From Desulfuromonadales bacterium (GTDB taxonomy: Bacteria; Desulfobacterota; Desulfuromonadia; Desulfuromonadales; BM103), in the NCBI GenBank assembly GCA_030145205.1, contig JAQYVZ010000002.1:124001-188000 (forward strand): a stretch of DNA of 64,000 nt, written 5' to 3'. How positions within the stretch are numbered: the first letter of the stretch is position 1; the number at the start of each line of letters is the position of its first letter. Below are positions 1-64,000 of this stretch, piece after piece. The notes below the pieces were generated by a model. The model was not told where the DNA came from, did not search any database, and saw only the letters and a list, made by a program, of their open reading frames with translations. The position numbers and the translations under genes were made by a program.

Positions 1-684
1 ACTTTTGAACCGGGCAACCTCTTCGCTGATATCACAGCGATCAGCAAAGACCGCAATCTCCTGGGCGACGCGCTGTGGGTCAAGTTCGAGATTCGCCGGC
101 AAGCGTTCCAGACGCTCTTTCAGCCGATCCTGCCATTCCAGAGGAACCTGTGGCGCCCGGGCCAGGACGTCACCCAACAGGGATTCGGCGACGTCAAGCC
201 GTTCAGCAATATCGCGACAGGTCTCTTCACCCTCAACTCGCCGCATCTCAAGATGCTGCCCCAGCGCAAGCTGTAGGGCCTGATCCAGACATTCGCCGAG
301 CAAGGCATCATCGATTTCAACCTCCCGAACCTGAATAACATCTTTCTGGCTCGCCAGGTATTCCGTTGTAACACCGCCCTCGATTTGCAACTCCCGCTGT
401 AATTCCACAAACAGGTCATGATAGGTCCGAGCCAGGTCATGATTCAAGACCGGTACGGATTGCGCCTCACCTGTTAACTCGAAGTTGATAAAAACATCGA
501 TCTTGCCGCGCCGCAAGACTTTGCCGACCTGCTTACGCAAACCATTTTCGAACGCCATAACACTACGCGGCAGCTTGACCGAAATGTCAGCGTAGCGATG
601 ATTGACGGCCCTGACTTCGACAGACACAGCCAGACTGTCCCGACGGACCTCTCCCTTACCGTAACCGGTCATGCTATGCATCAT
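1..684 (-). CDS. yicC: YicC family endoribonuclease-like protein, 3' end outside window
   Basis: Translated by hand, because the frame stays open to the left edge: 228 codons with no stop, starting MMHSMTGYGKGE, which matches the YicC N-terminal signature. The last residues present include ADRCDISEEVARF, a conserved block of the C-terminal DUF1732-type domain, so roughly 60 residues are missing. YicC proteins are stress-related endoribonuclease-like factors acting on RNA in the cytoplasm (family knowledge). The start could be the ATG at 684, 681 or 672. It overlaps the end of the upstream broken gene by 11 bases, which suggests translational coupling at the tail of the heptose operon. Confidence 0.9.
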   Translation of the reverse strand, partial: MMHSMTGYGKGEVRRDSLAVSVEVRAVNHRYADISVKLPRSVMAFENGLRKQVGKVLRRGKIDVFINFELTGEAQSVPVLNHDLARTYHDLFVELQRELQIEGGVTTEYLASQKDVIQVREVEIDDALLGECLDQALQLALGQHLEMRRVEGEETCRDIAERLDVAESLLGDVLARAPQVPLEWQDRLKERLERLPANLELDPQRVAQEIAVFADRCDISEEVARFKS

Positions 685-1237
685 AAGTCGGCCCTTTCTG
701 TGCGCTGAGAGTTGTTTTCATGTAAACTTCGACAAAATTACGGGACAGGCTCCGGGCAAAGTCGCGACTCTCACGGAACGGTGAAGCAAACGAGGCTATC
801 ACGATCACGCCATTCTTCTCAAGCACCGATGCCAGATGACCCGCCCGGCGGATATGCCGATCAACATCTTCGGGCGTAAAACCGACTGTCGGGAACAGTG
901 GTCGAATGTCATGACTGTCCAGTCTTTCGATCTTCAACCGTTCTTTTTCGAGTTGTTTGAACACGGCGTTCGCCAGCTGTTTTTTGCCAGACGCCGGCAA
1001 TCCGGTAAACCAGACCACGAAGGCCGGCACATCCCGCTTACCGAAATGCAGTTTTTGCCAGACGCGCTCGCGTACGAAGTAGAGCGCCATCTTCGCAAAG
1101 ACTTCGAGAAGGCCGACCGTCAAGGCCAGGGCAATCTCTCCGGTAAACACAAACACGATCACCGCCGTGGTGATCGTCGCCAGGGTCCTCTAGGAGATCG
1201 CCTTGAAGATTGACCGGCTGCGACTTTCATACTGCAT
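674..1237 (-). pseudogene. DUF2061-CysC (adenylylsulfate-kinase-like) gene with in-frame stop
   Basis: From the ATG at 1237 the frame reads MQYESRSRSIFKAIS, then a TAG stop (1192-1190), then RTLATITTAVIVFVF. In the DUF2061 membrane domain this position is normally Trp (KAISWRT), so one TGG-to-TAG change would explain the stop. Downstream is a CysC-like P-loop kinase with an altered Walker A (GLPASGKK; the usual Ser/Thr after Lys is Lys). It ends abruptly at VEVYMKTTL plus about ten residues, without the usual C-terminal RDPKGLY and IDDPYE blocks. Both a nonsense codon and a missing C-terminus argue for decay. A GTG at 1162 could re-initiate a shortened product, so residual expression is not excluded. 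Confidence 0.75.
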
Positions 1238-1268
1238 AATTCAATGAATCCTGAGAAAGAATGGTCTT

Positions 1269-1868
1269 CTATTGCGCGGTATTGTCTTCTCCTCTACCCA
1301 AAATCAGATCGGCTGCTGCAGTCAGATCGTCAACCACCGGGGTCGACTCGGCAAACTCATCCAGGCGGCCCTGCTCAATCTGGCCGTATCCCGTCCGTAC
1401 CAGCGCTGACCGGCAACCCGCCCGCACACCAGCCTCGACGTCAGCCCGTTTGTCGCCGACAATCCAGGAACCCTGCAGGTCAAGGGCGTGCTCAGATGCA
1501 GCTTGCAGCAGCATACCGGGTTCACCTTTGCGACAATCACAGGTTCTCCGGTACTCGCCCTGTCCCTGGGTAGGATGATGGGGGCACATGTAAAACGCAT
1601 CGACTCGCGCCCCGGATGCCCGCAACAGTTCCTGAATATGGAGATGCAGCCGGTCGACATCCTGAGGTGAGTAATAGCCCCGCGCGACACCCGACTGGTT
1701 GGTGACCACAATCACCAGGTAACCGGCCTCGTTGAAACGTTTGATTGCCGCCGGGACACCTTCGATAAAATCAAACTCCTCGATCCTGTACAGATAATCC
1801 TTCTCGACGTTGATGGTGCCGTCCCGGTCGAGAAAAATGGCCTTGCGCATCCCCTCGTCGCTGTTCAC
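1269..1868 (-). CDS. gmhB: D-glycero-beta-D-manno-heptose 1,7-bisphosphate 7-phosphatase
   Basis: HAD-family phosphatase of 199 residues that removes the 7-phosphate during ADP-heptose synthesis in the cytoplasm. Visible motifs: the FLDRDGTIN nucleophile loop near the N-terminus, VVTNQSG (motif II), a zinc-binding stretch with CPHHP and CDCRKGEPGM, and VGDKRADVEAG (motif III/IV). Length is normal for GmhB. The start is taken as the GTG at 1868, which overlaps the hldE stop as GTGA; an internal ATG six codons later is also possible. It follows hldE directly in the operon and supplies the substrate for the HldE adenylyltransferase domain. Confidence 0.95.
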   Translation of the reverse strand: MNSDEGMRKAIFLDRDGTINVEKDYLYRIEEFDFIEGVPAAIKRFNEAGYLVIVVTNQSGVARGYYSPQDVDRLHLHIQELLRASGARVDAFYMCPHHPTQGQGEYRRTCDCRKGEPGMLLQAASEHALDLQGSWIVGDKRADVEAGVRAGCRSALVRTGYGQIEQGRLDEFAESTPVVDDLTAAADLILGRGEDNTAQ

Positions 1869-3343
1869 GACCGATCCTCACGACATTGCGCCAGAATCCT
1901 GTCAATGATCCCGGTGGTCGATTTGCCATCGACAAAGGTGATCAGCTCAACCCGGCCACCATAGCTCTCAACCAGTTCTCGGCCGACCACCGTCTCTGGC
2001 GTATAGTCACCGCCCTTGACCAGGACATCAGGGCGCAACACCTCAAGTAGCTGCAGCGGCGTATCTTCGTCGAAAACGACGACATAATCGATACATCCGA
2101 GGGCCGCCAAAACATGTGACCGCTCCTCCTGGTTGATCAAGGGACGGCTCTCCCCCTTCAACCGCTTGATCGACGCATCCGAGTTCAGACCGAGCACGAG
2201 CAGGTCACCCAACCGGCGAGCGGCCTGCAAATACTTGACATGGCCAACATGCAGCAGATCGAAGCAGCCGTTGGTGAAAACAATCTTTCGCCCAGCCTGA
2301 CGCTGCTTTTCGAGAATCTCTCCCAGTTCGTTCCGGTTCCGGATCTTCCGGTCCGCCTCGGACGGGGGCTCGTTCGCTGCTGTCAGGATCTCTGTGCAGG
2401 TGACCGTCGAGGTTCCGATTTTGCCAACAACCACGCCGGCGGCGAGGTTGGCCATCTCTGCCGCTGCATTGAAGCCAAGACCGGCTCCCAAGGCCGCGCC
2501 AAACACGGCAATGACCGTATCCCCGGCACCGGAGACGTCATAAACTTCGCGCGCCTGCGCTTGCAGGTGGGTGACGCCCTCCTCCCGGAACAAGCTCATT
2601 CCCTCTTCGCTGCGGGTGATCAGTAATGCGTCGAGAGACAGGTCGCGGCGCATCTCGGTGCCCAAAGCGACAATGGCGTCTTCCGAGTCCAGCACGCGCC
2701 CGGAAGCCTCACTCGCTTCCTTGCGGTTCGGCGTAATGACTGCGGCGCCAGAATACCTGGAGTAATCATACCCTTTGGGATCCGCCAGAGCCGGAATCTT
2801 CCTGGAACGGGCGAGATCAATAAACTGACGTAGAAGCTCATCGGGCAGGGAGCCTTTGCCGTAGTCGGACAGAATGACGGCCTGGACGCCATTATCAAGT
2901 AACGCCGCGTACCGGTTTAACATCGCCTCGGCAATGGCACCGCAAACATCCTGGCGACTTTCCCGGTCAACCCTGATCATCTGCTGGCCGGTCGCGACAA
3001 TCCGGGTTTTGCGGCTGGTGACACGGCCCTCGTCGACAAGAACTCCCGACAGGTCGATCCCCTTCGCGGCCAACAGCATTTTGATCTGTTCGCCATCCGC
3101 ATCATCACCCAGTACACTGATAACCTTAACCTGGCATCCCAGGGTCGCCAGGTTATTGACAACGTTGCCGGCACCGCCCAGGCGAAGCTCTTCACGGGCG
3201 ACATCCACAATCGGCACCGGTGCCTCCGGCGAGACCCGTTCGGTCTTCCCCCAGAGATACTCATCCAGCATCAGGTCGCCAACCACCAGCACCGTCGCAT
3301 TCGACAGCGCACCTACCGCAGTTTTCACATCAAACCGAGTCAT
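1865..3343 (-). CDS. hldE: Bifunctional heptose 7-phosphate kinase / heptose 1-phosphate adenylyltransferase
   Basis: A 492-residue two-domain protein. Residues about 1-320 are a PfkB-type sugar kinase (LGGAGNVVNNLATLG near the start; the YDVSGAGDTVIAVF catalytic block near 265). The C-terminal part is a cytidylyltransferase-type domain with FTNGCFDLLHVGH and a later VKGGDY block. It makes heptose 1,7-bisphosphate and, after GmhB, ADP-heptose. The ATG at 3343 overlaps the upstream stop (TAATG) and the stop overlaps gmhB, so gmhA, the next gene, hldE and gmhB form a tightly coupled unit. Confidence 0.97.
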   Translation of the reverse strand: MTRFDVKTAVGALSNATVLVVGDLMLDEYLWGKTERVSPEAPVPIVDVAREELRLGGAGNVVNNLATLGCQVKVISVLGDDADGEQIKMLLAAKGIDLSGVLVDEGRVTSRKTRIVATGQQMIRVDRESRQDVCGAIAEAMLNRYAALLDNGVQAVILSDYGKGSLPDELLRQFIDLARSRKIPALADPKGYDYSRYSGAAVITPNRKEASEASGRVLDSEDAIVALGTEMRRDLSLDALLITRSEEGMSLFREEGVTHLQAQAREVYDVSGAGDTVIAVFGAALGAGLGFNAAAEMANLAAGVVVGKIGTSTVTCTEILTAANEPPSEADRKIRNRNELGEILEKQRQAGRKIVFTNGCFDLLHVGHVKYLQAARRLGDLLVLGLNSDASIKRLKGESRPLINQEERSHVLAALGCIDYVVVFDEDTPLQLLEVLRPDVLVKGGDYTPETVVGRELVESYGGRVELITFVDGKSTTGIIDRILAQCREDRS

Positions 3344-4311
3344 TATTCCTGTCCCTGTCCCATCAATTCAAGAACCGCATGCGCGAACAGCGGGATATTG
3401 ATTTCATGATGGCCGGTAATCTGGTAGCCGCGCCCGGAGCCTGACGTCGGCCGACTGACGACATTCAGGCTGGGGCGATAATGCTGCTGCATATCGAAAT
3501 TGGCCGTCGTAAAGCCATCCACATGATGGCCGAGGTTCTGAGCAATCGACAGAGCCTTGAGGAACACCTCCGGCATAATCACCGCCGAGCCGACATTCAA
3601 CCAGACGCCGTCGCTCAGATCGCTCACGACATCGGCAAGCAACCGGAAATCCCGATAGCTCATTTCACCGACAACAGCGCCTTTGGTCGAAGGATTCTGA
3701 TGGATGATATCCGTCCCAACCGCCACATGCACTGTAATTGGAATCTCATTCTGCACACAGGTGGCCAGCAGACTCTGTTCGGCGTAAGGCAGCTCCCGGC
3801 TCAGGATAGCTTCACCAACCGCCTGACCAAAACCGATACCAGCGGCCATGCCTTCGTCCAGTGCAGAGTTGATCCCTTCTGCAGTTTCGCGGGCGAAACC
3901 GAACTCTCCGGAATGCAGGACATTGCCGACATCCTCAGAAGTTCCGCCGATCATGGCGACCTCGAAGTCATGAATAACGGTGGCTCCATTGACGGCAACC
4001 GCCGTAATCACACCCTCCTCACAAAGTCGCTTGAGAACCGGCTGCAGACCGCACTTGATGACGTGCGCCCCCATAGCAAGCACCACCGGACGTCCCTGCT
4101 GTCTGGCGGCAACCACGGTCGACACGACTTGCCTCAGGTTTTCCGCACCAAGCAGGTTCGGCAGGCTGTCAAAAAACTCCTGAAAGGAGCACCCGGGCTT
4201 CGGCGGTTCAGCAAAATGCTCTTCGACCCGCACCTTGTTGGGGCGATCATGAACCGAGTAGGTTTTAACATTGGAGAGGTCGAGAGGACGGTACTGACGC
4301 TGTTTCATCAT
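3343..4311 (-). CDS. Uncharacterised conserved protein in the heptose operon (Rossmann-like, deoxyhypusine-synthase-like flavour)
   Basis: A 322-residue protein starting MMKQRQYRPLDL at an ATG that shares a base with the gmhA stop (TAATG). The ORF could be read further upstream, but this start fits the coupling. Visible motifs: LAMGAHVIKCGL, VNGATVIHDFE, GGTSEDVG, and a C-terminal NVGSAVIMPEVFLKAL. The glycine-rich alternation suggests a Rossmann-type fold, and the GAHVIKCG/HDFE pattern resembles deoxyhypusine-synthase-like proteins; this is a weak recollection, not a function. Its place between gmhA and hldE, with overlapping ends, ties it to heptose or core metabolism. Confidence 0.75.
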   Translation of the reverse strand: MMKQRQYRPLDLSNVKTYSVHDRPNKVRVEEHFAEPPKPGCSFQEFFDSLPNLLGAENLRQVVSTVVAARQQGRPVVLAMGAHVIKCGLQPVLKRLCEEGVITAVAVNGATVIHDFEVAMIGGTSEDVGNVLHSGEFGFARETAEGINSALDEGMAAGIGFGQAVGEAILSRELPYAEQSLLATCVQNEIPITVHVAVGTDIIHQNPSTKGAVVGEMSYRDFRLLADVVSDLSDGVWLNVGSAVIMPEVFLKALSIAQNLGHHVDGFTTANFDMQQHYRPSLNVVSRPTSGSGRGYQITGHHEINIPLFAHAVLELMGQGQE

Positions 4312-4877
4312 TAGGCTCCCGCAACGAGGCGCTGCTCGATCTCTTTGCACATAATGTGAATGATTGTCAGGTGGGCTTCCTGAATGTGTGGGGTCTCCGT
4401 TGAAGGCACCACCAAGGCCAGATCCGCCTGGGCAGCCATCGGTCCGCCATCCTTGCCCGACAGGCAAAGAGTCCGGCAATCGGCCTGGCGAGCTGACTCC
4501 ATCGCCTGCAAGATATTCTCTGACTGGCCGCTGGTGCTGATTCCCAGGAAGAGATCACCCGGCTGGGCCAAGGCCTCCACCTGACGCGCAAACACCCGAC
4601 CAAAGCCGTAGTCGTTGCCAACTGCAGTCAAAATCGATGTATCAGTCGTCAGAGCGATCGCCGGGATCGCCTTCCGCTCCAACTGAAACCGGCCCACCAT
4701 CTCGGCCGCGAAATGTTGTGCATCAGCCGCAGAGCCGCCATTGCCGGCGATCAGCAATTTACCGCCGTCGCGAAGGACGGTAACAATCGTTTCGATCATC
4801 GCCTCGATCGCATCAGCACAGTCGTCCGAGACCGCCCGGATTACGGCGACATGGTCCTTTAGATAAGCTTCAATCAT
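4311..4877 (-). CDS. gmhA: Phosphoheptose isomerase (sedoheptulose 7-phosphate isomerase)
   Basis: A 188-residue SIS-domain protein that converts sedoheptulose 7-phosphate to heptose 7-phosphate, the first committed step to ADP-heptose. Visible motifs: LLIAGNGGSAADAQHFAAE near residues 40-60, ALTTDTSILTAVGNDYG, and LGISTSGQSENI. The C-terminal EAHLTIIHIMCKEIEQ helix is typical of GmhA. It overlaps the upstream kinase-like gene by 8 bases and shares a base with the next gene. Confidence 0.96.
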   Translation of the reverse strand: MIEAYLKDHVAVIRAVSDDCADAIEAMIETIVTVLRDGGKLLIAGNGGSAADAQHFAAEMVGRFQLERKAIPAIALTTDTSILTAVGNDYGFGRVFARQVEALAQPGDLFLGISTSGQSENILQAMESARQADCRTLCLSGKDGGPMAAQADLALVVPSTETPHIQEAHLTIIHIMCKEIEQRLVAGA

Positions 4878-5667
4878 ATGTCACCTCACTTTGATCGCCC
4901 TGCAATGCAAGCAGATGGCCGATCAACATCGAAAGATAATAAACGTCCATGCCAAACAAGGTCGGAAAACGACTCTTTGCCAAGCCTGCCAGCCATCTGT
5001 AGCGTCGGCCCATAAGGAGCAACCGCTGGACACGCCCTTTAGCCTCGGCAACCTGATCGTAGGCCTCGAGAAGGCCGCGATAATCTACGATTAATCGCTT
5101 TGACCTCGACAAAGAAATTAAAAAAACAAGAATATCCCTGAACTGCATCTCTTCGCAATATTTTTTCGGGATAATCTCTTCGAAGTCAAACAAGCAAATC
5201 TGGCCATCTTTGACTGCAAAGTTACGTATTTGTGCACCACCATGTGCGTGGCCACTGTTATGCAGTTCAGCCAGGTGGCGTATTGCTTGCTGTAAGTAAT
5301 CGTTCGCCAGATCAGGGTTACGTTTCGCAAATCCTTTCAGAGTCATGCCACAATCTGACATGATGAAATAGTCGTCATTGAAAAATAGAACCTTGGGGAC
5401 GTTCAGACCAAGGTCAGCAAGCTTGATAAGCTTTTTTGGCTCATACGCTGATGATTTTCGCACATTGGTCGTTGGAGCCAGTATCTTCAAGCGAAGTATT
5501 TTTAACAAAAACCGCTGGACAAGCCGCATCAGCTTCCTGCGCACCAATCGATCGCTGACTCGGCGTTTCAGAAAATAAACTTCACCATCACAGCTCAAGC
5601 GGGTCACTTTATCAGGAAACTGAGCGCCGACATCCGACAGGTTGAAATACTTCTCGATCTCAGTCAT
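4870..5667 (-). CDS. LPS-core kinase-like protein with Gly in place of the catalytic Asp
   Basis: The ATG at 5667 (MTEIEKYFNLSD) is preferred over a longer reading that would run far into kdkA; it still overlaps the kdkA stop by 8 bases. The 265-residue product has the small-kinase layout of the Kdo/WaaP group: YFLKRR (Lys region, near 33), FIMSDCG hinge (near 101), an HxD-like loop reading HGGAQIRN (142-149) and FDFEE (160-164) as the metal-binding Asp. The loop has Gly where the catalytic Asp normally sits. Some members of this superfamily may naturally carry this form, so activity is uncertain. Placement between kdkA and gmhA supports a role in inner-core modification. Confidence 0.8.
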   Translation of the reverse strand: MTEIEKYFNLSDVGAQFPDKVTRLSCDGEVYFLKRRVSDRLVRRKLMRLVQRFLLKILRLKILAPTTNVRKSSAYEPKKLIKLADLGLNVPKVLFFNDDYFIMSDCGMTLKGFAKRNPDLANDYLQQAIRHLAELHNSGHAHGGAQIRNFAVKDGQICLFDFEEIIPKKYCEEMQFRDILVFLISLSRSKRLIVDYRGLLEAYDQVAEAKGRVQRLLLMGRRYRWLAGLAKSRFPTLFGMDVYYLSMLIGHLLALQGDQSEVTYD

Positions 5668-6406
5668 TCCGTGTCCGTACCCCAGCATAACCAACCAACA
5701 ACAGCTTCCATTCATCCATCGAAAAAGCAAATTCAGTGACCTGGCTGTCAATCTTCCGCAACGAGCGCAACAAGCGGTTCAGGGTCATCTCCTGCCAATT
5801 GCCCGGCGAACGCAATGCGCCACGATCAAAATCGATCAAAAAGACCGAATTGTCCGAATCAATTAAAATATTGCGGGCATTCATGTCGGCGTGATACACA
5901 CCATGTAAATGAAAGGATTTGAGGGTGGTGCCAATCCGGCTCCAGGCTTCACTTTCCAAAGAGCCGTGCTGCAATCGATCTGCAAGAGTCATGCAGTCAG
6001 GGAGTCGTTCAGTAATCAAATCACCACGATAGAAAAGACCACTGGGCCTGTAAACTGCGGCAACCGGTCGGGGCACAGGTAATCCACAGGAAAAGAGTTC
6101 GGCAAGCAAACGCCATTCCCGGAACATCCGGCTATTTTCTGGATTGGCACCAAAATAGAGGTCATCGGCCAACCGGCTGATCCAACCGCCTCTGCGAAAA
6201 TGACGTAGCACCCAGTCCCGGCCTTGGTCTTGAAAAAACCAAGCCGTGCCGCGGCCGACAGCATCACCAACCAGCCGGGACTCATTGGCCAACCATTCCG
6301 GGTCAAACAGGTCGAGGCACGGTTTAGCGATCAGTCGCGGATCGAAGAGGATTATCGCAGAACCTTCTTTGACGACTTCGGATTTATTACCAAATGACAA
6401 AGCCAC
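5660..6406 (-). CDS. kdkA: 3-deoxy-D-manno-octulosonic acid (Kdo) kinase
   Basis: A 248-residue KdkA-type kinase that phosphorylates Kdo of the inner core at the cytoplasmic face. Visible: VLRHFRRGG (Lys region, near 66), GDLITERLPDC, the catalytic loop HADMNARN (172-179) and FLIDFDRG (189-196). Both catalytic Asp residues are intact. The GTG start at 6406 follows GGAG with 6-base spacing. The first 13 bases overlap the divergent waaC start, so its promoter must lie within waaC or beyond. It heads the minus-strand heptose operon. Confidence 0.92.
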   Translation of the reverse strand: MALSFGNKSEVVKEGSAIILFDPRLIAKPCLDLFDPEWLANESRLVGDAVGRGTAWFFQDQGRDWVLRHFRRGGWISRLADDLYFGANPENSRMFREWRLLAELFSCGLPVPRPVAAVYRPSGLFYRGDLITERLPDCMTLADRLQHGSLESEAWSRIGTTLKSFHLHGVYHADMNARNILIDSDNSVFLIDFDRGALRSPGNWQEMTLNRLLRSLRKIDSQVTEFAFSMDEWKLLLVGYAGVRTRND

Positions 6407-7467
6407 TTAATACTCCGCCTCAAACTCTCTGCATTCTCAGGCTTTCTGCCATCGGGGACGTCAGTCACGTTTTGCCGACACTGCGCGTCCTGCAGCGCAA
6501 CTGGCCCGAGACTGAAATCACCTGGATTATAGGCAAAACCGAATTGGCCCTCGTGAAGGACATCCCCGGCATCGAGTTTATCGTTTATGACAAATCCTGT
6601 GGATGGAAAGCACTGCTTGACCTGAAGAAGGCCCTCAGGGGCAGGCAATTTGAACTTCTGCTGAACCTCCAAGCCTCACTACGCGCCAGTTTGGCCAGCC
6701 TGACAATAAAGTCACCTTATAAACTCGGCTTTGATCGCCAACGCGCCCGTGGATTACAGTGGCTTTTCACCAACAACCAGATCGCAACCGTCCCGCACCA
6801 GCACGTTCTGGACAGCTTTCTCGAATTCCCCAAAGCCCTCGGACTGGCCACCTCGGAGATCGCCTGGAATCTTCCGATACCCGATTCGGCACGGGTCAAA
6901 GCAAAAGAGCTGCTTACATGCAAGCAGCCTTTCATGGCGATCAACCCCTGTTCCAGTGTCCGAGCCCATAACTTCCGCAATTGGGACGTCACATCATACG
7001 CTAAAATCATCGATTTTGCTTCAGAAAAATACGGATTAAACACGGTCCTGACTGGCGGGCCATCCGCCATGGAACGGGACTATGCCGAGCAGATCGTAGC
7101 GGCGTCCACACATAAGCCATGCAACCTGGTCGGCCGGACCAACCTCAAAGAGCTCTTGGCGGTCCTGGATGAAGCCGTTGTTGCAATCGCCCCGGATACC
7201 GGCCCAGCCCACCTGGCCAACGCGGTCGGGACACCGGTGATCGGTCTATATGCCAGCTCCAACCCGAACCGGACAGGCCCTTACCTGAACCGGGAGTTGA
7301 CGGTCAACTGCTATCCGCAGGCAGTCTATGAAGAGCTCGGGAAAGGCGTGGCAGAAGTCCGATGGGGACAGCGGGTCAGGAACCCGGCAGTTATGGAAAT
7401 AATCCAACCTGAGGACGTTCAAAAGAAGCTAACCGTCGCTCTTGAACGACAAGCACCTGACGCCTAA
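6394..7467 (+). CDS. waaC: LPS heptosyltransferase I (GT9 family)
   Basis: A 357-residue GT9 glycosyltransferase that adds the first heptose to Kdo. Visible: LRLSAIGDVSHVLPTL at the N-terminus, WIIGKTE, NPCSSVRAHNFRNW, LTGGPSAMERDYAEQI and the C-terminal APDTGPAHLANAVGTPVIGLYA. The opening motif SAIGD and the charge pattern suit WaaC better than WaaF, and a separate WaaF-like gene is present at 19972-21042. The ATG at 6394 lacks a convincing Shine-Dalgarno. Its leader must lie inside kdkA, which runs the opposite way. Confidence 0.9.
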   Translation: MTKPLNTPPQTLCILRLSAIGDVSHVLPTLRVLQRNWPETEITWIIGKTELALVKDIPGIEFIVYDKSCGWKALLDLKKALRGRQFELLLNLQASLRASLASLTIKSPYKLGFDRQRARGLQWLFTNNQIATVPHQHVLDSFLEFPKALGLATSEIAWNLPIPDSARVKAKELLTCKQPFMAINPCSSVRAHNFRNWDVTSYAKIIDFASEKYGLNTVLTGGPSAMERDYAEQIVAASTHKPCNLVGRTNLKELLAVLDEAVVAIAPDTGPAHLANAVGTPVIGLYASSNPNRTGPYLNRELTVNCYPQAVYEELGKGVAEVRWGQRVRNPAVMEIIQPEDVQKKLTVALERQAPDA

Positions 7468-7550
7468 AAAACGGGGCGAGCAAGGTCTGTCCGGCCTTGC
7501 AAAGCCAAGTGTTAGATGATAGCAGAATGATCCGGATGTAACACGCAAAA

Positions 7551-7565
7551 AGGAGAATAGAAATC
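7551..7565 (+). promoter_or_regulatory. AGGAG ribosome site with 7-base spacing to an ATC codon
   Basis: AGGAG at 7551-7555 is followed after 7 bases by ATC (7563-7565), in frame with the downstream kinase. The preceding in-frame stop is TAA at 7539. There is no ATG, GTG or TTG in this frame until 7671, although the intervening 36 codons read like protein. The same AGGAG-N7-ATC layout occurs before the kinase at 15719-16420. Confidence 0.5.
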
Positions 7566-8393
7566 TTTACCAATCATTGGGGCATCATCGATAACAATTA
7601 CACCCGTTACAGCCTTCGCGGGTTTAAACTCATCGTATGGAAAGACCTGCCCAAAAATGAGTTTATTGAATTGTGCTGTCATCTTTCGGAAGGGAAAGAC
7701 GTCCCCTGCACAGCAAGGGTTAAGAGTTCCAAGCTCGCACGAGTGCATCGCCTTGAATTCAACCATAAAGTTTATTTCCACAAGGACTTTCTACCACGCA
7801 ACTTCTGGGAACCCATAAAGGACGTTTTCAAAGGAACGCGGGCAGAAAGAACATTCAGGGGGCACCGTTTACTCGAAGAAAACGGATTTGGAACCCCGCG
7901 AGTGGTCGTCGCCGGGAAAAAGGGATCGGCCAACTTCATCGTCACAGAATCCATGATAGCCCAACAGGGCGGCCGCGATTACTGGCTGGCATCCTTTCCG
8001 GGGCCCAACGCCTCAGGGGCAGTTCTTAAAACCAAAAGAAGCCTGCTTCAAGATTTGGGACAGACCGTTGGTCAACTGCATGCGGCAGGCATCTTCCATG
8101 GGGACCTGCGCCTGAACAACATGGGGATCGATAGCAAAACACCCGGAGAATGGCATTTCGAATTTATTGACAATGAGCGAACACGGCAATTCAGGCAACT
8201 CCCAGACGCAAGAAGACTAAAAAACCTGGCCCAGCTCTGCCTTTCAATGACCCACCTGACCACCCGAACGGATCGTCTCAGGTGTTTCAATGCTTACCTT
8301 ATGGAAAACCCTGAGATGAAGGACCAAAAGGCGCTGTGGATCCAGCGCATTTCAAACCTCCTCTCCAGGCGCTCTGAGAAAAAAAAATCTTAA
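7563..8393 (+). CDS. LPS core kinase (WaaP/InaA type) with probable ATC start
   Basis: A 276-residue kinase if begun at the ATC at 7563, or 240 residues from a TTG at 7671 that has no Shine-Dalgarno. The extra N-terminal segment (WGIIDNNYTRYSLRGF, WKDLPKNEF) is protein-like and leads into TARVKSSKLARVHRLEF and VYFHKDFL (Lys region), as expected for this fold. The catalytic loop FHGDLRLNN (near 178-186) and FIDNERT (near 205) are intact. It probably phosphorylates a core sugar; the substrate is unknown. It follows waaC after about 95 bases and precedes a phosphatase-like gene. Confidence 0.82.
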   Translation: MFTNHWGIIDNNYTRYSLRGFKLIVWKDLPKNEFIELCCHLSEGKDVPCTARVKSSKLARVHRLEFNHKVYFHKDFLPRNFWEPIKDVFKGTRAERTFRGHRLLEENGFGTPRVVVAGKKGSANFIVTESMIAQQGGRDYWLASFPGPNASGAVLKTKRSLLQDLGQTVGQLHAAGIFHGDLRLNNMGIDSKTPGEWHFEFIDNERTRQFRQLPDARRLKNLAQLCLSMTHLTTRTDRLRCFNAYLMENPEMKDQKALWIQRISNLLSRRSEKKKS

Positions 8394-8501
8394 CTTGCAT
8401 ATAAAACGAAAAAAAGCTATACGCCACAATCACATGATTAGGCAGCAATGAAAACCAATTGCGCATTGGCTGGATAATTTCAAACTAAAAGAGATAAAAA
8501 A

Positions 8502-9059
8502 ATGTCTGGACTGATTTTTGGGCTATCACTGACTTTAGCTTTTGTAACCGTAGGTCTTCTTTTGTATGGCCGGCACAAAGTATACTATCACTTCAAGGTG
8601 GTGGTCCCGGGGGAAATTTATCGTAGCGGCACGCTGGGAAGCGTCGGGTTGTTTCTGGTCAGACACAAATACAAGATTAAAACCATCATCAACTTGAGAA
8701 CAGAAAAGGAAGCAAAACTGGGTGACTGGTACGAAAAAGAAACCCTTTTTTGCAAACAAAACAATGTGAGCCTGGTCAACATCCCCATGGAGTTTGACAC
8801 CCCCCCTGATGCGGAGCAGATCCAGGCATTCCTGGATATCGTCATGGAGCCTGCCTGTTATCCCGTATTGGTCCACTGTGAAGCCGGTGTTATCCGCACC
8901 GGCATGATGGTCGCAGTCTTCCTCAAGCAACGGTTTGGGACCTCCAACGAGGAGATCATCAAAGAACTGCCACTATTCGGTCACCATTGGGACACCAAAA
9001 GACGTAAAGCACGAGGAGTAGAGGACTTCCTGCTCAACTACGGACGCGACGACGCATGA
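8502..9059 (+). CDS. Membrane-anchored dual-specificity/tyrosine phosphatase-like protein
   Basis: A 185-residue protein. Residues 3-22 form one hydrophobic segment, so it is likely a membrane-anchored enzyme. The soluble part has IYRSGTL, TIINLRTEKE and the signature HCEAGVIRTG (125-134), which is the HCX5R(T/S)G phosphate-binding loop of cysteine phosphatases (Cys126, Arg132). Family members of this type act on phosphotyrosine, phosphoinositides or polyphosphorylated sugars. Its setting among LPS kinases suggests a glycolipid phosphate or a phosphoprotein regulating the pathway; this is inference. Confidence 0.85.
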   Translation: MSGLIFGLSLTLAFVTVGLLLYGRHKVYYHFKVVVPGEIYRSGTLGSVGLFLVRHKYKIKTIINLRTEKEAKLGDWYEKETLFCKQNNVSLVNIPMEFDTPPDAEQIQAFLDIVMEPACYPVLVHCEAGVIRTGMMVAVFLKQRFGTSNEEIIKELPLFGHHWDTKRRKARGVEDFLLNYGRDDA

Positions 9060-9450
9060 TTTGTAAAGACATGGGAGACTGTTTCTTTAACATCTTTATC
9101 CTATGCTCCAATTCTGACTTTTTGTATTACTGCAAGAACAAGCCACTCACTGAGAGAATTCCCACACCGTTGTATTTCTACCATCCGACTTAGGATCATC
9201 AAGAGGATTCAACTTTCAAGCAGGCATGCATGTCTGTGAATGACCTGCTCTCTTGAAAGCGTAAATCTGGTCTCTTGCCCTTGGGCAGGTTGCGGATAGT
9301 CTCTCATTTGGGCTATCCTGACCGAGAAGTCCAAGTGGCACAAATGCTATCGCATCTTGTCCGCTAAACAATCCGTGTAAAGCTGCACTTACGAGTTGAA
9401 TTCAGGTCGGAATAAAAGGATATTCTGCCAGCATTTATTCAGGTGATGTT
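9060..9450. other. Non-coding stretch with an imperfect hairpin
   Basis: About 390 bases with no convincing gene. It contains CTTTCAAG (9213-9220) facing CTTGAAAG (9252-9259), with an inner CAGG/CCTG pair (9221-9224, 9244-9247), followed by a smaller TGCCC/GGGCA hairpin. No T-tract follows, so it is not a clear terminator. A short open frame reading TEKSKWHKCYRIL and ending near 9379 could be a decayed gene end; I do not recognise it. The leader of the next gene probably starts here. Confidence 0.5.
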
Positions 9451-11400
9451 TTGAACAAATTTATCAAAGGTAGTCTGTACAAACAGACGATCGTGATATA
9501 CGTTCTCAGTCTGATTATTTTCAGCTTCATTCGATTGTTTCTATTCTTTAAATATCCGAATAGTTTTTCTGAACTGTCAACTTTCGAAATTCTTTCATCC
9601 TTACTCATGGGGATGCGGATCGATATTATTACGCTGAATACATACGCAGGTATAATCATCTTTGCATTGATCATCCCTTTTTCATTTATTAACAGATTTA
9701 AGAAAGTTCTTTTTTACCTATGGTTCCTAATTTTGCTACCAATACTGTATATCAGTCTTGGCGATGTCATTTACTTTGAGCATGTTGGACGCCATGTTTC
9801 CAATGAGCTGCTATCCGCTACAGGCACAGATCTGAACTTTATTCTGGATATGGCTTTTGGTTCCTATCTTATTGAGAACATTGCAGCATTTATTGTCTTT
9901 ATAGTGTTTTTCATGGTGTGGAAAAAAATTGTCAATATCCCCACCAGCGAAAATAAATTCTCACTGAAACTTTTTGGTTTCTCATTTTTGATCCTCATTG
10001 TTTTGGTCCTTGGCGTCCGCGGTAAAATCGTCGACAAACCCTTCGGCATTGCCGATGCGTTTACAACAGATAAACTGGCCAGCGGGAACCTAGCAATTAA
10101 TGGATTTTACTCTCTTTACAGGTCTGCCAATGGATCAAAGAATATAAAGCGTCGATTTCTTCCTAAAAATGAGGCCACGACTCGTGTAAAGCAATTATTG
10201 TCAAGTGAGGCGAGTCGTTTTATCTCTGATGATTATCCGCTTCTAAGAGAATATATCCCTGAAGGTGAAGAGAAAAACCATAATATTGTCATCATTCTGT
10301 TAGAAAGCTGGAGCTCAAGATATATTGATTCGTTCAATGGGAATATCGGCCTCGGTGCAACACCCAACTTCGATAAGCTGGCCAGTCAAGGCCTGAAATT
10401 CACAAAGTGCTATGCAAACGGGCAACGCAGCATAGAAGGCATAACCTCATTAATGACCGGGCACACAATACCTATCGGGGTGAATTCTTTGGGTAGCGGA
10501 CTTGAGTTATCCAACTTAACTTATCTGGGAAAGATCGCCAAAAATCATCAGTATCGTACGATCTCTATGCAGAGTTCAAAAAGGTCGTCTTATCGGGTTG
10601 GATCCATATCGACTCTGGCGGGCTTTGACGAGTATTACGGGGCAGAAGATTTTCCGACAAACCAGGAAGAGCAGACACATACTCCTCCGTCATTCGGCAC
10701 ATGGGATGGGAATATGTTTCGATTTTTGCATCAGAAACTCAACCAGACCCAAGAACCATTTATGACGTTTTCTTTTACCGCTTCGACCCATATCCAATAT
10801 GTGAGTCCTGGGGAAAAATGGGAAAAATTTCAACCGCATCATGAAATGACATTCAATGGATTCTTAAACACCCTTTACTACTCGGATGATATGCTGGGCG
10901 AGTTTATGGCCGAGGCTGAAAAGGAGAGCTGGTTTGACAACACCATTTTCATTTTAACCGCAGACCATGCAGAAATATTTAAAACCGGAACTGAAATCAA
11001 TATGAAGAATATTGATTTGCCTCAAAAGGGGAAACTGGTTCGGTTTGAAATACCACTGGTCATTTACGCGCCTAAACTCCTGAAGCCGGCGGTCATTGAT
11101 GAAGTCGTGTCTCAAGCCGACATCCTGCCGTCCATCATCGATTTCAACAACTGGCGCGACAGTTTCAGTACGATTTCCCACTCTGTTTTCGACACGAGTG
11201 TTTCAAACCGGTTTGCCTTTTTAAAAAGAGGCAATATCGAGTATCTGGTAACCCGGGACGGGTATCTCTCTCATTCACTCAAAAAGAAAACTGAAGGCGA
11301 TGACCCCGTTCTGGAAAAAGATCTTTTGTCCATCGATCAAACGTTCTTCAATCTTATCAGCAGCAATAAAGTCGCACCCGGGGCCGGACAGGTCCATTAA
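9451..11400 (+). CDS. LTA-synthase-type sulfatase-fold membrane transferase
   Basis: A 649-residue protein with about five N-terminal hydrophobic segments (within residues 12-190) and a C-terminal alkaline-phosphatase-fold domain. Visible: IILLESWSSRYID (metal-binding start, near 280), NGQRSIEGITSLM (probable nucleophile Ser region), STHIQY and LTADHAE (metal-binding Asp/His). This is the layout of LtaS/OpgB/EptA enzymes, which move phosphoglycerol or phosphoethanolamine from phospholipids in the periplasm. Placement among LPS kinases favours phosphoethanolamine or phosphoglycerol addition to core or lipid A. Start is TTG at 9451 behind an AGGTGA box. The gene is visibly more AT-rich than the lipid A genes. 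Confidence 0.85.
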   Translation: MNKFIKGSLYKQTIVIYVLSLIIFSFIRLFLFFKYPNSFSELSTFEILSSLLMGMRIDIITLNTYAGIIIFALIIPFSFINRFKKVLFYLWFLILLPILYISLGDVIYFEHVGRHVSNELLSATGTDLNFILDMAFGSYLIENIAAFIVFIVFFMVWKKIVNIPTSENKFSLKLFGFSFLILIVLVLGVRGKIVDKPFGIADAFTTDKLASGNLAINGFYSLYRSANGSKNIKRRFLPKNEATTRVKQLLSSEASRFISDDYPLLREYIPEGEEKNHNIVIILLESWSSRYIDSFNGNIGLGATPNFDKLASQGLKFTKCYANGQRSIEGITSLMTGHTIPIGVNSLGSGLELSNLTYLGKIAKNHQYRTISMQSSKRSSYRVGSISTLAGFDEYYGAEDFPTNQEEQTHTPPSFGTWDGNMFRFLHQKLNQTQEPFMTFSFTASTHIQYVSPGEKWEKFQPHHEMTFNGFLNTLYYSDDMLGEFMAEAEKESWFDNTIFILTADHAEIFKTGTEINMKNIDLPQKGKLVRFEIPLVIYAPKLLKPAVIDEVVSQADILPSIIDFNNWRDSFSTISHSVFDTSVSNRFAFLKRGNIEYLVTRDGYLSHSLKKKTEGDDPVLEKDLLSIDQTFFNLISSNKVAPGAGQVH

Positions 11401-11518
11401 GACAATCGTCTGGACCAGCGACCTTTACGAAAAAATACGATCAGCCCTCAAAAGAGCTTTTTCCCAAAGTTCCGGCAAGAAACCCGATGTCGGCCGCCCT
11501 TTCTTTCCTTTGACAAAA

Positions 11519-12382
11519 ATGCCCCCCTCATCTATAACCGCACTCATGATGGAATCGACACTCAACGCCAATTACACCCTCCAGAGAAAAGGAGGAGTGC
11601 GCCTCTGGAGTGACACCATCAGACTCGACGAAAGACTGACAAGAATCATCCGTTCGCTCGACAATCCCTGCGGCGATGACCTCCAGATTCTCAAGCAGGG
11701 GCTAAGACGGTGTGTGCTCCGCATCACCCGCAATCATGTCACGCCCCCCGGCCTGATCGTCAAAGCGTTTCCTCTGCAGAAAATCGAATCGCGTCTCAAA
11801 TACAAGCGATACGGCCTGTCTGAAGCACTGAATTATATCCATGCGGCACAGCTGAACCTGCCGACCCCAGAGTTTCATGGCTATTTTCAATACCACTCCC
11901 TGGGCACCGTCAAAGCGAATGGCGTGCTTATCCAGGACATGAAGGACTACCAGACCCTTCATGACCTGGCCCAGCAAAGCCCCCAGGAAAAACTGCCGAT
12001 TTTAAGCCTGTCAATACCGGTCATTCAGCAACTGTTTCAAGCCGGGGCCAATCATATCGACACCACAGCCCATAATTTGATGATATCTCCATCAAGAGAA
12101 AAAACCGTGGTGATCGATTGGCAGTACTGCTCGTTTCACCAACCTGAACAGGTTGATCAACTCACCCTCCAGGCAGCCCAATTTCTGCGCTATACCGACA
12201 TGACAGAAACCGGCACCCCGGACTGGACGGTATGGCTGAAAGAGCTGTATAACCAATGTCGCCCTGATGTGGACTGGCAGATATTTCGTCAGAACGTCAG
12301 TGGCTTGCAGTCCCGACAGCGGGCAAGCGCAAAAAGCCGACTGAGTCTCAAGGTCTCCATGCCTTGCAACGAAGCACAATAA
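11519..12382 (+). CDS. LPS core kinase-like protein
   Basis: A kinase-fold protein of about 287 residues. The ORF opens earlier, overlapping the preceding gene, but that part looks non-coding; ATGs at 11519, 11546 and 11549 are candidates and none has a good ribosome site. In frame, GGAG at 11607-11610 is followed after 7 bases by an ATC, echoing the two other kinases, but this would remove some protein-like sequence. Visible: LIVKAFPL (Lys region), YGLSEALN, LIQDMKD hinge, catalytic loop NHIDTTAHNLMI and VVIDWQYC. The catalytic residues are present. Likely role: phosphorylation of an LPS core sugar. Confidence 0.78.
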   Translation: MPPSSITALMMESTLNANYTLQRKGGVRLWSDTIRLDERLTRIIRSLDNPCGDDLQILKQGLRRCVLRITRNHVTPPGLIVKAFPLQKIESRLKYKRYGLSEALNYIHAAQLNLPTPEFHGYFQYHSLGTVKANGVLIQDMKDYQTLHDLAQQSPQEKLPILSLSIPVIQQLFQAGANHIDTTAHNLMISPSREKTVVIDWQYCSFHQPEQVDQLTLQAAQFLRYTDMTETGTPDWTVWLKELYNQCRPDVDWQIFRQNVSGLQSRQRASAKSRLSLKVSMPCNEAQ

Positions 12383-12400
12383 GGATGACCCAATACCATC

Positions 12401-13594
12401 ATGTTTAATTTCGGTCAGAAATTCCGTCACTTCAGCCATAAGCAGCGCTGGAGAAAGGCACGCAAACGGGGTAAAACGTTAAGACTCAGGGTAGGAAACC
12501 TTTCAAGTTTCTTTCACAATCTCAACACCCGAGAGATACCGTATACTGTCCTTCGCTGGTTTGATGAAGTTCCGCGCAGCATTGCTCAAGAAGAACAATG
12601 TATCGAAGATATTGATTTCCTGATTGATCATACGAGGCTTGATGAGGTCGTCGAGCTCGCCTCTCAGCATCACGGAAACATTAAATGTGATTTTTACAGT
12701 CCGACCGGCAAACGAGGGACCGGTTTCAAAAAAATGCCCTATTACCCTCCCGTGATGGCCTGGGAGATTTTATCCAATCGTGAAATTTACGACGACAACT
12801 TTTATGTTCCACCCGCTGATTTGCACTTCAAGTCCCTTGCCTATCACCTGACTTACCACAAGGCGACCACTTCCGGCATCCCGTCAGGCACAGACGACTT
12901 CCCTGTCTCTCTGCCTGCCAAGAGACCTTACCAGGAGCTGCTTGAGCGACTCGGCGACAGTCTCCAGATTGAACTCCCAAAACCGTACACCCTGATCGGG
13001 CTCCACCGTTATCTCCAACAGCATGACTGGGGGATGCCGTATGACCTGATGGTTCGCTGGCCCAAAGAAAAAGGATGGATGCGCTATCTGGCAGAACAAG
13101 AGGAAGAGATCTTCCGGCCATACGCCGAAAACGATCCTGACCTGATCGTCTTTATGCTGCGTTCTGATGCGACTGAAAGCAAAGAAATCAGGGAGGCCAC
13201 CATCGCCCTGATTGAAGAACATTTCAGTATTTTAAAAACGGTTCCGCTCGATGAGGCCATGGCTTCTCGAACGTTGCGGTCTACCAGAGGGGGGAACTGG
13301 ATGGAGCATAACGGGACAGAAACCATCCCCCCCACTGTGGTCCTTGTGTGCCGGGACGATACGCCCGAGATCTTTGCGTTGAATGACCCCCGACGCAAAA
13401 AATACCCCCTTATCAGCAACGCCAAGGTGCTTTACAAAAACGATATCCGGGAAACCATCAATCAGAAATTTTCGGGCAACGGCCACAAGAGGGCCGTCCT
13501 CCATGCCAGCGATAATGCCATGGAAGCTCAGCACCACCTTCAGGCAGTGTATGGCGATCAATATCCTGCCATTTGTAACGAATTAAGGTGTTAA
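12401..13594 (+). CDS. Nucleotidyltransferase-like / NDP-kinase-like fusion protein
   Basis: A 397-residue protein that I do not recognise as a whole. Residues about 35-230 resemble a nucleotidyltransferase-like domain: IPYTVLRWFDEVP followed by EDIDFLIDHTRLDE (69-82), with a DxD-type pair. Residues about 248-385 resemble nucleoside-diphosphate kinase: LIVFMLRSDATESKEI for the first strand, PPTVVLVCRDD for the core strand, and RAVLHASDNAMEA (364-376), which parallels the NDPK catalytic NxxHGSDS loop with His368 kept. A strand-for-strand parallel is visible, but overall identity to true NDPKs is low. It probably handles a nucleotide-activated or phosphorylated donor for core decoration. Confidence 0.6.
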   Translation: MFNFGQKFRHFSHKQRWRKARKRGKTLRLRVGNLSSFFHNLNTREIPYTVLRWFDEVPRSIAQEEQCIEDIDFLIDHTRLDEVVELASQHHGNIKCDFYSPTGKRGTGFKKMPYYPPVMAWEILSNREIYDDNFYVPPADLHFKSLAYHLTYHKATTSGIPSGTDDFPVSLPAKRPYQELLERLGDSLQIELPKPYTLIGLHRYLQQHDWGMPYDLMVRWPKEKGWMRYLAEQEEEIFRPYAENDPDLIVFMLRSDATESKEIREATIALIEEHFSILKTVPLDEAMASRTLRSTRGGNWMEHNGTETIPPTVVLVCRDDTPEIFALNDPRRKKYPLISNAKVLYKNDIRETINQKFSGNGHKRAVLHASDNAMEAQHHLQAVYGDQYPAICNELRC

Positions 13595-13595
13595 T

Positions 13596-14627
13596 ATGCC
13601 GGTCGACATTCAAAAAACATGTCTTGAAGCTCCTCGTTCACTGGAGATGTCAATGGCCCGGGCAATAGCCGCCAACCTTGTGCGATCACTCCCCCCCCGC
13701 TCCAAATTATCCCGCAAATTATTACGAATCATCTACGGGGAAAAATTCAAGCATATGAGCATCGCGGGCGCAGCCTTCAGGCTGCAACCCACCGCCCACC
13801 CCCAGGTCTGGGAGATTTTCTGGAAAGGGGAAAAGCTCGGAGAGACTCATCCTTTCCCGGAAACAGAAACCCTGGTAAAAGACGACATATGGGTTCTTGC
13901 GACAGGGCCATCCGTGAAAGAGCTTGACCTTTCACGGCTCAAGGACAAAAAAGTGATGGGGGTCAACGGTGCAATCGCCATCTGTCAGCAGCACGGCATT
14001 GTCCCCACCTACTATGCCAGCTCAGATCACAACTTCTTTTCTGATCGAATGGACCTGGTCAAGGAAGCCATCGCGTCAGGGGCACATTGCTTTTTTTCAT
14101 TCAACGGCCTTGCCCGAATTTGCGAGAGGGCACCAGAGCTGATCGCCACAGGCAAGATCTCATTCTTTGAGATTGTCAATCGCTACTACGGTATTCCGAG
14201 AATCGATTCAAACGATCTGCTTCGATGTGGCTCAAACGACCCCGACCTCCTTATCAGCGACAACAACCCCAAAGTCGGCTGGAGTCACGACATCAGGAAA
14301 GGGGTCTTTGCGGCAAAGACGATCACCTACAGTGCCTGCCAGATTGCCAACTTCCTACAAGCCAGGAATATATTTATTCTTGGTATGGACCTGGGCAATC
14401 CACAGGGACAACCCATTCGTGCCTACGAATCCGGGCCTCAGGCATGTAATTCCAGCCTGTTTAAAGATTATGAAAAGACCATTTTGCCGTCCTTTCAGTT
14501 TCTGTCACAGCTCAATCTGCCCACCCGCGTCTGGAATCTTTCCTTGAACAGCCGTCTTCCGAACGATGTCATTCCGAAACTGAGCTTTGAAAACGCTCTC
14601 AACCTTCAACTGGCGGATGACAAATGA
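13596..14627 (+). CDS. DUF115/GT42-like Rossmann protein in LPS core cluster
   Basis: A 343-residue protein with IWVLATGPSVKELDLSRLKD near 102-121, VMGVNGAIAI, PTYYASSDHNFF, and later FILGMDLG near 262. The ATGPS...L.LSRL...VNG...SSD...GMDLG pattern is shared by DUF115/MptE-like proteins and GT42-type sialyltransferases, which use CMP-sugars or nucleotides. A transferase acting on a core sugar is plausible; no donor can be named. ATG at 13596 follows AAGGTG, which overlaps the stop of the preceding gene; its own stop overlaps the next start as ATGA. Confidence 0.65.
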   Translation: MPVDIQKTCLEAPRSLEMSMARAIAANLVRSLPPRSKLSRKLLRIIYGEKFKHMSIAGAAFRLQPTAHPQVWEIFWKGEKLGETHPFPETETLVKDDIWVLATGPSVKELDLSRLKDKKVMGVNGAIAICQQHGIVPTYYASSDHNFFSDRMDLVKEAIASGAHCFFSFNGLARICERAPELIATGKISFFEIVNRYYGIPRIDSNDLLRCGSNDPDLLISDNNPKVGWSHDIRKGVFAAKTITYSACQIANFLQARNIFILGMDLGNPQGQPIRAYESGPQACNSSLFKDYEKTILPSFQFLSQLNLPTRVWNLSLNSRLPNDVIPKLSFENALNLQLADDK

Positions 14628-15586
14628 AAGCCATACTTCTCAACGACACCGATGCCGGACGACACATCGGATGCGAGCTTGTTATCAGGAACACACGCGC
14701 GCTGTGCGAGCGTTACAATATTGAGATCATCCATTCGGTCAAAACCAGAGCCGCCATGGAGGCGGAGAACCAGATTGCCCCACTGCTCGACACAGCCGAT
14801 CTGATTTTACTCAATGGAGAAGGAACGCTCCATGATGACAAACCACGCGCCCTGGCCCTGCTCAAAGCGGCCAACATGGGCAAGGCGGCAGGCCTTAAAA
14901 TGGTCCTCTATAATTCGCTCTGGGACAACAACCCGATCGGGCTGCAGCATCTTGCCGATTTTGACCTTGTTTTCTGCCGGGACAGCCACAGCTCAGCTGA
15001 AATCCGCAAGGCTCACCCGACTCTCAAAGTACAAACTGTGGCAGACATGATTTTCGCGACACCAATCTCCCACAGCCAATCATCTCCTGGGCAAGACACC
15101 CCGCTGATATCAGATTCGGTGCGTGCCGGAAAATGCATGGCGCTTGCAAAACTTGCTATTAAAAACCGGCTGCCGTTTGCCCCCATGGGCAGCGGCTTCC
15201 ACGAACGGGTCCGGACCTCCCCTATTCTCAGGTGGAAACTGTCGCGTTTCTGTGATTATCAGTTTAACCACCTAGACACCCCCGACACCTTTGCTGCGAA
15301 GATCCAGGCTTCCTCAGGAATAATTACAGGCAGATTCCACGCGGCATGTTTTGCGCTGCTTTTGGGGACCCCTGTCTGCTGTCTGTCATCCAATACACGT
15401 AAAGTTGAATCGCTTTACGCGGATTTCGGTCTATCCCCGGAGCTTGTCTTGCAAGCCGTTACATCCCTAGACGATGCACGCCCGCAATGGGAAGAGCAAA
15501 CTCGCCTTCGCAGTCATCTCGATCAACATGTTGCAAAAACCCGCGAGCAAATCCACGAGATGTTTGATCAGATTTCCAGGTTATAG
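14624..15586 (+). CDS. Polysaccharide pyruvyl transferase family protein
   Basis: A 320-residue protein of the CsaB/WcaK family (PS_pyruv_trans), which adds ketal-linked pyruvate from phosphoenolpyruvate to sugars. Visible: LNDTDAGRHIGCELVI at the N-terminus, LILLNGEGTLHDD, FDLVFCRDSHSSAEI, and the C-terminal IITGRFHAACFALLLGTPV, a hallmark of this fold. It is coupled to the previous gene by a 4-base overlap and ends the plus-strand half of the island. Pyruvylation would add negative charge to the core or O-chain; the acceptor is unknown. Confidence 0.85.
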   Translation: MKAILLNDTDAGRHIGCELVIRNTRALCERYNIEIIHSVKTRAAMEAENQIAPLLDTADLILLNGEGTLHDDKPRALALLKAANMGKAAGLKMVLYNSLWDNNPIGLQHLADFDLVFCRDSHSSAEIRKAHPTLKVQTVADMIFATPISHSQSSPGQDTPLISDSVRAGKCMALAKLAIKNRLPFAPMGSGFHERVRTSPILRWKLSRFCDYQFNHLDTPDTFAAKIQASSGIITGRFHAACFALLLGTPVCCLSSNTRKVESLYADFGLSPELVLQAVTSLDDARPQWEEQTRLRSHLDQHVAKTREQIHEMFDQISRL

Positions 15587-15718
15587 CCAGAGGTGACTGC
15601 CTATCGACATGCCGGCCAGATGTTAACGGCTCTGCCCCGGGAGGGAATGATGGGACCAGAGGTTCAACTCAGCGAAAAACCCCGCACTGATCGGCAGTAA
15701 GCTTGCTGTCCACGACCT

Positions 15719-16420
15719 TTATTCAGCAAGACCTGCCATTTTTTCGGCACAAAACCGTGAGGCTTTCTCCGTAAAGATGGCCGCTTTTTGTTCCGACTTG
15801 AAAGCGGCGTTTTTTACATATTCGCCCAGAAAAGCATCAACGGTAACCAGAGCGAATGCTTCCCGGTCCTCTTTACAGTGGAGGATGTGGTTAAAATTTC
15901 TAACCCGCTTTGATATGGACAAGGGTGCAGAAGAAAAATGAAGATCTGCGACATCAATGAGCCCGAAACTTCCCTCCCCAGTGACAATCACATTATTAAA
16001 ATGAATGGAGCGAAAATAGATGCCTTGCTCATGCAGCTGGGCGAAAAAACGCGCTAATTCCAACATCAACTTTTTCGTATCGGTCTTCTTCCTGATTAAA
16101 CTCCTGAGAGAAAGCCCCTCGAGAGGCTGGTACACAACGATATCCCGCTTGATCGAGGGTACCCTGAAGGCATCCAGAACCTGAAGCGTGGGAATATTTT
16201 TATTCCTCAAATTGTGCACAGCACTGACAAAGCGCTTGGCGTAGGGCCAAATCAGCGCAGACGACACCATCCTTTTCCGCCGGAACAATTTCACAATACG
16301 GCCATCCTCGAGCCGTATCACTTTGTCGCCAAATCGGTCTTTTGTCAGGATCTGGCCTTGGTCTACCAATTCGTCAAAAGTCGATTTTTCAAGCTTTCGC
16401 CATTTGTTGTGCGGTCTGAT
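15719..16420 (-). CDS. LPS core kinase-like protein with probable ATC start and altered catalytic loop
   Basis: 233 residues if begun at the ATC at 16420-16418; 216 from a TTG at 16369 that lacks a ribosome site. The added residues (RPHNKWRKLEKSTFDEL) read well into LVDQGQILTKDRFGDKV. Visible: DGRIVKLFRRKR (Lys region), VVYQPLEG hinge, and a catalytic loop reading YFRSIHFNNVIV (about 135-146), where Phe and Ser replace the usual His and Asp; GLIDVADL keeps the metal-binding Asp. I recall the FRS-H-xN form in Pseudomonas LPS-linked proteins labelled toluene tolerance. It is last in the waaG operon. Confidence 0.75.
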   Translation of the reverse strand: MRPHNKWRKLEKSTFDELVDQGQILTKDRFGDKVIRLEDGRIVKLFRRKRMVSSALIWPYAKRFVSAVHNLRNKNIPTLQVLDAFRVPSIKRDIVVYQPLEGLSLRSLIRKKTDTKKLMLELARFFAQLHEQGIYFRSIHFNNVIVTGEGSFGLIDVADLHFSSAPLSISKRVRNFNHILHCKEDREAFALVTVDAFLGEYVKNAAFKSEQKAAIFTEKASRFCAEKMAGLAE

Positions 16421-16433
16421 TTTCCGTCTCCTC
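16418..16433 (-). promoter_or_regulatory. GAGGAG ribosome site with 7-base spacing to an ATC codon
   Basis: Reading on the minus strand, GAGGAG (16433-16428) overlaps the TAG stop of the tandem-kinase gene and is followed after 7 bases by ATC (16420-16418), in frame with the kinase. No ATG, GTG or TTG occurs in frame until 16369. The geometry equals that at 7551-7565. Confidence 0.5.
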
Positions 16434-17869
16434 TAGGCCTTCAATCGCTCAAAAAAAGCGAGGATATCGGAACGATGCTGCCAGTTCCTGATAAATCGAT
16501 TGACATCTTTTTCCCGGGCACGGGAAAAGCCTGCTTTTCTTTTGTGCTGTCTCATGCTGTCAAGATCGATCAACCATGGTTCCTTGTTCCGGATAATGAT
16601 ATTGGTGGCCTTCATATCTCCATGGCTGATCATCAAGGATTCAAGCGTTGCAAAAAGACGAATGATCAGTTGGGCCGTCCTTGATTTATCTTCGGTACCG
16701 GCCGTTTGAAAATAATGTAAGGCATCCTCTCCACTCAGATATTCACAGACAAAATACGCTTTATTCCGGAAAGGCCCGAACCGTCGTTCCTTCATCGCAA
16801 TAGGTCGGCAAGTCTTGATCCCGTTTGTCATTAAAAGGTGTGCGTTTCGCCATGACATGTCTGCCCGGGTTTTTTTAAATGCACGTCTCAGGGCATGGCC
16901 CATGTTTTTCATATTGTAGCGCTTCACCACCAGTTCGAGGCCATCAATGGTACAGCGGACAACGGTCGCAGTATTGCCGGCCTTGAGAATTTTGTTGTCG
17001 GAGTCATGAAACACCGCATCCGGGTTCTCCAAAAAAGCGGCCATTGCCGGTGTATAATGACTGCGCTGACACAGCATAAAATCGGAAAACGATTTTCTGC
17101 AGAGAATCTGGGTAGAGTTCCGATAAATTTTTTTCAGATATCTGTTCACCGTACGTTGTCGACTGGTCTCCATTAACGTTTCAAGCTTCGCAGCAATCTC
17201 AGGGGTCTTCCCAAAATCGCGACGACTGTTTCTATAAACATCAACCAGATCGTGATAAAAAGTTTCGTCCGGCATGTTCAGCTTACTCAAAAGAATGGAC
17301 AAATTTTCCAGACTTGTCTCTGCATCCAGAGGCTTGTCACGAACCTTTTTCACGGCCGACCCGTCAATCGCGTAGAGGGTCTCTTCTTTTAATAAAAAAT
17401 TATTGGGGTGCAGGTCAGTATGCATGATACCGTTTTCATGCATCCGACCGACAAACTCGACCAGCGCCCGGAGGGATGCTTGGTACGATACGACCAGCGA
17501 TTCACATTTGAAAATCGTTTCAAGATCAATCGACGACTCAATGTACTCAAAAACCAGGACATGAGCGTTGATATCATGACAGTATTCAGAATGTAAAATC
17601 GATGCCGTTGGCAACCGCAGCTGCCGGAACAGGTCATAGCCGTCAAGCTCCTTTTTGACGTGGACCTGATACCGGAACGGTTTGAAAAAAAACTTTGCCA
17701 CGACCGGTTGGCCATTGCAGGTCCCTGAAAACACCGCGCGCCTGCCAGGAACAAATCGCAGAACTGCGTCGCAGGTCAAACGGACATTGTTTTGGTTCAG
17801 CCGCAGGTCAAAAGGAAGCGACAACTGTTCACGACCGATGACAATGCTTTTCGTCTTTGATGAGTCCAT
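16433..17869 (-). CDS. Tandem double kinase of the LPS core cluster
   Basis: A 478-residue protein with two complete kinase-fold domains. Domain 1: VVAKFFFKPF (Lys, near 59), LVFEYIES hinge, catalytic loop MHTDLHPNN (149-157) and YAIDGSAV (166-173). Domain 2: LVVKRYNMKN (near 316), FVCEYLSGED hinge, SHGDMKATN (415-423) and WLIDLDSM (432-439). Both keep their catalytic residues, so it may phosphorylate two core positions, or one domain may regulate the other. It starts 3 bases after the waaP stop. From memory, Pseudomonas core clusters also have several kinase genes after waaG-waaP, so the layout may be ancestral. Confidence 0.88.
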   Translation of the reverse strand: MDSSKTKSIVIGREQLSLPFDLRLNQNNVRLTCDAVLRFVPGRRAVFSGTCNGQPVVAKFFFKPFRYQVHVKKELDGYDLFRQLRLPTASILHSEYCHDINAHVLVFEYIESSIDLETIFKCESLVVSYQASLRALVEFVGRMHENGIMHTDLHPNNFLLKEETLYAIDGSAVKKVRDKPLDAETSLENLSILLSKLNMPDETFYHDLVDVYRNSRRDFGKTPEIAAKLETLMETSRQRTVNRYLKKIYRNSTQILCRKSFSDFMLCQRSHYTPAMAAFLENPDAVFHDSDNKILKAGNTATVVRCTIDGLELVVKRYNMKNMGHALRRAFKKTRADMSWRNAHLLMTNGIKTCRPIAMKERRFGPFRNKAYFVCEYLSGEDALHYFQTAGTEDKSRTAQLIIRLFATLESLMISHGDMKATNIIIRNKEPWLIDLDSMRQHKRKAGFSRAREKDVNRFIRNWQHRSDILAFFERLKA

Positions 17870-17872
17870 GAC

Positions 17873-18697
17873 CTACCACAGAGCCGGTGGATTTTTGTGA
17901 AATTCTTTTTTATACAGCTGCACAGCGCGCCGTTTAACGATCCACCAGAAAAACCGGTTGTTTGCGATAGACATTTCACCTGAAGTATTGTGGTAGAGAC
18001 CAGCAAAATACAACAGGTCTTCTTTGCTGAGACCGATATCCATACTTGAGAACAACAGCCCCGAAACGTCCTTGACACGCCACCGCCATGGCGCTTTCTT
18101 CCGGATCTGCACACGATGCAGATCAATCAGAAAGAGTCGGATATGATCAGGGTCAATCTGCTCACCACCCTTTGAAATATCGAGCAGAAAGTGACAGATA
18201 TAAAAATCTCTATGGTTCAGGCCATTTTCATGAATGGTCCTGGCAATCTGCGCTACTTTCGTGATGATTGCTTTCTTAACCTCAGGGGGTGGAGATTGAG
18301 TTGCCCAGTCTTTGCATAATGTTTCAAGGCTGACCGTATCTTTAAGTTCATCCGTTATAACAAAGGATTTTATCTGGCCCGGATTCCAGCCTGTTTTTCC
18401 ATATCCCACCAGCGGAGTTGTTTCAATCCCAAGACTGTCCAGCTTTTGAATAGCACGCCATTCGCTCTGGGCACTCAGAACCGGTGGACGGCGGAACTGC
18501 AACAGGTTTTTGATGATTTTTTTCCACCCGACTCCGCTGTGAAATTTCCCGTAGTAATATTTTCCGTCTAACTCGAAACGAAGGGTCCTTCTCCCATCCT
18601 TCTCCCTGTAGACATCGCCGTCAATGGTAAACAGCGTCTCCAGCGCCTCCTCCTCGGTTTGCCAGTATTTCGCCCATTCTTTTGGTAAACAAATCAT
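17873..18697 (-). CDS. waaP: LPS core heptose(I) kinase
   Basis: A 274-residue RfaP/WaaP kinase, which phosphorylates heptose I of the inner core; in Gram-negatives this charge crosslinks LPS through divalent cations. Visible: LRFELDGKYYYGKFHSGVGW, FVITDELKDTVSLE, the RfaP-specific loop NGLNHRDFYICHFLLD (about 157-172) and LFLIDLHRVQ. Length is typical. The ATG overlaps the waaG stop (ATGA), as in other waaG-waaP pairs. Confidence 0.96.
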   Translation of the reverse strand: MICLPKEWAKYWQTEEEALETLFTIDGDVYREKDGRRTLRFELDGKYYYGKFHSGVGWKKIIKNLLQFRRPPVLSAQSEWRAIQKLDSLGIETTPLVGYGKTGWNPGQIKSFVITDELKDTVSLETLCKDWATQSPPPEVKKAIITKVAQIARTIHENGLNHRDFYICHFLLDISKGGEQIDPDHIRLFLIDLHRVQIRKKAPWRWRVKDVSGLLFSSMDIGLSKEDLLYFAGLYHNTSGEMSIANNRFFWWIVKRRAVQLYKKEFHKNPPALW

Positions 18698-19821
18698 GAT
18701 GCCACCTTTTCAATAATATCAACTGCTTTTTGGGCGCAACTGAAAACATCTGTTCTATCGATGTAAGCCTTTGCATTATCACGAAACGTATCGGCATCAC
18801 GAGACGTGAGCACCGACAATAATGCCGCATCAAGAGCCTGCTGCTCAAAAGGCGATGGAATCACGAAGCCGGCATTTGCATCTACCACATGAAAAGCATA
18901 GCCGCAGCTGGCCGTCGTTATCACGGGCAGGTGCGCAGTCAAAGCTTCCACAAGGACCAATCCTGCATTTTCAATAGAAGCAGGATGGAGCAAAAGATCC
19001 GATGCCATGAGGAGGTTTGGCACATCCTTTCTTGCCCCGAGAAACGTGACGTTATCAGCCACCCCATTTTTTTTCGCCAGTTTTTGATACGATTTGGGAT
19101 TATCCCCACCCGCGACAAAGAGGGCTGTCTGCCCTAACAGGTCGGCAGGCAAGGAAGAGAGCGCCCTGATTGCTCTCGCCACCCCTTTGATTTTAAAATT
19201 TGAACAGACCATTAAAATGAGAGTTTTATCCGGATCAACCCCTAATTGCTTTCTTTTCTGTGCGCGCACCTCATCATAATCTGCAGGCGGAATACACGCT
19301 TTTGAAATACCCGGCGGCAATATGTGAAAACGATCAACCGCCGTCTGATAAAACTGATTATAAAAATCGGTTTGCCATGTTGATAATGTAAGAATCTGGG
19401 TTTTTGAGTCTTTACTGAATACTGCAGCCTCCAGAGACATCAAGGCACGATAGCGGCGGGTCATGCGAGAGAAAAAGCTACGGCGCTTCATTTTGGCTGC
19501 ATATGATGCATCCGCGGCAAAGTACAAATCCAGCCCCGGCATTTTATTAAAGCCGATAACTGCATCATAGGCTTTCTTTTGTATTAGTTCGTTGACCTTT
19601 TGTGCAAAGGAGAGGTAGCGCCGATGATTGGACCACCCTGAGACAGGGACAATGTGTACGTTTAAACCTGCCGGGCTATCCCCATCCCATGACATGGTAT
19701 ACACATCGACATCATAGCCTCGCTTGACACACTCTTTGGAAATGTTCGCAAAGTCCAGCTGCAACCCTCCAAAAGGGAAGAATTTGAACAAACAGAAGGC
19801 CAGTTTTATTTTTTTATTCAT
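18694..19821 (-). CDS. waaG: LPS core glucosyltransferase I (GT4 family)
   Basis: A 375-residue GT-B glycosyltransferase that adds the first hexose to heptose II. Visible: KLAFCLFKFFPFGGLQLDF at the N-terminus (typical RfaG), YDAVIGFNKMPGLD, ILPPGISKACIPPADY, VCSNFKIKGV, and the donor-site block HPASIENAGLVLVEALTAHLPVI. No Shine-Dalgarno is visible before the ATG at 19821, and the 150 bases to waaF are non-coding. It heads the operon with waaP and two further kinase genes. Confidence 0.95.
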   Translation of the reverse strand: MNKKIKLAFCLFKFFPFGGLQLDFANISKECVKRGYDVDVYTMSWDGDSPAGLNVHIVPVSGWSNHRRYLSFAQKVNELIQKKAYDAVIGFNKMPGLDLYFAADASYAAKMKRRSFFSRMTRRYRALMSLEAAVFSKDSKTQILTLSTWQTDFYNQFYQTAVDRFHILPPGISKACIPPADYDEVRAQKRKQLGVDPDKTLILMVCSNFKIKGVARAIRALSSLPADLLGQTALFVAGGDNPKSYQKLAKKNGVADNVTFLGARKDVPNLLMASDLLLHPASIENAGLVLVEALTAHLPVITTASCGYAFHVVDANAGFVIPSPFEQQALDAALLSVLTSRDADTFRDNAKAYIDRTDVFSCAQKAVDIIEKVAS

Positions 19822-19971
19822 TGACGTTATTGTATAAGATTGAGTGATAATCTACCGAAATGAAATGCTATTTTTCAGACAGAGCACGTTGTCGCCATCC
19901 AGAAAGTCTCGTTGTTGCCTGGTCTGACCAAGCAGCCCCTGACATATACGGCGATCATAGAAGAAAAGTAA

Positions 19972-21042
19972 CTATCGAGAACAGTCCCTTTTCAAATCAA
20001 GAAGTTCTGTCGCCGCCAAGACAACTTGATCCGCAGTAACATCCAACATGCAATGATGGTCAATTGGACAGGTCCGCTTCAAGCAGGGGGCACATTCAGC
20101 TCCGGAGTGAACGACCTTGGCACAGCGTGCATAAGGATAAGTCGTCTTATGGTCCGTCGGGCCGAAAATCGCAACCGTCGGCACATCGAAGGCCGCAGCA
20201 ATATGCATCGGCCCTGAGTCGTTGCTGATCGCCAGGCAGCTCTTGCCGATTACAGCCATCATCTCACGGACCGTGGTCTTGCCAACCAGGTTGACAGACG
20301 GACAGGACAGCTGCTGCTCGATGTCCGTACCAATGGCCGCCTCCCCAGGGCCACCCACCACGACAACACCAACATCCAGTTTTTTGGCCAGTTGATTGCC
20401 GACCTCGGCAAAGCGTTCAGGATACCAGCGCTTGGCCGATCCATAAGCTGCCCCCGGGTTCAACACCAACCAACGCTGAAAACTTGACAGGTCAAACGCT
20501 CTCTTTTCCTCCTCGGCGGTCAGTTCCAGGGTCGGTGGCAAGTCACTCCCGCAAAGGCCGAAGGCTTTGAGCATCTCGAGATAATGTCGAGAATGGTGAA
20601 GCCGCTTGATGCCGTCTGTCAGGGGCGTCTTGTGAGTCAACAAGATCCCGCGCAGATCCGTTTTAAAGCCGGCCCGCACCGGGACACCGGCCCCAAAAGC
20701 AAGCAAAGCCGCCTCAAATGCCTTCTGAAACAGGATCGCCACATCGAAGTCTTCCCGGCGAAGCTCCCGGATAAACCGGCGCAAACCGCCCAACCCCTTG
20801 TGACGCCCGGACTTTTCGTAGACCAGCACGCGATCGCACCAGGGGTGATGTGTAAACAACTGGGCAACCAGCGGGTTGGCGGCCACCACGATCTCGGCAT
20901 CCGGCCAGGTCTGTCGTACCACGCCGAGTGCCGGAGTCATCATCACGCCATCACCGATCCAGTTGGTCGCACGGATCAGGACTTTACCTGGTGTTTTGTC
21001 GGCAAGGCTGCGGCTACGACTCGTCAAGGGGCATCGCCTCAT
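19972..21042 (-). CDS. waaF: LPS heptosyltransferase II (GT9 family)
   Basis: A GT9 enzyme of 356 residues that adds the second heptose. Visible: [19 protein letters not shown] (near 20-38), the WaaF signature, [63 protein letters not shown] and a C-terminal [16 protein letters not shown]. The ATG at 21042 lies inside the Trm112-like gene (29-base overlap); a TTG precedes it. It is the last gene of the long lipid A operon. Confidence 0.95.
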
Positions 21043-21190
21043 CAATCAGCATCACCGGAATGTCATCCCGAATCGGATAGACCAATTGACAAGCCCGACA
21101 GACAATACCCTGGGGCTCAACCAGCTCGACTGGTCCTTTACATTGCGGACAAGCCAGAATCTGCAGCAATTCATCATTCACATTTTTCAT
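21014..21190 (-). CDS. Trm112-like zinc-ribbon protein
   Basis: A 58-residue protein translated by hand: begins [20 protein letters not shown], has a second Cys pair ([18 protein letters not shown]) and ends MPLDES. The CxxC...CxxC spacing and the YPI.DDIPVML block are typical of the Trm112/YcaR family, which often lies beside lpxK and kdsB. Eukaryotic Trm112 is a methyltransferase partner; the bacterial role is less clear. It overlaps lpxK by 17 bases and waaF by 29, so translation of the three is probably coupled. Confidence 0.9.
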
Positions 21191-22262
21191 GGTTCACCTT
21201 GTTCACAATCCCCTGTAGTTGGTCGACTAAAGGGGCATCATCCAAGAAGTCGAGTTCAAGCTGTGTCACATAGCAGTTTTTTTGCCAGCTCAGGCCGGCA
21301 AGCTTCACAGCGTCCTTTTCAGTCGTTATCAGGAAGTCCGCAGCGGCAGCTTGCTCTTCAAGCTGTGCAACCGTCTGCTGATCATAAGCGTAATGGTCCT
21401 TAAAAGAATGTGTCGCTTGCAAAGTAACCCCCGCATCTGCAAGCGCCTGGTAAAACTGCTCCGGTGCAGCGATGCCGGCAAAAGCAAAACCGTGTTGTCC
21501 GCGCAGGGCCTGCAGAGTTGTAGCGCTGCCATGCAGACTAGACACATGATCCGCCAGCCGGTGACTGGCCCGACACAGGGGGAGCTCAGTCGTGAACGAT
21601 TCCGGCTGTTCTCGATTGACACGGGTCAGCACTAACAAGTCCGCACGCGACAGAGATGCCCTTTTCTCGCGCAGCAGACCGGCGGGCAACAAATGGCCAT
21701 TACCGAGCGGCCGGGCAGCATCCAGCAAGACAATATTCAAATCTCTGGCGACCTGGCGATGCTGAAACGCGTCATCCAGCACCACGACATCGACAGTCAT
21801 ATCCCGCTCAAGCAACTGCAGGGCGTCCTTTCTGCTCGGTGAGATATACACCGGCGTCTGCGGGTGCTTGAATGAAAGCAGGTATGGCTCGTCACCACAG
21901 ACTGAAGCCCCCATCTGCGGCCCGCTCCCTGAGGAAACGACACCGACTTTACCCGTAAAGCTGCCACCGTAACCACGACTGACCACGACCGCCTTCACTC
22001 CATGATTTGCAAACCAATGCAGCAGGAAGTCGACAAATGGCGTCTTACCGGTACCGCCAGCGGCAATGTTGCCAACGGCAACCACCGATAAACGGTTCTT
22101 GTAGACCGGAAAGAAACCGAACCGGTAAAGCTGATTACGGAGAAAAATCACCCCGCCATAGATCCAGCTCAAACCGACCAGAGCGACAAAGAGCAGCCTC
22201 TCCAGCGCATTGGCAGGCCCGGAGAGGACCAGTCTTCGATGGAACTGTTCGAGACGTGCCAT
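21174..22262 (-). CDS. lpxK: Tetraacyldisaccharide 4'-kinase
   Basis: A 362-residue LpxK, which phosphorylates the 4' position of the lipid A disaccharide on the inner-membrane cytoplasmic face. Visible: an N-terminal membrane-associated helix ([19 protein letters not shown]), the P-loop [15 protein letters not shown] (near 63-77), [27 protein letters not shown], and [13 protein letters not shown]. One base separates it from waaA. Confidence 0.96.
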
Positions 22263-22263
22263 T

Positions 22264-23556
22264 TCAGGCCCCTGTCAGCTCTTCAATTTTCGTCATAGTG
22301 AGCTTGGTGGCGCCAACATTACGACTGATCAACTGCTGACCAGCCTGACCCATTTTCTGGCGAAGGTTCCTGTCGTGCCGCAACTGTTCAAGCAATTGGC
22401 GCAATTCCCGTATATCGGCGACCATGTAGCCGCCGCCAGCATCCAGAACCAGTTGCGAGATCTCCTGAAAATTGAACATATGCGGGCCAAACAGGACCGG
22501 CTTGCCAAGGCAGGAGGGTTCAAGAATATTATGCCCCCCCGTGGGGACCAAGCTGCCACCGACAAAGACGACTTCAGCAATGGCATAAAAATCTTTCAGT
22601 TCGCCAACCGTGTCAACCAGCAGAACCTGACAATGCTCTGGAAGATCCCGCGCATGCTCCAATTCGGAACGTAAGGCAAAAGGGATACCCGCGCTGCTGA
22701 GAAGTTCGGCGACCGCACTGCAACGACTCGGATGACGCGGCGCAAGAATCATGAAACTTGGCAAGCCATTCTCATGGAACCGACGGTGACAATCGATCAG
22801 CTGTTCAGGTTCACCACTGCGGGTTGACCCGGCGACCCAGACAAAGTGATTTTCCAGCAAACCGGTTTCACCCAGTTGGGCAGCAAAAGAGTTCTGATCG
22901 AGAGGCTCAACGCCTAAGTCGAATTTCATATTGCCGGTGACATGAATCCGATCAACCGGAGCCCCGATTTTCCGGATGCGCCGGGCGCTGACGACATCCT
23001 GCACGCAGATCACCGAAAAACTTTTCAGCAACCCGGAAACAACATTACGGACCAGAAGATAGCGGGAAAATGATTTTCTCGAAATCCGGCCATTTGCCAA
23101 AATAAGCGGAATGTTTTTTTCACGGGCACAACGGATAAAGTTTGGCCAGATTTCCGTTTCAATAATCACGATCGCAGCTGGTTTGATGCGTCCCAGAGTC
23201 CGATTAACGATGGAAGGGAGATCAAATGGGAAAAAAACCACCAGATCAGCCTCAGCAACATCTCGCGCTATCTGGTTTCCCGTAAACGTCATGCAGGACA
23301 GCACGATTTTGATAGCAGGGTCACTCTGCTTCAGCGCACGAATCAACGGTTGCGAAGCTCTGACTTCGCCCACAGAAACTGCATGGACCCAAAAGACCCG
23401 ACTGCCATTCAGAGATTCGACCGCCTTCTTCGGCAGGAATCCCATACGTTCCCGCAAACTTCCCAGGGTGTCGCCGTAGGGGAGGCCTTTAATAAGAGCA
23501 ACGGGCAGCAGAAACGGGCTGACCAGCAGAAGTAGCAGGTTATACAGCAGATGCAC
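22264..23556 (-). CDS. waaA: Kdo transferase (GT30)
   Basis: A 430-residue membrane-anchored Kdo transferase that attaches Kdo to lipid IVA. Visible: hydrophobic N-terminus (LLYNLLLLLVSPFLLPVAL), WVHAVSVGEVRAS, IIETEIWPNFIR, LANGRISRKSF, WVAGSTRSGE, LVDTVGELKDFYAIAEVVFVG and GHNILEPSCLGKPVLFGPH. Whether it adds one or two Kdo residues cannot be read from sequence. It overlaps the upstream DUF374 gene by 17 bases. Confidence 0.96.
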   Translation of the reverse strand: MHLLYNLLLLLVSPFLLPVALIKGLPYGDTLGSLRERMGFLPKKAVESLNGSRVFWVHAVSVGEVRASQPLIRALKQSDPAIKIVLSCMTFTGNQIARDVAEADLVVFFPFDLPSIVNRTLGRIKPAAIVIIETEIWPNFIRCAREKNIPLILANGRISRKSFSRYLLVRNVVSGLLKSFSVICVQDVVSARRIRKIGAPVDRIHVTGNMKFDLGVEPLDQNSFAAQLGETGLLENHFVWVAGSTRSGEPEQLIDCHRRFHENGLPSFMILAPRHPSRCSAVAELLSSAGIPFALRSELEHARDLPEHCQVLLVDTVGELKDFYAIAEVVFVGGSLVPTGGHNILEPSCLGKPVLFGPHMFNFQEISQLVLDAGGGYMVADIRELRQLLEQLRHDRNLRQKMGQAGQQLISRNVGATKLTMTKIEELTGA

Positions 23557-24217
23557 CCTTCGCCTCCAGCCTGGCTATCGCCTTTTGTTGGTTCAATGTC
23601 ATCGCTTTCTGCACTCGGTCACGAAACACGTCGACCCCTTCTGTCTTATCAAAATAAACCGGCTCACCGAAAGAAAATACGCCTTGTCCAAACGGCAGGG
23701 GCAACAGGAACTTGTCCCATGACGCAAACCGCTTACCACGACTGCAGACAAATGCCATCGGTACGACCGGCCGTCCCGTCAGACGAGCCAACTGGATCAG
23801 ACCGTCTTTCAGCTCGTGCCGTGGTCCCTTTGGACCATCCGGCGTAATCACGAGATCAACCTGTTCTTCTCCCAGCGCAACCAGGCTGCGGAACGCCGCC
23901 CGACCGCCGCGCGAGGAAGAACCACGCACCGTTCCCTGTCCGAACCGCTGAATGGTCCGCGCAATCAGTTCGCCATCCTTTGAAGCGCTGATCAGGATCT
24001 TCGCGCCCGGCCCCCGGTATCCGTACACCATCAGCAGCAGTTGCTCGTGCCAGAAGGCCAAGACAACGTATTTCCCGGTCTGCCAGATGGCCTCGACATG
24101 TTCCATTCCCAGATAATCGAAGCGTGTCAAACGACCGATCAGCCGGATCAGCCCCGCCGCCAAAGGAGGCGCAATAGCAAGGAGCAAACGATCTTTAAAG
24201 CGTGGTTTCCTGGGCAT
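23540..24217 (-). CDS. DUF374 family acyltransferase-like protein
   Basis: A 225-residue DUF374 (LPLAT-like) protein. Visible: VVLAFWHEQLLLMVYGY, which carries the HxxxxM variant of the acyltransferase motif, ISASKDGELIARTIQRFG, GSSSRGGRAAFRSLVAL, ITPDGPKGPRHELKDG and VPMAFVCS. DUF374 proteins commonly sit between msbA and waaA in delta- and epsilonproteobacteria and probably act on lipid A or a precursor. No LpxL/LpxM homologue was seen in the window, so this may supply a secondary acylation; that is inference. Confidence 0.88.
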   Translation of the reverse strand: MPRKPRFKDRLLLAIAPPLAAGLIRLIGRLTRFDYLGMEHVEAIWQTGKYVVLAFWHEQLLLMVYGYRGPGAKILISASKDGELIARTIQRFGQGTVRGSSSRGGRAAFRSLVALGEEQVDLVITPDGPKGPRHELKDGLIQLARLTGRPVVPMAFVCSRGKRFASWDKFLLPLPFGQGVFSFGEPVYFDKTEGVDVFRDRVQKAMTLNQQKAIARLEAKGASAV

Positions 24218-24218
24218 A

Positions 24219-25964
24219 TCACTTCAACTGAGACTCATAAAGGCGTTTATAAAGGCCGTCCTGGTTGAGCAGCTCCTGGTGCGTTCCGGATTCACCGATG
24301 CGGCCATTGTCCAGCACAAGAATGCGATCCGCAGAGATGACGGTCGACAGCCGATGGGCAATCACAAAAGTCGTCCGTCCTTGCATCAGATTCGCCAGCG
24401 CTTTTTGCACCATCGCCTCGCTTTCGGTGTCGAGAGCACTCGTTGCTTCATCCAGCAGCAGGACCGGAGCGTCGGCGAGGATCGCACGGGCGATTGCAAT
24501 CCGCTGACGCTGTCCACCGGAGAGACGCACACCCCGGTCACCAACCACGGTGTCGAAACCATCTTGCAGGTTGTCGATAAACTGCTCTGCATATGCCTTG
24601 CGTGTCGCCTCGCGCAACTCCTCATCCGAAGCCTCGGGATAACCATAGCAGATATTGTCGCGCAGGCTGCCATTGAACAGGAAGGTTTCCTGGTCGACCA
24701 AGGCCAGGTTGCTGCGAAGACTTTGCTGGGTCAGGTCGTTAAGGTCATGACCATCCAGATAAATATGTCCTGTGGTCGGCTCATAAAAACGGCTCAGTAA
24801 GGCAATCAACGTCGACTTGCCGGCACCGCTCGGTCCAACAATCGCAACCGTCTCTCCCGGAGTCACCTCCAGGTTGAAGTCGTCAAGAACCGTTTCCTCA
24901 CCATACGTGAAGTCGACCTTGTCAAAAGTCACCGCACCTTGTGCACGGCCGATTTGGAGAGCCTGAGGTTTGTCGACAATCTCGTTCGGCTCATCCATGA
25001 TATCAAACACCCGCTCCCCAGCAGCCATTGCCTGCTGCAGCTGGTTATTGACTTTGACCAGCTTCTTGAAGGGTGCGTACATCAGCAAAATGGCGGTCAA
25101 CACCGAGAACAGCTCGCCCTGGGTCATGGCCCCTTCGATTGCACGCGACAAGCCGTACCAGAGAATGGCAGCGACTCCGAATGAGGTGATAATTTCCGTC
25201 ACCGGCGAGGAGCTGGAATCGTATTTGTAGACTTTTTTCAAAAACTTGTAATAGGAGAAGTTAGACTGCTTGAAATTATCGACTTCGCGCTCTTCCGAGC
25301 AGAACGACTTGATCACTTTAATACCGGAAAACGATTGCTCGAGCACGGCAGACAGTTGCCCCATGGCGTGCTGACCACGCTTTGTATAAGCCTTGATTTT
25401 CTTGCCGACATAAACGGTCGGCCCACCAATCACTGGCAGAACCAGCATCGCCACAAGTGTCATTTTCCAGTCAGTGTACAGGGCAATCGACGCCAACCCG
25501 ATCAGAGTAAAAACATCCTTTACGACCTCAACCAGGACACTGCTGACTGTCGACTGCATAACATTGACATCATTAAGCACACGCGACATCAAGACACCGA
25601 TCGACGTTTTTGCATAAAACCGCATCGGCAGGTAAAGCAGCTTGGCATACATAGTGTTGCGCAGATCCTGCAGAACCAGCTGGCCAGCGGTTTTGATGAA
25701 ATAACGCTGGATATACATGGAGACCCCTTTAAAGGTCGCCAGACCGATCACGATATACGGAACAAGGCGAGCCAACTCGGTATCGCCGGCAATAATCAAA
25801 CGGTCGATAAACGGCTGAACCAGCTTGGCCATCGCCGCATCTGTGCTTGCCACACCAATCGAGGCGATCATGGAGATAGCAATCCGGCCCTTGTACGGCT
25901 TGACGTAACCGAGTAGCCGCCGCAGGGTCGTAAATTGTCTGCCTTGCGGCTTATCTTGGGTCAT
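24219..25964 (-). CDS. msbA: Lipid A export ABC transporter (MsbA)
   Basis: A 581-residue half-transporter: six-helix membrane domain in the first about 310 residues, then an ATPase with Walker A VGPSGAGKSTLIALL (near 373), Q-loop DQETFLF, signature VRLSGGQRQRIAIARAI and Walker B VLLLDEATSALD. It flips core-lipid A across the inner membrane as a homodimer. It overlaps lpxB by 14 bases and precedes DUF374 and waaA, the usual context of MsbA in this group. Confidence 0.95.
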   Translation of the reverse strand: MTQDKPQGRQFTTLRRLLGYVKPYKGRIAISMIASIGVASTDAAMAKLVQPFIDRLIIAGDTELARLVPYIVIGLATFKGVSMYIQRYFIKTAGQLVLQDLRNTMYAKLLYLPMRFYAKTSIGVLMSRVLNDVNVMQSTVSSVLVEVVKDVFTLIGLASIALYTDWKMTLVAMLVLPVIGGPTVYVGKKIKAYTKRGQHAMGQLSAVLEQSFSGIKVIKSFCSEEREVDNFKQSNFSYYKFLKKVYKYDSSSSPVTEIITSFGVAAILWYGLSRAIEGAMTQGELFSVLTAILLMYAPFKKLVKVNNQLQQAMAAGERVFDIMDEPNEIVDKPQALQIGRAQGAVTFDKVDFTYGEETVLDDFNLEVTPGETVAIVGPSGAGKSTLIALLSRFYEPTTGHIYLDGHDLNDLTQQSLRSNLALVDQETFLFNGSLRDNICYGYPEASDEELREATRKAYAEQFIDNLQDGFDTVVGDRGVRLSGGQRQRIAIARAILADAPVLLLDEATSALDTESEAMVQKALANLMQGRTTFVIAHRLSTVISADRILVLDNGRIGESGTHQELLNQDGLYKRLYESQLK

Positions 25965-27129
25965 TCTTCTTCTCCGCCACCGAAGAGGTCATCTCCAGAA
26001 GCATACGGGCAACCCGCTCTGAGCACCCCGGCTGTCCCAGCCTGTGCTGCACCGAAGCCAGTTCTTCGCGAATCCCCTTGGCGTACTCTTCATCTTCAAT
26101 CAACATCAAAGCCTCAGTCGCGAGATTTTCCGGGGTCGCATCATCCTGAATGAACTCGCGGACCACCCCTTTGCCCGCAACAATATTGGCCAGACCGATA
26201 TGCTCAACGCACACCAGGTGCTTGCCGATGGCGTAGGAAAGTGGCGACAATTTATAAAGAATCGCCATCGGCGTACCGGTCAAAGCAATTTGCAGAGTCA
26301 CGGTGCCTGAGACCGTAAGAATCGCGTCACAGGCTCGTGCTGTCGCGTAGATCGACATCTCATCTGATGAGACAAAGTCGACCGGCAGGTCTTTCGGGAA
26401 ACGCGTCCTGATTGCCTCAGGTTGCAAACCAGCCGCGATCGGCACCAGGAAACGGATATCCGGTCTGCGCGCGTGGATCAATCGTCCAGCAGCAACCAGC
26501 GTCTCCAGCATATATTTCAGTTCCGTCTGGCGACTGCCTGGGAAGAGTCCAACCACTTTGGTGCCCGGCAGAATTTCCAGACGCTCCAGAATATCCGAAC
26601 GCTCCTGCGACGAGTCAACCTCATCAAGCAGCGGATGGCCGACATATTCAACCTGAATATCCTGATCCTGATACAGCTCTGGCTCAAACGGAAAAATCGC
26701 CGCCAGCCGGTCCACCACTTGGGCAATCTTCTTTACCCGGCCGCGTCGCCAGGCCCAGACCTGCGGACTGACATAATAGAGCACCGGCACCCCTGCCCGC
26801 TGTGCCTGCTTCGCGAGCCGCAGGTTGAACTCCGGGAAGTCGATCAACACCAGGGCGTCTGGACGCTGATCCCCATGCAAGATCCGCTTGAGACGCTGAA
26901 AAGCTTTCCAGATCACGGGGAAATGGCCCAACACTTCAACCAACCCCATAACTGCCAGATCTTCTCCAGGGATCAGAATATCGCACCCTTCGGCACTCAT
27001 CCGCGGCCCGCCGACCCCGAAAAAATCGACGTCGCCATTCATAGTCCGGGTGGCCTTGATCAACTTGGCGCCGTGCAGGTCACCGGAGGCCTCTCCGGTC
27101 ACGATCATGATGCGTCGTTTTAAACTCAC
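25951..27129 (-). CDS. lpxB: Lipid-A-disaccharide synthase (GT19)
   Basis: A 392-residue LpxB, which joins UDP-diacylglucosamine and lipid X. Visible: IMIVTGEASGDLHGAKLI at the N-terminus, FFGVGGPRMSAEGCD, LIDFPEFNLRLAKQA, YYVSPQVWAWRRGRVKKI, VGHPLLDEV, GLFPGSRQTELKYM and SGTVTLQIALTGTPM. It lies 9 bases after the aminotransferase gene. If the disaccharide contains 3-amino sugars, this enzyme must accept them. Confidence 0.96.
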   Translation of the reverse strand: MSLKRRIMIVTGEASGDLHGAKLIKATRTMNGDVDFFGVGGPRMSAEGCDILIPGEDLAVMGLVEVLGHFPVIWKAFQRLKRILHGDQRPDALVLIDFPEFNLRLAKQAQRAGVPVLYYVSPQVWAWRRGRVKKIAQVVDRLAAIFPFEPELYQDQDIQVEYVGHPLLDEVDSSQERSDILERLEILPGTKVVGLFPGSRQTELKYMLETLVAAGRLIHARRPDIRFLVPIAAGLQPEAIRTRFPKDLPVDFVSSDEMSIYATARACDAILTVSGTVTLQIALTGTPMAILYKLSPLSYAIGKHLVCVEHIGLANIVAGKGVVREFIQDDATPENLATEALMLIEDEEYAKGIREELASVQHRLGQPGCSERVARMLLEMTSSVAEKKNDPR

Positions 27130-27138
27130 TATAAGCTC

Positions 27139-28239
27139 TTAACTTGCAACTGCTCGCGCAATTGCCTCAAGCGCCAGATCCACCTGGTCGGCTGTGAGTT
27201 CCGGGTAGATCGGCAACGACAGCACCTTCTCCGCCACAGATTCACTGACGGGCAAGGACACATCACTGCACACGGAAGCAAAAACTTCCTGCTGATGCAG
27301 CGGAATTGGGTAGTAAACGGCCGACGCAACACCGGCAGCAGCCAACTCTTTCTGAATGGCTTCACGCTGGTCCGTCAACAAAGTGTACTGATGGTAGACA
27401 TGCACCCCCTTGCCATCTTCAAAAGGAGCAACCAGACCAAGCTTGGTCAACCCCTCTGAATAGCGGTGTGCATTCTCGCGACGTTGCATGTTAAAGCGAT
27501 CAAGGTGTTTGAGCTTAACTCGCAGAATGGCAGCCTGAAGATCATCAAGGCGGCTATTATAGCCAATAATCGCGTGGTGATATCGTTCACGGCTGCCATG
27601 GTTACGCAGGACTTTGACCTCTTCGGCAAGATCGTCACGGTCCGTCACCACCAGACCGCCATCGCCAAAACAACCGAGGTTTTTACTCGGGAAGAAGGAG
27701 TAGCAGCCCAGATCGCCCCATGTACCGGTCATCTTGTCACCGTAGAGGGCACCACAGGACTGTGCGCAATCTTCAATCAGCAGCAGGTCCAGATCGTCAC
27801 ACAATTGCTTGAGCGGCACCAAATCGGCCGGTTGGCCGAACAGGTGAACCGGCAGGATTGCTTTTGTCGCTGGTGTCACAGCAGCAGCCACCTGGGCGAC
27901 ATCGATATTGAATGTTTTCGGGTCAATATCAACGAACACCGGGGTTGCACCGACATAGGCGATGGCCTCGGCGGTTGCAATAAAGGTAAAAGGACTCGTA
28001 ATGACCTCGTCGCCCGGGCCAAGACCGGCCGCCCGCAATGCCAGGTGCAGTGCGTCGGTTCCCGATGCAACACCGATCGCGTGTTTGACGCCAAGGTAAT
28101 TCGCAATTTCCTGCTCAAAGGCTGTGCCTTGAGGTCCCAGAATAAAATAGGCCGAATCAAGAACGGCCTTGACAGCCTCATCGATTTCCGCCTGCAACTG
28201 GTGATACTGGATTTTAAGATCAACCATCGGTATCTGCAT
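27139..28239 (-). CDS. gnnB: GnnB-type aminotransferase for UDP-GlcNAc3N synthesis (DegT/DnrJ/EryC1/StrS family)
   Basis: A PLP aminotransferase of 366 residues. The start is set at MQIPMVDLKIQY (28239), where AAGGA lies 8 bases upstream; two ATGs just ahead are less likely. Visible: GPQGTAFEQEIANYLGVKHAIGVASGTDAL, split here only as the usual family N-terminal region, LIEDCAQSCGA, and the PLP-lysine block YSFFPSKNLGCFGDGG. By position between lpxA and lpxB and next to an oxidoreductase, it corresponds to GnnB, which aminates C3 of UDP-3-keto-GlcNAc. Substrate assignment rests on context. Confidence 0.88.
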   Translation of the reverse strand: MQIPMVDLKIQYHQLQAEIDEAVKAVLDSAYFILGPQGTAFEQEIANYLGVKHAIGVASGTDALHLALRAAGLGPGDEVITSPFTFIATAEAIAYVGATPVFVDIDPKTFNIDVAQVAAAVTPATKAILPVHLFGQPADLVPLKQLCDDLDLLLIEDCAQSCGALYGDKMTGTWGDLGCYSFFPSKNLGCFGDGGLVVTDRDDLAEEVKVLRNHGSRERYHHAIIGYNSRLDDLQAAILRVKLKHLDRFNMQRRENAHRYSEGLTKLGLVAPFEDGKGVHVYHQYTLLTDQREAIQKELAAAGVASAVYYPIPLHQQEVFASVCSDVSLPVSESVAEKVLSLPIYPELTADQVDLALEAIARAVAS

Positions 28240-28305
28240 TTTCATCATCCTTATCAGTTCGATCTATTCAATAACGTTCAAAAAAACAGTCTTCATTAAA
28301 GCAGG

Positions 28306-28338
28306 ACAGGCGAGCGCGTCGCTACGCCCCTCGCCTGT
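28306..28338 (-). other. Strong hairpin between gnnA and gnnB
   Basis: ACAGGCGAG (28306-28314) pairs perfectly with CTCGCCTGT (28330-28338), with an inner GCG/CGC pairing in the loop. It lies in the only sizeable gap (about 127 bases) of this operon. There is no adjacent T-run, so it may be an RNA-stability or partial attenuation element rather than a full terminator. Confidence 0.5.
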
Positions 28339-28366
28339 TGCCAACCAATCATTCAGAGAAACCGCT

Positions 28367-29317
28367 TTAGTCCGTCACCTCATGCCAGAGCTTTTGCGAA
28401 ATCTGCATCGCAACCTCAAGGGCATACTTGCCATCCTCGCCTGAGACAACGGGGGCCTCACCGGTACAAACAGAATTAATAAAAGCGTGAATCTCATCCC
28501 GCAAAGGATCTCCCTGCTCAAAGCTCAGTTCCTCAAAACCGACGTCCGGCAGTCCCGGCACCAGTGTCACGCCTGGTGTTTTCCGGTAAACAGCAATCTT
28601 GCGCTCCTGGAAATCGATAGAGATATAGGCATCCTGTTGAAAAATACGCATTTTCCGCATCGGCTCACGGCTGACCCGGCTGGCAGTGACATTGGCAACG
28701 CAGCCATTTGCAAATTGCAGGCGGGCATTCGCGATATCAACTTGGTTGGACAGCACCGGGACCCCCACGGAGTTAATCGACTTCAGTTCATGCTGAACCA
28801 TACTGAGCAGGATGTCGATATCGTGGATCATCAGATCAAGGACCACATTAACATCAGTGCCGCGCGGCTTGAATGGCGACAACCTGTGAGTTTCAATAAA
28901 CTCAGGGTTTTTCAGCACCCCTTTCAACGCGATCACAGCAGGGTTAAACCGTTCCAGATGCCCTACCTGAAACACCAGCCCCTTCTCTTGCGCCAGGACA
29001 ATCAACTTCTCCGCTTCTTCGACCGTCTGGGTCACCGGTTTTTCGAGCAGGATATGACAATCTGCCTCAAGACATTGCCGGGCAACCTCATAGTGGAACT
29101 GGGTCGGCACAACGATCGACACCAGATCAACGTCACCGAGAATCTCATCGACAGACGCAAAGGCCCTGGTCTCACACTCAGCAGCAACTTCAGCAGCACG
29201 CGCGGTGTCGTTATCGACCACGCCGACCAGATCTACGTCGGGGTGGGCGTGATACTTCTGGGCATGAAAGCGACCCAGATAGCCGACACCAATCACTGCA
29301 GCGCGCAGAACATTCAT
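28367..29317 (-). CDS. gnnA: GnnA-type NAD-dependent oxidoreductase for UDP-GlcNAc3N synthesis (Gfo/Idh/MocA family)
   Basis: A Gfo/Idh/MocA protein of 316 residues. The ATG at 29317 (MNVLRAAVIGVGYLG) is preferred; a TTG at 29335 overlaps lpxA by 4 bases. Visible: VIGVGYLGRFHAQKY dinucleotide fold, DVDLVSIVVPTQFHYEVA, the family motif LLEKPVTQTVEEAE, and DLMIHDIDILLSMV. Next to lpxA and followed by an aminotransferase and lpxB, it matches the GnnA/GnnB arrangement that makes UDP-2,3-diamino sugar for amide-linked lipid A. Function is inferred from context. Confidence 0.87.
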   Translation of the reverse strand: MNVLRAAVIGVGYLGRFHAQKYHAHPDVDLVGVVDNDTARAAEVAAECETRAFASVDEILGDVDLVSIVVPTQFHYEVARQCLEADCHILLEKPVTQTVEEAEKLIVLAQEKGLVFQVGHLERFNPAVIALKGVLKNPEFIETHRLSPFKPRGTDVNVVLDLMIHDIDILLSMVQHELKSINSVGVPVLSNQVDIANARLQFANGCVANVTASRVSREPMRKMRIFQQDAYISIDFQERKIAVYRKTPGVTLVPGLPDVGFEELSFEQGDPLRDEIHAFINSVCTGEAPVVSGEDGKYALEVAMQISQKLWHEVTD

Positions 29318-29331
29318 AGTCTCTTTATCCT

Positions 29332-30102
29332 TCAACGGGCAATGCCCCGCTGGCTGTTTTTGACTGCATCGACGAAATGCTGCAGTTCAGGAGTCAGCTC
29401 CAGTTCCGTCTCAATCTGCTGCAGGGCCTCTTCCATGCGCAATCCGGAGCGCAGCAGGAGCCGATAGGCGTGCTTGATGCCGCGGATAGTGTCCGATGAG
29501 AAGCCACGGCGTTTCAGGCCGACCAGGTTCAGTCCCATCATCTTCGCGCGGTCTCCCTGCGCAACCGTGTAGGGCAGAATATCCTGAGTGACCATGGCCC
29601 CGCCGCTGATCATGGTGTGACAACCGATGCGGCAGAATTGGTGGACGGCTGCCAGGCCACCGAGAATCGCGCTATCTTCGACCTCAACATGGCCCGCCAG
29701 AGTTGCACCATTGGCCAGAATGACCTGTTGGCCAACATGACAATCGTGGGCGACATGTGAGTAAGCCATGAACAGGTTGTCGTTGCCGATCTGCGTCACA
29801 CCACCGCCGCCCGGCGTGCCCCTGTTCAAGGTCACAAACTCACGGACACGATTGCGGTCACCGATCTTCAGGTGGGTTTCTTCTCCGTCGTATTTGAGAT
29901 CCTGGGGCGCGGCACCGATCGAAGCAAATTGGAAGATCTGATTGCCTTCACCGATTTCTGTCCAGCGATCGACCACAACATGTGCGCCGATCTCAGTCCC
30001 AGCTCCGATTCTGACATCTTCACCGATGACGGAGAAAGGCCCAACCGATACGTCTTCACCAAGGATGGTCGAAGGATGAATGATAGCACTCGGATGTATC
30101 AT
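29332..30102 (-). CDS. lpxA: Acyl-ACP--UDP-N-acetylglucosamine O-acyltransferase family protein
   Basis: A 256-residue left-handed beta-helix acyltransferase that starts lipid A synthesis. Visible hexapeptide repeats from IHPSAIIHPSTILGEDV onward, FASIGAAPQDLKYDGEE, NLFMAYSHVAHDCHVG (catalytic His), GGLAAVHQFCRIG, and the C-terminal GLNLVGLKRRGFS block. With gnnA and gnnB next door, its true acceptor may be UDP-GlcNAc3N, giving an amide-linked acyl chain. Confidence 0.96.
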   Translation of the reverse strand: MIHPSAIIHPSTILGEDVSVGPFSVIGEDVRIGAGTEIGAHVVVDRWTEIGEGNQIFQFASIGAAPQDLKYDGEETHLKIGDRNRVREFVTLNRGTPGGGGVTQIGNDNLFMAYSHVAHDCHVGQQVILANGATLAGHVEVEDSAILGGLAAVHQFCRIGCHTMISGGAMVTQDILPYTVAQGDRAKMMGLNLVGLKRRGFSSDTIRGIKHAYRLLLRSGLRMEEALQQIETELELTPELQHFVDAVKNSQRGIAR

Positions 30103-30111
30103 GACAGTCCT

Positions 30112-30549
30112 CTATTTGGGAGCGAATGTTGCCTTGAGTTCAGCATCGGTAACCAGTTGATCTTCGACATACGCCTTGCCGTTAAACGAGTAGATGCCGC
30201 GTCTTAATTTGGTTAACTTCAACTCAAAACGCAGTGTATCTCCCGGCAGAACCGGCTTGCGAAACCGTGCTTTGTCAATCCCGACGAAATAGGGAACCTC
30301 CTCTTGCGTTGCTTTGTCACGACACAACTGCGCGAAGACGCCTCCCACCTGAGCCATCGCCTCGAGAATCAGCACGCCTGGCATAATCGGGTGTCCAGGA
30401 AAATGCCCCTGGAAGAAAGGCTCATTAATCGTCACGTTCTTCATGCCGACAATGCTCTCTCCTTCGACAAAATCCAGGATTTTGTCTACCAACAGGAAAG
30501 GATACCGGTGCGGCAGATACTCCATGAGTTCTAGGGAATTCAGTATCAT
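30112..30549 (-). CDS. fabZ: 3-hydroxyacyl-[acyl-carrier-protein] dehydratase
   Basis: A 145-residue hot-dog-fold dehydratase of type II fatty-acid synthesis. Visible: [41 protein letters not shown] (catalytic His and Glu), and [19 protein letters not shown]. It competes with LpxA and LpxD for 3-hydroxyacyl-ACP, and its place between lpxD and lpxA is the conserved one. It overlaps lpxD by 4 bases. Confidence 0.97.
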
Positions 30550-31616
30550 TTTTCTTCATCCTGACTGTTCATCATTTTGGTCAATTCAGCGACCTGTTTC
30601 TTGAGCTGGGCCAGCTCTCGACGCATCTCAGGTAAATGAACCATGCTCGTGGACGCCTTGAGCCAGTCACGGTGGGGGATCGCCGGCAAACCAGCCAAAG
30701 CGGCCCCGTCAGCAACGTCTTTCGTTACCCCGCCGCGCCCGGCAATGGTCACATTGTCGCCGAGCTTGACATGGCCAGCCACGGCAACCTGACCGCCAAA
30801 CGTACAGTGGCGACCGATCCGCGCACTACCGGCAACGCCAACCTGGGCAACCAGAATGCTGTCCTCGCCGATCTGCACATTATGAGCGATATGGACCAGG
30901 TTGTCGAGCTTGGCCCCACGGCAGATACGGGTATCACCCAAGGTGCCGCGATCAATGGTTGCACAAGCACCGATCTCGACATCATCCTCAAGGACCACCC
31001 GTCCAACCTGCGGAATCTTGCAATAACGCTCACCATCAGGGGCAAAGCCGAAGCCGTCGGAACCGATGATCGCACCAGGCTGCAGAATGACGCGGTCACC
31101 AATCTGACACTCTTCCCGCACGATGCAACCGGCATGCAAGATACAGTCAGTGCCGATGACAGCCTCAGGATAAACAACCACGTTCGGGTGTAGAGTGGTG
31201 CCGCCAGCGATACGGGCGCCGGCACCGACAACACATCCGGCAGAAATCGTCACATCGTCAGCGACATCCGCCTCGGGATGGACCTCTGCCTGTGGGGAGA
31301 CCCCAAGAGCTTTAAATTCGGGGACCCGGAAGAATGTCAGCAGTCGCGCAAAGGCCAGGTAGGGATTGTCAACCAGCAGCAGAGGCTTATCGACCACACC
31401 ATCCAACGCGGCGACCACCACGATGGCCGCGGCCTGGCTTTCCGGCAGAAGCGCCTTCAGTTTCGGATTGGACAAAAACGTGATTTCCCCCGATCCAGCA
31501 GAATCGAGGGAAGCCACGCCATAGATCAAAGTTGAAGAGTCGCCACTGACGCGCCCACCAACCAGGTCTGCCAATTCGCCAAGAGAGGCGGTTCGCCTCC
31601 TGTCATTTTCAGTCAT
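30546..31616 (-). CDS. lpxD: UDP-3-O-(3-hydroxyacyl)glucosamine N-acyltransferase
   Basis: A 356-residue LpxD. The N-terminal uridine-binding domain ([25 protein letters not shown]) precedes a beta-helix of hexapeptide repeats, with [36 protein letters not shown] (catalytic His) and [10 protein letters not shown], and ends in a coiled helix [19 protein letters not shown]. It attaches the 2-N acyl chain. Confidence 0.97.
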
Positions 31617-31627
31617 GAGTTTCTTAC

Positions 31628-32140
31628 TTATTTTTTCGCGTCAAATGCCTTGATCAGCTGGTCAGTCAGGTCGACAGTCTTATCACTGTAGATCACAGCA
31701 CTCTCGGTTTTCTCGAGAATGACCGTGTAACCCTGTTTCTTGCCCATCTCCTGAACCGATTTCAGCAGGCCCTCGATAATAACGCGGGTGAACTCGCCAT
31801 CTTCGCGCTGCAGTTCGTCCTGAGCGTCTTTTTTGAAACGCTGGTAATCCTTAACTTTCTGCTGGTACTCACGCTCTTTCGCAGTACGCGCTTTTTCAGA
31901 CAGCGCCATGGCCTGCTTTTCGGCATCTTCCTTGAGCTTGGTCAGCTCCGCTTCCAGAGTCTTGACTTCAGCGTCCATACTCATGAATTTGACTTTAATC
32001 TTTTCCTTGGCATCCTTGCCGGCTACCGAGAGATTCAGGGCCTTTTGAAGATCAACCACCCCGACCTTGAAGTCAGCAGCAAGGACAGGCGAAGCGATCA
32101 GTCCAAGAACAACCAAAGCAAGCAGCAACATCCGTTTCAT
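31628..32140 (-). CDS. OmpH/Skp family periplasmic chaperone
   Basis: A 170-residue protein with a signal peptide (residues 1-21, cleavage near SPVLAADF), followed by VGVVDLQKALNLS and a long charged coiled-coil (about 40-135, rich in Lys/Glu and Ala), typical of Skp. It escorts unfolded outer-membrane proteins to BamA, the upstream gene. The bamA-ompH-lpxD-fabZ-lpxA order is conserved widely. Confidence 0.93.
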   Translation of the reverse strand: MKRMLLLALVVLGLIASPVLAADFKVGVVDLQKALNLSVAGKDAKEKIKVKFMSMDAEVKTLEAELTKLKEDAEKQAMALSEKARTAKEREYQQKVKDYQRFKKDAQDELQREDGEFTRVIIEGLLKSVQEMGKKQGYTVILEKTESAVIYSDKTVDLTDQLIKAFDAKK

Positions 32141-32197
32141 ACAATGTCTCCTTTAATGCGAAAATGATGACCTGAATTTACAACATCCAGGTATTTG

Positions 32198-34441
32198 CTA
32201 GAAAAAGCGTCCAACCATAAACTCGATGCGCGAGGTGTCTTCCCCATCTTTCGGATCCAGATTATATCCCCATTCAAGACGCAGCGGTCCGAGAGGACTG
32301 AGCCAACGGATCCCGGCGCCAGTGCTGTAACGCCACTCTTCGAACCAGTCTTCATCTTCGCCCCAGGCATTGCCGATATCAAAGAAGACCACCCCCTTCA
32401 TACCCACATCCTTTGCCAACGGGAAAAGAAATTCAAAGTTGAAATAGGTCTCTTTGTCGCCACCAATATAATCACCGGTGACAGGATCTTGGGGCCCAAC
32501 CTCGCGAGAATCGAAACCTCGTAGCGTGTTAATACCGCCGAGGTAGAAGCGTTCGTCCAGCGGAATCTCTTCGCTGCCGTAGGCATGCACGTAACCAACC
32601 CGGCCATGCGCTGAGAAGGTGGTTCCCCAGAAAGCCGGCCAGAAATGCCGGTAATCAAGCAGGTACTTGCTGAACTTTTCCGTACCGCCAAGTCCTGCAA
32701 ACTCCCAAGACGTGTCCAACACCCCCCCACGAGTCGGGTCGGGGCGATAGTCCGTCGTGTTACGACTGAAGGTACTGGTTATTGATGAGATGGTCGATGT
32801 GCCCTCTTCCTGCTGGATATCCCAGGCCGCAGTCGGATCAACGTCGTAGATGTCTTTCGCTTCAAAACGGTAAACAAACAGAATCCGCGAATATTCACCA
32901 ATGGAACGGCCAACCTTGATAGCGCCACCCGTGGCACTGCGGCTGAAATCGCTCCATTCACGATCTGTCTGATACAATTCGAAGCCGAGCGTCAGGTTCA
33001 TATCGAGGAAATAAGGATCCGTGAGACCGACCTGATAGGTTGTACTCTCGCCGCCGATTGAGGCGGCCAGGCTCATCTTCCAGCCGCGACCGAGAAAGTT
33101 CTCCTGAGTGATCGAACCCTGGCCAACGAACCCATCAACTGACGAATAGCCAGCGCCGATACTGAAAGTTCCGGTCGGGCGCTCCTTGACGGCGACATCG
33201 ATAGTGACATGTTCGCGATCGGTGCCTTCATTGGTTGTGATGTCGACCGCTTCGAAGTAACCAAGATTATTGATTCGTGCCCGGCTCCTTTTCAAAGCCG
33301 CCGCATTGAACAGTTCACCTTCCACCAGCTTCATCTCACGGCGAACCACTTTGTCGCGCGTCGTGGTATTCCCTGAGATATCGATCCGTTCGACAGTCAC
33401 CTGCGGACCCTGTTCGATTTCGAGGTTGACATCGACCCGGCGGGTTTCGTCATTGACCCGGGTCAGCGGGGTAACATTAGTGTAGGCGTAGCCCTGATTG
33501 GCATACAGATCGGTCACCTGATCCACCCCGGTCCGGAGCTGTTTCCGGGAGAAGACTTCACCCGGCTGCAGCGGCAGCAGATTGAGAATTTCCCCTTCAC
33601 GAGTAATCAGGTCGCCCTGAGCGGCAATCTCGCCAACCTTGTATTGATCACCTTCATCAATGGTGATCAGAACCAGCATGTGGCGTTCGTCATCAACCAG
33701 TGAAAGCACGGGCTTGCGAACGTTGACCCGTACATAGCCTTCGTTGTAATAGCTGTCAGTGATGCGATCGATATCCTGAGAGAGCATCAATTCGTTATAC
33801 TTGCCTCGCCCGGTCAACCAGGAGAGAAACCATTTCTCCCGAGTTTCCATCTGATCCATCAAATCACCACGATCAAAGAGCGTGTTGCCGACAAACTCGA
33901 TGTGTTTGATCCTGACCAGTTTACCTTCATCAATCCGGAATGTGACCAAAGCGACATTATCCGTGCCGACGTTGCTGTCAACCGTCACCTCGGCGGCATA
34001 ATAGCCCTCCATGATGTAGGCGACCTTGATCTCTTCAACGCTCCGGTTAATCTCTTTGGGATCGTAGATACCAGGAGTCCTGAAGGATACGGCCTTACGC
34101 AGCTTATCCGACTTGAGCTTGTCGTTACCCTCAAAGCGAATTTTGCGCACCAATGGGCGCTCTTCGACGGTGAAGGTCAGAATCTGCGCACCGTTCTCCT
34201 CGGCAACCGAAGCAGTGACATCAGAGAAACGACCAATCTTGTAGATCGCCTGGATTGCCGCATCAATATCATCCGGCTGCACTGATTGGCCGGTTTTGAT
34301 GTCCAGAGCATCGAGAATGGCTTGCTCCTTGACCCGCTGATTGCCGTCTACCACAATCTCACTAAGCAGGTAATTGGAGTCAGCCAAAGCAGGAACCGCC
34401 AGAGACAGACAGAACAACAGCAGAAGAGCCCTCTTGATCAT
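32198..34441 (-). CDS. bamA: Outer membrane protein assembly factor BamA
   Basis: A 747-residue Omp85 protein: signal peptide (cleavage near VPALADS), five POTRA domains in roughly residues 24-400 (for example LLSEIVVDGNQRV, VRKIRFEGNDKL, VRIKHIEFVGNTLFD, VGEIAAQGD, VERIDISGNTTT), then a beta-barrel. The conserved loop-6 motif reads LRGFDSREVGP, and the chain ends in VGRFF with the terminal Phe used for barrel insertion. A clear promoter precedes it. Confidence 0.97.
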   Translation of the reverse strand: MIKRALLLLFCLSLAVPALADSNYLLSEIVVDGNQRVKEQAILDALDIKTGQSVQPDDIDAAIQAIYKIGRFSDVTASVAEENGAQILTFTVEERPLVRKIRFEGNDKLKSDKLRKAVSFRTPGIYDPKEINRSVEEIKVAYIMEGYYAAEVTVDSNVGTDNVALVTFRIDEGKLVRIKHIEFVGNTLFDRGDLMDQMETREKWFLSWLTGRGKYNELMLSQDIDRITDSYYNEGYVRVNVRKPVLSLVDDERHMLVLITIDEGDQYKVGEIAAQGDLITREGEILNLLPLQPGEVFSRKQLRTGVDQVTDLYANQGYAYTNVTPLTRVNDETRRVDVNLEIEQGPQVTVERIDISGNTTTRDKVVRREMKLVEGELFNAAALKRSRARINNLGYFEAVDITTNEGTDREHVTIDVAVKERPTGTFSIGAGYSSVDGFVGQGSITQENFLGRGWKMSLAASIGGESTTYQVGLTDPYFLDMNLTLGFELYQTDREWSDFSRSATGGAIKVGRSIGEYSRILFVYRFEAKDIYDVDPTAAWDIQQEEGTSTISSITSTFSRNTTDYRPDPTRGGVLDTSWEFAGLGGTEKFSKYLLDYRHFWPAFWGTTFSAHGRVGYVHAYGSEEIPLDERFYLGGINTLRGFDSREVGPQDPVTGDYIGGDKETYFNFEFLFPLAKDVGMKGVVFFDIGNAWGEDEDWFEEWRYSTGAGIRWLSPLGPLRLEWGYNLDPKDGEDTSRIEFMVGRFF

Positions 34442-34483
34442 TTCAATATCACTCCGCGCAAGGTGATGGGTTTAAAGCTGTTT

Positions 34484-34511
34484 ATTATAGGTGATGAAAC
34501 CAAAAGGTAAA
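34484..34511 (-). promoter_or_regulatory. Predicted sigma70-type promoter for bamA and the lipid A genes
   Basis: On the minus strand, TTTACC (34511-34506) is separated by 16 bases from TATAAT (34489-34484), about 43 bases ahead of the bamA ATG. The perfect -10 box makes this the best promoter candidate in the supercluster and may decouple bamA and downstream genes from lolD. Confidence 0.55.
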
Positions 34512-34551
34512 AGCAAAAAAATACCTAATTTCTTTATGTTTTTATCTTATC

Positions 34552-35220
34552 TCAGGCCCCGTTGAGGCAACCGTCTTCCATATGAATGATGCGATCCATG
34601 CCTGCCGCAAGTTTTTCACTGTGGGTCACAAGAACCATGGTCAGATTGTGCTCGTCGTGCAACTGGTTCAAGAGCGCCACGATTTCATCGGAGGTTGCGC
34701 TGTCCAGGTTACCGGTCGGTTCGTCAGCCAGCAGCAGACGCGGCCCCATGACCAAGGCCCGGGCAATGGCCACACGCTGCTGCTCTCCACCGGACAGCTG
34801 ACCAGGCTTGTGATGCAGACGGTGCGACAATCCCACGGCTTCAAGCAGATTATTTGCCTGAACCTGCGCTTCCGCAGGGGGAATCCGACCGATCCGAGCC
34901 GGCATCATAACATTTTCCAGAGCGGTAAATTCCGGCAACAGCTGATGGAATTGGAAGACAAAGCCAACGGAACGATTGCGAAAAGCGTCCAGTTCAGCGA
35001 GAGAATAATCAAATATTTCTTTTCCCTCAAAGCTGACCCGGCCGCTGGTAGGGCGATCAAGCCCGCCCAGCAAGTGCATGAGGGTCGTTTTACCAGCACC
35101 TGATGCGCCGACAACGGCAACCCGCTCTCCGGCACCAATCGACAGGCTGACATCACGCAGCACATGTACTGTGCCCCGCTCGCTAGTGAAGCTTTTATTG
35201 AGTCCTTCGACAACAATCAT
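34552..35220 (-). CDS. lolD: Lipoprotein-releasing ABC transporter ATPase
   Basis: A 222-residue ATPase with Walker [16 protein letters not shown] (near 36-50), signature [16 protein letters not shown], Walker [14 protein letters not shown] and the switch His in LVTHSEKLA. Together with the LolC-like permease 6 bases upstream it extracts outer-membrane lipoproteins from the inner membrane and hands them to LolA. Confidence 0.95.
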
Positions 35221-35226
35221 TGCACG

Positions 35227-36480
35227 TTACTCGTAACGAAGGGCTTCCGCCGGATCCATTTTCGCAGCGCGCCAGGCCGGATAGATGGTCGCCAGAAGGG
35301 AGATGATCATGGCAACGGCGATGACTGCGAGCACATCACTCGAATTGACGACAGACGGGAAGTGGTCCATGCCGTAAACAGCTTGGTCGAAAATCCTGAC
35401 ACCAAAGGTCCGCTCCAGCCACTTGATCACCGGATCGGCATTTTTCGCCAACAGCAGCCCCAGACCGGTCCCGAACAAGGTCCCAAGAAATCCGACAATC
35501 AACCCTTCCAGGACAAAGATCTGCATAATGCTGCGCGCTGACGCCCCCATGGAGCGCAGAATCGCGATGTCGCGGTGCTTCTCCATGACAACCATGATCA
35601 GAGATGTCGCAATATTGAATGCGGCAACCAGAACGATAATTCCCAAGACAATGAATAGGCCCAACTTCTCCAGGCGCAGCGCCGACAACAAGGCGCCGAA
35701 CATTTCCTCCCAAGAGCGGACAACATAGGGGTAGTCATATTGCTCACGCAGTTGACTGGCAACCGGACTGGCCTGGTCAAAATTATCAACTTCAATCTCG
35801 ATGCCCGACACCGCGCCGGCCATATCAAAAAAGGCCTGAGCTCCGGCCAGGTCGATATAGGCGTAGTAGGTGTCGACAAAACCGCCCCGCTTCTTGAAAA
35901 CACCAACCACCTCAAAAGGCTTCATCTTTGGAATCAGCCCGAACGGGGTGAGGGTAAACATCGGCGGAATCACGTTGATTGAGTCGCCAACCGAGACACC
36001 AAGGGTGGTGGCCGTATCAAGCCCGATAATTACCCCGGGCAGACCTTCCTGCCTGTCAAACAAGAGCTCTTCAGCTGGGCTCTGGTCACGTGTAAACATT
36101 GCCTGCTTGAAGATTTTATTCGTTCGAGCGACCCCCTTCACGTTGACCGCAGCAACATTGCCCTGCGACAACAACATCGCTTCCTTGGTGATATATGGGA
36201 CAGCACTTTGCACATGGGGCGAAAAGGCGCGCACCTCTTCAATCATTTCCTCGTGCTGGTCAAAACCCTCAGCATGCTTCTGAATCAGGACATGTGGTAT
36301 GTTGCCAAGGATCTGCTTGCGGACACCATCGTGGAAGCCGGTCATGACCGCCAGGACGAGAATCAGCGCAGCAACACCCAGAGTCACGCCGGCAATCGAG
36401 ATAAACGAGATTACAGAAATGAAGGTCTGTTTGCGCTTGGCCCGCATGTAGCGGAGGCTGACGAAAAGTTCAAAATTCAT
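35227..36480 (-). CDS. lolC: Lipoprotein-releasing system permease (LolC/E family)
   Basis: A 417-residue MacB/FtsX-type permease: one N-terminal membrane helix (about 22-45), a large periplasmic domain, then three C-terminal helices, with the conserved IAILRSMGASARSIMQIFVLEG loop region contacting LolD (shown here as key residues IAILRSMGAS). Only one permease gene lies beside lolD, so a homodimer, or a second permease elsewhere, is implied. N-terminal FVSLRYMRAKRKQTF is the usual membrane-entry sequence. Confidence 0.93.
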   Translation of the reverse strand: MNFELFVSLRYMRAKRKQTFISVISFISIAGVTLGVAALILVLAVMTGFHDGVRKQILGNIPHVLIQKHAEGFDQHEEMIEEVRAFSPHVQSAVPYITKEAMLLSQGNVAAVNVKGVARTNKIFKQAMFTRDQSPAEELLFDRQEGLPGVIIGLDTATTLGVSVGDSINVIPPMFTLTPFGLIPKMKPFEVVGVFKKRGGFVDTYYAYIDLAGAQAFFDMAGAVSGIEIEVDNFDQASPVASQLREQYDYPYVVRSWEEMFGALLSALRLEKLGLFIVLGIIVLVAAFNIATSLIMVVMEKHRDIAILRSMGASARSIMQIFVLEGLIVGFLGTLFGTGLGLLLAKNADPVIKWLERTFGVRIFDQAVYGMDHFPSVVNSSDVLAVIAVAMIISLLATIYPAWRAAKMDPAEALRYE

Positions 36481-36504
36481 AATGTCACGCGAAGGCTAAA
36501 CCCT

Positions 36505-37995
36505 TCAGGACCTCACGCTCTCTGGACGAAGTTGCGGAAAAAGGATGACGTCGCGTATTGACGCGGAATTAGTCAGCAGCATGACCAGGCGGTCGATGCC
36601 GATACCCTCACCGGCCGTCGGCGGCAAACCGTATTCAAGGGCGCGGATATAGTCATCATCCATCGCGTGGGCCTCTTCGTCACCTGCTTCCTTCTCGGCG
36701 AGTTGAGCTTCAAAACGCTCACGCTGATCAACCGGGTCGTTGAGCTCGGAAAAGGCGTTCGCCAGCTCACGGCCGACCACAAACAGCTCGAACCGATCAA
36801 CGACCGACGGATCCTGGTCGTTCTTGCGCGACAGCGGGGAGATTTCGGTCGGGTACTGAGTGATGAATGTCGGCTGCCACAATTGAGGCTCGGCAACTTC
36901 ATCAAAAACCTCGGTCAAAAGCTTGCCGTAGCCGATGTTTTTATCCAGCTCCAGGCCGAGCCGTTTAGCATACGCCAACAAGCAATCGCGATCATCCAGG
37001 TCGGTGGCATCAATGTCGCCATACCTGAGAACAGCCTCTTTAACCGTCAGACGCTGCCAGGGGCGGCTGAGGTCAACCTCTTTGTCGCCGTATGCAAACT
37101 TCAGGCTGCCGACAACCTGTTCAGCGACCTGACAGATCATCTCCTCAGTCAGATCCATCATGTCTTCGTAGGTTGCATAAGCCTGGTAAAACTCCATCAT
37201 GGTGAATTCGGGATTGTGCTGAATCGAGATTCCCTCATTTCGGAAATTCCGGTTGATTTCGAACACCCGGTCAAAGCCACCAACGACCAGGCGCTTCAGG
37301 TAGAGTTCCGGAGCAATACGCAGGAACAAGTCCATTTTCAGTGTGTTATGATGCGTCACAAACGGCTTGGCCGTGGCGCCGCCGGCGATCGGCTGCATCA
37401 TCGGGGTTTCCACCTCTAGAAAGCTGCGCGAGGTCATGAACTCACGCATCAGCGTAATAATCTGGCTGCGCATGCGAAACACCTCGCGAACATCCTGATT
37501 GACAATCAGGTCAAGGTAGCGCTGCCGATAACGTGTTTCAACGTCAGTCAGGCCATGCCATTTCTCCGGCAGCGGCAGAACCGACTTGGTCAAAACCCTG
37601 AAGGTTTCAGCACGCAGAGAGAGCTCGCCGGTTTTGGTCCTGAAAGCGGTTCCATTCAGGCCAACGATGTCGCCAACATCCACCTTTGAGAAAAGCCCAA
37701 AGGCTTCATCACCCAACTCTTTCTTGGCAATATAAGCCTGGATACGTCCGGTCCGATCCTGCACCTGAATGAAAGCTGCCTTGCCGAAATCGCGCTTGGC
37801 CATGATCCGACCGGCGATCGCATAACTGGCATCAAGCAATGCGAGCTGCTCGGCATCGTCATCCGCATGCTTCTCATGAATCTCCGCAGCGACGGCATCA
37901 ATCCTAAAATCATTGGCAAAGGGGTTGACCCCCTGGCTGCGTAAATCGTCAATCTTGGCCCGGCGCTGGGCGATCAGGTCATTCTGGTTTTCCAT
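36505..37995 (-). CDS. lysS: Lysyl-tRNA synthetase, class II
   Basis: A 496-residue class II synthetase. N-terminal anticodon-binding OB fold (ISA-type segment [19 protein letters not shown], near 54-72), motif 1 around [17 protein letters not shown], motif 2 [13 protein letters not shown] with [14 protein letters not shown], and motif 3 [14 protein letters not shown]. Length and motifs are standard. It lies between prfB and lolC, a common arrangement in this group. Confidence 0.97.
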
Positions 37996-38077
37996 ATAAA
38001 TTCCTCAATCCATTTCAGTGATGTGCCACAATTTCGGGTGACTTCACCGCTTCTTGCACAGCACTCAGGCCTCTTAA

Positions 38078-39167
38078 TCAACTCAACAAATACGCTTCGA
38101 TAAATCCGTCGATATCCCCATCCAGCACCCGATCCGTATTGCCGACCTCATAGCCGGTCCGATGATCCTTCACCATCCTGTAGGGATGCAGGACATAAGA
38201 ACGGATCTGACTGCCCCAGGCGATATCTTTTTTGTCTCCGGCGATGTTCGCTGCCTCTTCTTCCTTCTTCTGCATTTCAACTTCGTAGAGACGCGCCTTC
38301 AGCTGCTTCATGGCAATGTCCCTATTTTTATGTTGAGAGCGCTGGTTCTGGCAGCTCACCACGATACCAGTCGGTAAGTGAGTAATTCTGATAGCGGAAT
38401 CGGTTTTATTGACATGCTGACCACCGGCACCACTGGCGCGATAGGTATCAACCTTCAGATCCTTGTCGACGATCTCGATATCAACATCGTCAGACAATTC
38501 AGGGAAGACAAAAACCGAGCAGAAGGAGGTATGGCGCTTCGCGTTGGCATCAAAGGGAGAAATTCGCACCAGACGGTGAATACCACGTTCCGCCTTGAGG
38601 TAACCGAAAGCGTAGTCGCCATCGACAGCAAAGGTTACCCCCTTGACGCCAGCTTCGTCGCCCGCCTGATATTCAGTAATTTCCGTTTTAAACCCTTTAC
38701 GTTCACACCAGCGCAGGTACATGCGCAACAGCATCTCGGCCCAATCCTGGGCTTCCGTGCCACCGGCACCGGCGTTGATGCTCACGGTCGCGCTGTTTGC
38801 GTCGTGTTCACCAGACAACATCCGAGCAAACTCCATGCGCCCGACCAGTTTTTCCAGTTCAGGCAGCAGGGCTTTCACTTCCGCCAGCGTGTCCTCGTCT
38901 TCACCTTCTTCACCCAATTCCACCAGCACCAGCAGGTCATCATGTTCCTGGCTGGCTCGGTCCCAGTTGGACACCACTTTTTGAAGCAATGTTCGCTCCT
39001 TCAGGATGGTTTGGGCATGTTCATTGTCATTCCAGAAATCAGGTTCGGCAACCTGAGCATCGAGCTCGGATACCCGCTCCCGCTTGGTATCAATGTCAAA
39101 GATACCTCCTCAGCTCAACGAGCTTTTCATCCAGTTTGGCCAGGGCTTCTTTTTCTTCGCGAAACAT
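38078..39167 (-). CDS. prfB: Peptide chain release factor 2, expressed by +1 programmed frameshift
   Basis: Encoded in two frames. The first, from the ATG at 39167 (MFREEKEALAKLDEKLVEL), ends at TGA (39098-39096). The second continues from DIDTKRERVSEL to the stop at 38078. Together they give an RF2 of about 362 residues. The release motif reads GAGGQHVNK (GGQ), and the stop-codon recognition region lies in the middle domain. RF2 reads UGA, so the frameshift is autoregulatory. Confidence 0.96.
39096..39110 (-). promoter_or_regulatory. RF2 programmed +1 frameshift site
   Basis: On the minus strand the sequence reads AGGAGGTATCTTTGAC: an internal Shine-Dalgarno-like AGGAGG, 3 bases, then CTT TGA C. 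This is the canonical RF2 layout in which low RF2 lets the ribosome slip +1 at CUU-U. The common form has AGGGGG; the anti-SD match here is at least as strong. Confidence 0.93.
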
Positions 39168-39306
39168 CCGCAATCTCCTCAGATAAAGTTCAAGCGGGTG
39201 ATTATACCGATTGTCGTACTGATAAACAAGGATGAACTGTGAATTTACGCCCCGTTGACTGCTCAAGTCCAAAAGACAAAAGAGTTATAAAGTCAGCAAC
39301 TTAAAG

Positions 39307-40827
39307 TCAGTTTGGAGTTGGGCGCCCAGGCCTGGTTTGAAACAACCACAGAATGCTGATGAACAGGAAGATGGCGGGAAACAGATTCCCCGCCCTGGCG
39401 TACCAACCGGGCTCGGCGCCGAAACCGACCTTTGAGACCAGATATGCCCTCTCGAAAAGGGAACTGGGATGCAGAATCTGCCCGGATGGGGTTACAAACG
39501 CAGAAATCCCGGTGTTTGCAGCCCGGGCAATCCAGACGCGGTTTTCGATGGCCCGGAAGCGGACCATGGCCAGATGCTGGGCCGGCGCCGAAGACCGTCC
39601 AAACCAGGCATCGTTGGTGATATTGATCAGCAGATCGCTGCCATCTTTGACAAAACGCTGGGCCAGTTCCGGGAAAATAGCCTCATAGCAGACCAGGACG
39701 CCGAGTTGCTGATCGGCCATCTCCAATGAAGTTACCTCACCGGGAGAAAAATCGCCGATACCAACAACAAGCTTATTAATAAAAGGCAGCAGGGCACTCA
39801 TCGGAACATATTCCCCGAAGGGGACCAAATGGATCTTATCGCTGCGACCGGCAACCTCCCCGCTCGGTGAAAGCAAAAAAGCGCTGTTCAGAAAAGAACG
39901 GTTGCCGTCACCTCCCTGGTAGGCAGGACTGCCAAATAGCAGATAACTGTCCAACTGGCGTGGCAACGCGTGGACTTTTCCGGCCAGCGGGCCGCCATTT
40001 TGAAAGTAGAAAGGCGTCGCCGCCTCAGGCCAGATCACCAGGTCGGTCGCTGTCTGAGTATCGGCTTGCAGAGACAACTGCCGATAGGTTGCAATGGAGC
40101 TTTCCAGATAAGCCGGGTTCCACTTGATCGACTGATCAATATTCCCCTGGATAACAGCGACGGTCGCCTGCGCCTCGCGCTCATCGAGAGGCTGTTCGAG
40201 ACGGAAGATGCCGTAGCCAGCATTCAGAACCAGCAGGCAGACCATGATCAGAACAGCACCATAGGGCAACCGGCGCGACTCCCGCAACGCCAGGACACCT
40301 TCGGCGACAACGGCATTGGTGAATAGGACCAAGTAGCTCAATCCGTACACACCAAAGAGGTCCGCCGACTGAATCATCTGCAGGTTTTGCTGTGAATACC
40401 CAACGGTTGCCCAAGGAAATCCGGTCAGCAGGAAAGCCCGCACAAACTCGAGTCCAACCCAGATGACCGGCAGAGTCAGAGCGAACGAAAGGCCTTTGAC
40501 CCGTTTGAGACGACAGGCAAGCCAGACAGCTGTTCCGAAATAGAGTGACAGATAGGCAACCAGCAGCAGGTAGGCGGCGACGGACAGGGCCATTGACAGA
40601 CCACCGTAAGTGGTCATCACGATATTCAGCCAATAAAGAACGATCGCAAAAAAAACGAAGCCGGCCAGACAGCCTTTTTTAAAGGGATGTTCCTCGCTCG
40701 TCGCGAGAAGCGGAACCAGGGCGACCCAGGCTAGAATAGCATAGGCCGGAGTCGGAAAAGAGAGTGCCAGCAGTAATCCCGAACAGGCTGCGGCGAGAAA
40801 ACCGTTAATCGGCCAGTGCCGCTGCAT
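39307..40827 (-). CDS. lnt: Apolipoprotein N-acyltransferase
   Basis: A 506-residue Lnt. The first about 210 residues form several membrane helices, followed by a nitrilase domain with the catalytic triad visible: Glu in DLVIWPEAATPFY, Lys in SDKIHLVPFGEYVP and Cys in GVLVCYEAIFPELAQ; a final helix (FPAIFLFISILWLF) anchors the C-terminus. It adds the third acyl chain to lipoproteins before Lol sorting. It lies 3 bases after the CorC gene. Confidence 0.95.
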   Translation of the reverse strand: MQRHWPINGFLAAACSGLLLALSFPTPAYAILAWVALVPLLATSEEHPFKKGCLAGFVFFAIVLYWLNIVMTTYGGLSMALSVAAYLLLVAYLSLYFGTAVWLACRLKRVKGLSFALTLPVIWVGLEFVRAFLLTGFPWATVGYSQQNLQMIQSADLFGVYGLSYLVLFTNAVVAEGVLALRESRRLPYGAVLIMVCLLVLNAGYGIFRLEQPLDEREAQATVAVIQGNIDQSIKWNPAYLESSIATYRQLSLQADTQTATDLVIWPEAATPFYFQNGGPLAGKVHALPRQLDSYLLFGSPAYQGGDGNRSFLNSAFLLSPSGEVAGRSDKIHLVPFGEYVPMSALLPFINKLVVGIGDFSPGEVTSLEMADQQLGVLVCYEAIFPELAQRFVKDGSDLLINITNDAWFGRSSAPAQHLAMVRFRAIENRVWIARAANTGISAFVTPSGQILHPSSLFERAYLVSKVGFGAEPGWYARAGNLFPAIFLFISILWLFQTRPGRPTPN

Positions 40828-40830
40828 CGT

Positions 40831-41685
40831 TTAACGCACTCCTGAATCTGCAGCAACACCCCGGTCTCGCCAGACCTGCACCTTGCTGATACGTCGCTCA
40901 TCAGACTCAACAACCAGCAGTTTCAGGCCATCAGCGCAGGTCTGTTCCCCCGGTGCCGGTACGCTGCCGATCAGGTGGAACAGGTACCCACCCACCGTAT
41001 CGAATTTATCCCGAGGGATTTCGAGGTTAAAGTGCTCTTCCAGTTCTTCAACGTTGGCGCGTGCATCAATCAGAACAGAACCGTCCTCCTGAGGCTCAAG
41101 CAGATCGGTCTCGACATCGTATTCATCACGAATTTCACCGACAATTTCCTCGAGCAGATCTTCGATCGTTATCAATCCGGAAGTTCCGCCGTATTCGTCG
41201 ACCACAATTGCAATATGCACCCGCTCGGAGCGAAACATATCCAGTAAAGCATCGAGCCGGTTGGTCTCAGGGATGAAATAAGGGCTGCGCATCACATCCT
41301 GTAACGCCAGATCCCGGCAGTCGGAGCCCCAGTAGCGCAGCAGATCCTTGGCATAAACCACGCCGAGAATACGGTCCGGCGACCCTTCAAAAATCGGCAC
41401 CCGTGAATGACCGGTGTCCAGGATTCTGGCACGCAGTTCGTCCAAACTGGCGTCGACTGGGCAGCAGATCATATTAGTCCTCGGCACCATGACTTCGCGG
41501 ACAATCGTATCTCCGAACTCGAAGATCGACTGCAACATGTCGCCTTCGGTTTCAGTGAGCAGGCCCTCTTCCTCAGAGCTGTCAATTGCCTCCAAAAGCT
41601 CCTTTTCGGTCAAGGCCCGTCGCTGCCTGGTCAAGGCGCGCTTGATGCGACTGAATAAGGTTTCGGATTGATGCGGTTCGTCCAA
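40831..41685 (-). CDS. corC: CBS-domain CorC/HlyC family protein
   Basis: A 284-residue soluble protein: N-terminal region ([16 protein letters not shown]), a CBS pair ([43 protein letters not shown], then [28 protein letters not shown] shown by key residues DEYGGT) and a C-terminal CorC_HlyC domain. Such YbeX-type proteins are linked to ribosome maturation and Mg/Co efflux; ybeY, phoH and lnt are its usual partners, as here. Confidence 0.92.
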
Positions 41686-41712
41686 GATATCTATCCTCTT
41701 CTCTGAGTTCCG

Positions 41713-42174
41713 TTAATCACATGCTAGTTCAAAGGTGTTGTACAGGATGGTAAAGACCTCCTGCTCCCGCGCTTCCATACGCTGCGCTTCGGCAAGACTA
41801 CCACGCTCATGGTCGTAACCGAGCAGATGCAGAGTCCCATGCAACAGCAGGAAATAAAGTTCGCTTTCAAAGCTCCGTCCCACCTCTGCGGCGTCCCGCA
41901 TGGCGGTTTCCGCCGAAATGACCACATCACCGAGCAGATCTGGCTGGACACCGGCCCCCTCTCCTTCCTGCATGGCGAACGAAATCACATTGGTCGGTTT
42001 GTCGCGCTGCAGGTAGTCACGGTTGATCATCTGAATCTGCGCGTCATCCACAACCAGAATCGACAACTGCGCATCAGGACATCCCGAGACGCTTAAGATC
42101 TTCTGCGCTGCCTTGCGGAGGGGTATCTTTCTGATCTTTAGTTTCCTTTGCCGGTTTTCTATCGTGATCTTCAT
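41713..42174 (-). CDS. ybeY: Endoribonuclease YbeY (rRNA maturation factor)
   Basis: 153 residues from the ATG at 42174 (MKITIENRQRKLKI). Visible: INRDYLQRDKPTNVISFAM, LGDVVISAETA and the metal motif LLLHGTLHLLGYDHE (H3 zinc site). A longer ORF begins at 42255 but would be non-native. The start lies 101 bases inside the upstream HD-phosphodiesterase gene, an unusually long same-strand overlap in another frame. YbeY is needed for 16S rRNA 3' processing and ribosome quality control. Confidence 0.92.
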   Translation of the reverse strand: MKITIENRQRKLKIRKIPLRKAAQKILSVSGCPDAQLSILVVDDAQIQMINRDYLQRDKPTNVISFAMQEGEGAGVQPDLLGDVVISAETAMRDAAEVGRSFESELYFLLLHGTLHLLGYDHERGSLAEAQRMEAREQEVFTILYNTFELACD

Positions 42175-44452
42175 CGACTTTTCCTGTCGCCTTGTCTGCA
42201 GAACGCTCCTTCGATACGGGCTCGGGGTAATCGACCCGGTGGTGAAAGGTCCCACTCAAAATAAGGTTAAAACTCTTCGCGATATTGTGAAGATTCTTCA
42301 GGGTCAGTTCACACTCATCGAGCTGACCGTCAATAAAGATCTTGTTGATGATTTTCTGCACCATACCCTGGATACGGGCCGGAGTCGGATCAACAAGAGT
42401 CCGGCCGGCAGCTTCGACTGCATCCGCCAGCATAATCAGCGCCGCTTCCCGCGTCTGGGGTTTGGGGCCAAGGTAGCGGTAATCGCTCTCTTTGGCCTGC
42501 TGAACATCCGGATCTTCGCTGTTCTTCGCTTTTTCGTAGAAAAATTTCATCAGGCTGGTGCCATGATGCTGCTGGATGATATCGACGAGTCTCTGCCCCA
42601 AACGTGCATCCCGTGCCATATCGACACCATCCTTGACGTGCGCCTGCAGAATCAGAGCGCTCATCGACGGGGCGAGTTTGTCATGGCGGTTCTCATGCGT
42701 CGAAATATTTTCGACAAAATAGAGCGGTTTTCTGATCTTACCGATATCGTGATAATAAGCCGCAACTCGAGCCAGGAGGGGGTTGGCTCCAATGGTTTCC
42801 GCTGCAGACTCAGCCAGGTTACCGACCACGATGGAGTGATGGTAGGTGCCGGGCGCATGGATCATCAGATCACGCAGCAACGGGTTGTTCATGTTGGCGA
42901 GTTCCAGCAGTTTAACGTTGGTCGTATAGCAGAAAATCGATTCCACCAACGGCACGAGACCGGTGACGATCACAGCGACCGTTACGCCACCGACGGCGCC
43001 GAACCCGAGTTTGTACAGCAACTGCAGGTCGAAAGGCTTGGTCGTCAACAGGTGCAGACCAAAGATAATCAGGATATTGAACAACGACAGACGGAACCCG
43101 GCCCGAAACAGTGATGAACGCTCTGTCACCTGGCGGACCCAATGCGCAGCGCCCAGGCTGCTCAAAAAAGCGAACACGAAGATGACAAAACTATTACCGA
43201 ACAGCAGGCCCGCCAGGATCGCGGAAATGGCTGCAAAAACCAGCGCCACCTCAGAATTGAGAACAATCCGCACCAGCATGGTGCCGACAGCAAAAGGCAG
43301 AACATAATAATAGGCGGTATGCTCAACATATGGGAAAGCGCTGCCGAGAGCCGAGGCGATAAAGATCCCAATCTTGAGCAGCAGAACCGACAGAATCAGA
43401 ATCGTCATCATAAACGTCAAGTCGCGGTTCTCGGTCCGGTACTTGCGGATATTGCGCCATGCGAAACGGTGGCCAATAAAAATCAGTAAAATACTACTCA
43501 ACAGCAGACCAGCGGCATTGCGCCATAAGGTCCAGGTTCCGCGGCCCTCCTCCATGGCGGAGATTTTCACGAGATGCTCCGGGGTGATCCGGTCGCCTTC
43601 CCGGACAATCATCTCTCCTTTCTTGATCTGCAGCAAGACTGGCTGGGCGCTCGCCCGGGCAAGCTCTTTGCGATGCTCGTATTCATTCTGGTTAAACGAG
43701 ATATTCGGACGCAGGAATTTTGGCAGAAGCTCTTGAAAGACCTTCTGATGAGGCGACTCAAGAGAGCTCGTCTGAAGTTCCGCCGTCAGGGACTGCTGCA
43801 AGGTGTCCAGACCGACTACCGGCGCGGAACCGTCGTCAAGTGAGTCCTGCTGTGTATCGAGGTTCCGGAAAACAACGCCACGTGCCCGATCCGATTCGAA
43901 CAACCCGAGATTGGCGACCACTTTCTGGCGGTAAGAGCGGGCAACCATCTGCCGGACTTGCTGGAGTGCGGCCCCATTTTCCGCCAGCGACAGGAATGCC
44001 TGCCAGTCAAGCGTGTCGAGTACCGTACCCAGATTCGCCTGGGCGCTCTCCCGGATTTCTTCAATGCTGCTGTTGCGCATCAGTTCGGGATCAATTTGCG
44101 TAAATACACCTAACAGCTGATCAGAGACCGTCACACTGGCTGTAGGATCGAAATCATACAGCACCGGCACAGCATTCTCCGCTTCAAGCCGTTTTTCCGC
44201 AGTCAACTTTTCATCGGGGAACAAGGTGTCGCGCGAAGCCTTGATATCCCGCCGGGCGACATCGCCGGGGGCATAATCGATGCGGGTCAAAACACCTTTT
44301 GGGACAATAATAAACACCAGAAGGCAGACCAGCAGAATCATCAGGCACACCCGCTGCTGTCGCGGTGTAACGCCAAGGCGCTCTAACGCGGGAGACAGGG
44401 AAAAGCGACTGCAGGAAGTGCCGTCTGACTTCTTTTCAGATTTTGTCATCAT
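42074..44452 (-). CDS. 7TM receptor HD-domain phosphohydrolase (PgpH/YqfF type)
   Basis: A 792-residue protein: one membrane helix (about 36-52), a large extracytoplasmic 7TMR-HDED-type domain (about 60-315), seven membrane segments (about 320-535), then an HD domain with MIHAPGTYHHSIVVGNLAE and RVAAYYHDIGKIRKPLYF (HD pair), and EAALIMLADAVEAAGRTL. The PgpH family hydrolyses c-di-AMP in Gram-positives; whether this one acts on c-di-AMP or another dinucleotide is not visible. The C-terminal about 40 residues are low complexity, Lys/Asp-rich, and overlap ybeY. Confidence 0.88.
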   Translation of the reverse strand: MMTKSEKKSDGTSCSRFSLSPALERLGVTPRQQRVCLMILLVCLLVFIIVPKGVLTRIDYAPGDVARRDIKASRDTLFPDEKLTAEKRLEAENAVPVLYDFDPTASVTVSDQLLGVFTQIDPELMRNSSIEEIRESAQANLGTVLDTLDWQAFLSLAENGAALQQVRQMVARSYRQKVVANLGLFESDRARGVVFRNLDTQQDSLDDGSAPVVGLDTLQQSLTAELQTSSLESPHQKVFQELLPKFLRPNISFNQNEYEHRKELARASAQPVLLQIKKGEMIVREGDRITPEHLVKISAMEEGRGTWTLWRNAAGLLLSSILLIFIGHRFAWRNIRKYRTENRDLTFMMTILILSVLLLKIGIFIASALGSAFPYVEHTAYYYVLPFAVGTMLVRIVLNSEVALVFAAISAILAGLLFGNSFVIFVFAFLSSLGAAHWVRQVTERSSLFRAGFRLSLFNILIIFGLHLLTTKPFDLQLLYKLGFGAVGGVTVAVIVTGLVPLVESIFCYTTNVKLLELANMNNPLLRDLMIHAPGTYHHSIVVGNLAESAAETIGANPLLARVAAYYHDIGKIRKPLYFVENISTHENRHDKLAPSMSALILQAHVKDGVDMARDARLGQRLVDIIQQHHGTSLMKFFYEKAKNSEDPDVQQAKESDYRYLGPKPQTREAALIMLADAVEAAGRTLVDPTPARIQGMVQKIINKIFIDGQLDECELTLKNLHNIAKSFNLILSGTFHHRVDYPEPVSKERSADKATGKVDEDHDRKPAKETKDQKDTPPQGSAEDLKRLGMS

Positions 44453-45405
44453 GCGGTTTCGTATGCCTTGACGATCGCCTGAACGATCGGGTGACGGACA
44501 ACGTCCAGATCCGTGAAGCGGGTAAACGCAATCCGCTTGACCTGCTTCAGGACGTGAGTCGCCTGAACCAGTCCCGACTCCTTCCCGGACGGCAAATCGA
44601 TCTGGGTAATATCACCAGTTACGACAGCACGGCTGCCAAAACCGAGACGCGTCAGGAACATCTTCATCTGTTCCGTTGTGGTATTCTGGGCTTCATCAAG
44701 AATCACAAAGGCATCATTAAGGGTGCGACCGCGCATAAATGCCAGCGGCGCAACTTCAATGACGCCATGATCGATCAAGGTCTGGCCACGATCAAAATCA
44801 ATCAGATCATACAAGGCATCATAAAGCGGACGCAGGTATGGGTTGACTTTTTCAGCAATGTCACCGGGCAGAAACCCGAGCTTCTCGCCTGCTTCGACGG
44901 CGGGCCGAACCAACAGAATCCGGCTGACTTCCTTTTTCTGAAGGCAGGCAACGGCCATCGCCATGGCCAGGTAGGTCTTGCCGGTCCCGGCAGGGCCGAC
45001 CCCGAACACCACGTCGTTGGAGCGCATGGCTTCAACGTAGGCCTTCTGGGCAAGAGTCTTGGGAGCGATCGACTTGTTGCGGGAAGAAGTAACGACCGTG
45101 TCAAGGAAGATGTCAGCCAGATTCGCGTTGACATCGACGCGCAGAATACGTTCCGCGTATTCAATATCCGCTTGTCGTACGGCAAAGCCCTTCTGCAGTA
45201 ACTCGGACAAGCCCTCCAGCAGCGCGACAACGAAACGAATCTGCGCTTCACTGCCCTCGAGAAAAACGGTCGTCCCCTTGGAACTGGCACGAATCCCGGT
45301 CAGGCGCTCAATCTGCCGCAGATGTCTGTTCTGTTGACCAAACAGGGCCGGAGTAAGCTGCGCATCGGCGGGCACGAATTCGTGCCTATGAAAACTCTCG
45401 TCCAA
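44449..45405 (-). CDS. ybeZ: PhoH-family ATPase (PhoL/YbeZ)
   Basis: A 318-residue PhoH protein with an N-terminal KH-like part (RQIERLTGIRASSKG) and a P-loop domain: VFGVGPAGTGKTYLAMAMA (near 138-156), LVRPAVEAGEKLGFLPGD, and Walker B FVILDEAQNTT. Partner of YbeY in RNA processing. Start is TTG at 45405 preceded by AAGGGG; it overlaps the next gene by 4 bases and begins the long minus-strand run. Confidence 0.92.
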   Translation of the reverse strand: MDESFHRHEFVPADAQLTPALFGQQNRHLRQIERLTGIRASSKGTTVFLEGSEAQIRFVVALLEGLSELLQKGFAVRQADIEYAERILRVDVNANLADIFLDTVVTSSRNKSIAPKTLAQKAYVEAMRSNDVVFGVGPAGTGKTYLAMAMAVACLQKKEVSRILLVRPAVEAGEKLGFLPGDIAEKVNPYLRPLYDALYDLIDFDRGQTLIDHGVIEVAPLAFMRGRTLNDAFVILDEAQNTTTEQMKMFLTRLGFGSRAVVTGDITQIDLPSGKESGLVQATHVLKQVKRIAFTRFTDLDVVRHPIVQAIVKAYETA

Positions 45406-45531
45406 ACGATCCCCTTGATACGAGGTTAAAAGTCAGGTTTGCGAAAGACAGACTGGAAAGATAGCATTAAGGTGAAGATGAAATCAATCATGTCTCCATC
45501 AAAGGGGGATTTTACACCATGAGAAAAGGGG

Positions 45532-45559
45532 TTTCAATTCTCAATCATTATGCTATAAA
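45532..45559 (+). promoter_or_regulatory. Predicted promoter of eno
   Basis: TTTCAA (45532-45537), 16-base spacer, TATAAA (45554-45559), giving a leader of about 50 bases before the eno ATG, with AGGGG 7 bases ahead of the start. The intergenic stretch is 213 bases and must also serve the divergent phoH-type gene. Confidence 0.45.
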
Positions 45560-45582
45560 AGAAGCCACTTCAGCACCCATAA

Positions 45583-46902
<1,320 letters not shown>

Positions 46903-46923
46903 GATGCCTTCATAAACCAGCAG

Positions 46924-46957
46924 AAAACGCCTGGAGCAGATGCTTCAGGCGTTTTTT
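46924..46957 (+). terminator. Rho-independent terminator after eno
   Basis: AACGCCTG (46926-46933) pairs with CAGGCGTT (46946-46953), then a T-run to 46957. A preceding A-run could also let it work on the minus strand. Confidence 0.9.
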
Positions 46958-46985
46958 ATGTACAACGGCAAAGTCTGTACGAAAC

Positions 46986-47016
46986 AAAACGCCCCGGAAA
47001 ATCTCCGGGGCGTTTT
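46986..47016. terminator. Second, bidirectional hairpin terminator
   Basis: AACGCCCCGGA (from 46988) pairs with TCCGGGGCGTT (47004-47014), with A-run upstream and T-run downstream. It backs up eno termination and can end the minus-strand small gene that follows. Confidence 0.88.
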
Positions 47017-47066
47017 AGTATCATTTACATTCTGCGAGTGCTCCCGTCGGGGGAGCCTTGATCGGA

Positions 47067-47153
47067 TCACTTGACTTCAGCAATCCAGAAATTCTCGAGT
47101 TTTAAATTTGAGTAGATTTCTCCTAAGTGGCCCGGCGGATCAGAGACTGTCAT
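47067..47153 (-). CDS. Candidate small protein of 28 residues
   Basis: A short open frame, too small for routine ORF calling: ATG at 47153, TGA at 47069-47067. It begins MTVSDPPGHLGE and ends NFWIAEVK. AAAGGAGG lies 8 bases before the ATG and a promoter with a perfect TATAAT lies about 55 bases upstream. The bidirectional terminator at 46986-47016 lies downstream. This complete transcription-unit layout argues for a real gene or leader peptide; I do not recognise the product. Confidence 0.55.
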   Translation of the reverse strand: MTVSDPPGHLGEIYSNLKLENFWIAEVK

Positions 47154-47207
47154 AACGTCTTCCTCCTTTGCCTTTAAGAAACCCCTTATTGCTATTGAGG
47201 TGTGTGA

Positions 47208-47237
47208 ATTATATCACAAGCCCCCTCTATTGACCAA
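47208..47237 (-). promoter_or_regulatory. Predicted promoter of the 28-codon gene
   Basis: On the minus strand TTGGTC (47237-47232), 18-base spacer, TATAAT (47213-47208) preceded by TGTGA as an extended -10. Transcription would begin near 47201, leaving a leader of about 48 bases. Confidence 0.55.
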
Positions 47238-47340
47238 AAGAAATAGTCCTCCAAAACAGAACGATGACGATAATCTGTAACGGATCATTTGTCGGCAATA
47301 CCCCCCAGACTGAAGTCCGGAAGCGCGTCTCAAAATCCCA

Positions 47341-48354
47341 TCAGGGTTCGGCCCGCATGCTGGTTCGCCGATCAAGCAGATAATTGCTACCAGGCAGAGA
47401 TTTGACATAATCCTTGATTTCGGTTGCTATCTGAGCGATCTCGATTGGAGAACAGAATTCACGGCGGGAATCCGAGACAACAGCTATCGATATGGTCATC
47501 AACGGGAATTGACGTACGACGCCATAACGGTCACTGCATTCGATATAGCCGCGCATGCGGTCGTCTTCATTGTAAAACTCAGGAATCACCCGATCAAACT
47601 CAGTGATAATCGATTCGCAAACCGGCTGTGCCAGCTCCGAGGCAACCACCAGCACAAAATCGTCGCCACCGATATGGCCGACAAAATCTTCCGGGTTGGC
47701 GTGCATCGCCTTGGCATTGTGAACAATCTCACCCGTCAGCTTGATAAGCTCACTGCCCCGAGCGTAGCCATACGTATCGTTGAAGGCCTTGAAATCATCC
47801 AGGTCAACGTAACAGAGTGCGAAGCGCTCATCACGGCTCATTTTCTCCTTGAGGACCTGTTCAATTGCCCGGTTACCCGGTAGGCGGGTCAGCGGGCTGG
47901 CATCCAGACACAATCTCTGACTGTCCTGGATGTTGCGCATCATCTGGCGGATTTCAAGTTCCAGGTCATCCACGGAATCTGAGGTGGACTCCGTCAGTTC
48001 ATCGTCGAGAACAACATCGGCAAGCTGCCTGGTTGCCTCTTTCAGCCGCCCCAGAAGCCTGGTGGCATAGTTGGATGCGACAATCATGGCAATCAGGCCG
48101 ATCAGTAAGCCGGCCAAGCCAAACACCAGAACCATCAGCTGCCCGCGACGAGCCGACTTGGCTAACATCTCCAGGTCAGGTCCAGCGTCAACAACACCCG
48201 AACCAACGGCTTGCTCGACAACAGTGGCCTGCTCGTTCTGAAGTTTGTCCGCAATCTGTCCCATCATGGTGATTGCCAGCAACATAACTAGCAGCTGAGC
48301 GATCACCAAGGCGACAAAACCGACCAGAATATTTCGAAACAGGTTCAACTGCAT
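47341..48354 (-). CDS. Membrane-bound diguanylate cyclase (GGDEF domain)
   Basis: A 337-residue protein with two membrane helices (about 8-30 and 74-95) around a short periplasmic part, a HAMP-like linker (LLGRLKEATRQLADV), and a GGDEF domain with LTRLPGNRAIEQVL, FALCYVDLDDFKAFND, and an active site reading HIGGDDFVLVVA. The GG(D/E)F core is conserved as GGDDF. No RxxD inhibitory site is visible five residues upstream. It makes c-di-GMP in response to an envelope signal. Confidence 0.9.
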   Translation of the reverse strand: MQLNLFRNILVGFVALVIAQLLVMLLAITMMGQIADKLQNEQATVVEQAVGSGVVDAGPDLEMLAKSARRGQLMVLVFGLAGLLIGLIAMIVASNYATRLLGRLKEATRQLADVVLDDELTESTSDSVDDLELEIRQMMRNIQDSQRLCLDASPLTRLPGNRAIEQVLKEKMSRDERFALCYVDLDDFKAFNDTYGYARGSELIKLTGEIVHNAKAMHANPEDFVGHIGGDDFVLVVASELAQPVCESIITEFDRVIPEFYNEDDRMRGYIECSDRYGVVRQFPLMTISIAVVSDSRREFCSPIEIAQIATEIKDYVKSLPGSNYLLDRRTSMRAEP

Positions 48355-48393
48355 CTAGAAAATCAATCCCTGTGCCGCGACACATAGCATCAT

Positions 48394-48690
48394 TTATTCT
48401 GCCTCTTTAAACCAACGGTCAAACCAGGTTCGGTGATCCTTCTCTGCCAGCAACTGCAAGTCCTTTGGCCCCAGCCAGACCCCGCCGCAATTTTCACATT
48501 TGTCGAGCGGCACCCCGCGAAATTCCATGGCGACAATCATATCACCACATTTTGGGCAACGATTGTGGCACAATTCGCGAGTCAGATGTTCCTTGGCATC
48601 CTGTTTGAGTTTGGCAATCTGCTCTTTGGCCAGTTTGTAAAAGTATTCGTTTTCAATCGCCCTCTTACGCTCTTCCCATGCATCAGTCAT
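48394..48690 (-). CDS. Small zinc-finger (TFIIB-type zf) domain protein
   Basis: 98 residues from the ATG at 48690 (MTDAWEERKRAIENEYF), which follows GAGGAGGTGA with 6-base spacing. The N-terminal half is a charged helix. The C-terminal half holds CPKCGDMIVA and DKCENCGGVWLGPKDLQLL, the two CxxC knuckles and GxWL motif of zf-TFIIB-like proteins. Function is not established. Confidence 0.88.
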   Translation of the reverse strand: MTDAWEERKRAIENEYFYKLAKEQIAKLKQDAKEHLTRELCHNRCPKCGDMIVAMEFRGVPLDKCENCGGVWLGPKDLQLLAEKDHRTWFDRWFKEAE

Positions 48691-48768
48691 AGCAATCACC
48701 TCCTCGAAATTACTAACATTTTAATTAATTATAGCGAACTCTGCCCGCCCGGCAAGTTGCAAGGAGTC

Positions 48769-49722
48769 TCAACATTCACCTGCTGTCAGTCGAAAACGTC
48801 CGGCACCATAGGCCGCACCTTTCCCGACACCCAAAAGTCCGGCCGCGGCAATCACCCAGAAAATCTCCCCTAGAGCATCACCGTCGAGGCATAAAGTCCC
48901 AGTAAAGCCGCCAATCTGGCGAATCGACCGGTTCCTGCCAAGCTCCTTCCAGTCCTGCCAGAGAAAAGAACGTCGACAAACCTCAACCTCTCTGGCCATC
49001 TGGAAGAGAGCGTCAATGTCCACCCAAGGCTCGCAGTCTGCATGTGCATACAGCATCGACGTCACCCGTCTGAGCATGAACGGAAAAAGCTGCACAAAAT
49101 CGGGCCTGCGCAACAGACGACCACCACTCAAAAGCCGGGTCGGTGTATTGAAAGTCAAGCTCAACAAACCAGAATGCGGGTCCTGGCGCTCTATCCAGGA
49201 ACCGAGCGTATCCAGTGGTGGCGCAATCGATTCTACAGGAACATCGGCACGCCAGATTGACTGACTCACGTCATCTTCACCCGATGCAAACGCCTCAACA
49301 ACCACAAAACGTCCCGAGCTTTCATTCAGACCGGCACGCCCCAACTGTGACAACACAGATAAAAAATCGCCAATAAGCGGTATCGAGGTGCCAAGAAAGA
49401 GCAGCTCAAGGGCAAAACAGTCACCCGCATCGGCCGTATAGGGGGCAAAAGGAGCAAGCAGGACAACAAACGGCGGAGCAGGTTTTTGAAATTTTCTAAC
49501 CGCAACCGGATCACTGCCCGCCTCAGGGTCGAACAGGGCCTTATAACGTCGCCTGCCAACAGCATCCTGCTCAGCGTAAAAACGCTTGGCCACGCTGTTC
49601 AACTGGCTCCGCAACCCCAGAAAGCGTGCTGCATCCAATGAACATGTCTCCTGGAATTCAAGAACAAAACGTACGCGTGCAAAATCGACCTGCTGCAGTT
49701 CTTGAGGAAGAACAGGTTCCAT
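48769..49722 (-). CDS. Cas6-family CRISPR RNA endoribonuclease-like protein, no array visible
   Basis: A 317-residue RAMP protein with the two-ferredoxin-fold plan of Cas6 (PF10040-like). Visible: ARVRFVLEF at the start, LTFNTPTRLLSGGRLLRRPDF near 200, FMLRRVTSMLYAHA, GGFTGTLCLDGD and the C-terminal glycine-rich loop LLGVGKGAAYGAGRFRL, which is the Cas6 signature. In complete systems it processes crRNA from an array. No repeats, Cas1/Cas2 or effector genes occur in the window; neighbours are a zinc-finger gene and tgt. Confidence 0.75.
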   Translation of the reverse strand: MEPVLPQELQQVDFARVRFVLEFQETCSLDAARFLGLRSQLNSVAKRFYAEQDAVGRRRYKALFDPEAGSDPVAVRKFQKPAPPFVVLLAPFAPYTADAGDCFALELLFLGTSIPLIGDFLSVLSQLGRAGLNESSGRFVVVEAFASGEDDVSQSIWRADVPVESIAPPLDTLGSWIERQDPHSGLLSLTFNTPTRLLSGGRLLRRPDFVQLFPFMLRRVTSMLYAHADCEPWVDIDALFQMAREVEVCRRSFLWQDWKELGRNRSIRQIGGFTGTLCLDGDALGEIFWVIAAAGLLGVGKGAAYGAGRFRLTAGEC

Positions 49723-49882
49723 CTTAATCTCTCTCTTACATCAAGGCATTGCCGCTGGCATTCAATTCTGATAGAGTCCGAACAACTTTCGAGCAGCGGT
49801 CTCTGCAACTCTTTTGTAATGAACTGCAACCTCCGCGCCATCTTTTTCAACAGGCTAAATTTACCGACACGTCGAGTGCTGA

Positions 49883-51019
<1,137 letters not shown>

Positions 51020-51046
51020 CTGAGCCGTTGAGCAACGAGGACCGAC

Positions 51047-51844
51047 ATGTCTCAGGATGACGTTTCCTCTAAAAAGCTGGACAAGCAGACTGTTGAGAAA
51101 CTGCGACGGGCCTTGACGGCGCACACGGAAGAACTTTTTCAGCTGGTTCAGGAGCCTTCTCCCGAGATCATTCAGGTCTTGCTGCGCAACCCGCACCTGA
51201 ATGATGATCACCTCCGGGCACTGCTGAAGCGACGCGATCTGAATGAAGCAACTCTGAAAACCATCTATCAGCTCGATCAGCTCAAAAAAAGCCGTCAACT
51301 GCAAATCTGCATCATCAAGAATCCAAATACACCAAGTGCCATCGTCTTAAGTATCCTACCAAACCTGCATCTGTTCGAATTGGTTAACCTCTGCTACCTG
51401 CCCGGCGTCACACCAGATCAGAAATTCGCCCTGGAACGTGCCATTTTGAAACGTCTGCCGACAACCGAACTCGGCCAAAGACTCACCCTGGCACGTCGCG
51501 CGACCGCAGATGTCGCTGCAGAATTGCTGAAGTCAGGAGAACTGCCCCTGGTGGAGGTCTGCCTGAACAACCCACGCCTGCGCGAAGTTGCCATCCTGCA
51601 ATTTCTCAACGGCTCGACAGCTCGCGCGAACACCATCTCCTTGGTTGCTAGACACCCGAAATGGAAAATGCGCCCGAACCTGCGTCAGGCCATACTCAGA
51701 AACAGCCAGACCCCGCGCATCTGGTTCACCCTGTTCCTGCCCCAAATGAGTAAAACCCAGGTTCGCAACTTGCTCGCTTCACACCGTCTGACCCCGGCGC
51801 AAAAGAAATTTATCAGGGAAGAATTGCAGAAAAAAAGCGGATGA
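51047..51844 (+). CDS. Uncharacterised alpha-helical repeat protein
   Basis: A 265-residue protein, 27 bases after tgt and probably cotranscribed. It lacks a signal peptide or membrane segment. Helical units recur with an Asn-Pro/Asn-Ser turn: LLRNPHLNDDHL, IIKNPNTPSAIV, CLNNPRLREVAI, ILRNSQTPRIWF, spaced by about 40-70 residues. This resembles HEAT/DUF2336-type alpha solenoids, which serve as binding scaffolds. No enzyme motif is visible. Confidence 0.8.
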   Translation: MSQDDVSSKKLDKQTVEKLRRALTAHTEELFQLVQEPSPEIIQVLLRNPHLNDDHLRALLKRRDLNEATLKTIYQLDQLKKSRQLQICIIKNPNTPSAIVLSILPNLHLFELVNLCYLPGVTPDQKFALERAILKRLPTTELGQRLTLARRATADVAAELLKSGELPLVEVCLNNPRLREVAILQFLNGSTARANTISLVARHPKWKMRPNLRQAILRNSQTPRIWFTLFLPQMSKTQVRNLLASHRLTPAQKKFIREELQKKSG

Positions 51845-51888
51845 TCTGACGCGACAACGCTCACCGGATCACGCAGTTGAAAGAACTT

Positions 51889-52224
51889 TCAGTGGAGATA
51901 ATCCTCCCGCACCGGCGAAAAGACCTCGATCGCCACTGAATCTTCGTACACAACAGCCCGGTGTGGAACGCCGCCTGCGATGCACCAGCTATCTCCCGGC
52001 TCCAATGCCCAAGTTTCACCTCCAACAATCAGGTCCATTCGACCGGACACCAGATAGCCGGTCTGCTCATGGGGATGGTCATGCTGCGGCAATTCAGCTC
52101 CAGCTTCCAGGCGAAACTCGGCCATCAGCGTCTTGTCGCCATGCACCAGGGTTTCCATGCTGATTTTTTCGATCACAGCACGATAGCCCTGCTCACCGCT
52201 TTTCAAAAACCTCCCCTTGTCCAT
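51889..52224 (-). CDS. Small cupin-domain protein
   Basis: 111 residues from the ATG at 52224 (MDKGRFLKSGEQGY), with GGAAG about 7 bases upstream; a longer reading would overlap trmO. A single cupin barrel: LPQHDHPHEQTGYLVSGRMD (His ligands) and GDSWCIAGGVPHRAV (second His motif). Probable metal-binding sensor or enzyme; substrate unknown. Follows trmO. Confidence 0.88.
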   Translation of the reverse strand: MDKGRFLKSGEQGYRAVIEKISMETLVHGDKTLMAEFRLEAGAELPQHDHPHEQTGYLVSGRMDLIVGGETWALEPGDSWCIAGGVPHRAVVYEDSVAIEVFSPVREDYLH

Positions 52225-52253
52225 TCTCGTTCTTCCTTCCTGAGACATCCGCC

Positions 52254-52739
52254 TTAATGTTCGTGCGGTTCCCCCTTGATATGCCTGACCAGATGATCCC
52301 TCTCTTCTGGCTCCTCCAGCCAACCGTAGTTTGCATCCAGCTTGGTGTCTAGATCCTTGATATACGGCTTTATGTCGAGCAACGGCGTTTGATCAAACAC
52401 ATCAAGGCCTGATGTATAAATCTTTGTTCCTTCGATCTTTTTTATCCGGACAACGCTTAAACCAATCGGGTTGGGCCGCACCGGAGAACGACTTGCAAAC
52501 AAGCCGACGGTTCGGCCCTTGGCCCAGGGCGGCGACACATGCATTTTTACCGGACGGTCGAGCCGATCAATATGGAACAGGACATAGAGATAACGGAACT
52601 TTTCCAGCTCCGACAATGCATCCAGAAAAGACGACTTCAGCTCAAGGTAGAACTCCTGATCATCATCATCCTGCGGCTGAAAGGGCGCACTGTCCAGATA
52701 GGGCGTCCTGATAACACCGATCGGTTCAAAAGAAATCAT
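52254..52739 (-). CDS. trmO: tRNA (t6A37) N6-methyltransferase TrmO family
   Basis: A 161-residue protein of the YaeB/TrmO (TsaA) family. Visible: FEPIGVIRTPYLDS at the N-terminus, FRYLYVLFHIDRLD, GLFASRSPVRPNPIGLSVVRI, and GLDVFDQTPLLDIKPYI. These are the SAM-binding features of the family, which methylates t6A at position 37. Slightly shorter than E. coli TrmO, as in many bacteria that lack the C-terminal extension. Confidence 0.9.
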   Translation of the reverse strand: MISFEPIGVIRTPYLDSAPFQPQDDDDQEFYLELKSSFLDALSELEKFRYLYVLFHIDRLDRPVKMHVSPPWAKGRTVGLFASRSPVRPNPIGLSVVRIKKIEGTKIYTSGLDVFDQTPLLDIKPYIKDLDTKLDANYGWLEEPEERDHLVRHIKGEPHEH

Positions 52740-52790
52740 GCACCACCCTCTCGTCGCATCAATCCGGGCAAAGGTTCCGGTAACGCCGGG

Positions 52791-53543
52791 TCAGTTCGCA
52801 GCAACAACGAAACAGTTGTGATAGCCGCCGCTCGCAAACTGGGACAGGGCGTCGGTTGCCTGCGCCAGCGTATCGTAGCGCCCTGCCCGTACCCGGTAGA
52901 ACTGCTTGCCATGGACCCAAGCTTCAACAACCTTAGCCGCACCGAAACGATCCTTCAACTGCGCCGCCAGGCGCTGTGCATTTTCGGAAACGGTAAAGGC
53001 CCCGACCTGAACCATAAATGGGCCAACTTCATAGGAGTCCGGCTGACGATACGTGATATTGGCTGAAGAAGTTGCCGGCTCCCGGTAACCAAGGGCCTCG
53101 ACCCGCACCGGCGCCGTACCTGGACCGACAACACCCAGCTCCTTTGCCGCAGAATAAGAAAGATCAATGATCCGCTTGTCGACAAAGGGGCCGCGGTCGT
53201 TGACACGAACAACCGTGGAGCGCTGATTGCTGAGATTGGTGACTTTGACATGGACATTCATCGGCAAAGTCTTGTGCGCTGCAGTCATGGCGTACATGTC
53301 GTAGATTTCGCCGTTGCTGGTCTTGCGGCCATGAAAATCCTTGCCGTACCAACTGGCAACGCCATCCTGCACAAAACCTGCTGCGCTGGGCAAAGGATTA
53401 TAGCGTTGGCCATTCACTTCGTAAGGCTGCTGCGTCCCCTTTAGCCCGGGAGTTTTAATCACTTCAACCTTGTACGCCGGACCGCCGCATCCGGGCAACC
53501 AGATCAGGGCGAGGCAGACGACCAACCAGACAAAACGGTGCAT
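52791..53543 (-). CDS. rlpA: RlpA-like lytic transglycosylase lipoprotein with SPOR domain
   Basis: 250 residues from the ATG at 53543 (MHRFVWLVVC), behind AGGGATG. The N-terminus is a lipoprotein signal with lipobox LPGC (Cys about residue 18). Next is the double-psi beta barrel: GVASWYGKDFHGRKTSNGE, MTAAHKTLPMNV, VRVNDRGPFV and IIDLSYSAAKELG, with the catalytic Asp/His region conserved. A C-terminal SPOR domain (FMVQVGAFTVSENA, YRVRAGRYDTLAQA) binds denuded septal peptidoglycan. Confidence 0.92.
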   Translation of the reverse strand: MHRFVWLVVCLALIWLPGCGGPAYKVEVIKTPGLKGTQQPYEVNGQRYNPLPSAAGFVQDGVASWYGKDFHGRKTSNGEIYDMYAMTAAHKTLPMNVHVKVTNLSNQRSTVVRVNDRGPFVDKRIIDLSYSAAKELGVVGPGTAPVRVEALGYREPATSSANITYRQPDSYEVGPFMVQVGAFTVSENAQRLAAQLKDRFGAAKVVEAWVHGKQFYRVRAGRYDTLAQATDALSQFASGGYHNCFVVAAN

Positions 53544-53651
53544 AACGACATCCCTCCGTGTCATAAACTTGTCGCATTGTAACATGAAAATAATCGCGAG
53601 TTGGATTCACGCTCCCACGATGGAAAGAAGGCTTGGCAAGAGGCTTGCTGG

Positions 53652-54578
53652 TCAACAAAAAACCGGCCGGACAACAGTCTGTTCCTTCAGGAAGGCCTGA
53701 ACTTCAGCAAGCCGCGGGATGGCCGTTCGGCCCCCCAAGGCCCGTGTTTTCAAAGCGGCGCACGCCGCCGCAAAACGCACAGTCTCAAAGAGTGGCCAAG
53801 CCTGCAGTAGACCATAGATATACCCCCCGTGAAAAACATCTCCACATCCGGTTGTGTCCACTGCGTTAATCGGGAAGGCCGGCATCGTGAAACGGGTGCC
53901 ATCCGCGGCACACGTGAGGCTGCCTGCTGCTCCTGAAGTCACCGTAACAGCGACTGCACCAAACTCGGCCAGTGCCGAGACGGCAGCGTTTAAATCTGTC
54001 CCACCATATTGACGGGCAAACTTTTCGCTGACGACAAGGTGGTCAATCCACGGCAGCAGCTCCGCAGAGTTATCCCGCCAACTGCCACCATCCAGAACAG
54101 TTGTCACTCCCTGCCGGCGCGCCATTCTGGCTGCGGTCAAAGAGGCTTCAGCGTGGAGACCGTCGAGCAGCAGAACGGATCCCGCGGCAATCTGTTCGAC
54201 ATCGATCTCATGAGCTGCGAGTGGTCGGGCCGTTCCGCGATGCCAGAAGATAGTACGGCCGGCATTCTGATCAGCCGCGCAGAACGCGAGCTGACTGGTA
54301 GCGTCGGTATCGACCAACAGACCTTGGCAGGTCACTCCTTCGGCCAGCAGGCCGCTGCGGATCTTGCTGCCAGCCTCGTCACCACCAACCCGTCCCAGAA
54401 AAGTGGTGGCGATCCCCAAACGCGCCAGAGTGACGAGTGCCGTTGCTGTTGGCCCGCCGCCCTGGATCAAGACGTCATCCAATTCAACCTTCTGGTCCCG
54501 CTCTGGAAAACCGGTCAGGGTCCCCAGAAAATCGAGAGAACACTGCCCCAGACCGACGACTGACGGATGATCAGTCAT
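53652..54578 (-). CDS. PfkB-family sugar/nucleoside kinase
   Basis: A 308-residue ribokinase-like enzyme. Visible: VVGLGQCSLDFLG, GGGPTATALVTLARLG and FLGRVGGDEAG at the N-terminus, VVSEKFARQYGG, and the anion-hole block VDTTGCGDVFHGGYIYGLL (catalytic Asp) near 246. The substrate cannot be assigned. It precedes rlpA on the minus strand. Confidence 0.88.
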   Translation of the reverse strand: MTDHPSVVGLGQCSLDFLGTLTGFPERDQKVELDDVLIQGGGPTATALVTLARLGIATTFLGRVGGDEAGSKIRSGLLAEGVTCQGLLVDTDATSQLAFCAADQNAGRTIFWHRGTARPLAAHEIDVEQIAAGSVLLLDGLHAEASLTAARMARRQGVTTVLDGGSWRDNSAELLPWIDHLVVSEKFARQYGGTDLNAAVSALAEFGAVAVTVTSGAAGSLTCAADGTRFTMPAFPINAVDTTGCGDVFHGGYIYGLLQAWPLFETVRFAAACAALKTRALGGRTAIPRLAEVQAFLKEQTVVRPVFC

Positions 54579-54604
54579 TGCGCCTCCTCAGAAACCGGGT
54601 TGAT

Positions 54605-54634
54605 ACAAAAATCCCCCTCCCGACCGGGAGAGGG
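54605..54634 (-). terminator. Rho-independent terminator after accA
   Basis: On the minus strand CCCTCTCCCG pairs with CGGGAGGGGG (one mismatch/bulge), followed by ATTTTTG. It lies between the accA stop and the PfkB-family gene. Confidence 0.8.
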
Positions 54635-54662
54635 ACATAAGCCTCGTATAAATTCGCGTGTT

Positions 54663-55616
54663 TTATTCGTTGACGCGCGTCATGGCACGGAACTTCTGAT
54701 AACGCTGCTCAACCAGCCCATCCGGCGACAGCTGCTGCAGTTCAGCCAAATGCTTAACCAGATACTCCTTGAGCTGAGCCGCTGCCTCGGCAGGGTTATT
54801 GTGGGCTCCCCCTTCCGGCTCTGGCACCACATCATCAATCACGCAGTCCAGTTCGTTAATATCAGATGAAGTCAGCTTCAGCGCTTCGGCCGCTTGCGGT
54901 CCCAATGTACCGTCATTCCAGAGGATGGCCGCACAGCCTTCCGGTGAAATGACCGCGTAGACCGAATACTGCATCATCATGACCTTGTTACCAACAGCAA
55001 TCGCCAAGGCACCGCCAGAGCCACCCTCGCCAGTCACCGTCACGATGACCGGGACCGTCAATGCTGCCATTTCACGTAGATTGCGGGCAATCGCCTCAGC
55101 CTGGCCGCGCTCTTCCGCCCCGATCCCGGGGAATGCTCCCGGGGTGTCGACAAAAGTAAAAATCGGCAGATTGAACTGCTCAGCCATCTGCATGACGCGC
55201 AGAGCCTTGCGGTAACCTTCCGGATGCGGCATACCGAAGTTCCGGTAAACTTTCTCCTTGGTATCGCGGCCTTTCTGATGACCAATAATCGCACAGGGCT
55301 CGCCGTTTAGCCGGGCAAAACCACAGACCAGCGCAGGGTCGTCACGATAGTTGCGATCTCCATGGACTTCGAACCAATCCGTGAAAACGTGCTCAATGTA
55401 ATCCAGCGTATAAGGACGATTCTGATGGCGGGCCAATTGGGTCCGTTGCCAGCGATTCAAATTTGAGAAGATCTCATCGCGCAGCTTGCTGGCTTTCTTC
55501 TCCAACTTTTTGATTTCAGATGAAAAATCAACCGTCCCGGACGAATACTCACGCAACTCCTTGATCTTCTGCTGCAGTTCGATCAGGGGTTTTTCAAAAT
55601 CGAGAAAAAATTGCAT
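54663..55616 (-). CDS. accA: Acetyl-CoA carboxylase carboxyltransferase subunit alpha
   Basis: A 317-residue AccA, which transfers CO2 from biotin-carrier protein to acetyl-CoA in fatty-acid synthesis. Visible: [16 protein letters not shown] helix, [44 protein letters not shown] (key residues [12 protein letters not shown]), [18 protein letters not shown], and [15 protein letters not shown]. Closes the dnaE-accA pair. Confidence 0.97.
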
Positions 55617-55664
55617 TCAGCTCTCCTGTGTATCGGATCACCTTCGTACCTACGAAGGACAAAA

Positions 55665-58600
55665 CTATTCGAAAGTCACAACATTATACCCGAACAGTCT
55701 TTCAACGTCATCCATCATTTCGTCACATGCCTGGATCTTCAAGCCATCGGGCAGCCGCACGACTGTTTCGCTGCGGTTGGGAATCACCATATGGATACGC
55801 CCTTCACACTCGCCCGGATAGCGCAACATGATCTGCTTGAGCGATTGCAGTTGACGATCTTCGAGCCCGGGCGTGGTCAGTCGAAAGTGAACCACCTGGG
55901 TCAAGCGCTCCTTGACGTCCTTCAGGGAAAAAATCTCGTTCACCAGAATCTTGTTCGCATCTTCGCCAACATCAACGACTCCCTTGACCAGCAGAGGGTC
56001 CTCGCTGGCCAGCAGGTCCGCAGCCTGGGTATAAGCTTCCGGAAACACAACCAGTTCAGCAAAACCATTCAAATCTTCCAGGGTGACAAAGGCCATGCGG
56101 TCACCCTTCTTGGTCGTCAGCATTTTCTTGCTGTTGATGATCCCGCACAGGGTCACCTCTTCCTTATCTGTGCGCTCTGCCAGACTCGCCGTATCGCAGG
56201 TTGCGAATCGCTTGATGGCTGCACTGTGCCGCGCCAGGGGATGCCCGGTAATATAGAAGCCAAGGGACTCTTTCTCGTAAGTCAGCAGCAGGTTCTCCGC
56301 CCACTCATCCACATCCGGCAACTGACCGTAAGCCTGCCCGTTCTTCTGGGTCACAATCTGCTCGCTGCCGAACAGAGACTCCTGTCCGAGCTCTTTCTCG
56401 CGCTGCAGCTTCTGGCCGGCATCCATCGCCTCTTCAAAAACGGCCATAAACTGAGATCGCTTGCCACCCAGAGAATCAAGGGCTCCGCACTTGATCAAGG
56501 CTTCGACAACCCGTTTATTAACACGGCGCAAATCCACCCGCTCACAAAAATCCTGCAGAGAGACAAAGGCACCACCTTCTTCACGACCTTCCATAATCGC
56601 TTCGACTGCTGCACCGCCGACACCCTTGACCGCGCCGAGACCGAACCGAATATCTTTCTCGTGAACTGTGAAATCCCGGCAGGAGTTGTTAATATCCGGC
56701 GGCAGGATGGCAATCTCCATCGTGCGGATCTCGTTGATGTTCTTTATGACCTTGTCCGTATTCTCCATATCTTCGGTCAGCAGGGCCGTCAGGAACTCAA
56801 CCGGATAATGCGCCTTCAGATAGGCCGTCTGATAGGCAATAAAAGCATATGCAGCCGAATGCGACTTATTGAAGCCGTACTCGGCGAACTTTTCCATCTG
56901 CTCGAAAACCGTTTCTGCTTTTTTGTGATCGAGCTTCTTTTCCTTGGCACCCGCCATGAAGGCCTTCTTCTGCTTGGCCATCTCTTCCGGCTTCTTCTTA
57001 CCCATGGCACGACGCAGAAGGTCAGCTCCGCCCAGAGTGTAGCCACCGAGTACCTGAGAGATCTGCATGACCTGCTCCTGGTAAACAATGACACCATAGG
57101 TATCCTTCAGGATCGGCTCAAGGTCGGGGAAGGCATACCCAAACTTTTCCTGGCCATGTTTTCGTTTGATAAACGAATCGACCATGCCTGAACCCAGCGG
57201 ACCGGGACGATACAGCGCCACCATCGCAATCAGGTCTTCAAAGCAGGACGGCTGCAGCTTGATCAGGTACTCTTTCATCCCGGACGATTCAAGCTGGAAC
57301 ACACCAGTGGTTTCACCGCGGCTGAGCAGATGAAACGATTTTTCGTCGTCGGAGGGGATCAGGGCGAGATCAAACTCCGGGTCACGACCCTCGCGGATCA
57401 AGCGCACCGCATTGTCGATGACGGTCAAAGTTTTCAAGCCGAGGAAATCGAACTTGACCAGGCCGATTTTCTCAACAAAATTCATGTCAAATTGCGTCAC
57501 CTGGCCGTGAGACTTCGGATCAACATACAGAGGCAGATAATCGGTCAGAGGTCGTGGTGTCACCACCACACCGGCCGCATGGGTCGACGCATGCCGGGTC
57601 AGCCCTTCCAGGGCCAGAGCGACATCAAACAGCTTCTTGACCCGAGCGTCATTACCCAACAGCTCCTTCAGACGCGGCTCCTGTTTAAGCGCATCGACAA
57701 GCTTGACTTTCTTGCCGACCGGGTTGGGAATCAGCTTGGCAATCTTGTCCACTTCACCGTACGCCAACCCCATGCCACGACCAACATCGCGGATAACCGC
57801 ACGCGCCAACATCGATCCGAACGTGATGATCTGGGCGACATTGTCGCGGCCATACTTGTCACGCACGTAGTTGATCACATCCTCACGGCCCCTGATGCAG
57901 AAGTCGACGTCGATATCAGGCATCGAAATACGCTCGGGATTCAAAAACCGTTCAAAAAGCAGGTTGTAGGGGATCGGGTCAATATCGGTAATCCGCAGGG
58001 CGTAGGCGACCAGGCTGCCGGCGGCGCTGCCGCGACCCGGACCGACCGGGATATTGTGATCCTTGGCCCAGTTGATAAAGTCGGCCACGATCAGAAAGTA
58101 CCCCGGGAATCCCATCTGATTGATAATCCCCAGTTCCTCTTCGAGGCGGGCCTGGTAAATGGCCATATCCTCTTCATCAAACGCGGGGTTGTGTTTGCGA
58201 ACTTCCGGCAGGCGTTCTTCCAGACCGCGCGCAGCATCCTCTTCCATCATCTGCGCCAGGGTCTTTCCTTCATCGACCGGATACACTGGGAAGTGGTAAT
58301 TGTCCCCCCCAACCTGCAACTCCAGATTGCAGCGCTCGGCGATAGCCACAGTATTACTGATCGCTTCGGGCGTGTCCTTGAAAAGTTCGGCCATTTCTGC
58401 AGGGGTTTTGACGTAGAACTCATCGTTCGCGAACCGCATCCGCGTCGGATCGTCCATCGTCTTTCCGGTCTGGATGCAGAGTAGAACCTCATGCGCGTAG
58501 GCATCTTGGCGAGAAAGGTAATGGCAGTCGTTGGTTGCCACCAGAGGGAGGCCGAGTTCTTTGGAAAACTCCTTTAAGCTTGCATTCACAACCCCTTGTT

Positions 58601-59156
58601 CAGGAATGAAATTTTCCTGCAGCTCCAGGTAGAGGCGATCACGGTCAAAAACGCGGGACATCTCTCCTAGCCGTTTGCGAGCATCTTCATGCCGGTTGCG
58701 GGTAATCAGGGTCGGAATCTCACCACCAAGACAGGCAGTCAAGGCGATCAGACCGTCGTTATACTCTGTCAGAAGGTTCCAGTCGATCCGCGGTCGGTAG
58801 TAGAAACCTTCCTGGTAGGCCTTGGAAACCATCCGGCAAAGGTTGCGATAACCTGTCTGGTTCTTGCAAAGGAGAATCAAATGCCCGGACGCATCGCTCG
58901 AACTGCTGACGCCACCCTTATCATGGCGAGAGCCAGGTGCGACATAAACCTCGCAGCCAATGATCGGCTTAACGCCAGCGGCGTGTGCTTTCGAGTAAAA
59001 TTCGACAGCGCCGAACATGTTGCCATGATCAGTCAGAGCCAACGCAGGCATGCGGCATTCGCGGGCTTTTTCAACCAGGTCATTAACCCGGATAGCGCCG
59101 TCAAGCAGGCTGTATTGGGAATGCACGTGCAGATGCACAAAATTGGCGTGTTGCAT
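55665..59156 (-). CDS. dnaE: DNA polymerase III alpha subunit
   Basis: A 1163-residue DnaE1-type replicative polymerase. N-terminal PHP domain (FVHLHVHSQYSLLDGAI, LTDHGNMFG), polymerase core with GPGRGSAAGSLVAYAL, MPDIDVDFCIRGRE and FDFLGLKTLTVID carrying the three catalytic Asp residues, then the beta-clamp-binding/OB region (AERTDKEEVTLCGII). Length normal. Long antisense open frames inside it are shadows. Confidence 0.98.
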   Translation of the reverse strand: MQHANFVHLHVHSQYSLLDGAIRVNDLVEKARECRMPALALTDHGNMFGAVEFYSKAHAAGVKPIIGCEVYVAPGSRHDKGGVSSSSDASGHLILLCKNQTGYRNLCRMVSKAYQEGFYYRPRIDWNLLTEYNDGLIALTACLGGEIPTLITRNRHEDARKRLGEMSRVFDRDRLYLELQENFIPEQGVVNASLKEFSKELGLPLVATNDCHYLSRQDAYAHEVLLCIQTGKTMDDPTRMRFANDEFYVKTPAEMAELFKDTPEAISNTVAIAERCNLELQVGGDNYHFPVYPVDEGKTLAQMMEEDAARGLEERLPEVRKHNPAFDEEDMAIYQARLEEELGIINQMGFPGYFLIVADFINWAKDHNIPVGPGRGSAAGSLVAYALRITDIDPIPYNLLFERFLNPERISMPDIDVDFCIRGREDVINYVRDKYGRDNVAQIITFGSMLARAVIRDVGRGMGLAYGEVDKIAKLIPNPVGKKVKLVDALKQEPRLKELLGNDARVKKLFDVALALEGLTRHASTHAAGVVVTPRPLTDYLPLYVDPKSHGQVTQFDMNFVEKIGLVKFDFLGLKTLTVIDNAVRLIREGRDPEFDLALIPSDDEKSFHLLSRGETTGVFQLESSGMKEYLIKLQPSCFEDLIAMVALYRPGPLGSGMVDSFIKRKHGQEKFGYAFPDLEPILKDTYGVIVYQEQVMQISQVLGGYTLGGADLLRRAMGKKKPEEMAKQKKAFMAGAKEKKLDHKKAETVFEQMEKFAEYGFNKSHSAAYAFIAYQTAYLKAHYPVEFLTALLTEDMENTDKVIKNINEIRTMEIAILPPDINNSCRDFTVHEKDIRFGLGAVKGVGGAAVEAIMEGREEGGAFVSLQDFCERVDLRRVNKRVVEALIKCGALDSLGGKRSQFMAVFEEAMDAGQKLQREKELGQESLFGSEQIVTQKNGQAYGQLPDVDEWAENLLLTYEKESLGFYITGHPLARHSAAIKRFATCDTASLAERTDKEEVTLCGIINSKKMLTTKKGDRMAFVTLEDLNGFAELVVFPEAYTQAADLLASEDPLLVKGVVDVGEDANKILVNEIFSLKDVKERLTQVVHFRLTTPGLEDRQLQSLKQIMLRYPGECEGRIHMVIPNRSETVVRLPDGLKIQACDEMMDDVERLFGYNVVTFE

Positions 59157-59235
59157 AAAGCGGTTATCTCAATTGTGGGGGCTGTTCAGCCCAAATGAAC
59201 CAGGGGCCGCCGACAAAGGTCATTATCAGCAGGGG

Positions 59236-59817
59236 TTAAAGTGTGTGGATGCCAAAATGCCCCAGCATCTCAACCAGGCGGATCAGGGGCAGACCGATCA
59301 ACGAGGTGTAGTCCCTGCCCTCCATGCTTTCCATAAGCGCAATGCCCAGTCCTTCTATTTTGAAGGATCCGGCACAGTCGACCGGATTCTCACGAGAGAC
59401 ATAATGACGCACCTGCTCTTCGGTGAGGCTGCGCAGCACAACGGAGAAGGTCTCGAATTCAACCTGTTGTTCCCCCGACAAACTATCCAACAGGGCGACT
59501 CCGGTGTAAAATGTGTGCCGGCGTCCCTGCATTTCCATAAGCTGCGCGACAGCCTCTTCGGCCCCACCCGGCTTACCGAGCATGCGTTGCCGGGCGTCGA
59601 CAAAGACCTGATCAGAACCAATGATCAGAGCATCAGGGTAACGCTCACGCAGGCTCATCGCCTTTTGTAATGCCTGGTGTTTGACAAACAGTTCCGGAGC
59701 AATCTCAGGATCGAGTCTCTCCTTGTACGTAGGCGCAGCAACCTGAAAAGTCAGCTCCAGCTGACGCATGAGTTGCAGACGGTATGGACTGGTCGAGGCA
59801 AGAACAAGGCTACGCAT
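59236..59817 (-). CDS. maf: Maf-family nucleotide pyrophosphatase
   Basis: A 193-residue Maf/YceF-type protein. Visible: LVLASTSPYRLQLMRQL at the N-terminus, IIGSDQVFVDARQRMLGKPG, HTFYTGVALLDS, and CAGSFKIEGLGIALMESMEG. The IIGSDQV and AGSFKIEG variants fit the YceF (7-methyl-GTP) subgroup rather than canonical Maf (SxDTxV), but this is inference. Confidence 0.9.
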   Translation of the reverse strand: MRSLVLASTSPYRLQLMRQLELTFQVAAPTYKERLDPEIAPELFVKHQALQKAMSLRERYPDALIIGSDQVFVDARQRMLGKPGGAEEAVAQLMEMQGRRHTFYTGVALLDSLSGEQQVEFETFSVVLRSLTEEQVRHYVSRENPVDCAGSFKIEGLGIALMESMEGRDYTSLIGLPLIRLVEMLGHFGIHTL

Positions 59818-59862
59818 GCGGGCTCCATCTCAGGGTCTGGACATGTTGTACCGCAGGCGTGA

Positions 59863-60189
59863 TTAAAAAGCAATGTCAACACCGCCAGATTGATTGAAAT
59901 TGAGGTCGTGGGCGCCAACGTGATGCAGTTCTTTTCTAAGCTCTCGACGAAGGACATCAGAGAAGTCATCGCCGGCCCCGTTGGCGACAGCAAAGGGCAC
60001 CTCGCGACCGATAAAAGTCAGCGAAACGTCGCCGTGGACGAACTCTACGAGAATCTCAACTTCATGGCAACCATCACCCAAAACACCCTGCATGGAAACA
60101 CCGGCCAAACCCTGACCATGTGCCTCAACCGATTGAATATCGAGATACATCTGGCCGCCATCATGACTCAAAATATCGAGATAAAGCAT
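59863..60189 (-). CDS. Small acidic protein of unknown function
   Basis: 108 residues from the ATG at 60189 (MLYLDILSHDGGQ), which has AGGAGGTG 3-4 bases ahead; the longer ORF to 60279 is less likely. The N-terminal part is rich in beta-type residues and Asp/Glu/His; the C-terminal SDVLRRELRKELHHVGAHDL is helical. No known domain recognised, no membrane segment. Lies between maf and a WYL regulator. Confidence 0.55.
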   Translation of the reverse strand: MLYLDILSHDGGQMYLDIQSVEAHGQGLAGVSMQGVLGDGCHEVEILVEFVHGDVSLTFIGREVPFAVANGAGDDFSDVLRRELRKELHHVGAHDLNFNQSGGVDIAF

Positions 60190-60305
60190 GAGCACCTCCT
60201 GGTTGAATAACTGCGTGCAGGATGAGCTTCGCGCAGGCACGAGACAGAATATGTCACACGTGTGAATTTGAAGGCACACAACCCGGCAAGGGCCGCTATA
60301 AAGGA

Positions 60306-61316
60306 CTATGCTTTGTTAATATCGAGAGCTTCCCGCAAACCATTCAGGAAAGACGTTCGGAGTGTCTCCGGCGCAAGGACTTCGACATGAGGCAGGAAAC
60401 CATATAACCAGGCCAGAATTTCGCGGCTACCACCAGCTTCAAAGGAGAGGCGCACGCTACCATCAACATCAACCACCAGCTTCTGGGACGGGTGCCAGGT
60501 CCGTTCCCGAACAAGATGTGCCACTTCCGAACCGAACCGGACAGATACCTGCATCGGCTCTTCATCAATCAAGCCGAACGCACTGCCGGTTAAGTCTTCG
60601 ACGGAAAAATCATCAGGAACATCGAACCGATTTTGCGTAACAGTCACAGTTTTAATACGATCCACCAGGAACAGCCGTAGCGCAGAACGATTATGAGCAT
60701 AGCCGCCAAGATAAAGCGCACCCTGGTAAAACAACAGCGTATAGGGATCAAACACGTAGGTTTCCGTCTGACGCAGAGCCGGCGTGTAATCCATTTCAAC
60801 CTGATACTGGAACAAAAGGGCCTGACGCAGGTGCTCCAGAATCTCCCGCTGGCTCCGGTAATCTCGCTTCCCCTGAAAACGTGGCGTCATCGCCTCGGTG
60901 ATCCGTTCGAGATGGGCAACACTGCGCGGCGGCAGACTGGAACGGATTCTGGCAAACACCTCCTCAAGGTCATCCTGAAACGGGGTACCCTCCAGAAAAC
61001 CGAGCTGATCGCGACAAAGATAAAGGGTCATCAACTCGGTGAGGGAGAAGGTTAACGGTGGTATCTGCTTAAAACCGGTCAAAAACCGGTAGACCACGCA
61101 ACCATCATCCGCACGTTCCGCAATCAAAGGGTAACCGGCGTCACCGATCGCCGTCAGGTCACGGTAAATGGTTCTTCGGGTCACTTCGCACTCTTCAGCC
61201 AGTTCATCCACGGTTGCACCGTAGCGCGCTTCGAGAATCCGGATCACATCATGCAGGCGGGCCGCCTGACTGTATTTCTTGGCCGGCTTACCCGGCTTGC
61301 GTGGAATTTTGGACAT
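60306..61316 (-). CDS. HTH-WYL domain transcriptional regulator
   Basis: 336 residues from the ATG at 61316 (MSKIPRKPGKPAKKY); a TTG four codons earlier is possible. The N-terminal winged helix (VIRILEARYGATVDELAEECEVTRRTIYRDL, key residues RRTIYRDLTAI) is DeoR/HTH_11 type. The WYL region has YNLFYQ-like YTLLFYQGALYLGGYAHNRS, and the C-terminal WCX-type domain has a VSVRFGSEVAH strand. Such proteins bind nucleic acid ligands and often regulate DNA damage or phage defence; its targets are unknown. Confidence 0.88.
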   Translation of the reverse strand: MSKIPRKPGKPAKKYSQAARLHDVIRILEARYGATVDELAEECEVTRRTIYRDLTAIGDAGYPLIAERADDGCVVYRFLTGFKQIPPLTFSLTELMTLYLCRDQLGFLEGTPFQDDLEEVFARIRSSLPPRSVAHLERITEAMTPRFQGKRDYRSQREILEHLRQALLFQYQVEMDYTPALRQTETYVFDPYTLLFYQGALYLGGYAHNRSALRLFLVDRIKTVTVTQNRFDVPDDFSVEDLTGSAFGLIDEEPMQVSVRFGSEVAHLVRERTWHPSQKLVVDVDGSVRLSFEAGGSREILAWLYGFLPHVEVLAPETLRTSFLNGLREALDINKA

Positions 61317-61436
61317 AAGAGATCTCAAGAACTTTCCAACTACTTTGAGGAAAGAGGGTCAGGATGAGGTTGACTTGAACATTACCCCCTCATCTCAACC
61401 CTTTCCCGCCAGGAGAGAGGAGGAGAAGTAAATCAG

Positions 61437-62474
61437 TTAATCGAAAATCGTGTTCTCCTGCTCCCGCACACAGATAAAGGTGGTGCGTTTGGTCAGCTCT
61501 TTCAATGCGGACGCGCCAACGTAGGTACAGGTCGACCGCAGTCCCCCGAGAACGTCCCTGATGGTTGCTTCAATCGGCCCTCGATAGGGCACCTCGACCG
61601 TCTTCCCTTCTGAAGCGCGATACTCAGCGACACCACCAGCGTGTTTCTCCATAGCCGTTTCAGAGCTCATGCCGTAATACAGCTTGTACTGCTGTCCGTC
61701 ACGTTCGACCAGTTGGCCGCCGCTTTCATCGTGTCCGGCCAGCATCCCACCCAGCATGACGAAATCAGCTCCGGCACCAAAAGCCTTGGCCACATCACCG
61801 GGACACTTGCAGCCGCCATCCGAAATAATCCGCCCACCAAGACCGTGGGCCGCATCGGCACATTCGATGACTGCTGAAAGTTGCGGATAACCAATGCCGG
61901 TTTTGAGTCGGGTGGTACATACCGAACCGGGGCCAATGCCGACTTTGACAATATCGGCACCCGACAGCAGCAGCTGTTCGACCATTTCACCCGTGACGAC
62001 ATTGCCGGCCACAATCGTCTTGTCAGGGAAATTATGACGAACCTCAGCCACAAAATCGACAAACGATTCAGCGTACCCATTGGCGACATCAATGCAGATA
62101 AAGGAAAGACCCGGATATTTCCCGAGGATCTGACTCAGTCTGAGCATATCATCTTCGGTTGCACCGGTGCTGACCATAACGCGCTCATAGATGTCTTGCT
62201 CTTTATCCGCCAGGAAGGCATCCCAATCTTCGAGACTGTAGTGTTTATGTACGGCTGTCAGCAGCTGGTGAGAAGTCAGAATTTCAGCCGTCGCGAAGGT
62301 ACCAATGGTATCCATATTCGCCGCGATCACCGGCACACCGCGCCATTGCCGCTTACTGTGCAGAAAAGTGAACTGTCTCTCCAAGTCGACATGTACCCGG
62401 CTTTTCAAGGTAGAACGCTTCGGACGAATCAAAACATCCTTGAAGCCCAGCTTGAAATCAGTTTCGACGCGCAT
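61437..62474 (-). CDS. guaC: GMP reductase
   Basis: A 345-residue IMPDH/GMPR-family enzyme that reduces GMP to IMP. Visible: [32 protein letters not shown]-type [32 protein letters not shown] (catalytic Cys), [15 protein letters not shown], and [24 protein letters not shown]. The [11 protein letters not shown] form distinguishes GMP reductase from IMP dehydrogenase. No CBS domains, as expected. Confidence 0.96.
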
Positions 62475-62520
62475 TGCTCATCCTTTCCAACAAAAAAACA
62501 GAGAATATTGGTTCATCAAT

Positions 62521-62589
62521 TGCTTGCATGAAGTGGTATTATAAACTGGATTGATGCATCCGACAGTGAAAAATAACGCAATGCAAGCA
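62521..62589. repeat. Inverted repeat in the guaC/CDGSH divergent region
   Basis: TGCTTGCAT (62521-62529) and ATGCAAGCA (62581-62589) are perfect 9-base inverted copies, centred on the 147-base region between guaC and the CDGSH gene. A TATAAA-like box lies between them (near 62540). Could be an operator for a regulator of either gene; untested. Confidence 0.4.
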
Positions 62590-62621
62590 TGACCTTGTAT
62601 AGACCTCAGGGAGAACTTTCA

Positions 62622-62864
62622 ATGAGTCATTCAGACGAACCGACCGGTATGCCGATCCGGATCACTCTTGAACCGGGCATTTACTATCGCTGCACCTGCG
62701 GTCGTTCTCAGAACTTGCCTTTCTGCGATGGCAACCACAGCAGCAACACCCCGGCCCCGATCCGCTTTGAAATTCGCGAAAAACAGCAGGTCTTTATCTG
62801 CACGTGCGGCCAGACTGCAACCCCGCCCTTTTGCGATAGCAGTTGCGGAACAGAGCTGCGCTGA
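62622..62864 (+). CDS. CDGSH iron-sulfur domain protein, second motif degenerate
   Basis: 80 residues from the ATG at 62622 (MSHSDEPTGMP) behind AGGGAG. The first motif CTCGRSQNLPFCDGNH is a full CDGSH-type cluster site (three Cys, one His). The second, CTCGQTATPPFCDSSC, keeps the Cys residues but has Cys where the His ligand should be. Many bacterial homologues bind two 2Fe-2S clusters; here the second may differ. Function likely redox or iron related. Confidence 0.88.
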   Translation: MSHSDEPTGMPIRITLEPGIYYRCTCGRSQNLPFCDGNHSSNTPAPIRFEIREKQQVFICTCGQTATPPFCDSSCGTELR

Positions 62865-62870
62865 ACCGGG

Positions 62871-63842
62871 TCATGACGCACGAATGCTTTCAGCGACTTT
62901 CGAATAGTCTTTCAACACGCCAATCCGCTTGATCTCACGCATCATGTGGCGCAGGAAGGTTTTCTCCGTCAAACTTGGCACCTTGTCCTGTAGCTGCACT
63001 AGGGAGATCCGGTTGACAAGTGTTGGCCGGTCTGTCGTTATCGGCATGATACTGCCCTCGCGAATTTTGTCATAAACCAGGTGCGATGCAACAATGCCAA
63101 GCCCCATCTGGTTTTCAATTCCTGAAATCACCGCCTGCAAGCTGTCAACCGTCAAAACGATATTGATACTCGGCGAAATCATCTTGAAATGATGTCGAAA
63201 CCAGTTTCTCAGGGCCAGAGCATCATGTTTATAGGTAATAAATTCCGCCGATTGCAATTTCTCCGAGGTGAAATCCATTCCCAGCACCTGCTCGCAATAG
63301 TCCCTTGAACCCGCCAGAATCACCTCTTCGCTCACAATACGTCTGATGCTATAGATACTCAAATCCCCCAGGGCCGGACTCTGAGCCAGAAAGACATCAA
63401 CCATCGCAAAGTCAAGGTCGCCGCGACTTAATTGAGGAATCAGGTCTGAGGGGTCTCCTAGAGAGAGGCTGAATGTGACATCGGGAAACTCTCGGCGGAA
63501 GGACGCAATGATCGCCGGGAAATAGGTCTTGCCAAACTCGACCGGCGCCCCGATGCGTAAATGGCCGGAAGGAACCTCCCTGCCCTCGCTGATAGCGCGT
63601 ACAGCATCTTCGAGGTTTTTGAAAAAAGGTTGCAGGATCGCGTACAGGCTGTCCGCCTCTGGCGTCGGCACCAGGCGCTTGTGCAGGCGCGTAAATAAAT
63701 GGGCCTTCAGCTCTCCTTCCAACTTTTTGAGCTGCTGACTGACTGCAGACTGGGTGATATTCAAGTGACGGGCGGCATCGACGATGCTGTTGTTTGCATA
63801 GATGTAGTAAAACACCTTGAGGCGATTAAGGTCAGGAAACAT
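62871..63842 (-). CDS. LysR-family transcriptional regulator
   Basis: A 323-residue LTTR: N-terminal helix-turn-helix with DAARHLNITQSAVSQQLKKLE (key residues ITQSAVSQQLKKLE), then a ligand-binding domain starting near SGHLRIGAPVEFGKTYFP. It ends 6 bases from the convergent CDGSH gene. It is transcribed away from the gene at 63953 across a 110-base intergenic region, the usual LysR-target layout, so it probably regulates that gene. Confidence 0.92.
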   Translation of the reverse strand: MFPDLNRLKVFYYIYANNSIVDAARHLNITQSAVSQQLKKLEGELKAHLFTRLHKRLVPTPEADSLYAILQPFFKNLEDAVRAISEGREVPSGHLRIGAPVEFGKTYFPAIIASFRREFPDVTFSLSLGDPSDLIPQLSRGDLDFAMVDVFLAQSPALGDLSIYSIRRIVSEEVILAGSRDYCEQVLGMDFTSEKLQSAEFITYKHDALALRNWFRHHFKMISPSINIVLTVDSLQAVISGIENQMGLGIVASHLVYDKIREGSIMPITTDRPTLVNRISLVQLQDKVPSLTEKTFLRHMMREIKRIGVLKDYSKVAESIRAS

Positions 63843-63952
63843 TAGTCCTGCTACTCCTATGCTGTAGATAGTTTAATTTTACTAATAATCGATTCTACTG
63901 TATAAGTCAAATAACCATGAATTTAAGATAATTCCTGTAAAGGAGACCACTC
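63843..63952. promoter_or_regulatory. Divergent promoter region of the LysR gene
   Basis: AT-rich 110-base gap between two divergent starts. A LysR box of the T-N11-A type may lie here (several ATT/AAT half-sites near 63873-63900), but no single one stands out. AGGAG sits 7 bases before the ATG at 63953. Confidence 0.35.
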
Positions 63953-64000
63953 ATGGAAATTTTACTACAAGATAAAGAAGTTGCAGGGCTTGGCAAATTG
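63953..64000 (+). CDS. Start of an unidentified gene, cut by the window edge
   Basis: Sixteen codons open to the right edge: MEILLQDKEVAGLGKL, with AGGAG 7 bases before the ATG. Too short to identify. Divergent from a LysR regulator, so likely its target. Confidence 0.7.
   Translation, partial: MEILLQDKEVAGLGKL

Follow-up and report, generated by a model that had tools for sequence, protein, structure and literature searches.

The gene at positions 12401 to 13594 of the analysed window (the whole stretch of 64,000 nucleotides of contig JAQYVZ010000002.1, from a Desulfuromonadales bacterium) encodes a protein of a new family, in which a nucleotidyltransferase (NTase)-like domain is joined to a domain of the NDP kinase (NDPK) superfamily, both domain assignments being well supported. 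As regards the reaction, which we infer from domains and context, we give nearly an even chance to an enzyme with two active sites that decorates the LPS core, or a related envelope glycan, together with the adjacent kinase.

12401 to 13594, + strand: NTase-like/NDPK-like fusion protein gene (ORF; ATG start; 397 aa)

This gene is the single match in its own genome. Whole-protein scans of Pfam, NCBIfam and PHROG provided no family that would name the protein, the Pfam scan returning one row at E 0.13 that was judged spurious, and the C-terminal part alone gave one PHROG row at E 0.11. Searches of PDB sequences with the query and with A2, A3 and A4 yielded neither an NDPK nor an NTase row, and a full-text literature search of open-licence PMC papers found no description of an NTase-NDPK fusion. 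The unfamiliarity of the architecture, as stated in a preliminary description of this DNA, therefore holds as far as these family collections and these papers reach. That description had also read an NTase-like N-terminus from an EDIDFLID block (containing D70 and D72) and a divergent NDPK-like C-terminus from the motif LHASD (containing H368); both motifs lie in the ORF where it had placed them, and both domains are now backed by models, fold comparison and profiles. It had further suggested that the protein could build or recycle a nucleotide-activated donor, or decorate the core by phosphohistidine chemistry. Residue counts given below refer to 31 full-length homologues with repeats removed: loci L050, L051, L074, L080 and L001-L005 were dropped as repeats of loci in the set, L006, L068, L069, L081 and L082 were dropped as matching in the NTase part only, and the loci with the NDPK-like part first (L063-L067 and L078) were counted apart from the 31.

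13136 to 13591, + strand: NDPK-like domain, residues 246-397 (model, fold comparison, profiles; the relative L076 matches PF00334 above cut-off)

The C-terminal domain was modelled with AlphaFold2 from 13 sequences (pLDDT 90.7, pTM 0.87), and the NDPK fold, for which the preliminary description had proposed a structure comparison, was found in the query model. Named NDP kinases occupied 49 of the best 50 rows of VIA-align, here a re-scoring of Foldseek candidates only, while the 50th was an unnamed axoneme chain; the matches to NDPKs showed Z scores of 8.6-9.5, with 107-123 residues aligned at rmsd 3.0-3.8, and spanned the query from residues 241-247 to residues 385-397. Foldseek itself, run with the whole model against the PDB, gave no row at E ≤ 0.001, the best values being 0.031 for a radial-spoke chain and 0.038 for the best named NDPK. 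When compared by Foldseek with viral models, the whole model gave two partial giant-virus matches (E 2.1e-4 and 5.5e-4), to proteins annotated as glycosyltransferase or uncharacterised.

In hhalign, the C-terminal profile built from 31 rows was aligned with one built from 31 ndk genes and reached a score of 32.4 (P 7.3e-5, probability 62%, 121 columns), to be compared with a maximum of 18.9 for 200 column-shuffled NDPK alignments, 10.0 for the reversed control and 14.1 for the N-terminal half; with 13 homologues the match was weaker (probability 23%, P 0.00089). A chance motif as the source of the NDPK likeness was thus set aside by the shuffled and reversed controls. The Pfam profile check that had likewise been proposed turned out negative for the query, which showed no NDK (PF00334) row at E ≤ 1; such a row was displayed by 4/31 homologues (4/18 in one batch and 0/13 in the other, which includes the query). 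L076 reaches 28.2 bits vs a gathering score of 27, over profile positions 4-132 of 135. With the 31-gene ndk profile, L076 is detected at E 0.00082 and the query at E 0.84; therefore, the query sequence by itself would not reveal its NDPK likeness. Against PDB sequences, a profile of the 18 other homologues produced 13 rows at E ≤ 1, of which 10 were NDPK, all weak (E 0.19-0.95), and L076 alone produced 40 rows, three of them NDPK (best 0.031) and most others protein kinases. Considering the predicted model together with the profile alignments, we take the C-terminal domain to be a remote NDPK homologue, its likeness appearing to be more than chance. That the gene might be an ordinary ndk was also set aside, a separate ordinary ndk being present in the same genome.

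Conserved positions of this domain were then located relative to those of NDPKs, the residue mapping coming from alignments and not from superposed coordinates.

13160 to 13162, + strand: R254, at the NDPK K12 place (31/31; register from profile alignments)
13286 to 13300, + strand: RGGNW motif, residues 296-300, near the NDPK F60 region (R296, G297 and W300 31/31; G298 29/31; N 27/31)
13436 to 13450, + strand: K346-xxx-R350, with R350 at the NDPK R105 place (30/31 each; 6/6 order-swapped relatives)
13502 to 13504, + strand: H368, putative phospho-accepting His (NDPK H118; 31/31; 6/6 order-swapped relatives)

In the predicted structure, H368 belongs to the last strand (E367-369), at the place that the profile alignment assigns to the catalytic His of NDPKs, and S370-D371 align with NDPK S120-D121, D371 being conserved in 31/31. 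The catalytic-His context, reported earlier as retained, reads H368-A-S-D in the query and follows H-[GAST]-[STA]-D in all 31 homologues, with HGSD in 11 of them. K346 stands one turn ahead of R350, and the invariant W300 adjoins the place of the base-stacking F60 of NDPKs. Regarding the NDPK residues to which passages of PMC7461546 attribute substrate binding (N115, R88, T94 and the Kpn loop), N115 is present in 15/31 homologues and absent from the query, equivalents of R88 and T94 are not recognised in a region where the alignment is poor, and the Kpn stretch is diverged, this segment being mostly missing in L011. As judged from the aligned sequences, the phosphoryl-transfer centre is likely kept and substrate binding changed. 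We do not call the query an NDP kinase because it does not reach the cut-off for NDK and because the residues that typically bind substrate in NDPKs are not recognised, even though it may still act like one.

12410 to 12469, + strand: basic helix at the N-terminus, residues 4-23, with possible membrane contact (helix in the model; basic composition)
12479 to 13045, + strand: NTase-like domain, approximately residues 27-215 (model; best VIA-align rows are nucleotidyltransferases)
12608 to 12616, + strand: D70-x-D72, putative metal-binding DxD (30/31 each)
12689 to 12691, + strand: D97, putative third carboxylate (D 28, E 2 and T 1 of 31)

Residues 1-245, modelled alone, reached a pLDDT of 91.7. 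Foldseek comparison of this N-terminal model with the PDB gave no row at E ≤ 0.001, and in VIA-align the first 21 rows are all nucleotidyltransferases by name (Z 4.6-6.9), headed by MenT1 and ANT(2'')-Ia, tied at Z 6.9, with TM1012 at 5.6 and LnuA at 5.3. Since these Z scores are moderate, and values below 8 may reflect a common arrangement according to the guidance of VIA-align itself, the NTase assignment leans also on D70/D72 and D97. The G-[GS] motif that is usual in nucleotidyltransferases ahead of the DxD is absent, its place being taken by L51-R52 (L 29/31, M 2/31; R 31/31), and therefore the domain is described as NTase-like and given no named NTase family. The first 33 aligned residues contain 7-13 K/R and 0-2 D/E in 17/17 homologues examined, and a basic N-terminal helix would fit a possible contact with the membrane.

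The kinase partner, absent from the preliminary description, is the most informative element of the context.

11300 to 12382, + strand: Kdo/APH-type kinase (weak PF06293, NCBIfam Kdo kinase model, HxD..N..ID motif)

The kinase ORF ends 18 nt upstream of 12401. Its PF06293 score of 16.4 bits does not reach the cut-off of 21.3, and its value of 2.7e-7 with the NCBIfam Kdo kinase model is below the cut-off of that model; it keeps the HxD-x4-N + ID catalytic motif in the form HIDTTAHN...VID. The ORF as called overlaps the preceding sulfatase-family ORF, and the true kinase start is probably near 11546, as judged by the homologue L007.

A Kdo/APH-type kinase adjoins the family protein or is fused to it in 21/31 homologues. 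In 17 of the 31 it is the next gene on the same strand, with an ORF spacing of -14 to +18 nt in 17/17, and in four (L013, L060, L072 and L076) a kinase-like part is fused at the C-terminus, as read from weak Pfam APH, ABC1 or Pkinase rows together with the motif, which for L060 was read by eye. Two of these fusions, L013 and L072, are diverged copies from a single Nitratireductor MAG (genome G488). The HxD-x4-[NQ] + ID motif is found in the 16/16 adjacent kinases tested, with one Tyr for His and one Gln for Asn; several of the adjacent kinases are above the PF06293 cut-off (e.g. L010, L011 and L089), and others are nearer to APH or choline kinase or display weak Pfam matches only. The other 10/31 homologues show no visible kinase partner, five having a conserved P-loop-type neighbour instead and five having neither; at L062, L075, L077 and L079 the kinase profile found nothing at E ≤ 1e-3, and L061 lies at a contig end.

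These counts depend on neighbour genes called by a longest-ORF rule, which missed the family gene in L094, L098 and L100, where it was placed otherwise. BLAST linkage grouped the glycosyltransferase-like neighbours of L013, L092 and L093 with kinases, and they were removed on inspection. For L012 and L088 (two), the adjacent genes were unlinked to other kinases by BLAST at 1e-6, and their kinase calls rest on the motif, joined in L012 by weak Pfam rows. As for the P-loop-type neighbours, the Pfam scan covered L017 of the five, and the called copy at L015 is without the P-loop stretch.

Relatives with other architectures were also found. In six of them (L063-L067 and L078) the NDPK-like part comes before the NTase part; it is homologous to that of the query (hhalign probability 97.3%, P 2.7e-11) and shows no significant match to NDPK when aligned alone (probability 3.9%, P 0.011). 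K-xxx-R and the His are conserved in 6/6 of these order-swapped relatives, with Asn (five) or Gly (one) at the Asp371 place, and two of them carry a C-terminal kinase that scores above the Pfam cut-off. In L105 (1348-2850, + strand), an NDPK-like part is joined straight to a protein-kinase-like part, with no NTase seen. Thus, the NDPK-like domain is linked to a kinase both with and without an NTase. In a further branch (L014-L017 and L053) there is an extra N-terminal domain of ~150-180 residues, without any Pfam row in L014 and L017, and a P-loop-type neighbour replaces the kinase.

13596 to 14627, + strand: WaaZ-like/MptE-like protein, cassette partner (PF01973 2.8e-9; TIGR04437 2.2e-23, below cut-off)
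14624 to 15586, + strand: polysaccharide pyruvyl transferase family protein, cassette partner (PF04230 7.9e-15)

In addition to these two partners downstream of the fusion gene, nearby genes encode a family-9 glycosyltransferase, a phosphatase-like protein and a sulfatase-superfamily protein, and window positions 5660-18697 contain six Kdo/WaaP-group kinase-like genes in ~13 kb; four exceed the Pfam cut-off, one of them with two matched stretches, and the other two fall short of it. The gene families point to an LPS-core or related envelope locus. This locus is unusually kinase-rich for an LPS locus. The sulfatase-superfamily protein lies upstream of the module (window 9451-11400), and one is likewise found beside a Planctomycetota homologue (L095 3816-5837); such proteins could be phosphoethanolamine or phosphoglycerol transferases. 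The neighbours of homologues include envelope-glycan genes and transferases, according to a scan of 113 of 179 listed neighbours that left out adjacent kinases, P-loop partners, window genes, long proteins and order-swapped loci, and that under-counts kinases. In a Desulfuromonas MAG, a carbamoyltransferase gene with both Pfam halves (L008 1-1719) lies directly ahead of the homologue; carbamoylation of the core has been described for Pseudomonas. No match was found in plasmids, phages or IMG/VR, the latter scanned only for two short peptide patterns, and phage or plasmid cargo was set aside.

The family is rare and patchy, and occurs in at least four phyla, the genome counts including seed genomes and the phylum names being taken from the named seed. 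Matches are present in 4/98 related genomes, own included, and in 2/395 genomes of the own phylum, namely the own genome and one with the NTase part only. They appear in 20/337 genomes of the phylum of an Akkermansiaceae homologue (13 full length), in 5/294 of that of a Phycisphaerae homologue (4 full length) and in 3/398 of that of the gamma proteobacterium L18, where the full-length form is in the seed genome only. A scan of genome contigs confirmed 12 loci among 58 pattern matches. In the tree of the 31 homologues the phyla are mixed, 10 changes being needed for four groups (minimum possible 3) vs a mean of 12.1 in shuffles, which were as low as 10 in 6/200. The partner of the query in this tree is an Opitutia MAG protein (L007; support 99/93), whose 5.6-kb contig carries kinase, fusion, WaaZ-like and pyruvyl transferase genes in a different order, with identities to the window proteins of 45%, 60%, 59% and 60%, respectively. 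This contig is short and could be misbinned; other Verrucomicrobiota members are independent of it. L017 groups with Desulfuromonadales relatives in the tree, its record being labelled Myxococcota.

In the decoration route that we tentatively prefer, a core sugar or small molecule would receive its first phosphate from the kinase; H368 of the NDPK-like domain would accept a phosphoryl group from an NTP and hand it to a phosphate acceptor, and the NTase-like domain would move a nucleotidyl or phospho group as part of this route. Because R88, T94 and the Kpn loop are not recognised, free NDP may not be what accepts the phosphoryl group. A ping-pong scheme for NDPKs is outlined in passages of PMC11312278. 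As precedents, geranyl and farnesyl pyrophosphates have been reported as NDPK substrates (work cited in PMC7461546), and di- and triphosphates have been observed chemically on the LPS core of Pseudomonas syringae DC3000 (PMC8005017). This explanation is favoured by (i) the NDPK fold, the profile score above all shuffles and L076 above the Pfam NDK cut-off, (ii) the kinase next door or fused in 21/31 homologues, (iii) the invariant His together with R254, K346 and R350, (iv) the conserved DxD, (v) the order-swapped relatives and L105, and (vi) the envelope-glycan genes among the neighbours; against it stand the lack of an NDK match in the query, the weak sequence signal outside L076, the order-swapped relatives not matching NDPK significantly when aligned alone, the unrecognised R88, T94 and Kpn loop, N115 being kept in 15/31, the absence of Foldseek rows at E ≤ 0.001, the 10/31 homologues without a visible kinase, the weak Pfam kinase assignment of several partners and the moderate NTase Z of 6.9. 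The site of action would presumably be the envelope glycan, in a neighbourhood that is phosphate-rich anyway.

A possible alternative, although on the unlikely side, is that the kinase forms an X-phosphate from which the NTase makes a nucleotide-activated X, the NDPK-like domain restoring NTP or driving the reaction, and that this product feeds nearby transferases such as the WaaZ-like protein. A kinase acting with a nucleotidyltransferase is a known logic, as in HldE and LicA/LicC, and the NTase-like domain with its DxD, the same kinase association and the transferases among the neighbours agree with it. On the contrary, an ordinary ndk is already present in the genome, the canonical NDP-binding residues are not recognised, and the coupling of NDPK-like and kinase parts in L105, with no NTase seen, is not predicted by the making of such a donor.

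It is rather unlikely, but conceivable, that the NDPK fold has been recruited with the kinase as a glycan diphosphate synthase, in which the kinase would phosphorylate a core sugar and the phosphohistidine domain would attach a further phosphate, leaving a sugar-linked pyrophosphate on LPS, the NTase using or capping the phosphate.

We regard as doubtful a purely regulatory NDPK-like domain, which would sense nucleotide or phosphate, or act as a scaffold, and so control the NTase or kinase without turning over itself. NDPK-like proteins without NDPK activity do exist, as NME10/RP2 (according to passages of PMC7461546), and the unrecognised R88, T94 and Kpn parts would fit such a role, but it does not account for the conservation of the His in 31/31 homologues and 6/6 order-swapped relatives, of R254 in 31/31 and of K346 and R350 in 30/31.

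Very improbable is a toxin-antitoxin-like NTase/kinase pair residing in LPS loci, of the type of MenT/TglT with a kinase antitoxin. It would match MenT1 among the best N-terminal rows (Z 6.9, tied with ANT(2'')-Ia) and the usually adjacent kinase, but not the sugar-gene neighbours, the four-gene set shared with the WaaZ-like and pyruvyl transferase genes, the NDPK-like domain, the restriction of PADLOC rows to a weak one in 1/13 members (E 0.0039) or the empty plasmid, phage and IMG/VR searches. Convergence, or a ferredoxin-like arrangement of a common kind, as the source of the NDPK likeness would suit the query E of 0.84 with the ndk profile, the lack of any Foldseek row at E ≤ 0.001 and the hhalign probability of 62%, but can hardly be reconciled with the shuffle control, L076 above the Pfam NDK cut-off across the domain, 49/50 structural rows being NDPK, and the K/R12, R105 and H118 places occurring in the same order.

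NDPK is chiefly familiar as an enzyme of nucleotide housekeeping, and here its fold, with a putative phosphorylatable His, would constitute a movable module, which sits in a family that has no name, is spread patchily and is associated with envelope-type kinases. If an acceptor other than an NDP is phosphorylated, phosphohistidine chemistry would have found a new use in the assembly of the cell surface, and the protein would be a candidate enzyme for phosphoanhydride decorations of the LPS core. The family looks rare in the phylum of P. syringae (one full-length protein in 398 genomes, the seed), and so would not be a general answer there.

Among known systems, the uncharacterised nucleotidyltransferases of NTP_transf_5 (PF14907) match weakly 1/13 members (E 0.0093) and the NTase-kinase relative L006 (0.02), but both matches are below the Pfam cut-off or unscored against it, and the window protein shows no match. 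MenT1, ANT(2'')-Ia, TM1012 and LnuA resemble the query over residues ~32-217 (Z 5.3-6.9) and in having a DxD and a further Asp; unlike them, the query has a conserved L-R for G-[GS], and a helical region and the NDPK-like domain then follow. The partner kinases share with Kdo/WaaP kinases (PF06293) the HxD-x4-[NQ] + ID motif in 16/16, whereas the window partner scores 16.4 vs 21.3 bits and others are nearer to APH/choline kinase. With respect to NDK (PF00334; NME/NM23), the query differs in being below the Pfam cut-off, in having Arg at the K12 place, in its unrecognised R88, T94 and Kpn, in N115 being found in 15/31 homologues, and in its fusion to an NTase-like domain; on the contrary, it is alike in its predicted fold over residues 244-397, in the last-strand His within H-x-[ST]-D, in the Arg at the R105 place and in having a basic residue at the K12 place.
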